A DNA stretch of 41,518 bases from Nitrososphaerales archaeon (GTDB taxonomy: Archaea; Thermoproteota; Nitrososphaeria; Nitrososphaerales; JANXEG01): contig JANXEG010000005.1 in assembly GCA_025058425.1 (NCBI GenBank), positions 1 through 41,518 of the forward strand, in the 5' to 3' direction. This document shows positions 1-41,518 of this stretch, piece by piece. Position 1 is the first letter of the stretch. Each line of letters starts with the position of its first letter. Position numbers and translations under genes: made by a program. The notes under the pieces were generated by a model, which worked only from the letters and a program-made list of their open reading frames with translations, did not search any database and was not told where the DNA came from.

Positions 1-1
1 A

Positions 2-574
2 ACGGGTGTAAGACCTGGCTCCGTGGGAGGTGTCTTCAGCCTAACCCCCAAGGTTCATGATATAGCGGAGAAGTTTAGTGTATTGGGCCCCGATGGTGTG
101 CGATTGCTCGTTATGGGTACCGTTAAATCTGCCGGTTCGGGTTGTATGTGCCCCGCCAACTCGTTGCTGAGGGCACTATTTAGGCACTTGGTGATGGAGT
201 CTAAAGATGTGGTAGTAGTCGATATGGAAGCAGGGTTGGAGCATCTGGGGCGGGGCATTGTAAAAGGTTTCGATTATATCGTGAATGTAGTCGAACCGAG
301 TATTCAATCGGTAACTACTTCAGCGAGGATAGTGAAGTTGGCCAAAGATCTGAACGTTAAGAATGTGATCATCGTGGCTAATAAAGTTCGAAGTGAAAAG
401 CAAAGGAAATTCTTAGAGGATGAGTTGCGAAAGAACGGTTTAAAGCTAGATTCTGTAATTCCTTACGATGAAAAGGTTCTGGAAGCGGGTATGTTGAACC
501 TTGCGCTCATCGATTATGCTCCCACATCAGACTCGGTGAATGCGATTCGCTCACTCATGAGTCTACTAAAATAG
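2..574 (+). CDS. cooC: CooC-like MinD-family ATPase (CODH nickel-insertion accessory), 5' partial
   Basis: The reading frame is open from the window edge, so the Walker A end of the protein lies upstream and the GTG at 23 is not the true start. The visible part has the CooC hallmarks: a VGGVFSLTPKV segment where the family has GGxFxLNPKV, then a CMCPANSLLRALFRHL block containing the CxC metal-binding pair of CooC, then DMEAGLEHLGRG. CooC ATPases form Cys-bridged dimers that insert nickel into carbon monoxide dehydrogenase. LNVKNVIIVANKV is the MinD-type nucleotide-base strand, and a conserved SVIPYDEKVLEA strand follows near the C-terminus. The CODH genes are not visible and would be expected upstream. 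Confidence is high for the family and moderate for the client enzyme. Confidence 0.85.
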   Translation, partial: TGVRPGSVGGVFSLTPKVHDIAEKFSVLGPDGVRLLVMGTVKSAGSGCMCPANSLLRALFRHLVMESKDVVVVDMEAGLEHLGRGIVKGFDYIVNVVEPSIQSVTTSARIVKLAKDLNVKNVIIVANKVRSEKQRKFLEDELRKNGLKLDSVIPYDEKVLEAGMLNLALIDYAPTSDSVNAIRSLMSLLK

Positions 575-1080
575 CCTGCTAAAATAGCTATAAAGTTAGC
601 TATAAAATCTCTCATAATTCATGTTTATCTAATTATCTAAATCTAAATTTAAGATTGGTAAAATTCAATATTGAAATCTCTTATAAAAGGTAGGCTCGGT
701 GTATTTCAAAGAGCACTTCATAGCGCTAATATAGATAGGATGGCTCATGATCGCCAAAGATGTATAGTGTAATGCAATCATTACTTATGGAGAGAATCAA
801 AGATATCTTCAAACTATAAACTATAAGCAATTGTGTGAAGGTTTTATAAGGAAATTTGTGATCTGAAAGGCTTAATTAGGAGTCTAAATTCGTAATTAAG
901 AAGAAGAGGATCGGAGGATTATAAATCTCAGACCTATCGTTTGTAAGTTTGTAAAAGTAAGAACTTAGATAAATTTATCAATGAGTATATGAATATGAGA
1001 GGTGAATTGAGCTTAAACCATGATTACTTTCCTTCTCAAAATAAGTTACAATTACATCCTCCTTACAAAGGTGTTGATTC
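575..1080. other. 506-bp intergenic region, no gene seen
   Basis: This AT-rich stretch lies between cooC and the PiT transporter. It contains two copies of tagctataaa (585-594 and 597-606), a 12-bp perfect palindrome gataaatttatc (968-979), and an AGGTGTTGAT Shine-Dalgarno-like element just before the PiT start. I see no tRNA-like fold, no long ORF and no C/D-box pair. It may carry regulatory sequence for phosphate uptake, but nothing in it proves that. Confidence 0.5.
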
Positions 1081-2097
1081 ATGGATGTATTTATGGTCTA
1101 TATTATAGGCATAGCCCTTTCATTTATGATTGCATGGAGCATAGGTGCGAATGATGCTGCCAACCCTACCGAGTGTGCGGTAGGGGCGGGTGTTATATCT
1201 ATACGCAAGGCAGTCTATCTTTTTGCTGCTTTTACGGCTCTTGGAGCACTACTTCAAGGTTATATGGTAATGAAGACTTTGGATCGAGGTATAGTTCCTT
1301 ACATCCCTGTCTCGGGAGCATTCATCATAACGCTCTCCGCAGTCATTTGGATCGGTTTATGTAGTTGGATAGGTATGCCAATCTCTACAACACATTCACT
1401 GGTAGGTGCCATAATCGGATATGGGATCGTTGCCTATGGTGTAGAGAAAATCAAGTGGGCTGTATTGGAAAAAGTATTTATCGCTATGATCGCATCACCG
1501 ATCCTTTCATTGATCGTTGCAATAATTCTTTACTATATTTCGATTTCGATCTTTACAAGGTTATCATGGAGTATGCAAACTATAGATCGTGTAATCAAAT
1601 GGTTATTGATAGGGGCGCTGTGTTTCTCCGCTTACTCTTTCGGTGCCAACGATGTAGCGAATGCAACGGGCGTATTCGTTACGGTAACGAAAGAAATCGG
1701 TAGAATTCCAGATAGCACGGCGATGTTCTTCATGGCTCTATTGGGCAGTATCGGAATTTTAATAGGCGGGTTGAGCTTAGGACCGAGGGTGATCAGAGTA
1801 GCAGGTATGAGGACCACTCGCTTGGTTCCAATTACAGGTTTTGCTGCAGAATTATCGAATGCGACCGTCATTTACTTATTCACCACACTACCATACCTCA
1901 TCTTCGGTTATGGTATGCCAATCTCTACCACACAATCATCGATAGGGTCGATCATAGGTGTTGGTTTGGTTGGAGGTGGTGGTGTAGATAAGATGATCGT
2001 AATGAAGATCGTTTTAGCGTGGGCTTTGACGTTACCAACCACTATTATATTGAGCATAACCTTATATATCACGATGATACCATTTCTATCAGCTTGA
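1081..2097 (+). CDS. pit: PiT-family inorganic phosphate transporter
   Basis: A 338-residue, very hydrophobic protein of the PHO4/PiT family (cation-coupled phosphate symport). The internal duplication typical of the family is plain: GANDAANPTE near residue 22 is repeated as GANDVANATG near residue 189, and GMPISTTHSLVGAIIGYG is echoed by GMPISTTQSSIGSIIGVG near residue 280. About ten membrane segments can be seen. The ATG start at 1081 is preceded by AGGTG about 9 nt upstream. The next gene, a DUF47/PhoU-like protein, overlaps its stop codon through a TTGA, an arrangement common for archaeal and bacterial low-affinity phosphate systems. The coupling ion (H+ or Na+) cannot be told from the sequence. 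Confidence 0.93.
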   Translation: MDVFMVYIIGIALSFMIAWSIGANDAANPTECAVGAGVISIRKAVYLFAAFTALGALLQGYMVMKTLDRGIVPYIPVSGAFIITLSAVIWIGLCSWIGMPISTTHSLVGAIIGYGIVAYGVEKIKWAVLEKVFIAMIASPILSLIVAIILYYISISIFTRLSWSMQTIDRVIKWLLIGALCFSAYSFGANDVANATGVFVTVTKEIGRIPDSTAMFFMALLGSIGILIGGLSLGPRVIRVAGMRTTRLVPITGFAAELSNATVIYLFTTLPYLIFGYGMPISTTQSSIGSIIGVGLVGGGGVDKMIVMKIVLAWALTLPTTIILSITLYITMIPFLSA

Positions 2098-2780
2098 AAT
2101 TTAAGAGTTTTAGCTCTGCCATATGGTTTGGTAGGGAAAAAGAGAGGAAGATATTAAAGCTTTGTGAGGAGCATTTAAATAAGATTAAAGAAGTAGTGGT
2201 TGAATCGAGGGATTATATCTATGCTTTGCTTGAAGGTGATGAAGCTAACGCGAAGATTCATGCACAGAATATCTTTGTGAAGGAACGTGAAGGTGATGAT
2301 ATTAAGAAAAAGATCATGGCAGAACTCACAAAGGGCATCTTTCACCCTATAAACCGTGAAGATATCATTAAGCTATTAACTACAGCGGATGATGCAGCAT
2401 CATTTGCTAAGGCTGCAGTGGGTAGATTGAAGTACATCCCGAATAGAGAGATCGATGAATCATTAAAAACCGATTTAAAAAAGCAATCAGAGATGCTTGT
2501 TGAGATGTCCAATTTAACGCTCGATGCCTTCGGTAAATTGTTCCTCGATCCTCAAGAAACTCTAAATATAGCCGATAGAGTTGAGAGGCTAGAGGAAGAG
2601 ATCGATGATTTGAGGAGAGAATCCATAATACCTTCACTCATGGTTATGCTCGATGAATTGGACAAATTTAAGTATGCCTTTTTATTAAAAGATATTATTG
2701 AATTTTTGGAGAATATAGCGGATAGGTATGAAGATGTTATCGATCTAATTAGGAGCATGGCGATCGGTCAAATCAAGTAA
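2094..2780 (+). CDS. DUF47 family PhoU-like partner of the phosphate transporter
   Basis: An approximately 228-residue, highly charged helical protein of the DUF47/PhoU-like family, which regularly accompanies PiT transporters and is thought to regulate them. The frame is open back to 2019, but the upstream residues (FDVTNHYYIEHN) overlap the transporter and do not fit the family. The TTG at 2094 overlaps the transporter stop as TTGA and gives the expected N-terminus MKFKSFSSAIWFGREKER. Further on come the helical runs EHLNKIKEVVVESRDYIYAL and RVERLEEEIDDLRRESI and the C-terminal FLENIADRYEDVIDLIRS helix characteristic of DUF47. Translation is probably coupled to the transporter. The function as a regulator is family knowledge, not shown here. 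Confidence 0.9.
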   Translation: MKFKSFSSAIWFGREKERKILKLCEEHLNKIKEVVVESRDYIYALLEGDEANAKIHAQNIFVKEREGDDIKKKIMAELTKGIFHPINREDIIKLLTTADDAASFAKAAVGRLKYIPNREIDESLKTDLKKQSEMLVEMSNLTLDAFGKLFLDPQETLNIADRVERLEEEIDDLRRESIIPSLMVMLDELDKFKYAFLLKDIIEFLENIADRYEDVIDLIRSMAIGQIK

Positions 2781-2900
2781 CAACCATGAATCGATGAAAT
2801 GTGATCATTTCTCATTTATAATTCAAAGAAGGATGCTCACCGCTCTTTTATCCTTCCAACCTTCACATAATTCGTTATATGCTGAAGGAGGCACTAATCT

Positions 2901-2910
2901 TTTTTATTAT
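2901..2910 (+). promoter_or_regulatory. TATA-like box for the PfkB kinase gene
   Basis: TTTTTATTAT lies about 26 nt before the paired ATG codons at 2927/2930, the spacing expected for a leaderless archaeal transcript. If read as coding from the upstream ATG at 2879, the same bases would give a hydrophobic LIFFIIVV stretch foreign to PfkB kinases, which is why I place the start downstream. Confidence 0.5.
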
Positions 2911-2926
2911 CGTTGTTCAAATCAAG

Positions 2927-3988
2927 ATGATGAAGGATCGCAACTATTCCCAACTCTGTGAGCTAATAATGAATGCTACTAATCTGGGTAGAACCGTCAT
3001 CCTTCCAGACTTCTTCGTAGACCGTTTTGTAAAATTTGAATCACTGAAGGATATCTTTGAAAGGTTGAAGGTGAAGGTCGAGTATGGCGGGGGGAGTATT
3101 CACGGTATTGAACAATTTGAATGTAAAGGTGGTAATGCTGTGAATATCGCTTACGCACTCGGTAGATTGGGTGTAGAAACCACTCTGATCACGCTCGCCG
3201 ACGACCAAACTTCTCCTCTACTTTTAAAGACCTTTTCGGAGTTGCAGAATGTAGAATTGAGAATTATAGATGGAAAGCCTGGCTATACGGTAGCTCTAGA
3301 GTTTAAAGAAGCGGGCCGTTTGGTGAATGTAATGTTGAGTGATTTAGGAGATATAGCTAGATTTCATCCAAGTCTATTGAGCGATTATGAGTTTAATAGG
3401 ATCTGTGAAGCGAAGATGGTAGTAGTCACGAATTGGGCAGCTAATTATAACTTTGGAACCGAGCTCGCTTTAAAGGTCTTCGAATTTGGTAAGGGTGCGG
3501 GTGTAAGGACATTATTCGCTCCAGCCGACTTTACGACGAGGCTCTCTGATTTTAGAGGAGTGATAGATTCGATTCTGAAGAAAGGTTTGGTAGATGTATT
3601 AAGCATCAATGAGAATGAAGCCTCTGGACTGGCTAAGTTGATGAATATAGCACCATTACCAAGTAGATTTACAGAGCTCGATGTGGAAAGGGTTGCGAAA
3701 AACCTCTCCCTTCACTTAAATACGATTGTAGATTTACACACATCTATCTGCTCAGCTACCAGTGATGGTAAAGATGCTATTTGTGTACCTTGCTTTAAGG
3801 TCGATCAAAGGGTTTCAACCGGTGCTGGTGATGTGTGGGATGCTGGAAATATCTATGGTTACCTTGCGAATTTTAAAGCTAGAGAGCGATTGATCTTCGC
3901 GAATGCCTGTGGTGCTTTGTATGTATCTAAGGCAATACCTCCCGATAGATATATGGTGGTATCGTTCCTACGGAGTTTAAATGAGTAA
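2927..3988 (+). CDS. PfkB-family carbohydrate kinase
   Basis: A ribokinase/PfkB-fold kinase of about 353 residues from the ATG at 2927. The first PfkB signature is CKGGNAVNIAYALGRLGVET, roughly residues 65-84, with the GG hinge. The second is STGAGDVWDAG near residues 302-312, containing the GAGD anion hole and the catalytic Asp. The N-terminal segment TVILPDFFVDRFVKF carries the substrate-binding Asp motif. The substrate cannot be assigned: candidates include a sugar, a nucleoside or another polyol. An ATG at 2879 would add 16 hydrophobic residues made from a T-rich promoter-like stretch, so I reject it. The gene stands alone, between the phosphate genes and the convergent IMP dehydrogenase. 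Confidence 0.85.
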   Translation: MMKDRNYSQLCELIMNATNLGRTVILPDFFVDRFVKFESLKDIFERLKVKVEYGGGSIHGIEQFECKGGNAVNIAYALGRLGVETTLITLADDQTSPLLLKTFSELQNVELRIIDGKPGYTVALEFKEAGRLVNVMLSDLGDIARFHPSLLSDYEFNRICEAKMVVVTNWAANYNFGTELALKVFEFGKGAGVRTLFAPADFTTRLSDFRGVIDSILKKGLVDVLSINENEASGLAKLMNIAPLPSRFTELDVERVAKNLSLHLNTIVDLHTSICSATSDGKDAICVPCFKVDQRVSTGAGDVWDAGNIYGYLANFKARERLIFANACGALYVSKAIPPDRYMVVSFLRSLNE

Positions 3989-4088
3989 AATCATTTTCGC
4001 TCTTTATCTACTCCTCGATCGTTATTCTTCATAAAACCTTCAATCATTCATCGCTTCATTTACTTTTCTTATTCATTCTTCATCTATT

Positions 4089-5540
4089 CTATATCTTCTC
4101 CTCACCCGGTAAAATTATATCGTGAGGCTTAAGTTCTTCCAGACCCGCTACGGTTACAGCACCGAATACCGCCTTTTCCCAGAGCTCGGGTATATTTCTT
4201 GCACCCACGTAACCAAAGGACGCTTTTAGCCCATTCACAAATTCTTCTACAACGGTTTGAACATCACCTCTATAAGGTACCACACCCTCCACACCCTCCA
4301 CCACACCCTTTGCGGGATGGCTATAACGATCCAGAGCGTACCTCTTCATCCTCGCGGATAGGCTACCCATACCTCTATACGGTTTATAGTACTTTCCACC
4401 GATCTTGATCAACTCACCGGGAGACTCTGCACAGCCTGCAAATACATTGCCCATCATCACCGATGATGCACCAGCCGCCAATGCCAAGGCTGCATCCCCA
4501 GGGGTTCTTATACCACCATCGGCGATTATCGGAATATTCAGATTGTACTTCTGCAATGCTACTGAAACCTGTGCGATTGCAAAGAGTGTGGGCGCTCCAG
4601 CCTTCATCAATTCAGATGTTAGACATGATGAACCAGAGCCTATACCTACTCTTACACCATCGATTCTATCGATGGTGCTGATGGCATCTTCCATCGCTTT
4701 AGAAGTCCCTATATTACCTATAACGAAGTCTGCACTGACTTCTTTTACAAGTTTCGCAGCAGCCTTCAAAATATTACGATTGTGGAAATGGGCAACATCG
4801 GATACTAAAACATCTACATACTTATCGAGGCTCTTAGCCCTATTTATATCGATCGGTGATAGTGCAGCACCGACCAGGAGCCTACCTTCACGGTCTCTTG
4901 AGGCGAGTGAGTACTTCTCACGTGAATAAATATCCTTTATCGTGATCAATCCAAGGAGGCGTTTATCCTTACCCACTACTGGCAACTTCTCTATTCTATG
5001 CTTATGCATAATCCTCTTCGCCTCCTCTATAGTTACATTTTCATCGGCCGTTATTACATCCTTCGTCATCACATTCGATATCTTCTCATCTAGTGAAGCG
5101 AAGTTTACATCCCTCTTCGTCACGATCCCCACCAATTTATCTCCATCAACGACTGGCAGACCAGAGATGTTATGCTTCTTCATCAGATTTATCGCATCAC
5201 CCACATTTTGATCTGGAGCGATCGTAACGACATCTCGAATGATGAACGACTCGGCCCTCTTCACACGCTTCACAACCTCTACCTGTTCCTCTACCGACAT
5301 GTTACGATGGATGATCCCTATACCACCTTGCCTCGCCAAAGCTATTGCCATCTCAGCCTCTGTGACCGTATCCATAGGTGATGAGACTAGCGGTATGTTG
5401 AGCCTTAGATTCTTTGTGAAATTTGTAGATAGGTCTATCTGTGAAGGTTCTATCTCACTCAGACCGGGTATCAGAATGAAGTCTCTAAAAGTGTACGCAA
5501 CTCCCGCTTCTTTGAGCTTCTTATAAAAGTCTATCGGCAA
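4089..5540 (-). CDS. guaB: Inosine-5'-monophosphate dehydrogenase with CBS pair
   Basis: 483 residues, full length for the family. It would oxidise IMP to XMP in guanine nucleotide synthesis. The N-terminus (YTFRDFILIPGLSEIEPSQI, then PLVSSPMDTVTEAEMA) is canonical. Two CBS repeats lie at about residues 100-205 (DVVTIAPDQNVGDAI and DVITADENVTIEEA). The catalytic-loop Cys is Cys306 in GSGSSCLT, where most enzymes have GPGSICTT, and the usual DTAHGH is SDVAHFHN, so the active site is divergent. The mobile flap is present with its Arg-Tyr pair (DRYSHPAKGVVEGVEG), which favours IMP dehydrogenase over GMP reductase. The start is a TTG at 5540; no earlier in-frame start fits better, and the first Met downstream is inside the conserved core. 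Confidence 0.88.
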   Translation of the reverse strand: MPIDFYKKLKEAGVAYTFRDFILIPGLSEIEPSQIDLSTNFTKNLRLNIPLVSSPMDTVTEAEMAIALARQGGIGIIHRNMSVEEQVEVVKRVKRAESFIIRDVVTIAPDQNVGDAINLMKKHNISGLPVVDGDKLVGIVTKRDVNFASLDEKISNVMTKDVITADENVTIEEAKRIMHKHRIEKLPVVGKDKRLLGLITIKDIYSREKYSLASRDREGRLLVGAALSPIDINRAKSLDKYVDVLVSDVAHFHNRNILKAAAKLVKEVSADFVIGNIGTSKAMEDAISTIDRIDGVRVGIGSGSSCLTSELMKAGAPTLFAIAQVSVALQKYNLNIPIIADGGIRTPGDAALALAAGASSVMMGNVFAGCAESPGELIKIGGKYYKPYRGMGSLSARMKRYALDRYSHPAKGVVEGVEGVVPYRGDVQTVVEEFVNGLKASFGYVGARNIPELWEKAVFGAVTVAGLEELKPHDIILPGEEKI

Positions 5541-5675
5541 GGAGTATAACCCCTTGCCAAATATTTAGGATAAAGGCCAGTTATTAAGAATTTGGTTTGA
5601 TCATCTCATGTACTGATTTTAAATCTCAATTGTAATTTACCAATACTACTATAACGAATAGATTGTAGTGGTCAA

Positions 5676-6275
5676 CTATTGTGCCTTCTTCTCCAACATT
5701 CTCGTAAAGGCCCATATAGCGGTATTGATAATTTCGTTCAATCTGCCTTTATCCCGATAATTCTTTATCACGATCTTCTTTATTATACCATTTTCATCTT
5801 TCACTTCATAATTTATCACTTCATCACTACTCAACTTACCTTTATTCACATCTTCAGAATCTTTACTCTTCATACCCTCTAGAATTCTATTTATGAAGAA
5901 TGATTTGAAAGGTGGTGTATCCACATTCAATAAAACGTTTTCAGCGGGCACGATCTCTACAGATTTGTTAGAGATGAATGCATGTCCCAGAAGGAAGCCA
6001 TCTTTAGGTCTGATCAATGCCCTCTCTTCTTTAACTTCTTCGATAGGCTCGGCCTGTACCAACGATCTTTCTTGCTTAAAGAGATGTGGAGTGGTAATAT
6101 CTATAGCACTCTTGAAACTCCCCTTTCTCAATATACTATCTACGAGTGATAAGGTCTCTTTTAATTTGGCAATTTCGCCCTCTAAATCTGCGATTCGCTT
6201 TTCTATCCATAACTTGAGCTCAGCGGCACGTTTAACCTCATCTTCTGTAAAACTCATCCCAAAGTTCTTATCCAT
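5676..6275 (-). CDS. Conserved-looking hypothetical protein with N-terminal coiled coil
   Basis: 199 residues; I do not recognise a named family. Residues about 10-50 (EDEVKRAAELKLWIEKRIADL and onward to LVDSILRK) form a clear coiled coil. A beta-rich stretch follows (LLGHAFISNKSVEIVPAEN, VLLNVDTPPFKSFFINRILEGM). A linker rich in Lys, Asp and Ser comes near residues 135-150, and the C-terminal helix is IINTAIWAFTRMLEKKAQ. There are no membrane segments or signal peptide. It lies between guaB and acylphosphatase on the same strand with 70-140 bp gaps. The Met at residue 7 is an alternative start. The clear domain layout and long frame support a real gene, probably lineage-specific. Confidence 0.75.
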   Translation of the reverse strand: MDKNFGMSFTEDEVKRAAELKLWIEKRIADLEGEIAKLKETLSLVDSILRKGSFKSAIDITTPHLFKQERSLVQAEPIEEVKEERALIRPKDGFLLGHAFISNKSVEIVPAENVLLNVDTPPFKSFFINRILEGMKSKDSEDVNKGKLSSDEVINYEVKDENGIIKKIVIKNYRDKGRLNEIINTAIWAFTRMLEKKAQ

Positions 6276-6347
6276 AGCTGACTTAAAGCTTTTTCACTTC
6301 TGATAGTACCTTTCAATATAGTATCGATATACCGATGAAATCGATTT

Positions 6348-6626
6348 TTAATAGATGATTTCGAATGTGTCGAATTCGCCACGATACTCCTCCCAGTATA
6401 CCTTTACATCTGAAACTCTCGCACCTGGAGGGCCAACTTTACACCATTCGACCATCTCTTGTACCATATCCTTACTACCCTCGAAGATAGCTTCCACCCT
6501 CCCATCGGGCAGATTCCTCACCCATCCACGCACGCCCCTTTTTAACGCCTGCTTTCGAGTGTTACTTCTAAAGAAGACCCCCTGAACTAAGCCCGAGATA
6601 TACACATGTGCTCTAACATTCTCCAT
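6348..6626 (-). CDS. acyP: Acylphosphatase
   Basis: 92 residues, the normal size for acylphosphatase, which hydrolyses carboxyl-phosphate bonds such as that of 1,3-bisphosphoglycerate or acetyl phosphate. The phosphate-binding loop with catalytic Arg is GLVQGVFFRSNTRKQA (about residues 12-27), and the catalytic Asn lies in GWVRNLPDGRVEAIFEG. The ending EEYRGEFDTFEIIY also fits. The start is an ATG at 6626, and an AT-rich TTTTTAAAAA element lies about 30 nt upstream on this strand. It is divergent from the DUF59 gene. Confidence 0.95.
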   Translation of the reverse strand: MENVRAHVYISGLVQGVFFRSNTRKQALKRGVRGWVRNLPDGRVEAIFEGSKDMVQEMVEWCKVGPPGARVSDVKVYWEEYRGEFDTFEIIY

Positions 6627-6720
6627 AAAGATCGATGTTAATTGGAGTCTAAGGGTTTTTAAAAATTGCTTCTAATAAACTAGCATCGATATGATGAGGG
6701 TTGGCCATTTTTCGAAATAG

Positions 6721-6728
6721 TTATATAG
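6721..6728 (+). promoter_or_regulatory. TATA box for the DUF59 gene
   Basis: TTATATAG centred about 28 nt before the ATG at 6752. The spacing fits a leaderless archaeal transcript and decides the start codon in favour of 6752 over the upstream in-frame ATG at 6701, which would put the TATA box inside the coding region. Confidence 0.6.
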
Positions 6729-6751
6729 TATACACTATCTCGATTTATGTG

Positions 6752-7048
6752 ATGACGAGTAGTATAGATAGAAGTGAGGTTGAGAAGGCGCTCGCCAATG
6801 TAATGGATCCCGAAATAGGTATTTCGATCATGGAGATGAATCTCGTGGAGCAGATAGATATCGATGATGGTAATATCTCAGTATACTTTAGACTTACCGC
6901 TCCCTTCTGCCCCCCGGTATTCGCTATGAAGATCGCGAAGGATATTAAGGAAACGCTGAGAAGGTTAGAGGGTGTAAAGTCCGTCAAGGTCGTATTGAGG
7001 AATCACTACATGGCGGAGCAGATAAACAAGATAATCAATGAGTTATAA
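6752..7048 (+). CDS. DUF59/MIP18 family protein (iron-sulfur cluster assembly type)
   Basis: 98 residues from the ATG at 6752. The DUF59 (MIP18/SufT-like) fold is shown by VEKALANVMDPEIGISIMEM at the N-terminus, where the family has ALxxVxDPExxxxIxxLxLV, then YFRLTAPFCPPVFAMKIAKD with the conserved Cys before the helix, then VKSVKVVL. Family members act in Fe-S cluster assembly or maturation. No ParA/NBP35 ATPase neighbour is visible, so the client is unknown. The longer frame to 6701 adds residues encoded by the promoter and is not used. Confidence 0.85.
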   Translation: MTSSIDRSEVEKALANVMDPEIGISIMEMNLVEQIDIDDGNISVYFRLTAPFCPPVFAMKIAKDIKETLRRLEGVKSVKVVLRNHYMAEQINKIINEL

Positions 7049-7060
7049 CCGAATTAAGAC

Positions 7061-7087
7061 AGAGTATAGAGAGTATAGAGAGTTAAG
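7061..7087 (+). repeat. Three tandem 9-bp units
   Basis: agagtatag, agagtatag and agagttaag follow each other directly behind the DUF59 stop codon. The last unit differs at three positions and runs into a further gggagttaag. This is a small tandem array of unknown role in the gap between convergent genes. Confidence 0.6.
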
Positions 7088-7088
7088 G

Positions 7089-7175
7089 GGAGTTAAGATC
7101 TTCACACTCTAAAGAGGCTATAGGAGCTTTATTCATACCCGTGATTGAATTGGAGTTAAGATCTTCACACTCTAA
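7089..7175 (+). repeat. 24-bp direct repeat, two exact copies
   Basis: The same 24 bases, starting ggagttaag and ending cacactctaa with an aagatctt palindrome in the middle, occur at 7089-7112 and 7152-7175. The copies are 63 bp apart start to start, in the gap between the convergent DUF59 and phosphorylase genes. Only two copies are seen, so this is not a CRISPR array. Confidence 0.75.
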
Positions 7176-7184
7176 CTTCATAGG

Positions 7185-8717
7185 CTAATGCCATACCCTA
7201 ACGATTCTTGGATAGTACTCATTTAACACTCTCTCGATACTTACTCTGGGGATGAATGTGAGTAGAGCGTTCAATGAGACTTTATAGTACTTCTCTGGGT
7301 TATTCTTGTACAATGCCACGATCTGCTGTAATTTACTTTTAAATGCATCGTAATCGAGCATATCTATTCTTTGGGCCGTCGCTGTCCCCGGCTTGCTGAT
7401 ATAATCCAATATGTGTAAGAAGAGCCAACCATTTATATCATCCATAATCAACTCCATAACACCACCATCTGGGGATGAAAGTGTCGGTACACCATTTACT
7501 GCAGCCTTCATGTAACTCGTTCCACACGCTTCTAAGCCGGGAGATGGTGTAAAGAGTAGAAGGTCTATCGATTTGAGTATTTCTCTTGCCGTCGCCACCG
7601 TATAATCGGGAATGTAGATTACATTCTCCCTCTCTTTATGTAATCTGTAGCATACCTTCATATTTTCTAAACCGACGATATCGTGTGGATGGGCCTTTCC
7701 ACCTATAATAAAGACGGCTTCTTTATTCGATACTTCATCGATAGCTTTTATCACAAATTCGGGCCTTTTATATGAAGTAAAGCGCCTGCACCAGCCGATG
7801 ATCATCCTATTACCAATATCCACATCCTTATACCGTCTGATGGAATCGATGAATCTCTCCCGAATAGATTTCCGTATCGCTATAAAATCATGCATATGCA
7901 GATCGCCCTTCCCATAACAGGCCTTTAAATCGCCATCCATCCACCTATCTATAAAGATACCGTTCGTTACGTAACGAAGCTTCTCCGAAAAGTGTGGTAT
8001 GATCTTGCACATAGTCTCGTAATGCTTCGCCGAAACCGAAAAGGCCTCGCTGGAAGCTGCAAGTCCGATCTCCGTTAATGAGATGCTATCACTTATGAAT
8101 GTATATCCGAATTCTTTCTCAAAGAGCTCTTTCGGGAAGATCGGATGGCCCCAAGGCCCGGCCGTATGAATCACAACTCTATACTTCCCCGGAATCTTCA
8201 AGATTAATGGTAAGATGCAGGCGTAGCTCTCTTGAAGGTCTATATAATCGATTTCATCAACGCCTATGAATCTCCTTATAAATTCGGCAGATGCCTTCGC
8301 CAAGAGTACGTACTTGAAGAATTTTTCCTCGATATCTCTTTCTATGTATAATCGATTCACTAAATGATATGCCCAGTCTGGCTCCAAAGGTCTAAAGAAT
8401 ACCGCCTCAGCACTACCCTTCTGGTATCTGAGCGCTTCTACCTTCACACTCTGGCCCTTTAACTCTATAGTGAAGGTATCACCTTTGGTGAATTTATCTA
8501 AAAATTCCTTCGGCTGAGGTTGAGGTTTTGGTAATGGATTGCCCTGATCATCAAACTCATAATCCACGTAGCCTTCATGGTAAAGTAAGCATAGAACTTT
8601 GTAAGGTATGCCCAACTTTGCTGCACCATAAAATTTATCACCCTCTAAAACCCCAAGACCTCCAGCATAGGTATATCCTTCATCTAAAGCCAGGTCTGGT
8701 GTTATGCTGATTATCAT
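7185..8717 (-). CDS. glgP: Alpha-glucan phosphorylase (GT35), short archaeal type
   Basis: 510 residues, much shorter than the 750-850 of most bacterial and eukaryotic glycogen phosphorylases but like the compact archaeal enzymes. It would release glucose 1-phosphate from maltodextrin or glycogen using pyridoxal phosphate. The N-terminus has TYAGGLGVLEGDKFYGAAKL, the GGLG substrate loop. The central block is WCRRFTSYKRPEFVIKAI (compare the R-R-x-x-x-Y-K-R motif). The C-terminal part has GTSYMKAAVNGVPTLSSPDG, which holds the Lys that binds PLP in the family motif GTSxMK. The ATG start at 8717 has a TATA-like element 28 nt upstream. A glycogen synthase-like role is a less likely alternative. 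Confidence 0.85.
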   Translation of the reverse strand: MIISITPDLALDEGYTYAGGLGVLEGDKFYGAAKLGIPYKVLCLLYHEGYVDYEFDDQGNPLPKPQPQPKEFLDKFTKGDTFTIELKGQSVKVEALRYQKGSAEAVFFRPLEPDWAYHLVNRLYIERDIEEKFFKYVLLAKASAEFIRRFIGVDEIDYIDLQESYACILPLILKIPGKYRVVIHTAGPWGHPIFPKELFEKEFGYTFISDSISLTEIGLAASSEAFSVSAKHYETMCKIIPHFSEKLRYVTNGIFIDRWMDGDLKACYGKGDLHMHDFIAIRKSIRERFIDSIRRYKDVDIGNRMIIGWCRRFTSYKRPEFVIKAIDEVSNKEAVFIIGGKAHPHDIVGLENMKVCYRLHKERENVIYIPDYTVATAREILKSIDLLLFTPSPGLEACGTSYMKAAVNGVPTLSSPDGGVMELIMDDINGWLFLHILDYISKPGTATAQRIDMLDYDAFKSKLQQIVALYKNNPEKYYKVSLNALLTFIPRVSIERVLNEYYPRIVRVWH

Positions 8718-8739
8718 AACTCTATGTAACCTTCAAAAG

Positions 8740-8750
8740 TTAATAAACTT
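8740..8750 (-). promoter_or_regulatory. TATA-like element for the phosphorylase gene
   Basis: On the minus strand the sequence reads AAGTTTATTAA, centred about 28 nt before the ATG at 8717, the spacing of a leaderless archaeal promoter. The rest of the 266-bp gap to the divergent glycerate kinase is AT-rich with no gene that I can see. Confidence 0.45.
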
Positions 8751-8983
8751 AATGGGTGCAGATCTCTAACTAAAGAGTATTGAATTATAGAAGGATCACG
8801 TTTCAAGGATGGTGAGTGTAAGAGGGTATGAAAACGCTTGTGGATTTAATATGATAAAAATTTTGGATGTATTGATAATAAAAGAGCTTCGTCATGAGAC
8901 TCCTCCGTAACTTGCTTTCAAAATGCTTAATGAGAATATCATAATCTTATACTTAATAACGCAACACTAGTATTGTAATATCG

Positions 8984-10372
8984 ATGGGCGAGTCTGGACC
9001 GATTAAAAATAGAGCACAATTACTAAGGAGTGAAGAAACCGATTTAGAAGCGCGCCATCTTATCCTCGGAGCGATAGAAGCTGCACTATCATCGATCGAC
9101 CCCCAGAACTTGATCAAAGGGCATGTTAAAAGAGATGGTGACCGAATTCAGATCGATCATCTATCGATCGATTTAAAGGAGGTTGATAAAATCTATGTAA
9201 TCGGTGGGGGTAAGGCATCGGCACCGATGGCTGAAGCATTGTACAGTATCTTAGGGGATAGAATTCATTATGGAATAGTCGCCATCCCCAAATATCAACA
9301 TCGAAGGTTTTACACCGGATCGATAGAGTTGTTGAAGGCTGGCCATCCGATCCCTACGATAGAGTCTCTTTCTGCCGCATCGAAGATCTTAGAACTTACC
9401 GATGATCTGAATGAAGATGATCTTGTGTTCTGCCTTATTTCTGGTGGAGGGTCAGCATTGATGACATCACCTATAGAGGGTGTGACACTCGAGGATAAGC
9501 AGAGCATTACAAAAAGTCTGATACAATCGGGTGCGACGATCGATGAATTGAATATCGTTAGAAAGCATCTTTCAAATATCAAGGGCGGCAGATTGGCCCA
9601 GAAAATCTATCCAGCGAGGGTCATCAGCCTCATCATATCTGATGTTGTAGGTAATAGAATCGAAACTATCGCCTCAGGACCTACTGCCCCAGATCCATCT
9701 ACATATAAAGATGCGGTCGAGATCCTTAAGAAGTATGATATTTGGAGTAAAGCTCCAGAATCTGTTCGTAAGGTACTCGAGAAAGGAGTAGATGGACTAA
9801 TACCTGAGACCCCGAAATCTGGGGATAAGATCTTTGAAAGAGTACATAACTTTATAATAGGTAGCAATGATCTGGCATGTGAATCCGCCCTTAAGTATCT
9901 GGAATCGAACGGTTTAGATGCATGTATCTTAACTACACTCCTTGAAGGTGAGGCTAGAGAGGTCGGGAAGGTGGTATCGGCGATCGCAAGGTATATGAAG
10001 GTTAAGAAGTTGGGAGCAAGAGGTATTTCAATAGTACTGGGTGGTGAAACTACCGTGACAGTTAAGGGCAGTGGTAAGGGAGGGAGAAATCAGGAGCTCG
10101 TGCTCTCAGCCTGTAGATATATCGATAACGTAAGAGGTCTGGCCATAGCATCTGTAGGTACCGATGGTATCGATGGGTTTACAGATGCTGCAGGCGGTAT
10201 CGTCGATAGCTATACTCTGAGTAGAGCGAAGAGGATGGGGTTGAATGTCGAATCTTTTTTACAGAATAACGATTCGAATACGTTCTTAGAAAGGCTTGGC
10301 GATACTATTATCACGGGCCCCACAGGGACCAACGTCAACGATATCATTATAGCAGTACGTATTTTTGAGTAA
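8984..10372 (+). CDS. gck: Glycerate 2-kinase (GckA/MOFRL family)
   Basis: 462 residues. This family phosphorylates D-glycerate at C2 and serves the semi- or non-phosphorylated Entner-Doudoroff pathway in archaea. Diagnostic segments are IYVIGGGKASAPMAEAL (about residues 70-86), FCLISGGGSALMTSPIEG, ELNIVRKHLSNIKGGRLAQ, and the C-terminal MOFRL region with VLGGETTVTVKGSGKGGRNQ and ASVGTDGIDGFTDAAGGIVD. All parts are intact and the length is normal. The start is an ATG at 8984. No other Entner-Doudoroff gene is in the window. Confidence 0.93.
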   Translation: MGESGPIKNRAQLLRSEETDLEARHLILGAIEAALSSIDPQNLIKGHVKRDGDRIQIDHLSIDLKEVDKIYVIGGGKASAPMAEALYSILGDRIHYGIVAIPKYQHRRFYTGSIELLKAGHPIPTIESLSAASKILELTDDLNEDDLVFCLISGGGSALMTSPIEGVTLEDKQSITKSLIQSGATIDELNIVRKHLSNIKGGRLAQKIYPARVISLIISDVVGNRIETIASGPTAPDPSTYKDAVEILKKYDIWSKAPESVRKVLEKGVDGLIPETPKSGDKIFERVHNFIIGSNDLACESALKYLESNGLDACILTTLLEGEAREVGKVVSAIARYMKVKKLGARGISIVLGGETTVTVKGSGKGGRNQELVLSACRYIDNVRGLAIASVGTDGIDGFTDAAGGIVDSYTLSRAKRMGLNVESFLQNNDSNTFLERLGDTIITGPTGTNVNDIIIAVRIFE

Positions 10373-10462
10373 TTCTTATCTCTAACGTGAATTTTAAGGA
10401 CTTTAGGATGGACGATTTAAAAGACGATCTGAACTCTTATCAATATTGACAGAGAAGTTTAG

Positions 10463-10534
10463 AGGCAGGGATGGGATTTGAACCCATGTATAGTCGCTCT
10501 GCAGGCGACCGCGTAACCACTCCGCCACCCTGCC
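10463..10534 (-). tRNA. tRNA-Cys (anticodon GCA)
   Basis: On the minus strand the 7-bp acceptor stem is GGCAGGG/CCCTGCC, the anticodon arm is GTCGC-CTGCAGA-GCGAC with anticodon GCA, and the T arm is ATGGG-TTCAAAT-CCCAT. The discriminator base is U, the identity base for tRNA-Cys. There is no intron in the anticodon loop and CCA is not encoded. An AT-rich element about 30 nt upstream could be its promoter. Confidence 0.96.
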
Positions 10535-10900
10535 ATTTTTAATTAAATAGCAAAGGCGTCTTATTTAATTTACTCTTTTACATTCAATATTCGAGTCGAT
10601 ATAATGAGTAGGGTTTTTCGCTGTTAATCTGATTATAGGCTTTACAACCAATAAGGAACGTACCAAATACCAGGATCTGAACGATTCAACAATACTATAG
10701 AGAACCGTTGATACCGAGATACCGATGTAATGATCTTTTGTATAATTTTGTGCAAAAAAATAAAGATCTATGCATGTTAATAGGATATAACTTTAGAAAC
10801 TTTTCTGTGTGACTTACAAAAGATTTAAATAAAAAGAGTGTTAAGAGAAAGGTTAAGATGGTGGTGAAGAGCCTTATCATAAGGGTGGTTCGAGCTAGGG
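10535..10900. other. 366-bp intergenic region with the pyrophosphatase promoter
   Basis: It lies between tRNA-Cys and the pyrophosphatase, which are divergent. On the right, TTTAAATA (10824-10831) is a good TATA candidate for the pyrophosphatase gene, with an expected transcript start about 45 nt before the start codon, so that gene would have a leader. On the left an AT-rich element faces the tRNA. A 61-codon minus-strand frame at 10695-10880 overlaps the promoter and has no family likeness, so I do not call it. Confidence 0.5.
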
Positions 10901-12952
10901 ATGATTGGAGTGAACTTTGATCTCATCCTCACAGTACCGGTAATGTCTATCCTAGCGTTTGTAATAGCGGGTATCTCGCTATATCAATTGTTAAGGGCCG
11001 ATGCGGGTACGGGAAGGGTGAGGGAGATAGCTGAGGCGATATGGGAAGGGGCTAACGCATACCTATCGAGGCAGTATAAGACCATATGGTTAATAGCGGT
11101 GGTCGTAGCTGTAGCCTTAGCCTTTGTCCCCGGATTTGGAGGATGGAAGGCTTCTGTGACCTATATCTTCGGTGCGGCCTGTTCGAGTGCAGCAGGCTTT
11201 ATAGGGATGTATGCAGCTTTAAAGGCGAACTCTAGAACGCTACAGAGCGTGGTAAACTTTGGGATAGGCAGGTCCCTTCAATTGGCTTTCAGGAGTGGCC
11301 TTATTACGGGTATGTGTGTGGTCGGTTTTGGCCTACTCGGAGTATTTTCGTTTTATGTGATCTTTAAAGATCCTCACCTCGTACTCCCCTTCAGCTTCGG
11401 AGCCAGTACCGTGGCTCTATTTGCAAGGGTTGGTGGAGGTATATATACAAAGACCGCCGATGTAGGTGCCGACCTGGTAGGTAAGGTCGAGGCCAAGATA
11501 CCCGAGGACGATCCGAGAAACCCCGCAGTTATAGCTGATAACATCGGTGATAACGTGGGTGATGTAGCGGGTATGGGTGCCGATCTTTTCGAATCTTACG
11601 TCGCGAGTATGCTGGCCGCCATGATCATAGGCTACCTACTATGGGAGAAGTTTCCAGGATTGGGTTTGGGGATAATAGTATTCCCGCTCGTGTTGAGGGG
11701 CTTTGCGATACTCGCATCGGCACTGGCCGCCCTCTCGGTAAGTTTAGGTGCACGAGTCCGTGAACCGAGCTACGTTCTAACCTTCGCCACCATACTGAGT
11801 AGCGTATTAACGGCGTTGTTCACTTACTTCATTTCACAGATCATACTGGAACCATCCTTGGGCCTTCGCATTACATGGGTTGTGGTAGTTGGTTTGATAG
11901 TCGGTATGGCTGTGGGCCTAACCTCAGATTACTTTACAAATAGAATCTATCGACCGGCCCAATCGATAGCCCATGCTTCTCAAAGCGGTCCAGCCATAAC
12001 TGTGTTGACGGGTTTCTCAGTGGGTATGTTCAGCACTATCATTCCAGTAATATTCATCGCTGTAGCGATCATCGTGTCGTATTATATAGCGTACATCCCC
12101 GAGTACGGATTCTTGAGCGGGATCTATGGTATCACGATGGCCGATGTAGGGATGCTCTCCATAACCGGTATAGTTGTGGCCTCGGATGCCTACGGTCCGG
12201 TAGTCGATAATGCAGCAGGAATGGCCGAAATGTCGGAGATGCCCGAGAAGGTTAGAGACGAATTAGATATTCTAGACTCGGTCGGGAATACCACTAAAGC
12301 CATATGTAAAGGATTCGCGATAGGTTCGGCCGCTCTAACCGCTATCGTGCTCTTCGCAACGTATGCAGCCGTGACGAAGCTCGAACTCTCAGCCTTCAGC
12401 TTCCTTAACCCCCATACGTTCGCTGGGGTGTTCATCGGCTGTGCCCTTACGGTCCTCTTTATGGCGTTGGTAATACAGGCCGTCAGCAGGAACGCCTTCA
12501 GAATGGTCGAAGAGGTAAGGAGGCAATTTAGAGAGATACCGGGGATACTTGAAGGTAATGCTAAGCCCGATTATGCTAGATGTGTCGATATAAGTACGAA
12601 GGGTGCTCTGAAGGAGTTGGTAGCACCGGGTCTCTTAGCGTTGTTGAGTCCAGTGAGCTTAGGCATGATGCCAGAGGGTAAGATGATCCTGGGTGGATTC
12701 CTCGCTGGGAGTATCGTCGTAGGCCTCCTCTTCGGCCTCTTCATGGCGAATGCGGGAGGTGCATGGGATAACGCCAAAAAGTACATCGAGCTCGGCCACT
12801 TCGGAGGTAAAAGGTCACCAGCCCATGCAGCAGCTGTAATTGGCGATACGATTGGAGATCCCTTCAAGGATACCGCGGGCCCATCGTTGAACATAATGAT
12901 CAAATTGATCGGTATCGTCGCCCTTCACGTAGTGCCCCTTATTACACTATAA
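10901..12952 (+). CDS. hppA: Membrane-bound proton-translocating pyrophosphatase
   Basis: 683 residues with about 16 membrane segments. It couples hydrolysis of pyrophosphate to proton pumping across the cell membrane. The catalytic region DVGADLVGKVEAKIPEDD is followed by NIGDNVGDVAGMGADLFESY, with the Asp clusters that bind Mg-PPi, and the C-terminus has the third cluster, GDTIGDPFKDTAGPSLNIM. The residue that tells the two classes apart is Lys466 in GNTTKAICKG, where potassium-dependent enzymes have Ala; this marks the potassium-independent class. The second class position is Cys469 rather than the usual Thr. The ATG at 10901 follows a leader with GGGTGG and AGGG elements. Confidence 0.95.
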   Translation: MIGVNFDLILTVPVMSILAFVIAGISLYQLLRADAGTGRVREIAEAIWEGANAYLSRQYKTIWLIAVVVAVALAFVPGFGGWKASVTYIFGAACSSAAGFIGMYAALKANSRTLQSVVNFGIGRSLQLAFRSGLITGMCVVGFGLLGVFSFYVIFKDPHLVLPFSFGASTVALFARVGGGIYTKTADVGADLVGKVEAKIPEDDPRNPAVIADNIGDNVGDVAGMGADLFESYVASMLAAMIIGYLLWEKFPGLGLGIIVFPLVLRGFAILASALAALSVSLGARVREPSYVLTFATILSSVLTALFTYFISQIILEPSLGLRITWVVVVGLIVGMAVGLTSDYFTNRIYRPAQSIAHASQSGPAITVLTGFSVGMFSTIIPVIFIAVAIIVSYYIAYIPEYGFLSGIYGITMADVGMLSITGIVVASDAYGPVVDNAAGMAEMSEMPEKVRDELDILDSVGNTTKAICKGFAIGSAALTAIVLFATYAAVTKLELSAFSFLNPHTFAGVFIGCALTVLFMALVIQAVSRNAFRMVEEVRRQFREIPGILEGNAKPDYARCVDISTKGALKELVAPGLLALLSPVSLGMMPEGKMILGGFLAGSIVVGLLFGLFMANAGGAWDNAKKYIELGHFGGKRSPAHAAAVIGDTIGDPFKDTAGPSLNIMIKLIGIVALHVVPLITL

Positions 12953-13148
12953 CGAATACGATGAATAGAAAGTATCGATACCGTTTACTTTAAGGTAACA
13001 CTAACTTTTCGAATCGAAGATCTTCATCATCTATACCTCATTTCTTCCGAAGGCCCAACATCTCACATTTCACATTTAACATCTCATGATGAATCTTCAC
13101 GAATACGAAGGCGCCCTCCACATCTTTCATGTACCTTTTCTATCTTTT

Positions 13149-14081
13149 CTATCTTTGAAGTATCGCTGCGATCATAAATGGTAGAAGGACGGTGGCATCC
13201 CCATAGATCGTAACTCTATTCGCCCTAGGCTTTACCTTACCCCACGAAACCGCTTCTCTAACACGTGCACCGCTCAGACTACCATCGTACTCCACCGCCG
13301 TGGTAATCTCTACTACATAATCCAAACCACCTTTGAATTGATTCCACCACAACGTATGATGTTTACTTATACCTCCACCTATGATGAGTGCTCCAGACCT
13401 TTTCGCTGAAAAGATGATATCTGCCAAGGTCTGCTCATCCTTAAGGATACTCACTTGCAGATCCCTTCTTTGTGAAAAGAGCCATATCTGACTCCCTATG
13501 GCTCCATCCATCAGACCGGGTATTATTACGGGGATTCTATTCTTGTATGCCCAGTAAAGTATCGATGATTCGTTATTCACGTAACTACCGAGGAGTTCAC
13601 AAAGTTTTACCGATGAGATCTCTTTAATACCTTTGTTATAAAGCTCTTCAAAGAATGGTTGTAACTTCTTCTCTAACAGTATCCCATAGTTATCACGTGG
13701 AATAAGGATATTACCGAGGCGATGAAAGCCCCTTCGAAGGAGTTTCACATCATCGAGGTCCCAGCTACCTTCATAGTAATCTCCCCAGGAACGTGCTAGA
13801 TCATGATCTATACTACCTGCAGTGGTTATTATAACATCGACCATTCTGCGCTTCACCATTTCTTTCAATACCCCTCTAACACCGGTGGCCACGATCGCTG
13901 CAGGGAAGGATAAGAATTTGACACAGATCGGGTCATTCATCATATTCATCAGTATATTTACGCCTTCAGCAAAATGCCTCGCTACAAAACCCCCACATTC
14001 GCTCATCTCATCTATTATACTTCTAACTGAAGATGGTTCTTTTAGTGAGATATCTCTTACCGGTTTTAATGTACGATCCAT
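13149..14081 (-). CDS. dys: Deoxyhypusine synthase
   Basis: 310 residues. It transfers the aminobutyl group of spermidine to a lysine of initiation factor aIF5A. The N-terminal half has IDEMSECGGFVARHFAEGVN and VIITTAGSIDHDLARSWGDY (NAD site). The C-terminal half carries the catalytic Lys in GGGISKHHTLWWNQ, followed by VEYDGSLSGARVREAVSWGK and the final IYGDATVLLPFMIAA, all diagnostic. The start is ATG at 14081. aIF5A itself is not in the window. The gene is divergent from the NAD(P)H-hydrate dehydratase-like gene. Confidence 0.95.
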   Translation of the reverse strand: MDRTLKPVRDISLKEPSSVRSIIDEMSECGGFVARHFAEGVNILMNMMNDPICVKFLSFPAAIVATGVRGVLKEMVKRRMVDVIITTAGSIDHDLARSWGDYYEGSWDLDDVKLLRRGFHRLGNILIPRDNYGILLEKKLQPFFEELYNKGIKEISSVKLCELLGSYVNNESSILYWAYKNRIPVIIPGLMDGAIGSQIWLFSQRRDLQVSILKDEQTLADIIFSAKRSGALIIGGGISKHHTLWWNQFKGGLDYVVEITTAVEYDGSLSGARVREAVSWGKVKPRANRVTIYGDATVLLPFMIAAILQR

Positions 14082-14182
14082 CTTATCAACGAGTTAAAGT
14101 GTATTGGTAGGAAATAAGGATTGCAGTTTTTGTAGAGATTCGCAGATCTTCCGCATCTTTCAGTTGTACTTTTAAGTCTTTA

Positions 14183-14190
14183 TTTATAAA
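14183..14190 (+). promoter_or_regulatory. TATA box for the nnrD-like gene
   Basis: TTTATAAA centred about 30 nt before the TTG at 14217. It is too close (about 15 nt) to the upstream TTG at 14202, so it supports the later start. Confidence 0.5.
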
Positions 14191-14216
14191 TCAATTACGA
14201 ATTGGGAGGGTCGATC

Positions 14217-15071
14217 TTGGAGGGATCTTGGATTACGATCGATGATATTTCGAGAATATTTAAGCCAAGGATAGTTACACAGAGGAAGGGTGAGAATGGT
14301 ATCGTATGTGTAGTCGGAGGGAGCAAATTTCACCACGGAGCGCCCTTTCTGACTGCCTCAGCAGCCCTTCGAAGTGGTGTCGATCTTGTATACATAGCAG
14401 TCCCTCAGGTAATTTCATTGGCAATACGGGCACTATCACCAAACTTCATCGTTATACCTTATCCTGACGCAAAGTTAACAGTAGGTTGTGCCAACCGATT
14501 GTTAAAGTGGTTACCGAAGGTAGATTCATTGGCCCTAGGATCTGGTATGAGTAGGCAGAAGGCTACAGGCATGTGTATTCTGGTACGTGAGTTACTGTGG
14601 AAAGGTGTAAAGGTTTTACTCGATGGAGAAGCTTTGGTACATGATGTTGTTAAAGAGATCATCAATAAACCTTCGATAGTAACTCTTCACACCGACGAGT
14701 TTGAAAGGCTCTTCGGTGCTAAGTTGGGCGACTCGATCGATGAAAGGGTCGAAGTTGTGAAGAAGAAGGCCCTTGAATATGGTATAACGATTCTATTGAA
14801 AGGGGTTGTAGATATCATTTCGAATGGTGATAAGGTTACTTTGAATCGTAGGAGGAGCCCATTGTTAAGTGTAATCGGTACAGATAACGTACTTTCAGGT
14901 TTGGTAGTTGGGCTCATGGCGCGTGGTTATTCACCCTTTGATGCAGCCGTTATAGGAGCATTCGTAAATGGTTTAGTTGAGGAGAGGGTTGTAGAGAAAT
15001 TCGGTCTTCATGTAGCTGCGACAGATCTGATCGATGAATTGCCAAACATTTTGAAGACCTTTGATAAGTAA
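14217..15071 (+). CDS. nnrD: NAD(P)H-hydrate dehydratase-like protein (YjeF C-terminal domain only)
   Basis: 284 residues from the TTG at 14217, which has GGAGGG 7 nt upstream and a well-placed TATA box; a TTG at 14202 is the alternative. The fold is the ribokinase-like NnrD domain that repairs hydrated NAD(P)H with ADP or ATP. Typical segments are VCVVGGSKFHHGAPFLTASA, LDGEALVHD, TLHTDEFERLFG and the end of the active site. The epimerase half (NnrE) fused in many homologs is absent. The catalytic motif GTGDVLAG is here GTDNVLSG: the position of the catalytic Asp is Asn224, preceded by Asp223. The protein may be repurposed or may use Asp223. The methyltransferase gene follows 38 bp later. Confidence 0.8.
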   Translation: MEGSWITIDDISRIFKPRIVTQRKGENGIVCVVGGSKFHHGAPFLTASAALRSGVDLVYIAVPQVISLAIRALSPNFIVIPYPDAKLTVGCANRLLKWLPKVDSLALGSGMSRQKATGMCILVRELLWKGVKVLLDGEALVHDVVKEIINKPSIVTLHTDEFERLFGAKLGDSIDERVEVVKKKALEYGITILLKGVVDIISNGDKVTLNRRRSPLLSVIGTDNVLSGLVVGLMARGYSPFDAAVIGAFVNGLVEERVVEKFGLHVAATDLIDELPNILKTFDK

Positions 15072-15109
15072 TATTTGAATGGTAATATAGTAATATCTGG
15101 TGCATAGAT

Positions 15110-15820
15110 TTGAAGGTAGGGCTCGATAAAAGATGGCGAGAAGTGATCGATGTTTTAGATAGGCTCGTATCGATCTACGATAAAGGTAATTTTATAATCT
15201 CATTGGGCCGAGATATGCATTATCGGAAGGAAGGTGTGTTATTAGCGATTCGGGAAGGTGATTTACTACTCGATCTGGGTTGCGGCCCCGGTACGATGAG
15301 TAGAATCGTGAAGCAGAACTTCGATGTGAATGGAATCGTGATGTACGATGCTCTAAGATCGATGTTGAAAGAGGCGAAGAGGAGGTTTTCGGGTGAAGAT
15401 GATGTATCATTCATTCAAGGCGTCTTCGAATATTTGCCATTCAGAGATCGTACATTTGATAGCGTAACGTGCGGATTTGCCCTTAGAGATGCTAAAGATT
15501 TGATCGCTACTATAAGTGAGATCTCCCGCATCTTAAAGGATGGCGGCAGGGTCTTGATCGTCGACCTAGGCAAACCGAACACCTATATAATTAGGGTCTT
15601 TATCGGCCTATACTGGAGGTTCATCGCACCTATCCTTGCATCTTTATTCCTCGGTAGTGTGGGCAGATACTACTCTGCACTTTATTTAACTTATAAGAGC
15701 CTTCAGATCAATAAGATGTTAGAATCTTTACTGAAGAGGGTATTTGATGAAGTTGATCTTCGTACTCGAATGATGGGTGGCGTGGTAATCATAATTGCGA
15801 AGAAGCTAAATACACCATAG
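15110..15820 (+). CDS. UbiE/MenG-like SAM-dependent methyltransferase
   Basis: 236 residues. The class I methyltransferase SAM motif is LLLDLGCGPGTMSRIVKQNF (about residues 52-71). It is followed by VMYDALRSMLKEAKRRF, the post-II loop GVFEYLPFRDRTFDSVTCGFALR as in UbiE/MenG, and the motif III strand ILKDGGRVLIVDLGKPN. A C-terminal hydrophobic stretch (VFIGLYWRFIAPILASLFLG) suggests membrane contact, as expected for quinone methylation. The substrate is therefore probably a menaquinone-type or other prenylated molecule, but this is inference. The start is TTG at 15110. It may be co-transcribed with the preceding nnrD-like gene. Confidence 0.82.
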   Translation: MKVGLDKRWREVIDVLDRLVSIYDKGNFIISLGRDMHYRKEGVLLAIREGDLLLDLGCGPGTMSRIVKQNFDVNGIVMYDALRSMLKEAKRRFSGEDDVSFIQGVFEYLPFRDRTFDSVTCGFALRDAKDLIATISEISRILKDGGRVLIVDLGKPNTYIIRVFIGLYWRFIAPILASLFLGSVGRYYSALYLTYKSLQINKMLESLLKRVFDEVDLRTRMMGGVVIIIAKKLNTP

Positions 15821-15862
15821 GATACATGAAAGATATTCCGAGGGCTTTGAGGGCTTAGAGCC

Positions 15863-16315
15863 TTGAGAAAGCACAACCGTAGAAGATTTTTGGAAAGATT
15901 GATGAGGATGTACCCGAATTGCTCTCAAAGAGATGTCATGGATTTGGTAAATGCGATCGATGGTGATAAGTATTGGTATGTATATCCTAAGTTTAAAGAT
16001 GCTATATATGTGGTAGCCTTGAGCCGTGCGAAGATCCCTTTAGCCAAGGGCTTTCAAGCCAGAGCTACGTACGTAGGAAAGATCAGTGTCGATGCAAGGG
16101 CATCAAGATTCTGTAGAAGAGGCAGGGTTTTAATAGCGATCAGAGAGGGTTCGAAATTCAGGGCTGTGAGTGTTGTAACTTGGCCCGCATTTATAAAGTT
16201 GATGCGTGAGAGGGCGGAGCGAGTGTACGATCTATTGATTCGTGGAGGATTACCCCCATTCATCGGTTTGAAGCAGATCTCTCGATTGAATATGGATGTA
16301 GAAAATGTAGAATAG
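15863..16315 (+). CDS. Hypothetical basic protein
   Basis: 150 residues, strongly basic (N-terminus MRKHNRRRFLERLMRMYPN); no family recognised. A core of likely beta strands runs from KYWYVYPKFKDAIYVVALSR to RRGRVLIAIREGSKFRAVSV. A helical C-terminus follows (FIKLMRERAERVYDLLIRGG), then PPFIGLKQISRL. The pattern fits a small nucleic-acid-binding protein, but no motif proves that. It follows the methyltransferase on the same strand after 42 bp with a TTG start, so it may belong to the same transcript as the two genes before it. Confidence 0.65.
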   Translation: MRKHNRRRFLERLMRMYPNCSQRDVMDLVNAIDGDKYWYVYPKFKDAIYVVALSRAKIPLAKGFQARATYVGKISVDARASRFCRRGRVLIAIREGSKFRAVSVVTWPAFIKLMRERAERVYDLLIRGGLPPFIGLKQISRLNMDVENVE

Positions 16316-16480
16316 GTATTTTAGGTATTTAAAAGGTTGATGTGAGAGTGTAATTTTGAATTTAATTCTTAATCACGGCTCTATGTTTCTAAACCCTATA
16401 TAGATTAACTTTAAGAGTTGATATTGCACATTCTAACGATAAGATTATGATAAGGATCGTAAGATCGTTAACTTCAGAAT
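16316..16480. other. 165-bp gap between convergent genes
   Basis: AT-rich sequence between two convergent unknown genes. I see no RNA gene or repeat in it. Confidence 0.4.
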
Positions 16481-16936
16481 TTATTTCATGAACATCTCAT
16501 TCCATTTTTTGCAGATGTAGTACGCATTCCTCCAAAAACCGATCGCGGGTGGCTTCTGAGGTATATCGAAGATATTCCGTGAATAGACGTACAAAGTCCT
16601 CTTTCTTTTACTATCCCATACCGGAACATTTCTACTTATAAAGCCTAGATCGATCAATGTCTTCAATATAGTTAGATAGAAATTCCTCCGACTGTACTTG
16701 AAAGGGATACCATTTACTTGAAAGTTGCCTTCTTGCAGTTGGTTCGCAAAATGGCTGATGGCACTCTTTGTAGCCTGACCACCACGTTCATTGAGCCATT
16801 GAATGAAGATTGTAGCCGCGGTCCTTGTCTTACCCTTCGGGAATAGTATCTCAAGGGCGTTCGATGCGGAGCGAATCGTATCCTCTGAGAATCTTATCTT
16901 CAGACTTCGATGATCAGAGGATTTTTTAACGGCCAA
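16481..16936 (-). CDS. Hypothetical protein, possible winged-helix DNA-binding
   Basis: 151 residues, basic. The middle part (KTRTAATIFIQWLNERGGQ, then TKSAISHFANQLQEG) has the helix-turn-helix spacing of a winged-helix domain, and NFYLTILKTLIDLGFISR would be the recognition region. The wing would be the DSKRKRTLYVYSRNIFD hairpin. A final aromatic segment follows (AIGFWRNAYYICKKWNEMFM). No named family recognised. The start is a TTG at 16936. The gene stands alone, 121 bp downstream of the pncB stop on the same strand. Confidence 0.65.
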   Translation of the reverse strand: MAVKKSSDHRSLKIRFSEDTIRSASNALEILFPKGKTRTAATIFIQWLNERGGQATKSAISHFANQLQEGNFQVNGIPFKYSRRNFYLTILKTLIDLGFISRNVPVWDSKRKRTLYVYSRNIFDIPQKPPAIGFWRNAYYICKKWNEMFMK

Positions 16937-17057
16937 AACCGATCGACCAAGGACTTACTGAAAGATATTAAAGTCCTTTGGCTTAAAATTACTTTCAACC
17001 AGATAAAGATTTTGTTGATTTTGTTAATTAGTTAATTAAGTAGATGTTAATACCAAA

Positions 17058-18272
17058 TTAAGACCACTTTAACCTCGGCTGCACACTCCTCAACCTATTT
17101 AATTTTGATAATACAGAACTTCGAATCTCATCGATCCCCTTAAAGTTACGTACGATCTTACCATTCTCGATAAGTGGTGTGAGTAATGGCTTCCCCTTCT
17201 CTGGGGGTTGTTTTAAGGCCAATGTAACCGTATCCTCGAATGACTCCTCATCTCTATACACCTGTTTCTTTCCTCCCAGATCTCCACGCTTCGCTCTAAA
17301 GCTAACTTTCCCATCCAACTCTACTTGTACGATCTTCATGCTGAAGTCTATCACGGGTGGATTGCTAACGGTAGTGCCTATGCCGAAGCCATCTACAAGG
17401 TCACGAACCTTCATAATCGTATCTTCATCGATCGCACCAGAAGCGAATATCTTTACACTTTCACCTCCCCTTATATTCAATTCCCACCGAACCTCCTCTA
17501 TGATCTTTCTAAAGTCACCCCTCCTCGACCTCGGTGTATCCAATCTGACACCGTACAACCTTTTGCCTAGGGCTTCGAGTGCCATAATTGCCTCTATCTT
17601 TTCATCGAATAGGGTATCGATCAGGGCGATTCGGGGCAGATCTTCGGGGAGTGTTCGATCGAAGGCCTTCCACGCTTCCCTCTGATCTTCGAATGATAGG
17701 ATAAAGGCGTGAGGCATCGTACCGACCGGCCGTCTACCTATCAATCTAGCACCCAGCACATTGGAAACACCATCGAAGCCTGCAATATAGGTGGCCCGTT
17801 CGATCATCGGAGCTAGAGCTGGATGTGCCCTCCTTGTACCAAAGCTGAATAATAGTTTATCACCAGCGATCAGCCTCAACCTTGCGGCCTTCGTCGAAAC
17901 ACTCGTCGATGAGGTGATCAGACCGAGGATTACAGTTTCAAATATAGCTATATCGGTATACTTTCCCTCGATCTGCAGTATCGGTTCGTATACTGCCGAT
18001 CCTCGAGATGCCAAGAATACCTCTCCTTCATCCATGGCCATTACATTCACAGGAAGACCTTCGAGAAGTTTGGCAACTTCATAGATCCCCGTAGCGATGG
18101 CCCAATTCTCCTGGTATGGCAACTCCCTCGCAAAGACCTCCATTACAACGTGAGGATCGGTACCACTTTTGCGAAGTGCATTTACAGTATGAATAAAGTA
18201 GACATCTGTAGTCTCAGCCTTCTTGATTTCATCTTCTTTGGCGATCCAAAATAACCTATCCTTTAAATCCAT
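17058..18272 (-). CDS. pncB: Nicotinate phosphoribosyltransferase
   Basis: 404 residues, the size of archaeal NAPRTases, which make nicotinate mononucleotide from nicotinate and PRPP in NAD salvage. Recognisable segments are the N-terminal TTDVYFIHTVNALRKSG, LFSFGTRRAHPALAPMIERA (the conserved FGTRR substrate loop), GRRPVGTMPHAFILSF with the catalytic His region, and RGDFRKIIEEVRWELNIRGG leading to IFASGAIDED (phosphate site). The start is ATG at 18272, with an AT-rich promoter-like block around 18310-18325. Together with the nnrD-like gene it represents NAD metabolism in this region. Confidence 0.93.
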   Translation of the reverse strand: MDLKDRLFWIAKEDEIKKAETTDVYFIHTVNALRKSGTDPHVVMEVFARELPYQENWAIATGIYEVAKLLEGLPVNVMAMDEGEVFLASRGSAVYEPILQIEGKYTDIAIFETVILGLITSSTSVSTKAARLRLIAGDKLLFSFGTRRAHPALAPMIERATYIAGFDGVSNVLGARLIGRRPVGTMPHAFILSFEDQREAWKAFDRTLPEDLPRIALIDTLFDEKIEAIMALEALGKRLYGVRLDTPRSRRGDFRKIIEEVRWELNIRGGESVKIFASGAIDEDTIMKVRDLVDGFGIGTTVSNPPVIDFSMKIVQVELDGKVSFRAKRGDLGGKKQVYRDEESFEDTVTLALKQPPEKGKPLLTPLIENGKIVRNFKGIDEIRSSVLSKLNRLRSVQPRLKWS

Positions 18273-18380
18273 CGATTACACCTTAATCCTCATAGATGTT
18301 AAGAAGGTTAAAAATTTTTAATTGAGAGCTTCGCATAGAGCTTTATCAATCTTTATAAAGGTCGAAAAGGCCATCTTCGA

Positions 18381-19565
18381 TCAGTGTAGAGCGATCTTAA
18401 CATTGCTGAGTATAAGTTTAAAGTTAAAGTTACCATCTCCCTCGAACGTTACAGCGATCCACCCGCCTCCCTCTTGAATACTAATATTAATACCTCGTGG
18501 AGCGCTCGTTTTAAGAATATCGATGAGCTGAATATGGGCATTCTTTATCTTGAAAGTATGTGTAAAGTTCAGACTGAGTTTGGAGAAGCTGGATGTGATA
18601 GTCATGGTATCATCTTCGATGAGGTTTATCTTCACATTACCTACTCCACCGACCGAGCCCTTCATCCCCGTCATATTGAGTAAAGTAAAGGTCAATGTAC
18701 CATTTATCCAGAATATCTGTGGAGATGTAGAGATGGAGGAGTTCCTTTCATCGAATGTGATTAAAGACCACGGTGTTGCCATATACGATAGTGAATAACC
18801 GCTCGACCGATAGATGATCGCACCTCTGATCGTGTAGATCCTATCTAAACGTATCTGCTCGAAGTATTTCAAGTAGAGCTTCGGAGAGTTCGTAGTGAAG
18901 TATAATGTAGATTTTGTGAGGAATTGGGATGGGATATGGATTAAATCCTTGAGGTTTAGTATCAACGACTCTCCTTGATTCGTCATAAAGTTGTAAATCT
19001 GGATGGTCGAGTCATGTATTATTTCCAATCGAAGTCGAACCATGGGGATTATATAATTCGTAGGTGCAAGGGTCGTTCTATTCAATATGGTAGTGTAAAA
19101 GTCTTCAGAAGTTAGGTGAATCGTGAGTTTTGATCCCCCTCGGACGATCGTAATATTCGTTATCATACCACTTTGGACGGTTTGGCAGTGTAGATAAATC
19201 TCCTCCAACCTTTCAATATTAACCACGTGTGAAGTATCGAGCCATCTTTCGATGAGAGTATCTTCAGTCATATTAAAGATTTCGATCCTCAATTCGGGCT
19301 TAGGGCTATATCTTAATGTACCATCGAACGAAATGGGTGCGAAGAGAGGAATGCCAAAGTACGATAATGTAATAACACTACTCCTTTTAGTATACAACTC
19401 CTGTAGGCTTCTCATAACTTCCTGTGAATGGTTATACGCCCTCTCCTTTAATAACTCTGGAACTACAAATACTTGGAACATCGTGACGATAGTTACGATC
19501 GTAGCGAGTATGATTGAAGCTGAGATGATCAAAGAAATACCCTTCGATCTCCGTGTATTGCTCAA
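18381..19565 (-). CDS. Large pilin-like protein, last gene of pilus operon
   Basis: 394 residues. The N-terminus is a class III (prepilin) signal: a basic leader with TRRSKG, cut after Gly, then the hydrophobic helix ISLIISASIILATIVTIVTM. The rest is almost all beta and rich in Asn, Thr and Ser with many N-glycosylation sequons, as expected for a surface protein. It starts with TTG overlapping the stop of the previous gene as TTGA, so it is translated as part of the operon. It is far larger than a major pilin and may be a minor or tip pilin. The family is not recognised beyond the signal. Confidence 0.8.
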   Translation of the reverse strand: MSNTRRSKGISLIISASIILATIVTIVTMFQVFVVPELLKERAYNHSQEVMRSLQELYTKRSSVITLSYFGIPLFAPISFDGTLRYSPKPELRIEIFNMTEDTLIERWLDTSHVVNIERLEEIYLHCQTVQSGMITNITIVRGGSKLTIHLTSEDFYTTILNRTTLAPTNYIIPMVRLRLEIIHDSTIQIYNFMTNQGESLILNLKDLIHIPSQFLTKSTLYFTTNSPKLYLKYFEQIRLDRIYTIRGAIIYRSSGYSLSYMATPWSLITFDERNSSISTSPQIFWINGTLTFTLLNMTGMKGSVGGVGNVKINLIEDDTMTITSSFSKLSLNFTHTFKIKNAHIQLIDILKTSAPRGINISIQEGGGWIAVTFEGDGNFNFKLILSNVKIALH

Positions 19566-19996
19566 ACCTCTTCGGACACCCTCAATATCACAGAATCTTG
19601 TGAGGAGATGATGAGCTGGACCATTGCATCGTCAATCCCATTTAATCTTACACAGACCTTGAATGCCTCGCCGAACTTGAACATACTTAATGTAAACCTC
19701 CCATCGATCAGAAGGATCCCTTCTCTCACTATGTATGCACTCAAATGCTTCGATGTACCATTTTTAAATATAGCATAAACATGGCCGAAGATATCGATGG
19801 TATCGCCCCCAGAATGAATGACCGTAAAGTTGACCCAATTTTCATTCTTTACAGAGAATGTGTAGATCGATGCGAGCTTCTTCATCTGGGCATAGTATAT
19901 GAAGTAAGAATTGGTAGCGACTACGAAGCCTATCGCAAGACTCACCGTTATAGCGAGTATTAGGAGCTCTGCGATTATCGTCGATTGGGCCTTCAT
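19562..19996 (-). CDS. Pilin-like protein, short leader
   Basis: 144 residues. A three-residue leader MKA precedes QSTIIAELLILAITVSLAIG, the hydrophobic pilin helix; the likely processing site is after Ala3, as archaeal prepilin peptidases accept KA or KG before the cut. The remainder is a small beta domain (WVNFTVIHSGGDTIDIFGHV). It overlaps the platform gene upstream as ATGA and the next pilin gene as TTGA, so expression is strongly coupled. The size fits a minor pilin. Confidence 0.82.
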   Translation of the reverse strand: MKAQSTIIAELLILAITVSLAIGFVVATNSYFIYYAQMKKLASIYTFSVKNENWVNFTVIHSGGDTIDIFGHVYAIFKNGTSKHLSAYIVREGILLIDGRFTLSMFKFGEAFKVCVRLNGIDDAMVQLIISSQDSVILRVSEEV

Positions 19997-21780
19997 GGAT
20001 TTGCACCTAACCAGATTATGAGGATTAGACTCATCATCGAGCTATGTTTTAAGCCCGAAAGGATGCTACCTTCGAGCATTACACCAGCTATTAGACCGAG
20101 TGTTATACTGAGAAAGAGGGCCACATAGTAGCCCTCTATCAACACCCATCTGATCGCATCATTTATTGTGAAGCCTCTTATCGATGTGAGGGTTGTGATG
20201 AATTGGTTCTTCAACGTCGAATAGATATAAAAGTATACTCCGAGGCATATGTATGATGAAATCACGTATCCCAACATACTTAAAGCCCTCTCTCTTCTCA
20301 ATTTTATATAACTCTCCACATCTTCGGCCACCATCAGAAGAATATCTCTCAGATTCTTCGTGGACTCTAGAGCCTTCGCAAGCAAACTCAATACCTTCTT
20401 AAGGATCAACGATGCCGTTCTATACTCGATGATGAGTAAGGACTGTTTTAAAGAAAGGCCGAACCTTGCCATCTTTATATCCTTGATCTCCTTCCCTAGT
20501 AATCCGAGACCACTCTCGAGAACCGCATCGATCGCATTTATAATAGAGCCCCCTCCCTTTATGCTCTCAGCCAAGCCTCTAAGAAAGTCGGGCGTCCTCT
20601 TCTCGATGGACATTACGTACCTGAATCGAACTTCATGAAATATGGCTCCAATCATACACGCACCCACAACCGTGTATGTGAGTAATGCGTAAGGATTATA
20701 GTTTGAGATGTAAAGAAGGGTTATTACAGATGTGAGTATAAGGGATGCGATAAGAAGGATGATCCACGGGTAGATGAAGAATAGTAGCAATGGCCTCTTA
20801 AATGCGTACTTTAACAGAAATAGACGGTCCCTCTTTACGAATGATCTTTCATTCATACCCTCTCCAACCTTCAGTGGAATATTCTCGATCACCGGTGATT
20901 GTAGAGTAAACTTAATCGTCGAGACCGCTTCACCAAGAGGGCAAAAAATCCTTATGAGGATAAGGAGTATTGAGGCGAGTATAGGTGTAGCTATAACCAT
21001 GTAGATGTTAGACCAATGGATAGCATTAGGGTTAACGATTCCGAGCGATAATCCAATCGTCAACATCAGACTCGGTGTTAGAGCGATTAAGACGATGGTC
21101 AGTTCGCCGAGTAAGCCGAACATCCTTACGGTAGCTTCTTTACTCACCTTCTCCAACTCAAAGAATTCTCTGAACTTCTTTTGAAAGTATGCTTCGATCG
21201 TTAGAGACTGTTTCGTCTTTACTATAAAACCCTCTATAAACTCTCTTAACCTCTTTGAACTCGTTGTAGAGGCTACATAATGTAGAGAGGTGTAGAGATT
21301 CTCGCCCAGATACTTAACCCTTCTAACAGCTATTCCAAACTCTTCGGCGATCGCCCCATATATGTGCTTACGCTCTACAAGGTGCTGGAAGGCTTCCAGT
21401 GGTTGTATACCCGCCTTCGTTACTGCGTAGAGGAAGGCGCATGTGTGGTGTAGGTTGGAATCTATTCTACTCCTTCTCGATGCGATAGTATAGTATGGCT
21501 TTATTACAAAGAATGTTGGTACAGATAAAATCATCAGCACGATGATTATGAGGTGAAGTGGCGAAGGTATCCTAAGGTAAGAAAGGGTATAGTGATACGT
21601 GAGGGTTGTGAATATCATCATAATAAGTGAGTAAAGGAGGGCCTTACACAAGTATTCATACCCAGATATCGGGAGTCTCGCCTTTATCAATAGATCATCA
21701 TACCGCTCGATCGATCTCATCAATATACTGGATGAAGTTATTCGATTGAGGATCCTCTGAGTTATCTGGGTGAAGTACAA
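19993..21780 (-). CDS. Type IV pilus/TadC-FlaJ-like membrane platform protein
   Basis: 595 residues, with two copies of the T2SSF/TadC domain as in archaeal FlaJ-type proteins. Membrane pairs lie near residues 45-115 and 215-275 in the first half, 335-385 in the second half, and at the C-terminus (YVALFLSITLGLIAGVMLEG). Cytoplasmic helical parts include CAFLYAVTKAGIQPLEAFQH and RTPDFLRGLAESIKGGGSI, typical of this platform family. The protein anchors the ATPase and lifts pilin subunits out of the membrane. It follows the ATPase after 13 bp and overlaps the next pilin gene as ATGA. Confidence 0.9.
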   Translation of the reverse strand: MYFTQITQRILNRITSSSILMRSIERYDDLLIKARLPISGYEYLCKALLYSLIMMIFTTLTYHYTLSYLRIPSPLHLIIIVLMILSVPTFFVIKPYYTIASRRSRIDSNLHHTCAFLYAVTKAGIQPLEAFQHLVERKHIYGAIAEEFGIAVRRVKYLGENLYTSLHYVASTTSSKRLREFIEGFIVKTKQSLTIEAYFQKKFREFFELEKVSKEATVRMFGLLGELTIVLIALTPSLMLTIGLSLGIVNPNAIHWSNIYMVIATPILASILLILIRIFCPLGEAVSTIKFTLQSPVIENIPLKVGEGMNERSFVKRDRLFLLKYAFKRPLLLFFIYPWIILLIASLILTSVITLLYISNYNPYALLTYTVVGACMIGAIFHEVRFRYVMSIEKRTPDFLRGLAESIKGGGSIINAIDAVLESGLGLLGKEIKDIKMARFGLSLKQSLLIIEYRTASLILKKVLSLLAKALESTKNLRDILLMVAEDVESYIKLRRERALSMLGYVISSYICLGVYFYIYSTLKNQFITTLTSIRGFTINDAIRWVLIEGYYVALFLSITLGLIAGVMLEGSILSGLKHSSMMSLILIIWLGANP

Positions 21781-21793
21781 TTAAAACCCCGCC

Positions 21794-23326
21794 TTAATCT
21801 TCAGCCTCTACTGATCTTAATTCACTCCTAACACCTTCGGCTATGGCACTTTCTATAATCCTCCTCCGCTCCTCGATCTTGCGCACGATCTCATCGTCAC
21901 TCCAACCTATAAAATGCTTAACCTTCCCAAATACCCTATCTGGTGTGGATGATAGCATAAGAGCATCTTTATCTCGATGCCATTGTGCTATGGTGTGAAG
22001 CTCAACCCTCTTATTCTCTACATCGACAGAACTTACCTCTCCTATATAGGTACACCTTCTTACTGTATGGTCTCCAAGCTTGACCAAGGATTGGACGATG
22101 ATGATATCGAGAGGGAGTATAGTAGCGGGTGGGACTAAGATTGGGGGGTTGAAGAGCCTCGTAAAGGCTTCATGTGCATTACCTGCATGCATCGTCGAGT
22201 ATACGATGTGACCAGTATTCATCGCCTGAAATAGTATGCGTGCTTCTTCGCCCCTTACCTCACCTACGATCAGGTATTCGGGCCTCATCCTCAAGGCCCT
22301 CTTTAGCAAATACATCGCATCGAGTTTGATATTCGAACCATCGACCCTCTTCTCCTCCCTCGTGACCAAAGGTACCCAATTCTTATGGTTGAGCATCAAC
22401 TCTCTCGTATCCTCGATGCTGATCACCCTCTTATTCTTCGGTATGAAGGAGCAGAGCGCATTGAGGGTCGTCGTTTTACCAGAGGCCGTCCCGCCTATGA
22501 TCATCATATTCACACCGAACTCTACGCATAGCCAGAGCAACGCCATGACGTTAGAGCTGAACGTATTCAGCCTCACCAGATCGAAAGGTGTTAAAGGTTC
22601 GATCTTAACTCTACGAATGGAGAAGCCGCTCCCTCTATCACTCACTTCTCTCATCCAGAATGCCGTAAGTCGAGAGCCATCGGGTAGAGTAGCCTCTATC
22701 ACGGGAAATCCTATCGAAATATGTTTATCCGCGACCTCCGCCAGATGTGAAACAAAATCATTCAGATAATTTCGGGTGAATGAGATATTCGTTGGGATGA
22801 AGCCGTAGCCCACATGGTAGACATAGATCGGTAGATCGGGGCCATTACATGAAATATCTTCTACCAAGGGATCCTTGAAGATGGGATCGATGCTATCATA
22901 ACCTAAACACCTCCTCCTTAAATAGTAGATGATCTTCGCTTCCCCGATGCTGTTCAGATTCGAATAGAAGCGGATGAGCTTCGATGCTTCTCTATCGAAG
23001 ATCGATGATGGATCCCCATCTATGAGGCTGAGCCTATCGATCAGTTTGTAATGGACTTTATTTAAAATCGTATATTCAAGAGTGGTTAAACGTGGGCTTA
23101 CAATCTGATAGCATACATTACCGCTCTCAACATCCTTCGTAATAGCCACGGCGGCCCATGGTCTATCGACCCAGTACCATTCGACCAACCCTTTCAGATC
23201 TTTAATCTCATTCTCGACCTCTCTCGCGATATTCCTCAAGACTTCTTCGTGAGGTGCTCCATCCCTTCCTATGTGTCTTTCTACACGTGGTCTTCTAGAG
23301 AAGAGCCTTTTAATCTTCGCCAACAT
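21794..23326 (-). CDS. Type II/IV secretion (FlaI/VirB11-like) pilus assembly ATPase
   Basis: 510 residues. The hexameric ATPase core is complete: Walker A IIGGTASGKTTTLNALCSFI (about residues 277-296), Asp box RVISIEDTRELML, Walker B YLIVGEVRGEEARILFQAMN and His box TGHIVYSTMHAGNAHEAF. The N-terminal part (VEWYWVDRPWAAVAITKD and CNGPDLPIYVYHVGYGFIPT) matches archaeal FlaI/GspE relatives. It powers assembly of the filament made by the neighbouring pilins. FlaH, which goes with archaellum ATPases, is missing nearby, so this is a pilus system rather than an archaellum. Confidence 0.93.
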   Translation of the reverse strand: MLAKIKRLFSRRPRVERHIGRDGAPHEEVLRNIAREVENEIKDLKGLVEWYWVDRPWAAVAITKDVESGNVCYQIVSPRLTTLEYTILNKVHYKLIDRLSLIDGDPSSIFDREASKLIRFYSNLNSIGEAKIIYYLRRRCLGYDSIDPIFKDPLVEDISCNGPDLPIYVYHVGYGFIPTNISFTRNYLNDFVSHLAEVADKHISIGFPVIEATLPDGSRLTAFWMREVSDRGSGFSIRRVKIEPLTPFDLVRLNTFSSNVMALLWLCVEFGVNMMIIGGTASGKTTTLNALCSFIPKNKRVISIEDTRELMLNHKNWVPLVTREEKRVDGSNIKLDAMYLLKRALRMRPEYLIVGEVRGEEARILFQAMNTGHIVYSTMHAGNAHEAFTRLFNPPILVPPATILPLDIIIVQSLVKLGDHTVRRCTYIGEVSSVDVENKRVELHTIAQWHRDKDALMLSSTPDRVFGKVKHFIGWSDDEIVRKIEERRRIIESAIAEGVRSELRSVEAED

Positions 23327-23350
23327 GATGACAAAGAATGAGAAGGGTTA

Positions 23351-23839
23351 TCAATTCATAGTTATGGTGCAACTGCTTATGACCTGACCTCTATAGTATA
23401 CTTCGACCACGAACTTTTCACCGGGTTTCGGTGCCATCAGACCGAAGGGTGATCGTGCGAACGATCTATCTATTGGTATAGTGAGTGTGTCACCAACACC
23501 CCAGCTCTTCCAGCTCCACGATTCGTAGACCGCTCCACCATTTATCTTCGCATAACTTTGTAGATCACTTATAGGAATCTCGTAGACCGCTCCAGCGTAT
23601 ATACCCGCGGGTATGTATGTCTTTATCACTATACTTCCTAGATTCACCGAATCTCCACCTATATGGGTTAATATGATCTGGTTGTTCGAAACTTTGCCAT
23701 TCATCAAGAATTGAATCGGTTTTTCTATAGTTGGTACAGAACCGATGAGTGCTAAAAGGGCTACGCCAATCACTAAGGTCAAGGCTACTAGAATGCTCGC
23801 AGAGAGCAGTATCGAGATGCCCTTTTTATTGCCCTTCAC
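23351..23839 (-). CDS. Pilin-like protein with class III signal peptide
   Basis: 162 residues. The leader MKGNKKG is cut before ISILLSASILVALTLVIGVA. The same ISxxxSAS pattern follows the Gly in the last pilin of the operon, suggesting a shared assembly partner. The soluble part is beta-rich (KVSNNQIILTHIGGDSVNLG, and a C-terminal FVVEVYYRGQVISSCTITMN). It resembles archaellin/pilin C-terminal domains in size, and may be the major subunit. It is separated from the ATPase by 24 bp and from the first pilin by 1 bp. Confidence 0.85.
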   Translation of the reverse strand: MKGNKKGISILLSASILVALTLVIGVALLALIGSVPTIEKPIQFLMNGKVSNNQIILTHIGGDSVNLGSIVIKTYIPAGIYAGAVYEIPISDLQSYAKINGGAVYESWSWKSWGVGDTLTIPIDRSFARSPFGLMAPKPGEKFVVEVYYRGQVISSCTITMN

Positions 23840-23840
23840 C

Positions 23841-24767
23841 TTACTTCACCTCGACCATACTCTGCCAGATTACCTGATTGGTCGGTAGATAAATGGCAAT
23901 GACCTCTACAGTATCGCCACGCTCCAAATCATCCCAATTACGAATCATCGTATGCACATCGTCCCACAAATATGTCACACCCCAATCGGATAAACCATTG
24001 CCTGCACTCACAGTCCCTGGAGTGTATGTGAAGTTCCCAAACCAAAATGATGGATTGGCACTGGGCATCTGACCAGGGACGAACTTCCACGGTACACCAT
24101 AGTAATAGCCCCAATCGCCCGATTTTATGACAATATCTACTTTGATATTTGGTGTACTACTGTTGAATGTGAACTCATGATTCGTTCCCTTTACCATTTT
24201 ATTATTTGCTAACTTACCATTCGCATCGATGGAGACTAAGGTCACATTATACTCTGTGCCACTACGCATAGAGAGAGACCATGTTAACATTCCTTCGGTG
24301 TTTGTATACCCTTCTTTGAGGAGTTTATTACCAGTGATATTGTACAACCTTATTAGAATATTGGGCATCGGGATTCTTTTACCTCCCTTCTCATATACAC
24401 AGTTGATTGTAATCTTAGCTGGACCTGTTGAATGAGTGATAGAGATATCTATATCCCCATATGCAACGAACATATAGTTTGCATTAGGCATGATTATACT
24501 TCTCACACCCTTCACATCAAAGATGAATTTTAAATCACTAGACTTCACAGCATCTCCCGCCTTTTGTCTAATGTGTATATAACCATAACCCATCGAACCC
24601 GTCTTGCTAATATCTACCTCAAAGATCGCTTGTGGTGACCTTTTAGGCACAGTTACCAAACCCGTAGCCGTATAAGCGAGTATGGCAAGTATAGCGATCG
24701 ATATCACGAGCAATAATGCGGTGGCTATGACCGGGGTTACACCCGATTTAATTCGAACCATCTTCAT
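23841..24767 (-). CDS. Archaeal pilin (Pilin_N type) with Ig-like insertion, first gene of pilus operon
   Basis: 308 residues from the ATG at 24767. The N-terminus MKMVRIKSGVTPVIATALLL is the classic archaeal Pilin_N sequence (G-V-T/S-P-V-I-A-T), with processing expected after Gly9. The mature part is unusually long. Around residues 105-175 it has a region like carboxypeptidase-regulatory or Ig-like repeats (IRLYNITGNKLLKEGYTNTE), and the C-terminus repeats the charged-loop and strand pattern GDTVEVIAIYLPTNQVIWQS. The frame is open to a TTG at 24791, but that codon lies in a palindrome next to the TATA box. The ATG at 24767, 28 nt after the TATA centre, is therefore preferred, giving a leaderless mRNA. 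Confidence 0.87.
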   Translation of the reverse strand: MKMVRIKSGVTPVIATALLLVISIAILAILAYTATGLVTVPKRSPQAIFEVDISKTGSMGYGYIHIRQKAGDAVKSSDLKFIFDVKGVRSIIMPNANYMFVAYGDIDISITHSTGPAKITINCVYEKGGKRIPMPNILIRLYNITGNKLLKEGYTNTEGMLTWSLSMRSGTEYNVTLVSIDANGKLANNKMVKGTNHEFTFNSSTPNIKVDIVIKSGDWGYYYGVPWKFVPGQMPSANPSFWFGNFTYTPGTVSAGNGLSDWGVTYLWDDVHTMIRNWDDLERGDTVEVIAIYLPTNQVIWQSMVEVK

Positions 24768-24770
24768 CAA

Positions 24771-24791
24771 TTGGATGGATAATCCATCCAA
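24771..24791 (-). promoter_or_regulatory. Perfect palindrome at the pilus operon promoter (operator candidate)
   Basis: Two 10-bp arms, ttggatggat and atccatccaa, flank a single central base. The palindrome lies between the TATA box and the start codon of the first pilin, over the expected transcription start. That is where archaeal repressors usually act, so a dimeric regulator is a reasonable inference. If transcribed it could also form a hairpin, but the mRNA would begin near its end. Confidence 0.65.
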
Positions 24792-24799
24792 TTTAAAAA
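24791..24799 (-). promoter_or_regulatory. TATA box of the pilus operon
   Basis: On the minus strand TTTTTAAAT, centred 28 nt before the ATG at 24767 and touching the palindrome. It lies in the short gap behind the homoserine dehydrogenase stop codon, so the pilus operon has its own promoter. Confidence 0.55.
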
Positions 24800-24835
24800 C
24801 TTTATGGTAGAATCGTTAATATTTATGAATTAAAT

Positions 24836-25858
24836 TTATGAATACTCGTTCCCAATCAGACTAAACTTTATATCGATCAGGTCACGAAGTACCGCACTTG
24901 CAGTCTCTAAACCTCCTGCGCCCCTGCCGATGATCGTTTCATCCCCAGCGTACTTCGAGCTAAAAGTTACCGCATTTAATGTACCTTTGATATTTAAAGG
25001 ATCGTCCAACGAAATTTGAGTCGGAGACACCTCGATTTTATCATTCGCCGATGCGATCAACCTAATCGTTTTACCTTGCTTTAATAATGTGATCAGATCT
25101 TCACGATTCACTTCTCTCAATCCTTTTATTAGCACATCCTTTAAAGTCACCCTTCTCTTCATCACCCAATTCGCTAAAATCACCAACTTCGCCGCAGAGT
25201 CGATACCATCGATATCTAGGCTAGGATCGGTTTCTGCGATGCCGAGCCTCTGGGCTTCCTTCAACGCCTGATCGAATGGATAGCCCTCTTCCATCCTCGT
25301 GAGAATATAATTCGTCGTACCATTCAATACCCCTCTTATAGAAATTATTTCATCCCCTCTCAAACACTTCTTTGCGAATTGGAGAATAGGTGTACCACCA
25401 CCGACTGTGCCGCTAAATCTTAATTGAACACCATTGTGCTCAGCCAATTCATGGATGATCGGGAATGCCAGGGCGAAGGGCCCCTTATTCGTCGAAATCA
25501 CATGCATGCCCATTCTAATAGCCTTTATGATATGTGAGAGGGCTGGCTCCCCATCCTTGATATTCGTGGGCGTGGCTTCTATTACTACATCAGCCTCCAC
25601 ATCCTCTATTATATCTAAAGGTGATAAGCCCAAACGCCCATACTCGGGAATAAACCCAACACTCCCCTTCTCAGCCTTATATATGAGTAATTGATCGAGG
25701 TCGAGCCCTTGAGGATTTACAGCTACACCACCCCGATCGGCTACGGCCACAACCCTAGGATTGATCCCAAAACCTTTGATGAGGTCCTTCTGCCTAACCT
25801 TGATGAGTCTTATGAAGTTTTGATTTACGACCCCGAAACCTATCAGAAAGAGCCTCAT
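24836..25858 (-). CDS. hom: Homoserine dehydrogenase
   Basis: 340 residues without an ACT domain, the compact archaeal type. It reduces aspartate semialdehyde to homoserine for threonine and methionine. The NAD(P) site is LFLIGFGVVNQNFIRLI. The active-site core is VISTNKGPFALAFPIIHELA followed by RFSGTVGGGTPILQFAKKCL, then RGVLNGTTNYILTRMEEGYP and AQRLGIAETDPSLDIDGIDS with the catalytic acidic residues and Lys (DSAAKLVILAN). The start is ATG at 25858. A ttcttc-tacc-gaagaa inverted repeat (25871-25886) sits just upstream, between promoter and start. Confidence 0.95.
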   Translation of the reverse strand: MRLFLIGFGVVNQNFIRLIKVRQKDLIKGFGINPRVVAVADRGGVAVNPQGLDLDQLLIYKAEKGSVGFIPEYGRLGLSPLDIIEDVEADVVIEATPTNIKDGEPALSHIIKAIRMGMHVISTNKGPFALAFPIIHELAEHNGVQLRFSGTVGGGTPILQFAKKCLRGDEIISIRGVLNGTTNYILTRMEEGYPFDQALKEAQRLGIAETDPSLDIDGIDSAAKLVILANWVMKRRVTLKDVLIKGLREVNREDLITLLKQGKTIRLIASANDKIEVSPTQISLDDPLNIKGTLNAVTFSSKYAGDETIIGRGAGGLETASAVLRDLIDIKFSLIGNEYS

Positions 25859-26000
25859 ACCAACCTTTAGTTCTTCTACCGAAGAATTACTATTAAATTT
25901 TATTTTCTGGCCCTAGTTTATCTTTTAACGAATAGCTCGGAGAATCCGTAAATCACCTATGTGATAAAGTTTTTAGACTCGGCTTACCATTAAAGGGTGG

Positions 26001-26573
26001 ATGGGTTGGAAGAAGAACCTCTCCATATATCTTACCCTGATCCTTCTACTCCTTCTAACCTCCTACCTAGCTTATCCAGTTCGAATGTTGGAAGTGAGGA
26101 ACCTTTCAAAGGGGAGGCTCATCCTCTCCATTCCAGTATCTCCGGGAGAAACCTTCACCGTGAGCTTTATACACAGTTTAGAAAGAACACCAGTGAAGGA
26201 TCTATTCATCGTACAGGAGGATAATAGGCTCAGAATATTTGAGTCACACTTCAAATCGTGCTACAGTGCTCATTATTCAGATGGGGGAATATTGATCAAA
26301 GAGGGAGGATGGTTCATTATGAAGAATATAACAAGGCCGGCGATGGATAAGCTCCTTTTGATAGTCGCATCCATAAATAATTACACGATCTCCACAGCTG
26401 GTTTCAACGTATCGCTGAATCTTCATTCCGATGATGGGGATCTTGTGGAGATCAAAGTTATAGTAAGACCAGCATTATTTCACATATTCTCTCATCAAAA
26501 AGTCCTAACTTTAAGATGTATGATGCACGGTGAACCGAATATTTCTCAATATTTGAATACTCTAAAGGTTTGA
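26001..26573 (+). CDS. DUF1850 domain protein, TRAP-TAXI associated
   Basis: 190 residues. An N-terminal membrane segment (IYLTLILLLLLTSYLAYPV) would put the rest outside the cell. The DUF1850 signature follows: FTVSFIHSLERTPVKDLFIV, where the family has FxHSVxxTPVxE, then ESHFKSCYSAHYSDGG. DUF1850 proteins occur beside TAXI-type TRAP transporters, but their role is unknown. Here it faces the solute-binding protein tail to tail, 51 bp apart, close to the TRAP permease. A TATA-like TTTTTAG lies about 29 nt before the ATG at 26001. Its location beside the transporter supports the call. Confidence 0.8.
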   Translation: MGWKKNLSIYLTLILLLLLTSYLAYPVRMLEVRNLSKGRLILSIPVSPGETFTVSFIHSLERTPVKDLFIVQEDNRLRIFESHFKSCYSAHYSDGGILIKEGGWFIMKNITRPAMDKLLLIVASINNYTISTAGFNVSLNLHSDDGDLVEIKVIVRPALFHIFSHQKVLTLRCMMHGEPNISQYLNTLKV

Positions 26574-26624
26574 TGACCGATGAGCCAAAATTACATATGA
26601 AAAGAAAAAATGGATGGAGTGATT

Positions 26625-27686
26625 TTACTTTATCAGACCTACTTCCTTGTAGTACTTCTCAGCTCCAGGATGTAACGGGATGGGCATGGCGGTCAACGCT
26701 TTCTCTCGAGCGATGTACCTCGCCCTTGCATGGGCATCATGAAGTGTCTTCACATTCTCGAATATCGCTTTGGTGAATACATATACATCATCTGTACTCA
26801 ACTCACTTCTACATACCAATGTAGCGAATACAGCCACCGTAGTCACATCTTTATCAATACCTTTATACGAGCCTGCAGGCACGACTTCCTTAAAGTAGTA
26901 GGGATACTTCTTCCTCAAGGCCTCTATCTTATCATCTTCCAACGGAACGATGACGATCGGTCTGATGAGCGCTACATCCGCTATGGCAGCTGCACCTATG
27001 CCCGTTGTGAAGAATGCTGCATCTATACGACCATCCTTCAAGTGATCACTCGCTTCAGCTGCACCTAACCTTTCAGCCCTTAGGTCGTCGAAGGTTAATC
27101 CATAGACCTCCAGTATCTGTCTTGCATTGACTTCAGTTCCACTACCCAGAGGACCCACGGCGACCTTCTTACCCTTTAAATCACTCACCGACTTGATACC
27201 CGCCTCTGCCCTAGCAACGATCTGTACATGCTCCGGATAGAGTATTGCAATACCTCTTATATTTCTAACTTGATCATCCTTGAACATATGAAGCCCTTCA
27301 TAAGCATAGTAGGCAATATCGTTTTGTACTATTGCAAAGTCTGCCGCACCAGTCTTTATATGCTTGCAGTTAGCTACAGATGCACCAGAAGACTCCACAG
27401 TTAAGCTCATACCCGGTACCTTATCGTAGATTATTCGTGAGATCGCTCCCGCTACCGGATAGTAAACCCCTACAACCCAACCTGAAGCTATTGTGAAACG
27501 CTTAACTGTGGGAGTGGGTGTAGGCGTAGGAGTGGGCGTAGGAGTAGGGGTTGGTGTAGGTTTAGGTGTGGGAGTTGGTGGCTGTAGAGTAGCGTAGTAT
27601 GCAGCGACACCAGCCACGACTACTAAAAGTACTACAAGGACTCCAATAACCGTATAAAATGTTTTCTTAGATATTTGTGAAGCCAT
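26625..27686 (-). CDS. TAXI-family TRAP transporter solute-binding protein
   Basis: 353 residues. An N-terminal membrane anchor (YTVIGVLVVLLVVVAGVAAY) is followed by a Pro-Thr repeat linker (residues 36-61) that would hold the binding domain off the membrane, as in archaeal lipid-free binding proteins. The domain starts FTIASGWVVGVYYPVAGAIS, the TAXI hallmark (GGxxGxYYPxGxAI), and continues LTVESSGASVANCKHI, LKGKKVAVGPLGSGTEVNAR and IDAAFFTTGIGAAAIADVAL, all typical of TAXI. The substrate is likely a carboxylate such as glutamate or a dicarboxylate, not provable here. It is divergent from the permease; TAXI types are the TRAP systems known in archaea. Confidence 0.93.
   Translation of the reverse strand: MASQISKKTFYTVIGVLVVLLVVVAGVAAYYATLQPPTPTPKPTPTPTPTPTPTPTPTPTVKRFTIASGWVVGVYYPVAGAISRIIYDKVPGMSLTVESSGASVANCKHIKTGAADFAIVQNDIAYYAYEGLHMFKDDQVRNIRGIAILYPEHVQIVARAEAGIKSVSDLKGKKVAVGPLGSGTEVNARQILEVYGLTFDDLRAERLGAAEASDHLKDGRIDAAFFTTGIGAAAIADVALIRPIVIVPLEDDKIEALRKKYPYYFKEVVPAGSYKGIDKDVTTVAVFATLVCRSELSTDDVYVFTKAIFENVKTLHDAHARARYIAREKALTAMPIPLHPGAEKYYKEVGLIK
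27508..27581. repeat. Pro-Thr codon repeat (linker microsatellite)
   Basis: A run of alternating Pro and Thr codons (ggtgtaggagtaggc-like units on the plus strand) encodes the PT linker of the solute-binding protein. Such tracts change length by slippage. Confidence 0.75.
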
Positions 27687-27849
27687 TTTACTATCAGACT
27701 TATAAAGATTGTATCCAATTAATTAAGTTTTCCATTAAGAGAAGGATTGCTTTCAAACCACACATGTATTCTCCAAAAGTAAATAAAACAAATTATGATA
27801 TGATGTAACCATTAAAACTTTTTTAATCATACCTTTACCTAAGTATGGT
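27687..27849. promoter_or_regulatory. Divergent promoter region of the TRAP-TAXI locus
   Basis: A 163-bp AT-rich region between the binding-protein gene and the permease. CTTTATAAG on the minus strand (27700-27708) and ACTTTTTTAAT on the plus strand around 27808-27820 are TATA-like. The first sits only about 18 nt before the binding-protein ATG, closer than expected. One shared regulator could control both. Confidence 0.4.
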
Positions 27850-29703
27850 GTGAGCGAAAGACTAAGGCATGTAACAGGGCGAGTAGGCTATTTAGTAAGT
27901 TTTATCGCTATAATGATGTCCCTCTTTCACTTATATACGGCTATCTTCGGAATACTTCCGGCATCTTTGCAGAGAGCTACCCATTTAATGTTCGCGTTGG
28001 GGCTCTGCTTTCTACTTTATCCTGCAACCCGTAAGTCTCCATACGATAGAATCCCTGTAATAGATATAGTCCTCGCCATTCTCGGAGCCTTAGGTGGTGC
28101 TTACATCCTAATCTATTACGAGGAGCTCGTCTATCGTGTTGGAGCACCGACACAGCTCGATGTTATCTTTGGAGCAATAACCCTCATTATGATTATAGAG
28201 GCGACGAGGCGTTCTGTGGGACTGCCATTGGCAACTATTGCTTCCGTTTTTATTTTATACACCTTTTTAGGCCCCTACATGCCCGGCTTCCTCGCATATA
28301 GGGGATATTCACTCATGAGAGTTATCGATCACTTATATCTTACCATGGAGGGGATCTTCGGAATACCTTTGGGCGTATCATCGACCTTCGTCTTCCTCTT
28401 CATACTACTTGGATCATTTCTAGAGAAGGTTGGAGTGGGTACATTCTTCATCGACTTGGCACGTGCCCTCCTCGGCCATACAAGGGGTGGGCCTGCCAAG
28501 ATCGCTGTATTTTCTAGTGCACTCTTTGGGACTATCAGTGGAAGTTCTGTTGCAAATGTCTTTAGTACGGGGGTATTCACGATACCGATGATGAAGAGGC
28601 TCGGTTATAAGCCTCACTTTGCCGGGGCTGTAGAAGCTACTTCATCCACCGGTGGGCAACTTATGCCACCGATCATGGGTGCGGCAGCATTCATCATGAG
28701 TGAGTGGATTGGAGTGCCTTACATTTCGATAGCGGCTTCTGCGGCCATTCCCGCAATTCTATACTTCTTAGCTGTAGGTATCATGGTCCACATAGAGGCT
28801 GTAAAGACCGGGCTCAAAGGGTTGCCAAGGGAGGAATTACCGAAACTTAGAGAGGTCTTGAAGAGGTCCTATCTGATTACACCTCTTATCGTTATCATAC
28901 TACTTTTGGTGATGGGTTACACACCCTTAACAGCGGCCCTTGGGGGCATATTTTCAACGATAGCTGTATCATTTGTAAAGAAAGAGACACGTTTAACCCC
29001 CCTTAACCTCTTGATGGTCCTTGAAGATGGAGCACGTAAAGCCGTTATGATAGCTGTTGCATGTGCCTGCGCAGGTATAATAGTGGGAACATTAACCCTG
29101 ACTGGCCTTGGGCTTACCTTTGCATACCTTGTTGTAGCACTCGCGGCCGATTTCCTTCCTTTCGCACTCCTTCTCTCCATGATCACATGTTTGATCCTGG
29201 GTATGGGTGTACCTACGACCGCAAATTATGTCATAACGGCAACTATGGTAGCTCCCGCTTTACTGAAGATAGGGGTCCCAATGCTTGTCGCACACTTCTT
29301 CGTATTCTACTTTGGTATAATTGCCGATATAACACCACCCGTCGCATTGGCTGCGTATGCGGGTGCGAGCATCGCCCGTGCCGATCCTATAAGGACTGGG
29401 TTGACAGCGACCCGTTTAGGCATCGCAGCATACCTTGTACCTTACGTGTTCGTCTACTCTCCGACCATACTCCTCATAGGTGCTACAGCTGAAAATCTCT
29501 TATGGGTCACATCGACAGCGATTACAGGTGTCGTCGCGTTAGCAGGAGGTTTACAGGGATACTTCCTTCGCAAAACATACATCTATGAGAGGATTCCTTT
29601 AGTGATAGCGGGCGTAATGTTGATCAACCCCGAACCATTGACCGATATGATCGGTATTGGAATATTCCTAATCATCCTTCTACTACAAAAGTTAAAAAGG
29701 TAG
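27850..29703 (+). CDS. TRAP transporter fused permease (4TM-12TM, TAXI type)
   Basis: 617 residues with about 16-18 membrane segments. The N-terminal four-helix part (small DctQ-like subunit) is fused to the large DctM-like part, the arrangement of TAXI systems. Typical segments are VFLFILLGSFLEKVGVGTFF, FSSALFGTISGSSVANVFST, MKRLGYKPHFAGAVEATSST with GGQLMPPIMGAAAFIMSEW, and ILGMGVPTTANYVITATMVA, the second conserved loop with substrate and Na+ residues. GTG start at 27850. It works with the divergent binding protein for secondary, ion-driven uptake. Confidence 0.94.
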   Translation: MSERLRHVTGRVGYLVSFIAIMMSLFHLYTAIFGILPASLQRATHLMFALGLCFLLYPATRKSPYDRIPVIDIVLAILGALGGAYILIYYEELVYRVGAPTQLDVIFGAITLIMIIEATRRSVGLPLATIASVFILYTFLGPYMPGFLAYRGYSLMRVIDHLYLTMEGIFGIPLGVSSTFVFLFILLGSFLEKVGVGTFFIDLARALLGHTRGGPAKIAVFSSALFGTISGSSVANVFSTGVFTIPMMKRLGYKPHFAGAVEATSSTGGQLMPPIMGAAAFIMSEWIGVPYISIAASAAIPAILYFLAVGIMVHIEAVKTGLKGLPREELPKLREVLKRSYLITPLIVIILLLVMGYTPLTAALGGIFSTIAVSFVKKETRLTPLNLLMVLEDGARKAVMIAVACACAGIIVGTLTLTGLGLTFAYLVVALAADFLPFALLLSMITCLILGMGVPTTANYVITATMVAPALLKIGVPMLVAHFFVFYFGIIADITPPVALAAYAGASIARADPIRTGLTATRLGIAAYLVPYVFVYSPTILLIGATAENLLWVTSTAITGVVALAGGLQGYFLRKTYIYERIPLVIAGVMLINPEPLTDMIGIGIFLIILLLQKLKR

Positions 29704-30150
29704 ATTCAAATCAAGAAGGCCATTCACTTCAAAGCTTTTTATTTACGTATACCTCGCTTTATTGCCTATTCAGTGTCAGATTTTTTAAAAATTAAAAATT
29801 TTTTTCTGCACACTTGACACCAAATTCGGCACTAACCCTTGTAGAGTCTGATCATAATCGTAAGGTAAATGCCAATTGTCCTTTTGATTCACTGTTGCAA
29901 GGATAAACCTCTTTTGGATGAAAGATGGGCAAGATCGATAGCAGATCGTTGAGGAATTTGTGGAATCTTAGCTCTATGGATGTGGAGGCAAGATTAAAAG
30001 ATTTTACGATTACTTTTAGAGCATCGATAGCATAGCAACAGGTTCCTATCTGTTGATTATGCTTAGCTGAGGTTGCCATCTTAAGGATCCTTGCGATTCG
30101 ACGTCAAACTTTTTATACCCTCCCAATATAACTGTTGGAGGAGATCATGG
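29704..30150. other. 447-bp intergenic region with a hairpin and the aminotransferase promoter
   Basis: No convincing gene. A 36-codon frame starts at 29925 on the plus strand (MGKIDSRSLRNLWNLSS) and a 75-codon frame lies on the minus strand at 29852-30079; neither looks like a known family. A long imperfect hairpin, gcatagcaacag against ctgttgattatgc, spans about 30029-30062. It could be a small RNA, a decayed gene or the fold of the upstream terminator region. The aminotransferase promoter and ribosome site are near the right end. Confidence 0.4.
30110..30146 (+). promoter_or_regulatory. Promoter and ribosome-binding site of the aminotransferase gene
   Basis: TATA-like TTTTTATA (30110-30117) is followed by a strong Shine-Dalgarno ggaggagatc at 30137-30146, ending 4 nt before the ATG at 30151. 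These decide the start: the frame is open back to 30091, but that stretch contains the promoter. Confidence 0.6.
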
Positions 30151-31035
30151 ATGAGTGAGGAGAAAAAGTTCCTCATATATATAAATGGTACATTCTATAA
30201 GGAGGATGAAGCGAAGATCTCCGTCTTCGACCATGGCCTGCTCTACGGCGATGGTATATTTGAAGGTATAAGGGTATACGACGGTCGCATCTTCATGCTC
30301 GATGAGCATCTCGATAGACTTTACGAATCTGCGAAGACGATAAACCTTCAGATACCACTATCGAAGGAAGAGTTTAGGAAGGCGATAATCGAAACGGCAC
30401 GTAAGAATGGTGTAAGGGATGCGTACATTCGGCCCATTGTAACTAGAGGTTACGGTGGGTTAGGGTTGGATCCTAGGAATTGTAAAGCACCGACGGTGAT
30501 AATAATCGTACAATCGGCACCACCGATGCTCACCAAAGGTAAAGCGGTAAGGGCGATCGTATCATCTATTAGGAAGAATCCTCCCTTCTGCCTCCCACCG
30601 ATGGTCAAGTCTTTAAATTACCTCAACAACATCCTTGCGAAGATCGAAGCTATAAATGCAGGTGTGGATGAAGCCATCATGCTCGATTGGAGAGGTTATA
30701 TAAGCGAGGGGACCGCCACCAACATATTCATAGTTAAGGATAGAGTGTTGAATACCCCTCCTCTATATGCGAGTATACTCGCCGGTATCACGCGTAGAGT
30801 TGTGATAGAGTTGGCAAAGGAATTGAAGATCGATGTTATCGAACGGGATATCACTCTACATGAGCTTTACAACGCTGATGAAGCATTTCTCACAGGAACG
30901 GGGCCTGAGATTCAACCGATTATCGAGGTCGATAAAAGGAAGATCGGGACAGGGGAGCCCGGCCCGATCACCTTAAAGCTCACAGATGCATTTAGAAATA
31001 AGGTGCAGACGAGCGGTGTTGATATTTATAGCTGA
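30151..31035 (+). CDS. ilvE: Branched-chain amino-acid aminotransferase
   Basis: 294 residues from the ATG at 30151. Class IV (fold type IV) PLP aminotransferase: YINGTFYKEDEAKISVFDHG then LLYGDGIFEGIRVYDGRIFM (N-terminal conserved block), PIVTRGYGGLGLDPRN, and the PLP Lys in MVKSLNYLNNILAKIEAINA (near residue 153). EAIMLDWRGYISEGTATNIF and EAFLTGTGPEIQPIIEVD complete the family pattern. It would do the last step of Val, Leu and Ile synthesis. A D-amino-acid transaminase or aminodeoxychorismate lyase is less likely given the GTGTGxE-like ending. Liv importer genes lie 9 kb away, a loose link. Confidence 0.93.
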   Translation: MSEEKKFLIYINGTFYKEDEAKISVFDHGLLYGDGIFEGIRVYDGRIFMLDEHLDRLYESAKTINLQIPLSKEEFRKAIIETARKNGVRDAYIRPIVTRGYGGLGLDPRNCKAPTVIIIVQSAPPMLTKGKAVRAIVSSIRKNPPFCLPPMVKSLNYLNNILAKIEAINAGVDEAIMLDWRGYISEGTATNIFIVKDRVLNTPPLYASILAGITRRVVIELAKELKIDVIERDITLHELYNADEAFLTGTGPEIQPIIEVDKRKIGTGEPGPITLKLTDAFRNKVQTSGVDIYS

Positions 31036-31158
31036 TATGTTACATTGGTATTAGCATACAGAAAATTTTATCATTGATAGAAACTCGTAATCCGATTTTG
31101 GATTTATATCTATATAAACAAAGATCGTTTGTATTCTTATCTTTTGAACGCTCCTGAG

Positions 31159-31181
31159 AAAAGCTAAAGTTTTTAGCTTTT
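31159..31181 (+). promoter_or_regulatory. Perfect inverted repeat over the cupin promoter (operator candidate)
   Basis: The arms aaaagctaaa and tttagctttt (10 bp each, 3-nt spacer) cover the likely TATA region GTTTTTAG, which lies about 27 nt before the GTG at 31200. A protein bound here would block the promoter. A transcription terminator of upstream genes is less likely, since the aminotransferase ends 124 bp earlier and no T-run follows. Confidence 0.6.
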
Positions 31182-31199
31182 AATCATCAATACTAATAT

Positions 31200-31595
31200 G
31201 TGAAGCTTATGAAGGTTGTTAAAATGGATGAAGTTTTAGAGTATGAGCCACCTGGCCAGCCTTTTAGAAGGGTTAGATTGTTAGCGACCCCCGAAGATGC
31301 TGGGACTAGTGTAACGGTCGGTATGTCCATTTATGGGCGTGGTATGTTCGCACCGGCTCATACACACAGTGGTGAAGAGATCATCGTAGTGACTCATGGG
31401 AGAGGGATCTTCAGAGGTAAAGAAGGAGAAGTGGTCGCAACGCCCGGTACTGTACTAATCTTCTCTCCCGGCGAAGAACACTCTTTAGAGAATAGAGAGA
31501 GCCCCACACTCGAGTTTATCTTCATCTATCCGAAACCTGAGGATGCCAAACCTATCAAAGAGAAGTGGAAACCTCATCAACCACAAAAATTTTAA
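31200..31595 (+). CDS. Small single-domain cupin protein
   Basis: 131 residues, one cupin barrel. Motif 1 is APAHTHSGEEIIVVTHGRG, with the His-x-His and Glu that bind the metal. Motif 2 is PGTVLIFSPGEEHSLENRES with the third His. So a metal site (often Mn, Fe or Zn) is intact. The enzymatic role or ligand cannot be told; such cupins include isomerases, dioxygenases and sugar-binding proteins. The start is GTG at 31200, 27 nt after the putative TATA box; an ATG at 31209 is the alternative. It stands alone behind an inverted-repeat promoter. Confidence 0.85.
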   Translation: MKLMKVVKMDEVLEYEPPGQPFRRVRLLATPEDAGTSVTVGMSIYGRGMFAPAHTHSGEEIIVVTHGRGIFRGKEGEVVATPGTVLIFSPGEEHSLENRESPTLEFIFIYPKPEDAKPIKEKWKPHQPQKF

Positions 31596-31678
31596 ATAAT
31601 GAGATGAGAAGGAGGAATAAATGAGAGAACGTATTTAAATCTGTCCATTATACATTAAACTTCCGTTCATCATCATAG

Positions 31679-33490
31679 ATGGTTGTAGATATGGTGCATA
31701 GAGTAGCGACCGTCGATATGGATTATTGTAACCCCAAGAAGTGTGGATTGGAGTGTATCAAGTTCTGCCCCGTCAATAAGATGGGTGGCGAGTGTATCAT
31801 ATTAGGTGAGCATGGTAAAGCGCTCATCAATGAAAATCTTTGCACAGGATGTGGCGTATGTATTCACAAATGCCCTTTCAAAGCGATAAATATAATCAAC
31901 CTTCCGGAGGAATTGAAGAAGGATAAAGTCCATCAGTACGGTGCGAATACCTTTCGACTCTATCGATTACCACGATTAAAGAAGGGCGCGGTGATAGGCC
32001 TTGTAGGTAGGAATGGCATAGGCAAGACCACAGCTCTGAATATACTTTCAGGCAATCTAAAGCCCAATCTAGGTAGGTTCGAGAACCCTCCTAACTGGGA
32101 TGAGATAATCGATAACTTTGGAGGGACTGAGTTAAAGGAGCATTTTCAAAGGATCGCCAATGGTGATTTAAAGGTATCGATCAAACCTCAAGCCGTATAC
32201 GATATTCCAAAGGTTTGGAATGGCGATGCACGCTCTCTACTCGAAAGGTACGATGAGAGGGGTATAAGTAGCAAGTTGGAAAAGAGGCTGGGCCTCGATA
32301 AATCTCTCGATAAACCCGTACCAGAATTGAGTGGTGGTGAATTACAAAGGTTGGCTGTAGCGGTAGCGGTATCGAGAGATGCTGAGCTATACCTTTTTGA
32401 TGAGCCTTCATCTTACAACGACGTGTATCAGAGGCTTGAAGTGGCAAGGGTCATACATGAGTTGGCCCAAGAGAATAAGTACGTTCTGATCGTCGAGCAC
32501 GATCTCACCCTCCTCGATTATCTGAGTGATTTTATTCATATCTTATACGGTGAGCCTGGAGCCTACGGTATTGTATCGAATATTCAACCATCGAGAACCG
32601 GGATCAATACACTCCTCGATGGCTACTTGCCCGGTGAGAATGTGAGGTTTAGAGATAAACCGGTCAGATTCGATGTATACGCACCTATCGCTAAGGAGAT
32701 CGATACACCCATCGTAGCGGAGTATACCGATATTGTAAAGAATTATCCGGGATTTGAGTTAAAGGTTAAGGCGGGTAGGCTAAGGCAGGGCGAAGTCGTT
32801 GGAATATTAGGAGCGAATGCGTTAGGAAAGACGACCTTTATGAAGATCGTAGCGGGTTTGGAGAAGGCCGATGTAGGTGAAGTTCGTTTAGGGGCTAAGA
32901 TTTCATATAAACCACAATACCTATCTGGAGATTTCGAAGGGAGCGTCTTCGAAATTTTGAAGGAAGTGGCTGGTGACCGTTTAAATAATAGCTTGGTACA
33001 GGAGCAGATCATCCTACCTCTAGGATTACACCGCCTTATGGATCGTAAGGTAAAGAATTTGAGTGGTGGTGAATTACAGAAGTTGGCGATAGCCACATGC
33101 TTATTGAGAGAAGCAGATATATATGCTCTCGATGAACCATCGGCCTTCATCGATGTAGAGGATCGAATCGCTTTAGCGAAGATCATTCAAAGGTTCGTTA
33201 AATCTCAAGGTAAATCGGCCCTGATCGTAGATCACGATATTCAGATCATCGATATAGTCTCCGATACATTGATGATCTTTTCCGGGTCATCGGGAGTTTA
33301 TGGTGAAGCTACCCCTCCATTACCGAAAGGCGAAGGGATGAATGTATTCTTGGAGAGTCTGGGCATCACGTATAGGCGTGATACAGATACGGGCAGACCA
33401 CGGGTCAATAAACCGGGAAGTAAACTCGATAAGAAGCAGAAAGAGCTCAAAGAGTTCTACTATATGAAGATAATTAAAGAGGGAGGGTGA
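31679..33490 (+). CDS. ABCE1/Rli1 ribosome recycling ATPase
   Basis: 603 residues, complete. The N-terminal Fe-S domain carries the two-cluster Cys pattern (CNPKKCGLECIKFCPVNKMG, then CTGCGVCIHKCPF). It is followed by two ABC domains: Walker A LVGRNGIGKTTALN and GILGANALGKTTFMK, signatures LSGGELQRLAVAVAVS and LSGGELQKLAIATCLL, and Walker B LYLFDEPSSYNDV and IYALDEPSAFIDV. Archaeal ABCE1 splits post-termination ribosomes and is essential. It overlaps the downstream methyltransferase gene as GTGA, which suggests an operon with another translation-linked enzyme. A TATA-like GTATTTAAATC lies about 45 nt upstream. Confidence 0.97.
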   Translation: MVVDMVHRVATVDMDYCNPKKCGLECIKFCPVNKMGGECIILGEHGKALINENLCTGCGVCIHKCPFKAINIINLPEELKKDKVHQYGANTFRLYRLPRLKKGAVIGLVGRNGIGKTTALNILSGNLKPNLGRFENPPNWDEIIDNFGGTELKEHFQRIANGDLKVSIKPQAVYDIPKVWNGDARSLLERYDERGISSKLEKRLGLDKSLDKPVPELSGGELQRLAVAVAVSRDAELYLFDEPSSYNDVYQRLEVARVIHELAQENKYVLIVEHDLTLLDYLSDFIHILYGEPGAYGIVSNIQPSRTGINTLLDGYLPGENVRFRDKPVRFDVYAPIAKEIDTPIVAEYTDIVKNYPGFELKVKAGRLRQGEVVGILGANALGKTTFMKIVAGLEKADVGEVRLGAKISYKPQYLSGDFEGSVFEILKEVAGDRLNNSLVQEQIILPLGLHRLMDRKVKNLSGGELQKLAIATCLLREADIYALDEPSAFIDVEDRIALAKIIQRFVKSQGKSALIVDHDIQIIDIVSDTLMIFSGSSGVYGEATPPLPKGEGMNVFLESLGITYRRDTDTGRPRVNKPGSKLDKKQKELKEFYYMKIIKEGG

Positions 33491-34338
33491 GAATCATATC
33501 GAGAATGTTAAAGCGCGCATTGATGGGCATTTTAAACTCGGATGAAATTTCACAGCTTTACAGTAGTTTTGATATCGTTGGCGATGTAGCGATTATAAAG
33601 ATACCGGATCGATTGATCGATAAGAAGGATATCATAGCGAAGGCCATATTGGATAATCTGAAATCTGTTAAGACCGTTTTGAGGCAGGCATCTCCCATCT
33701 CAGGAACTTATCGAACAAGGGAATTGGAGTATTTGATGGGCGAGAAGAAGACCCTTACATTCTACAGAGAGCATGGGTGTACCTTCAAGGTCGATCTGGC
33801 CAAGGTCTACTTCTCGCCTCGATTATCCTATGAGAGGTTAAGGGTAGCCGAGCAGGTGAATCCTAACGAAAGGGTCGTGAATATGTTTGGAGGTGTTGGG
33901 ACCTTTTCAATACTCATCGCTAAAAAACATCCTAGTGTTACAGTATACAATATTGATATCAATCCCGATGCCCACCTCTTGGCAGTAGAAAATGCGATCA
34001 TCAATAAAGTCTCGGATAGAGTTATATGCATATTGGGAGATTCACGTAAAGTAATTCATGAGATGCTCGTTGGTATAGCGGACAGGGTGTTGATGCCTCT
34101 ACCAGAAAAGGCATGTGAATACCTTGATGTTGCGATCGAAGCGCTCAAACCTCAAGGTGGTATAATTCACTATTACACAGAGGTTCATGGTTCAAGAGTT
34201 ACGGATGTAATTCAAGAAGCTGAATCACAGCTTCATAAATCCTTAACCGTACCCCATCGCATCAGATTCAGCAGGGTAGTGAGGGAGGTTGGGCCGAGAT
34301 GGAGCCAGATCGTTTTAGATGTAGAAGTTTGGAAGTAA
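33487..34338 (+). CDS. Trm5-type tRNA (guanine-N1) methyltransferase
   Basis: 283 residues. The Trm5/Taw family D2 and D3 domains are present: SFDIVGDVAIIKIPDRLI opens D2, the SAM-binding core has VYFSPRLSYERLRVAEQV (conserved Arg), then VVNMFGGVGTFSILIAKK (SAM loop), and VYNIDINPDAHLLAVENAI. It would make m1G37 in tRNA, or a wyosine-pathway intermediate. The N-terminal D1 domain is absent. The catalytic NLP motif near the substrate base is PLP here (RVLMPLPEKACEYL), as discussed in the findings. GTG start at 33487 overlapping the ABCE1 stop; an ATG at 33505 is the alternative start. Confidence 0.85.
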   Translation: MRIISRMLKRALMGILNSDEISQLYSSFDIVGDVAIIKIPDRLIDKKDIIAKAILDNLKSVKTVLRQASPISGTYRTRELEYLMGEKKTLTFYREHGCTFKVDLAKVYFSPRLSYERLRVAEQVNPNERVVNMFGGVGTFSILIAKKHPSVTVYNIDINPDAHLLAVENAIINKVSDRVICILGDSRKVIHEMLVGIADRVLMPLPEKACEYLDVAIEALKPQGGIIHYYTEVHGSRVTDVIQEAESQLHKSLTVPHRIRFSRVVREVGPRWSQIVLDVEVWK

Positions 34339-34362
34339 TGGGTAAAATCAGAAAAGTGAAGA

Positions 34363-36006
34363 TTAGAGATGTTGTTTTTCATATATTTCCTTTACTTTAT
34401 CGAGCGTATCGATCTCCTCCACACCCTTATCATACCTTATCCTTTTGATTCGAGGAAAGCGTAACGCGTAACCGCTATCGTACCTATCACTCTTTTGAAT
34501 ACTATCAAATGCCACTTCTAAGACAATTTCGGGCAGGACCGATACTCTAAATCCATAATCTTTCACCGTAATCCTCTTCAATCTCTCCGTCATCTCCTGT
34601 ATCTCTTCATCGGTCAATCCCGAATACGCCTTACCTATGATCCTCAATCGGCCTTCACCATCTCTTACAGCGAATGTATAATCTGATAGGAGGCCCGCCC
34701 TCTTACCATGGCCATATTCAGCCATCACGACCACCACATCCAACGTGTCCAACTCTCTCTTCAACTTCGTCCATAGTTTACCTCGCTTACCTAAACTATA
34801 AAGTGAAGAAGGGTCTTTTAAGACCAGACCTTCGTAACCCAACTTCTTACTCTCGTTAAATAACTCTTGAATTTCTTGAACCGTTTTCACTCGAAATATC
34901 TGTGAAGGTTTGACAGGATCGTAGAACTTCAAAGATTCTAACAACCTTCTTCTCAGATCGAGAGGTTCATCGATCAAAGCCTTCCCATTAAGGTAGATTA
35001 CATCGTACACAAAGTAGATTAAAGGGATTTCATGGATTAATTGGGGCCCGATATCTTTACGCCTCAATCTATGTTGCAACCTCTGAAAGGGTAATGGCCT
35101 ATCATCTTTGAATGGTACTATCTCCCCATCGAGGATACATTCACAATTCATCTTACTTAATGCATCGACGACTTCTGGAAAGCTCTTCGATACATCTTCG
35201 AGCCTTCGCGAAAATATCTTCACACAATCCTTTCCACAATGGGCCTGAGCCCTTATACCATCATACTTAAACTCTGCATACAATTCCTTATTGTAATATT
35301 TGACGATCTCCTCGGCAGACTGCATCGTATCTGCGAGCATGAAGCCTATAGGATGGAATAGTGTGATCTGCAATTCATGAAGTTTACCATGGTAGGCTTT
35401 TAATGCAACCTCACCTACATCACTGAATGCCAATACTGCATCTCTGATATCTTGAAGTTCATAATTGAAAGCTTTTGCTATACCCTCTTCGACGAGTCCA
35501 CTTACCAATCCTATACGTAACTCATTCGTTAAAATTTTAACAAGATACTTCGCTTCTAATGGTGTACAATTTAAGAATAGACCTTTGAGTAGATTCTTCC
35601 TTTCTAAAAACGATCCATCACCCTTCATCAGACTCATTCTATCGAGTGTACTCTGGATCGAGTTGAGAGTGAGTTCTTCTCTAATTAGAGGGATCAGCCT
35701 CCTTTTATTGAAGAGCGCCTCTGCCACCATTCCAAGATCGCCATACTTAACGTATGAGGATCTGAACTCTTCATCGGTCGCGCCACATATATCTACGATC
35801 AACTCTACCAAGCTCGAATAACCGATATTGACCTCTTTACCACTCCACGGAGCGAATATGTAGCCTGATAATACTCTGCAGACGAATGGTAGATTCTGTG
35901 GATCGAGGGCCTTCAGATAATCTGCTAAGATCTTGACCTTGTGTAACTTACTTCTGGTAGACCTTATCGCTTCACAGGTTTCACAAAAGGATCTAAAGTC
36001 AGACAT
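34363..36006 (-). CDS. lig: ATP-dependent DNA ligase
   Basis: 547 residues, the archaeal replicative ligase type. The adenylation Lys is Lys248 in AEFKYDGIRAQAHCG (motif I, KYDG). Other motifs are VKIFSRRLEDVSKSFPEV (motif III area), GEIVPF (IIIa), and KLGYEGLVLKDPSSLYSLGK (motif IV), then GKLWTKLKRELDTLDVV (motif V). The N-terminal 200 residues form the DNA-binding domain found in replicative ligases. It seals nicks between Okazaki fragments. It follows the acetyltransferase gene after 6 bp, so both are likely one transcript. Confidence 0.96.
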   Translation of the reverse strand: MSDFRSFCETCEAIRSTRSKLHKVKILADYLKALDPQNLPFVCRVLSGYIFAPWSGKEVNIGYSSLVELIVDICGATDEEFRSSYVKYGDLGMVAEALFNKRRLIPLIREELTLNSIQSTLDRMSLMKGDGSFLERKNLLKGLFLNCTPLEAKYLVKILTNELRIGLVSGLVEEGIAKAFNYELQDIRDAVLAFSDVGEVALKAYHGKLHELQITLFHPIGFMLADTMQSAEEIVKYYNKELYAEFKYDGIRAQAHCGKDCVKIFSRRLEDVSKSFPEVVDALSKMNCECILDGEIVPFKDDRPLPFQRLQHRLRRKDIGPQLIHEIPLIYFVYDVIYLNGKALIDEPLDLRRRLLESLKFYDPVKPSQIFRVKTVQEIQELFNESKKLGYEGLVLKDPSSLYSLGKRGKLWTKLKRELDTLDVVVVMAEYGHGKRAGLLSDYTFAVRDGEGRLRIIGKAYSGLTDEEIQEMTERLKRITVKDYGFRVSVLPEIVLEVAFDSIQKSDRYDSGYALRFPRIKRIRYDKGVEEIDTLDKVKEIYEKQHL

Positions 36007-36012
36007 ACCCTG

Positions 36013-36528
36013 CTAACCGTTTGGGATGGGTAAACTCATCTGGTAGGCAGCTTCACCATCATTATAGTATCCTTCATGCCTTGCCGTAATGACAAAACCC
36101 AATTTTTCGTAGAGGCGTATCGCAGGTATATTCGAGACTCTCACTTCAAGGAAGACCTCTTTACAACCTCGTTGGGCGAAACCTTTGATCGCCTCTTCCA
36201 TCAACGCTGAACCCAGACCCTTCCTTCGATGGCCCTCCAGAACGGCGATAGAGACTATATGCCCCTTTTTAGCGAAACCGAACTTGATGTTAGAAAAGCC
36301 AAATTCGATCCTACCCATTACGTAACCGACTATCTGGTTATCGATTTCAGCAACGATAAATGCTTCTGGTGCATCTTCTAAAAGCTCTTCATAAAAGTAT
36401 GTTGAATAATGTTCGGGGAGGGTGGTGAGATTGATCGATATAACTTGCTCTAAATCATCCTTTACACAACGCCTTATCACGTACTCCCCTATCCTTTTAA
36501 TGATGACCTTCTGCAAGATAGCTCTCAC
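36013..36528 (-). CDS. Ard1/RimI-like protein N-terminal acetyltransferase
   Basis: 171 residues, GNAT fold. The acetyl-CoA motif is SIAVLEGHRRKGLGSALMEE (R-R-x-G-L/I-G pattern), preceded by the strand GHIVSIAVL. The C-terminal part EVFLEVRVSNIPAIRLYEKL is the Ard1/RimI signature, and ARHEGYYNDGEAAYQMSLP matches archaeal Ard1. It would acetylate protein N-termini. The start is taken as GTG at 36528; a GTG at 36480 preceded by GGGGAG is possible and would give the family's usual N-terminus. It heads a two-gene unit with DNA ligase. Confidence 0.9.
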   Translation of the reverse strand: MRAILQKVIIKRIGEYVIRRCVKDDLEQVISINLTTLPEHYSTYFYEELLEDAPEAFIVAEIDNQIVGYVMGRIEFGFSNIKFGFAKKGHIVSIAVLEGHRRKGLGSALMEEAIKGFAQRGCKEVFLEVRVSNIPAIRLYEKLGFVITARHEGYYNDGEAAYQMSLPIPNG

Positions 36529-36650
36529 TATATAGAAAATATGTAAGTTTTTAAAGGTTAATGGTCAATGGAGATGGATTCAGATAAAGGGTGAGATTTT
36601 AACCCCTAAAGATCTTGATTTAGTAAATTTAGTAAATTTGGTAAATGATG

Positions 36651-38150
36651 CTACTTGTATCGAGGATTTTCGCGATCTACTTTTAAAGAAATGGTCTTTT
36701 GCAATTGAGAAAAGAATAGCTTCGTCTCCCCCAATGTTATAAGGTCGATCGGTGCTACCTGTATCACGATTGGAAGGTTATTGACCGCTCTGCCCAAAGC
36801 CAATAGGCTCTTTGGTGGTAGAGTTCTAACGATCGATTTGATCGTCTCTGAATCGGTCGATGAAGTGCGCGAAACCATTTCTAGATCGTTATCGTTGGTA
36901 AAGTTAAAGAGGAATATATTATCCGCCTGCCGATATATGCTATCCTTTATCGCATCGGGTTGATTGGTAATTAATGTAGTAAATACACCGTAATGCCTCA
37001 TCCTCGTTATTAAATCATCCCAATAGGTCTCCCTTAAGTATAGATGGGCTTCTTCGGCGAATAAAAATAATGGAGGGATTAGATTCTTCTCCAACAACTG
37101 TGTAATCTTACTCAAGATGATCTCCACGGCCATCCTTCGAGTCAAAGGATAGACTTTATTGAGTGATATGATGATCAGACCACCATTCACCATCTTCGCT
37201 ATGAGATCTTCGATCCTCAGACCCTCCTCCTCACTATCTGTAAAGAGTTTCGAGTCTGCCAATGTGTAGTACCTTGAGATAAGCGCATCACGAACCAACT
37301 CATTACACTTTACATTCTGTATCACTTCATATAAAGATTGAAGTGTGAGAGAGTTTTGAGAATGAAGAAACTCCCATATTCGAATAAATTCACGGAGTGA
37401 TGCACCGGGGAGATCGAGTATATGATGGAGGATGTTGATGAACGTCCCTAAACCCAGATACTTTAAGTTAAACTTAAGTGTAAAGCCCGGTATTAAACGA
37501 ATTACCTTATTCGCGATTTCACTCGGTTCACCATTTCTCTTCCATGCCAATCCAGCATATTCATCATTCAGATCGAAGACTATTACATATGCACCATACT
37601 CTACAAGTTTACTTGCCAGTAATTTTGCAAAGTAAGATTTACCCGATCCCTTTCTACCGGTCACGATATTGAGTTGGCCATCGAAACTCTCTGCGTACAG
37701 GTTGATAGCCTCACCATCCCTTGCCCTACCTACATAAATGGCCCGCTCACCTAACTTTCCATTGATCGAAATCAGTTCAGAGATCGATACTTTCTTGATC
37801 TTAGAAGAGGTGCGTGAAGGGAGCCAAGAGACGGACGTAGTAAAATACCCTCCCTCTATACTCCCTCTAATTTTACATTTGAGCACCCTCATATCTCTGA
37901 TAGCATAAGAGATGCTCTTCATCTGCAAAGGGTCATGCTCGATCCCATCACCCGAAGCACTCGCAACCTCATCTCTTACGATCTCTTCTAAAATGCCCCT
38001 CACATCCAAGTAAGTTTCATCGTAGACCTGAACGACCAACTTTTTATCACGAGTTGCATCTTCAATCATAATATAATCTCCTTTAGCGATATCTTCATTC
38101 GGTAAGGCAAGGAGTGTTATTTCATCATTATGCTTTCCTAAAATCCTCAT
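36651..38150 (-). CDS. herA: HerA helicase/ATPase
   Basis: 499 residues from the ATG at 38150. HerA is the ring-shaped DNA translocase that works with NurA and Mre11-Rad50 in end resection. The N-terminal HAS barrel (MRILGKHNDEITLLALPNED) is complete. Walker A is NIVTGRKGSGKSYFAKLLAS, Walker B PLFLFAEEAHLYLRETYWDD, and the ring residues FTTLITNQPDAIKDSIYRQA follow. A frame upstream to 38216 would overlap nurA by 62 bp, so I place the start after nurA's stop, where AGGTGAT provides a ribosome site. The gene order nurA-herA is that of many archaea. Confidence 0.93.
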   Translation of the reverse strand: MRILGKHNDEITLLALPNEDIAKGDYIMIEDATRDKKLVVQVYDETYLDVRGILEEIVRDEVASASGDGIEHDPLQMKSISYAIRDMRVLKCKIRGSIEGGYFTTSVSWLPSRTSSKIKKVSISELISINGKLGERAIYVGRARDGEAINLYAESFDGQLNIVTGRKGSGKSYFAKLLASKLVEYGAYVIVFDLNDEYAGLAWKRNGEPSEIANKVIRLIPGFTLKFNLKYLGLGTFINILHHILDLPGASLREFIRIWEFLHSQNSLTLQSLYEVIQNVKCNELVRDALISRYYTLADSKLFTDSEEEGLRIEDLIAKMVNGGLIIISLNKVYPLTRRMAVEIILSKITQLLEKNLIPPLFLFAEEAHLYLRETYWDDLITRMRHYGVFTTLITNQPDAIKDSIYRQADNIFLFNFTNDNDLEMVSRTSSTDSETIKSIVRTLPPKSLLALGRAVNNLPIVIQVAPIDLITLGETKLFFSQLQKTISLKVDRENPRYK

Positions 38151-38154
38151 CACA

Positions 38155-39177
38155 TCACCTAGCCATATGCCTCGTAAAACTGATATGGCCCAAGAGGGTC
38201 TGGCGATGGTCATCACAGGTATTGAGCTTCGAATTTTTCATTACATAACTACACATACCAACATACTCGGTCTCGCTGAAGACCGAGAAGTGGTGGGCCA
38301 GACGTAGAGATTCTGGATACCCTCTACAGAACAGATCATTCGAGTATACTTTAGATAAGATCTCTTCACAGATGTGCAATTCAGAGTTAGCGACATCTAC
38401 CCGAAGGGGATAGCTACCTTCCATGAACTTCGTTAAAAGGACCTTTCCAGCCAATCCTCTGATAAGACCACTTGTCAATTCACTCACATCAAGATACAAT
38501 GGAGCCCCTTGTGAAAGGGCAAGTAGATCTGCAAACCTATTGAGGATGGTTATCCTCGATGATTTACAGATACCTACACAGATATTTTTATTATTCAGAG
38601 ATGTCTCGAGGATCTTATTTAGACTTATTTCATCACATTCGAAGATGGATGGTTTGAGGGAGCCATCTATCAGAATCAAAGCTTTTGATAGATGCTTTGC
38701 CAACTCAAGTTGAATAGAGCGTTCAAGTCTGATTCTGATCAAACGTTGAATGAACTCTACATCGTTCAGAACGGTCGAGTATAACCTGATTTCATTCACA
38801 TTCAATAGATCGTGTATATTCGATTCATTGATGTAGAGTATTATGGGGCCGATCTTTAGATACCCATGAATCTTCTTACTCTTAAAGAAGACGACGGTAG
38901 CACGGGCAGCGATCGCCATCCCTCTGTCGGAGTTCGCTATAGGTATAGAAGATGAATCTATCGAAGCGATGAGTATCGGTTCACCTTCTTTCGGAATTTT
39001 ACGAACCGATGCATTTAAAGAATTAAGGTTAAAGTTATTCGTATTATAATTCGCTTCACTCTGATAGAGTTTAAAATTTTGCATTATACGATCGCTGATA
39101 TGATTATTGAGCGATGTAAGAAGTGCATTGGTATCGAACTCTTCGCCTGAAATAGGAAGGCTTAATTGTTGGTTCAT
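38155..39177 (-). CDS. nurA: NurA 5'-3' nuclease
   Basis: 340 residues from the ATG at 39177, which lies 30 nt after a TATA box, so leaderless; the frame extends to 39243 but would include the promoter. NurA is the nuclease partner of HerA. Visible metal-site pieces are ILIASIDSSSIPIANSDRG (first conserved Asp) and KALILIDGSLKPSIF (second Asp), and the C-terminal YVGMCSYVMKNSKLNT completes the domain. It is followed immediately by herA (gap 4 bp), and the two products form one complex. It is divergent from a small winged-helix gene. Confidence 0.9.
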   Translation of the reverse strand: MNQQLSLPISGEEFDTNALLTSLNNHISDRIMQNFKLYQSEANYNTNNFNLNSLNASVRKIPKEGEPILIASIDSSSIPIANSDRGMAIAARATVVFFKSKKIHGYLKIGPIILYINESNIHDLLNVNEIRLYSTVLNDVEFIQRLIRIRLERSIQLELAKHLSKALILIDGSLKPSIFECDEISLNKILETSLNNKNICVGICKSSRITILNRFADLLALSQGAPLYLDVSELTSGLIRGLAGKVLLTKFMEGSYPLRVDVANSELHICEEILSKVYSNDLFCRGYPESLRLAHHFSVFSETEYVGMCSYVMKNSKLNTCDDHRQTLLGHISFTRHMAR

Positions 39178-39257
39178 CTTGATCAACAATAGGTGAAGGG
39201 TTAGATATAAATGTTGTGCAACTTGTTCAACAAAAAACAACAAAAAAGTGATGAATT
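39178..39257. promoter_or_regulatory. Divergent nurA-herA / wHTH promoter with three TTGNNCAAC boxes
   Basis: The gap holds ttgatcaac (39179-39187), and two tandem boxes ttgtgcaac (39214-39222) and ttgttcaac (39223-39231). The common form TTGNNCAAC is nearly palindromic, suggesting binding of a dimer. A TATA box for nurA is ATATAA (39205-39210). A row of A-rich sequence (about 39232-39247) leads to the wHTH start. The divergent wHTH protein is the obvious candidate binder. Confidence 0.6.
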
Positions 39258-39653
39258 ATGAGTGGTGAACGTAATGAAGTTAAGATTCGGCTCAAGAAGG
39301 GTGCATGGGAGGTTGAAATTACATGCTCTGAGGATAAGATAAAGCAGGCTGTAGAGAGTGTATTGGCCGGTATGAGCTCCGTAGTCGAAGCCTCTCCCAC
39401 TCTGCGTGAAGAAGTTAAGAGAAGTTCGTTAACATGTCGTGGCCTAATCGAATCATTGTGGAGTGAAGGGTGGTTTAGTGTAGAGAGGAGTTTAAGTGAA
39501 GTTTATGAAGAGTTGGCAAGGCGTGGATACCACTATGATAAGACTGCGGTCTCACATTCTTTAACCGATCTTGTTAGAGAGAATATTTTGACTAGGTTGG
39601 GGACTATGAGAAACTATCGGTACGTTCAGAAGAAGCCACCCCCAACTCATTAA
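39258..39653 (+). CDS. Small winged-helix regulator-like protein
   Basis: 131 residues. The N-terminal beta-rich part KIRLKKGAWEVEITCSEDKI is followed by a linker and a C-terminal helix-turn-helix. GLIESLWSEGWFSVERSLSE with VYEELARRGYHYDKTAVSHS reads as a winged-helix domain, with SLTDLVRENILTRLG as the third helix and wing. No family name recognised; such proteins are common in TACK archaea. It is the first gene away from nurA, with shared TTGNNCAAC boxes between, so it may control nurA-herA or itself. Confidence 0.78.
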   Translation: MSGERNEVKIRLKKGAWEVEITCSEDKIKQAVESVLAGMSSVVEASPTLREEVKRSSLTCRGLIESLWSEGWFSVERSLSEVYEELARRGYHYDKTAVSHSLTDLVRENILTRLGTMRNYRYVQKKPPPTH

Positions 39654-39735
39654 ATCATCATTATGAAAAGATGAATCTCGCCTAGATAGCTAGATAGCTT
39701 GTTATAGTGTGATAGATCGTTTGAACATTATCGAT

Positions 39736-40035
39736 TTACGAATTATGAAACCTTCTAAATAACTCTTGTATATCGACTTTCTCACCCTTTTCCAACCTCT
39801 TCACCATATCGGTTAAAGCATCGTTAATTGGAGTAGGTATACCATAGATTTGCCCCAACTTTACAATAGCTCCATTGAGCGAATCGATCTCTGTCCTAGA
39901 ACCTCTCTCAATATCTTGAAGCATCGATGATTTATTCGATCCTGTCCTCTCCGCTACACTCAACATGAGCTCTATTGGATCGTCATCTTCTAACTTAACC
40001 CTCAATAAGAGAAGAAACTTCAGCTTCAGAAACAT
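39736..40035 (-). pseudogene. panE: Remnant of 2-dehydropantoate 2-reductase (C-terminal domain only)
   Basis: A 99-codon frame. Its last 65 residues match the C-terminal (ApbA_C) domain of ketopantoate reductase: TGSNKSSMLQDIERGSRTEI with DSLNGAIVKLGQIYGIPTPI and NDALTDMVKRLEKGE. This is the conserved SMLQD...TEID...NG...PTP pattern. The roughly 180-residue NADPH-binding domain is missing, and the sequence upstream to livF (40036-40193) shows no coding signal for it. The frame's own N-terminus (MFLKLKFLLLLRVKLEDDD) looks like readthrough of non-coding DNA. I read this as a decayed gene. The function is probably lost, unless the fragment is expressed as a small protein. Confidence 0.8.
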
Positions 40036-40193
40036 TATAACAACGTATCGTTAAACTATTGATAAGCATATATATCGCTATGAACACCTTTGTAATCCTT
40101 GTTATCAAATCATTGATGACAATATCTTTTATATCTATTTTGACGATCCTACCTTAAATGAGTAAGTTTTGAGACTAAATTTTTTCAAAATAC

Positions 40194-40892
40194 TTAAACT
40201 GCTAAATACCTTTTAACTATCTCTTCATTCTCCCATAATGTCTTCATTTCCCCTTGATACACTATAGCTCCTTTATCTATAATGTAAGCTCGGTCAACGA
40301 TCTTTTTAGCGAACTTTACATTTTGATCTGCAAGAAGTATCGTAACTCCTTGACTACGAATCTCTTTAATGATCTCAATGAGGTTACGCACGACTATCGG
40401 GCTTAACCCTTCAGATGGTTCATCCAATAAGAGTAAATCTGGACTCAACATTAAAGCTCTCCCTATAGATAACATCTTTTGCTCTCCACCACTTAGGTGA
40501 ATTCCTCTATGAGAAGATAGCTCTTTGAGTCTAGGGAAAAGATTGAAGATTTTGTCGATATTCCATCTGCGGCGTGAATCAGCGTATCTACTTATCTCTA
40601 AATTCTCACGTACAGTTAAATCTGGGAAGATTCTTCTATCATCTGGTACAAAACCAATCCCTAATCTAGCTCTTTTATAAGGATCCATCCTCGTTATATC
40701 TTCTCCCTTAAACTTTATACTCCCTTTACGTGGATAGTTTAACCCAGCGATAGTCCTTAAAGTAGTTGTTTTACCAGCACCATTCCTCCCTAAAAGGCCG
40801 ACGATTTCACCTTCATTTACTACTAATGAGATCCCATGGAGTATATGAGAGTCACCATAGTATACGTGAATATCTTCAACCTGAAGGATCAA
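40194..40892 (-). CDS. livF: Branched-chain amino-acid ABC transporter ATPase
   Basis: 232 residues, the normal length for LivF. Walker A is GLLGRNGAGKTTTLRTIAGL, the signature is LSGGEQKMLSIGRALMLSPD, and Walker B LLLLDEPSEGLSPIVVRNLI follows. The H-loop position of most ABC ATPases is here the LivF form (LLADQNVKFAKKI). It energises uptake of branched-chain amino acids with LivG and the LivHM membrane pair. Its ATG overlaps the livG stop by 4 nt. The permease and binding-protein genes would lie outside the window. Confidence 0.94.
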   Translation of the reverse strand: MILQVEDIHVYYGDSHILHGISLVVNEGEIVGLLGRNGAGKTTTLRTIAGLNYPRKGSIKFKGEDITRMDPYKRARLGIGFVPDDRRIFPDLTVRENLEISRYADSRRRWNIDKIFNLFPRLKELSSHRGIHLSGGEQKMLSIGRALMLSPDLLLLDEPSEGLSPIVVRNLIEIIKEIRSQGVTILLADQNVKFAKKIVDRAYIIDKGAIVYQGEMKTLWENEEIVKRYLAV

Positions 40893-41518
40893 AATTCCTC
40901 ACCTAAATAAACTTCTCTCACAACCCTATCTCTCCTAATCTCTTCAGGCTTACCATCAGATATTATCTTACCTCTATGCATCACGACGATTCGATCAGAG
41001 ATCGAAAATACCACATCCATATCATGTTCAACTACCACAAAGGTTGCACGTTTCTCAGATGATAGTCGCTTGATAGGTTCCAATACGTAAGGCTTCTCCA
41101 CAGGACTCAAACCAGCTGTAGGTTCGTCTAAAAATAAGAGTTGAGGATCGGTCGCCATAGCCATACCTAACTCCAAAAGCCTTTGATCTCCGTGAGAAAG
41201 GGCTTTGGCTGGCAAATCCTTTTTATCCAATAAGTTAATATCACTCAAAATCTTCTCTACTTTCTCTTTCACATCAGATAACTCCTTAAAATTTGAACGA
41301 ATATCTAAGCTTTTGTGCATAAGAGATAGAGTAGGTATAGCAATATTTTCAAAGACGGAGAGTGCTGGAAAGAAGTTAATTATTTGAAAAGATCTGTTAA
41401 TCCCTTTCCAAACCCTTTTATGAGCTGGTAGCTTGGTAATATCCTCACCTTTAAATATTATCGATCCAGAATCTGGGCGTAACTTACCTGTCAAAAGGTT
41501 GATCAATGTTGTTTTACC
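40889..41518 (-). CDS. livG: Branched-chain amino-acid ABC transporter ATPase, 5' part beyond window
   Basis: The frame is open to the window end, where the codons read GKTT of the Walker A motif, so only the first few dozen residues are missing. The inferred start at 41506 is a Leu codon within the ATPase, not a real start. The LivG pattern is clear: WKGINRSFQIINFFPALSVF (Q-loop), LSHGDQRLLELGMAMATDPQ (signature), LLFLDEPTAGLSPVEKPYVL (Walker B), VVVEHDMDVVFSISDRIVVM (H-loop). It works with LivF, which it overlaps by 4 nt. Confidence 0.94.
   Translation of the reverse strand, partial: GKTTLINLLTGKLRPDSGSIIFKGEDITKLPAHKRVWKGINRSFQIINFFPALSVFENIAIPTLSLMHKSLDIRSNFKELSDVKEKVEKILSDINLLDKKDLPAKALSHGDQRLLELGMAMATDPQLLFLDEPTAGLSPVEKPYVLEPIKRLSSEKRATFVVVEHDMDVVFSISDRIVVMHRGKIISDGKPEEIRRDRVVREVYLGEEF

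Follow-up and report, generated by a model that had tools for sequence, protein, structure and literature searches.

Predicted local control of an archaeal nurA-herA operon by a divergent winged-helix protein through conserved TTGNNCAA boxes

Known control of NurA-HerA and the genes of this locus

BlaI/MecI, ArsR and Fur repressors are characterised by short inverted operators placed over promoters and by a divergent, autoregulated gene layout. For the NurA-HerA machinery, a modest, about 2-fold upregulation of the Sulfolobus herA-mre11-rad50-nurA operon with NQO is reported as part of the damage response centred on Orc1-2 (PMC10470591). HerA-NurA is also listed for Nitrosocaldus (PMC5797428). 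The first-pass annotation of the DNA analysed here had called the regulation of HerA-NurA in archaea little described. This holds for local control, but not for induction of the operon, which is known from Sulfolobus. A dedicated NurA-HerA regulator was not found in our literature search, which was thin on subscription journals.

The window, meaning the whole stretch of DNA that was analysed, comprises 41,518 nucleotides of contig JANXEG010000005.1 from a Nitrososphaerales archaeon. It contains a nurA-herA pair and, divergent to it, the gene of a winged-helix protein (wHTH).

36651-38216, minus strand: herA, hexameric ATPase/translocase (Pfam PF01935, E 2.1e-12, over cut-off), overlapping the end of nurA
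38155-39177, minus strand: nurA, nuclease (Pfam PF09376, NurA, E 1.9e-9, over cut-off), ATG at 39177
39179-39187, plus strand: box A, TTGATCAAC, 1 nt from the nurA start codon, a placement kept in relatives
39205-39212, no strand assigned: TATA-like element ATATAAAT, between boxes A and B
39214-39222, plus strand: box B, TTGTGCAAC, abutting the TATA-like element
39223-39231, plus strand: box C, TTGTTCAAC, 9 nt after box B and directly adjoining it
39258-39653, plus strand: wHTH gene, an open reading frame of 131 aa conserved across the phylum

The D, E, D, Y and H columns of NurA are conserved at 96–99% among 89 NurAs of this module, and we take these acidic, Tyr and His residues to have catalytic roles. 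The nurA transcript is predicted to be nearly leaderless. The best solved match of the window HerA is HerA 4d2i (E 4e-8). Its identification as CedD was rejected with scores far below the NCBIfam cut-offs, as was its identification as antiphage HerA, which is also far below cut-offs and for which PADLOC matches are weak. The core nurA-herA unit lacks mre11 and rad50, and a search for the Rad50 zinc hook in six genomes gave no match, an uninformative result with so short a search model. Downstream of herA are genes for a DNA ligase and a GNAT acetyltransferase (34363-36528, minus strand), an arrangement shared by the one same-genus genome; at the other loci examined neither was detected close to herA. 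The match of a 99-aa open reading frame at 39736-40035 (minus strand) to ketopantoate reductase is confined to the C-terminal half of that protein (ApbA_C, 2e-20), and the frame is probably a gene remnant.

Including the window pair, three NurA-HerA pairs are present in the genome, and the two further pairs are barely related to it by BLASTP. One of them, on contig C41 (L111:4560-8943), and the gene of a Rad50/SMC-like ATPase make up a single run of overlapping genes; the matches of this ATPase to models of arcadin-4 and of archaeal SMC-related proteins fall short of the cut-offs. The other is located on contig C23 (L110:6464-9118). Given three pairs, the window pair is not necessarily the end-resection pair that the first-pass annotation took it for, while the autoregulated local controller proposed there is well supported by comparison.

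In the predicted structure, wHTH consists of an N-terminal beta-beta-alpha segment and a C-terminal winged helix. The winged-helix part of the AF2 model reaches a pLDDT of 83–87, and the whole-protein model is weak (pLDDT 72, pTM 0.47). The best Foldseek matches are the DNA-binding domains of Fur, ArsR/SmtB and BlaI/MecI with E ~0.006–0.05, and none falls below E 1e-3. No Pfam or NCBIfam family matches wHTH over its cut-off. The BlaI-type Pfam model Penicillinase_R has no match to the window protein at E<=1; its best E among relatives is 0.0015, short of the curated BlaI/MecI cut-off. A paralogous two-domain protein, wHTH2, about 26% identical, is encoded on a different contig of the window's genome (L088:3066-3545), and no TTGNNCAA box was found upstream of its gene in this genome. 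In several relatives (L023, L025, L037) wHTH2 is convergent to the regulator gene.

The box array and its conservation

Three TTGNNCAAC boxes had been described at 39179, 39214 and 39223, the first at the nurA start codon and the other two upstream of the nurA TATA box, 27–44 nt ahead of the wHTH reading frame. Both the sequences and the layout are exactly as described. Since the nurA ATG lies at 39177 on the minus strand, box A is positioned 1 nt upstream of the gene. The TATA-like ATATAAAT is placed for nurA (minus strand) and possibly also for wHTH (plus strand). In the window, TTGNNCAAC has 11 matches on both strands compared to 3.2 expected. Taking this observed density, the probability that an 80-bp stretch carries three matches on one strand is ~2e-7; the window-wide chance of such a triple cluster is ~1e-4, even at the locally high box density, and this gap holds the only one. 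The comparative evidence is far stronger than this single-sequence statistic.

The motif itself has to be redefined. The operator core is the palindrome TTGNNCAA, and the final C of TTGNNCAAC, originally part of the box, is frequent and dispensable. In an alignment of 45 sequences the two central bases are free to vary, unlike TTG and CA. The half-sites of TTGNNCAA are close together for a classical winged-helix dimer.

Orthologues of wHTH occur in 50 of 61 related genomes, one of which (G050) has a weak paralogue-like match. A scan of public genomes returned 80 named loci, mostly labelled Nitrososphaeria, Nitrososphaerales or Thaumarchaeota. nurA is divergent from wHTH in 90 of 96 distinct loci; these loci are related and hence dependent samples, so that such counts, here and below, overstate the number of independent events. 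TTGNNCAA is found within 150 bp upstream of wHTH in 106 of 109 Nitrososphaeria loci (family f19 excepted), with a chance expectation of 4.6% of loci, and the 110 bp preceding the wHTH start are enriched 55-fold for it compared to the rest of the 96 loci. Thus conservation of the gene pair goes together with conservation of the boxes, and wHTH keeps its synteny with nurA; neither comparison refutes the proposed controller.

The arrangement within the gap is conserved as well. Relatives across Nitrososphaerales carry CAT-N-TTGNNCAAC at the nurA start, with the 1-nt spacing of box A, and the TATA-box B combination TATAAATG-TTGYRCAA 31–41 nt further on (mode 38). In Nitrososphaeria relatives box B abuts the TATA (TATAAATG-TTGNNCAA). 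Box C mostly stands at an offset of 9 nt from box B, as in 42 of the 57 strict-architecture loci. The expression for the strict architecture is fitted by 59 loci, and many of the others combine the boxes with a differing TATA or with a split gap. Among relatives, conserved boxes, predicted to be operators, are present at both the nurA and the wHTH promoter. In longer gaps (L080, L084, L086, L128, L180 and others) each of the two genes has its own TATA-like element and boxes, which argues that the boxes belong to the individual promoters. In 33 of 59 relatives in-frame stops precede the nurA ATG. Families of other Nitrososphaeria orders (f18, f20, f21, f22, f24) keep the nurA-herA synteny and in most cases boxes A, B and C; the f21 locus L261 lacks box A. 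In f22 (L265, L272, L273, L274) box A is doubled in tandem with a 9-bp step, and the doubled box apparently lies over a TTG start codon of nurA.

A phylum-wide search detected wHTH in 104 of 398 genomes. In other Thermoproteota classes TTGNNCAA is located within 150 bp upstream of wHTH in 34 of 40 loci. The TATA-B-C architecture extends to these classes, and it aligns without gaps in 45 sequences, TATAAATG-box B included. At some of these loci box A may, judging from the sequence, lie within the first nurA codons. Where herA is undetected (L317, L320, L322), the divergent neighbour is still NurA in three of three loci tested, and TATA-box B persists at the wHTH promoter.

Two families differ. 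In f19, TTCATGAA replaces the TTGNNCAA boxes at the nurA start in 11 of 11 loci (L257, L260, L266, L268, L276-L282). Residue D104 of the recognition helix is changed to S or A in 10 of the 11 f19 proteins, and this change together with the TTCATGAA operator is a candidate for regulator-operator covariation from one clade. The wing residues 116/119 (K/R) were rejected as setting the TTCATGAA operator, as other classes with TTGNNCAA boxes share them. Family f9, probably the Nitrosopumilaceae, has no wHTH; it keeps a single NurA of another type, and the array is absent, with isolated box matches only.

The genome-wide scope was defined by pattern and profile searches. Single boxes are not diagnostic, since the window's genome has about twice as many matches to TTGNNCAAC alone as to its reversed control (151 compared to 73). 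The TATA-B pattern has 1 match in this genome, in this gap; over the 61 genomes 26 matches fall in this gap and 16 elsewhere, compared to 15 for the reversed control. Profile R1 finds the gap alone at E<=1 in the window's genome. At E<0.03 it matches 47 of the 49 genomes with wHTH and 0 of the 12 without, a co-occurrence test with some circularity, since many of these loci went into building R1. A wider regulon was rejected, as the tandem-box pattern, the TATA-B pattern and the R1 profile yield the gap and background only, and at other nurA/herA loci isolated matches but no comparable array were found. Looking for other boxes in the genome, which had been suggested as a check, reveals no second target in the combined signatures. 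With the promoter signature at this locus only in the window's genome, the controller appears strictly local.

Proposed control and alternative explanations

In archaeal promoters the TATA centre usually lies ~26–27 bp before the start site. This geometry would place the start of nurA within box A and that of wHTH a few nucleotides past box C. Box A is thus predicted to lie over the nurA start site and box C just upstream of the wHTH start site, while box B, beside the TATA, would overlie both the BRE of nurA and the core promoter of wHTH. We propose that wHTH would bind the TTGNNCAA palindromes in its own intergenic region. Boxes B and C would fill the stretch from the TATA box to the wHTH start site, and protein bound at the boxes would obstruct TBP/TFB or RNA polymerase in either direction. 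Because both promoters would be blocked, repression with autoregulation is preferred, and bound wHTH would most likely repress its own gene and the divergent nurA-herA operon. The signal lifting repression would presumably be a product of DNA damage or of invading DNA, or simply a falling level of the regulator, and lifted repression would raise NurA-HerA. It is very likely that wHTH acts through these boxes, whichever the sign of its effect. To the reading of wHTH as a dedicated local regulator, with putative dual repression of itself and of nurA-herA, we assign a probability of about two in three.

The positions of the boxes would also allow nurA activation from boxes B and C. Bound wHTH could stabilise TBP/TFB and activate nurA-herA while repressing itself, and the two boxes are suitably placed for both effects, just upstream of the nurA TATA/BRE as for an activator and between the TATA and the wHTH start site as for a repressor of wHTH. 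However, no other site is placed as exactly as box A, over the nurA start, an arrangement typical of repression, and we consider activation unlikely. That the boxes serve a different factor, such as a general regulator of stress or damage responses, is less likely still. In such a case wHTH would be a passenger or a protein partner of NurA-HerA, and it could indeed be a DNA-binding accessory subunit. An array at one locus with background elsewhere in the window's genome misfits a global regulator, though, other nurA loci have no comparable array, and the TATA-box B element stays at the wHTH promoter where herA is missing.

Box B abuts the TATA, box A abuts the start codon, and at some other-class loci box A may fall in the first nurA codons. 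These contacts would suit constraints of the core promoter, of RNA or of the coding sequence in place of operators. Yet TATA followed by box B is no more frequent than background elsewhere in the genomes, the central bases vary freely where TTG and CA do not, and the in-frame stops upstream of the nurA ATG argue against a coding origin. An RNA element in the leader was rejected, as the fold is unremarkable (z 0.55) and the Rfam search gave no match. We regard an explanation by such constraints as highly improbable.

Beyond local dual repression by wHTH, a wider role can be put forward tentatively, which we think is more doubtful than probable. wHTH would then be an ancient, phylum-wide dedicated NurA-HerA switch, older than the split between Nitrososphaeria and the other classes sampled and with its operator kept. 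It would sense DNA ends, single-stranded or foreign DNA, perhaps via its conserved N-terminal domain, as a one-operon counterpart of bacterial SOS.

Comparison with known systems

Transcriptional control of DNA end processing is known in Sulfolobales, and in the papers searched we found no dedicated NurA-HerA regulator. The module supplies a candidate protein, an exact operator and a predicted single target, so that the switching-on of an archaeal NurA-HerA machine is now testable with one protein and one 80-bp DNA. Natural controls are given by f9 without the module, by f19 with its changed operator and by the lineages with split promoters. The locus represents an unusually deep case of a conserved, predicted archaeal operator.

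The Orc1-2-centred response of Sulfolobales, with repression by ArnA, also controls a herA/nurA operon of Thermoproteota at the level of transcription. Orc1-2 acts globally, whereas wHTH appears to be local and has no detectable second target. An operator common to many damage genes, as in the Orc1-2 regulon, was not found here, the array being present at this locus only; in addition, the operator differs and the core unit lacks mre11-rad50. HerA and NurA of the window are homologous to the Sulfolobus HerA-NurA end-resection complex. In contrast to Sulfolobus, the gene order is nurA-herA without mre11/rad50, two further pairs exist in the genome, and the HerA sequence is distant (NCBIfam HerA_Thermprot, 27 bits with a cut-off of 800). 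The DNA-import ATPases CedD/CedB are HerA-type like the window HerA, and CedD is its top NCBIfam match (2.8e-13). This match reaches 49 bits with a cut-off of 600, however, and the window HerA is paired with NurA, which is unmentioned in the Ced paper. With the BlaI/MecI, ArsR and Fur repressors, wHTH shares the predicted winged-helix fold according to Foldseek, along with short inverted, putative operators over promoters and a divergent layout that is probably autoregulated. It differs from them in lacking a significant sequence match, in its unrelated N-terminal beta-beta-alpha segment and in its predicted target, which is a DNA end-processing pair.
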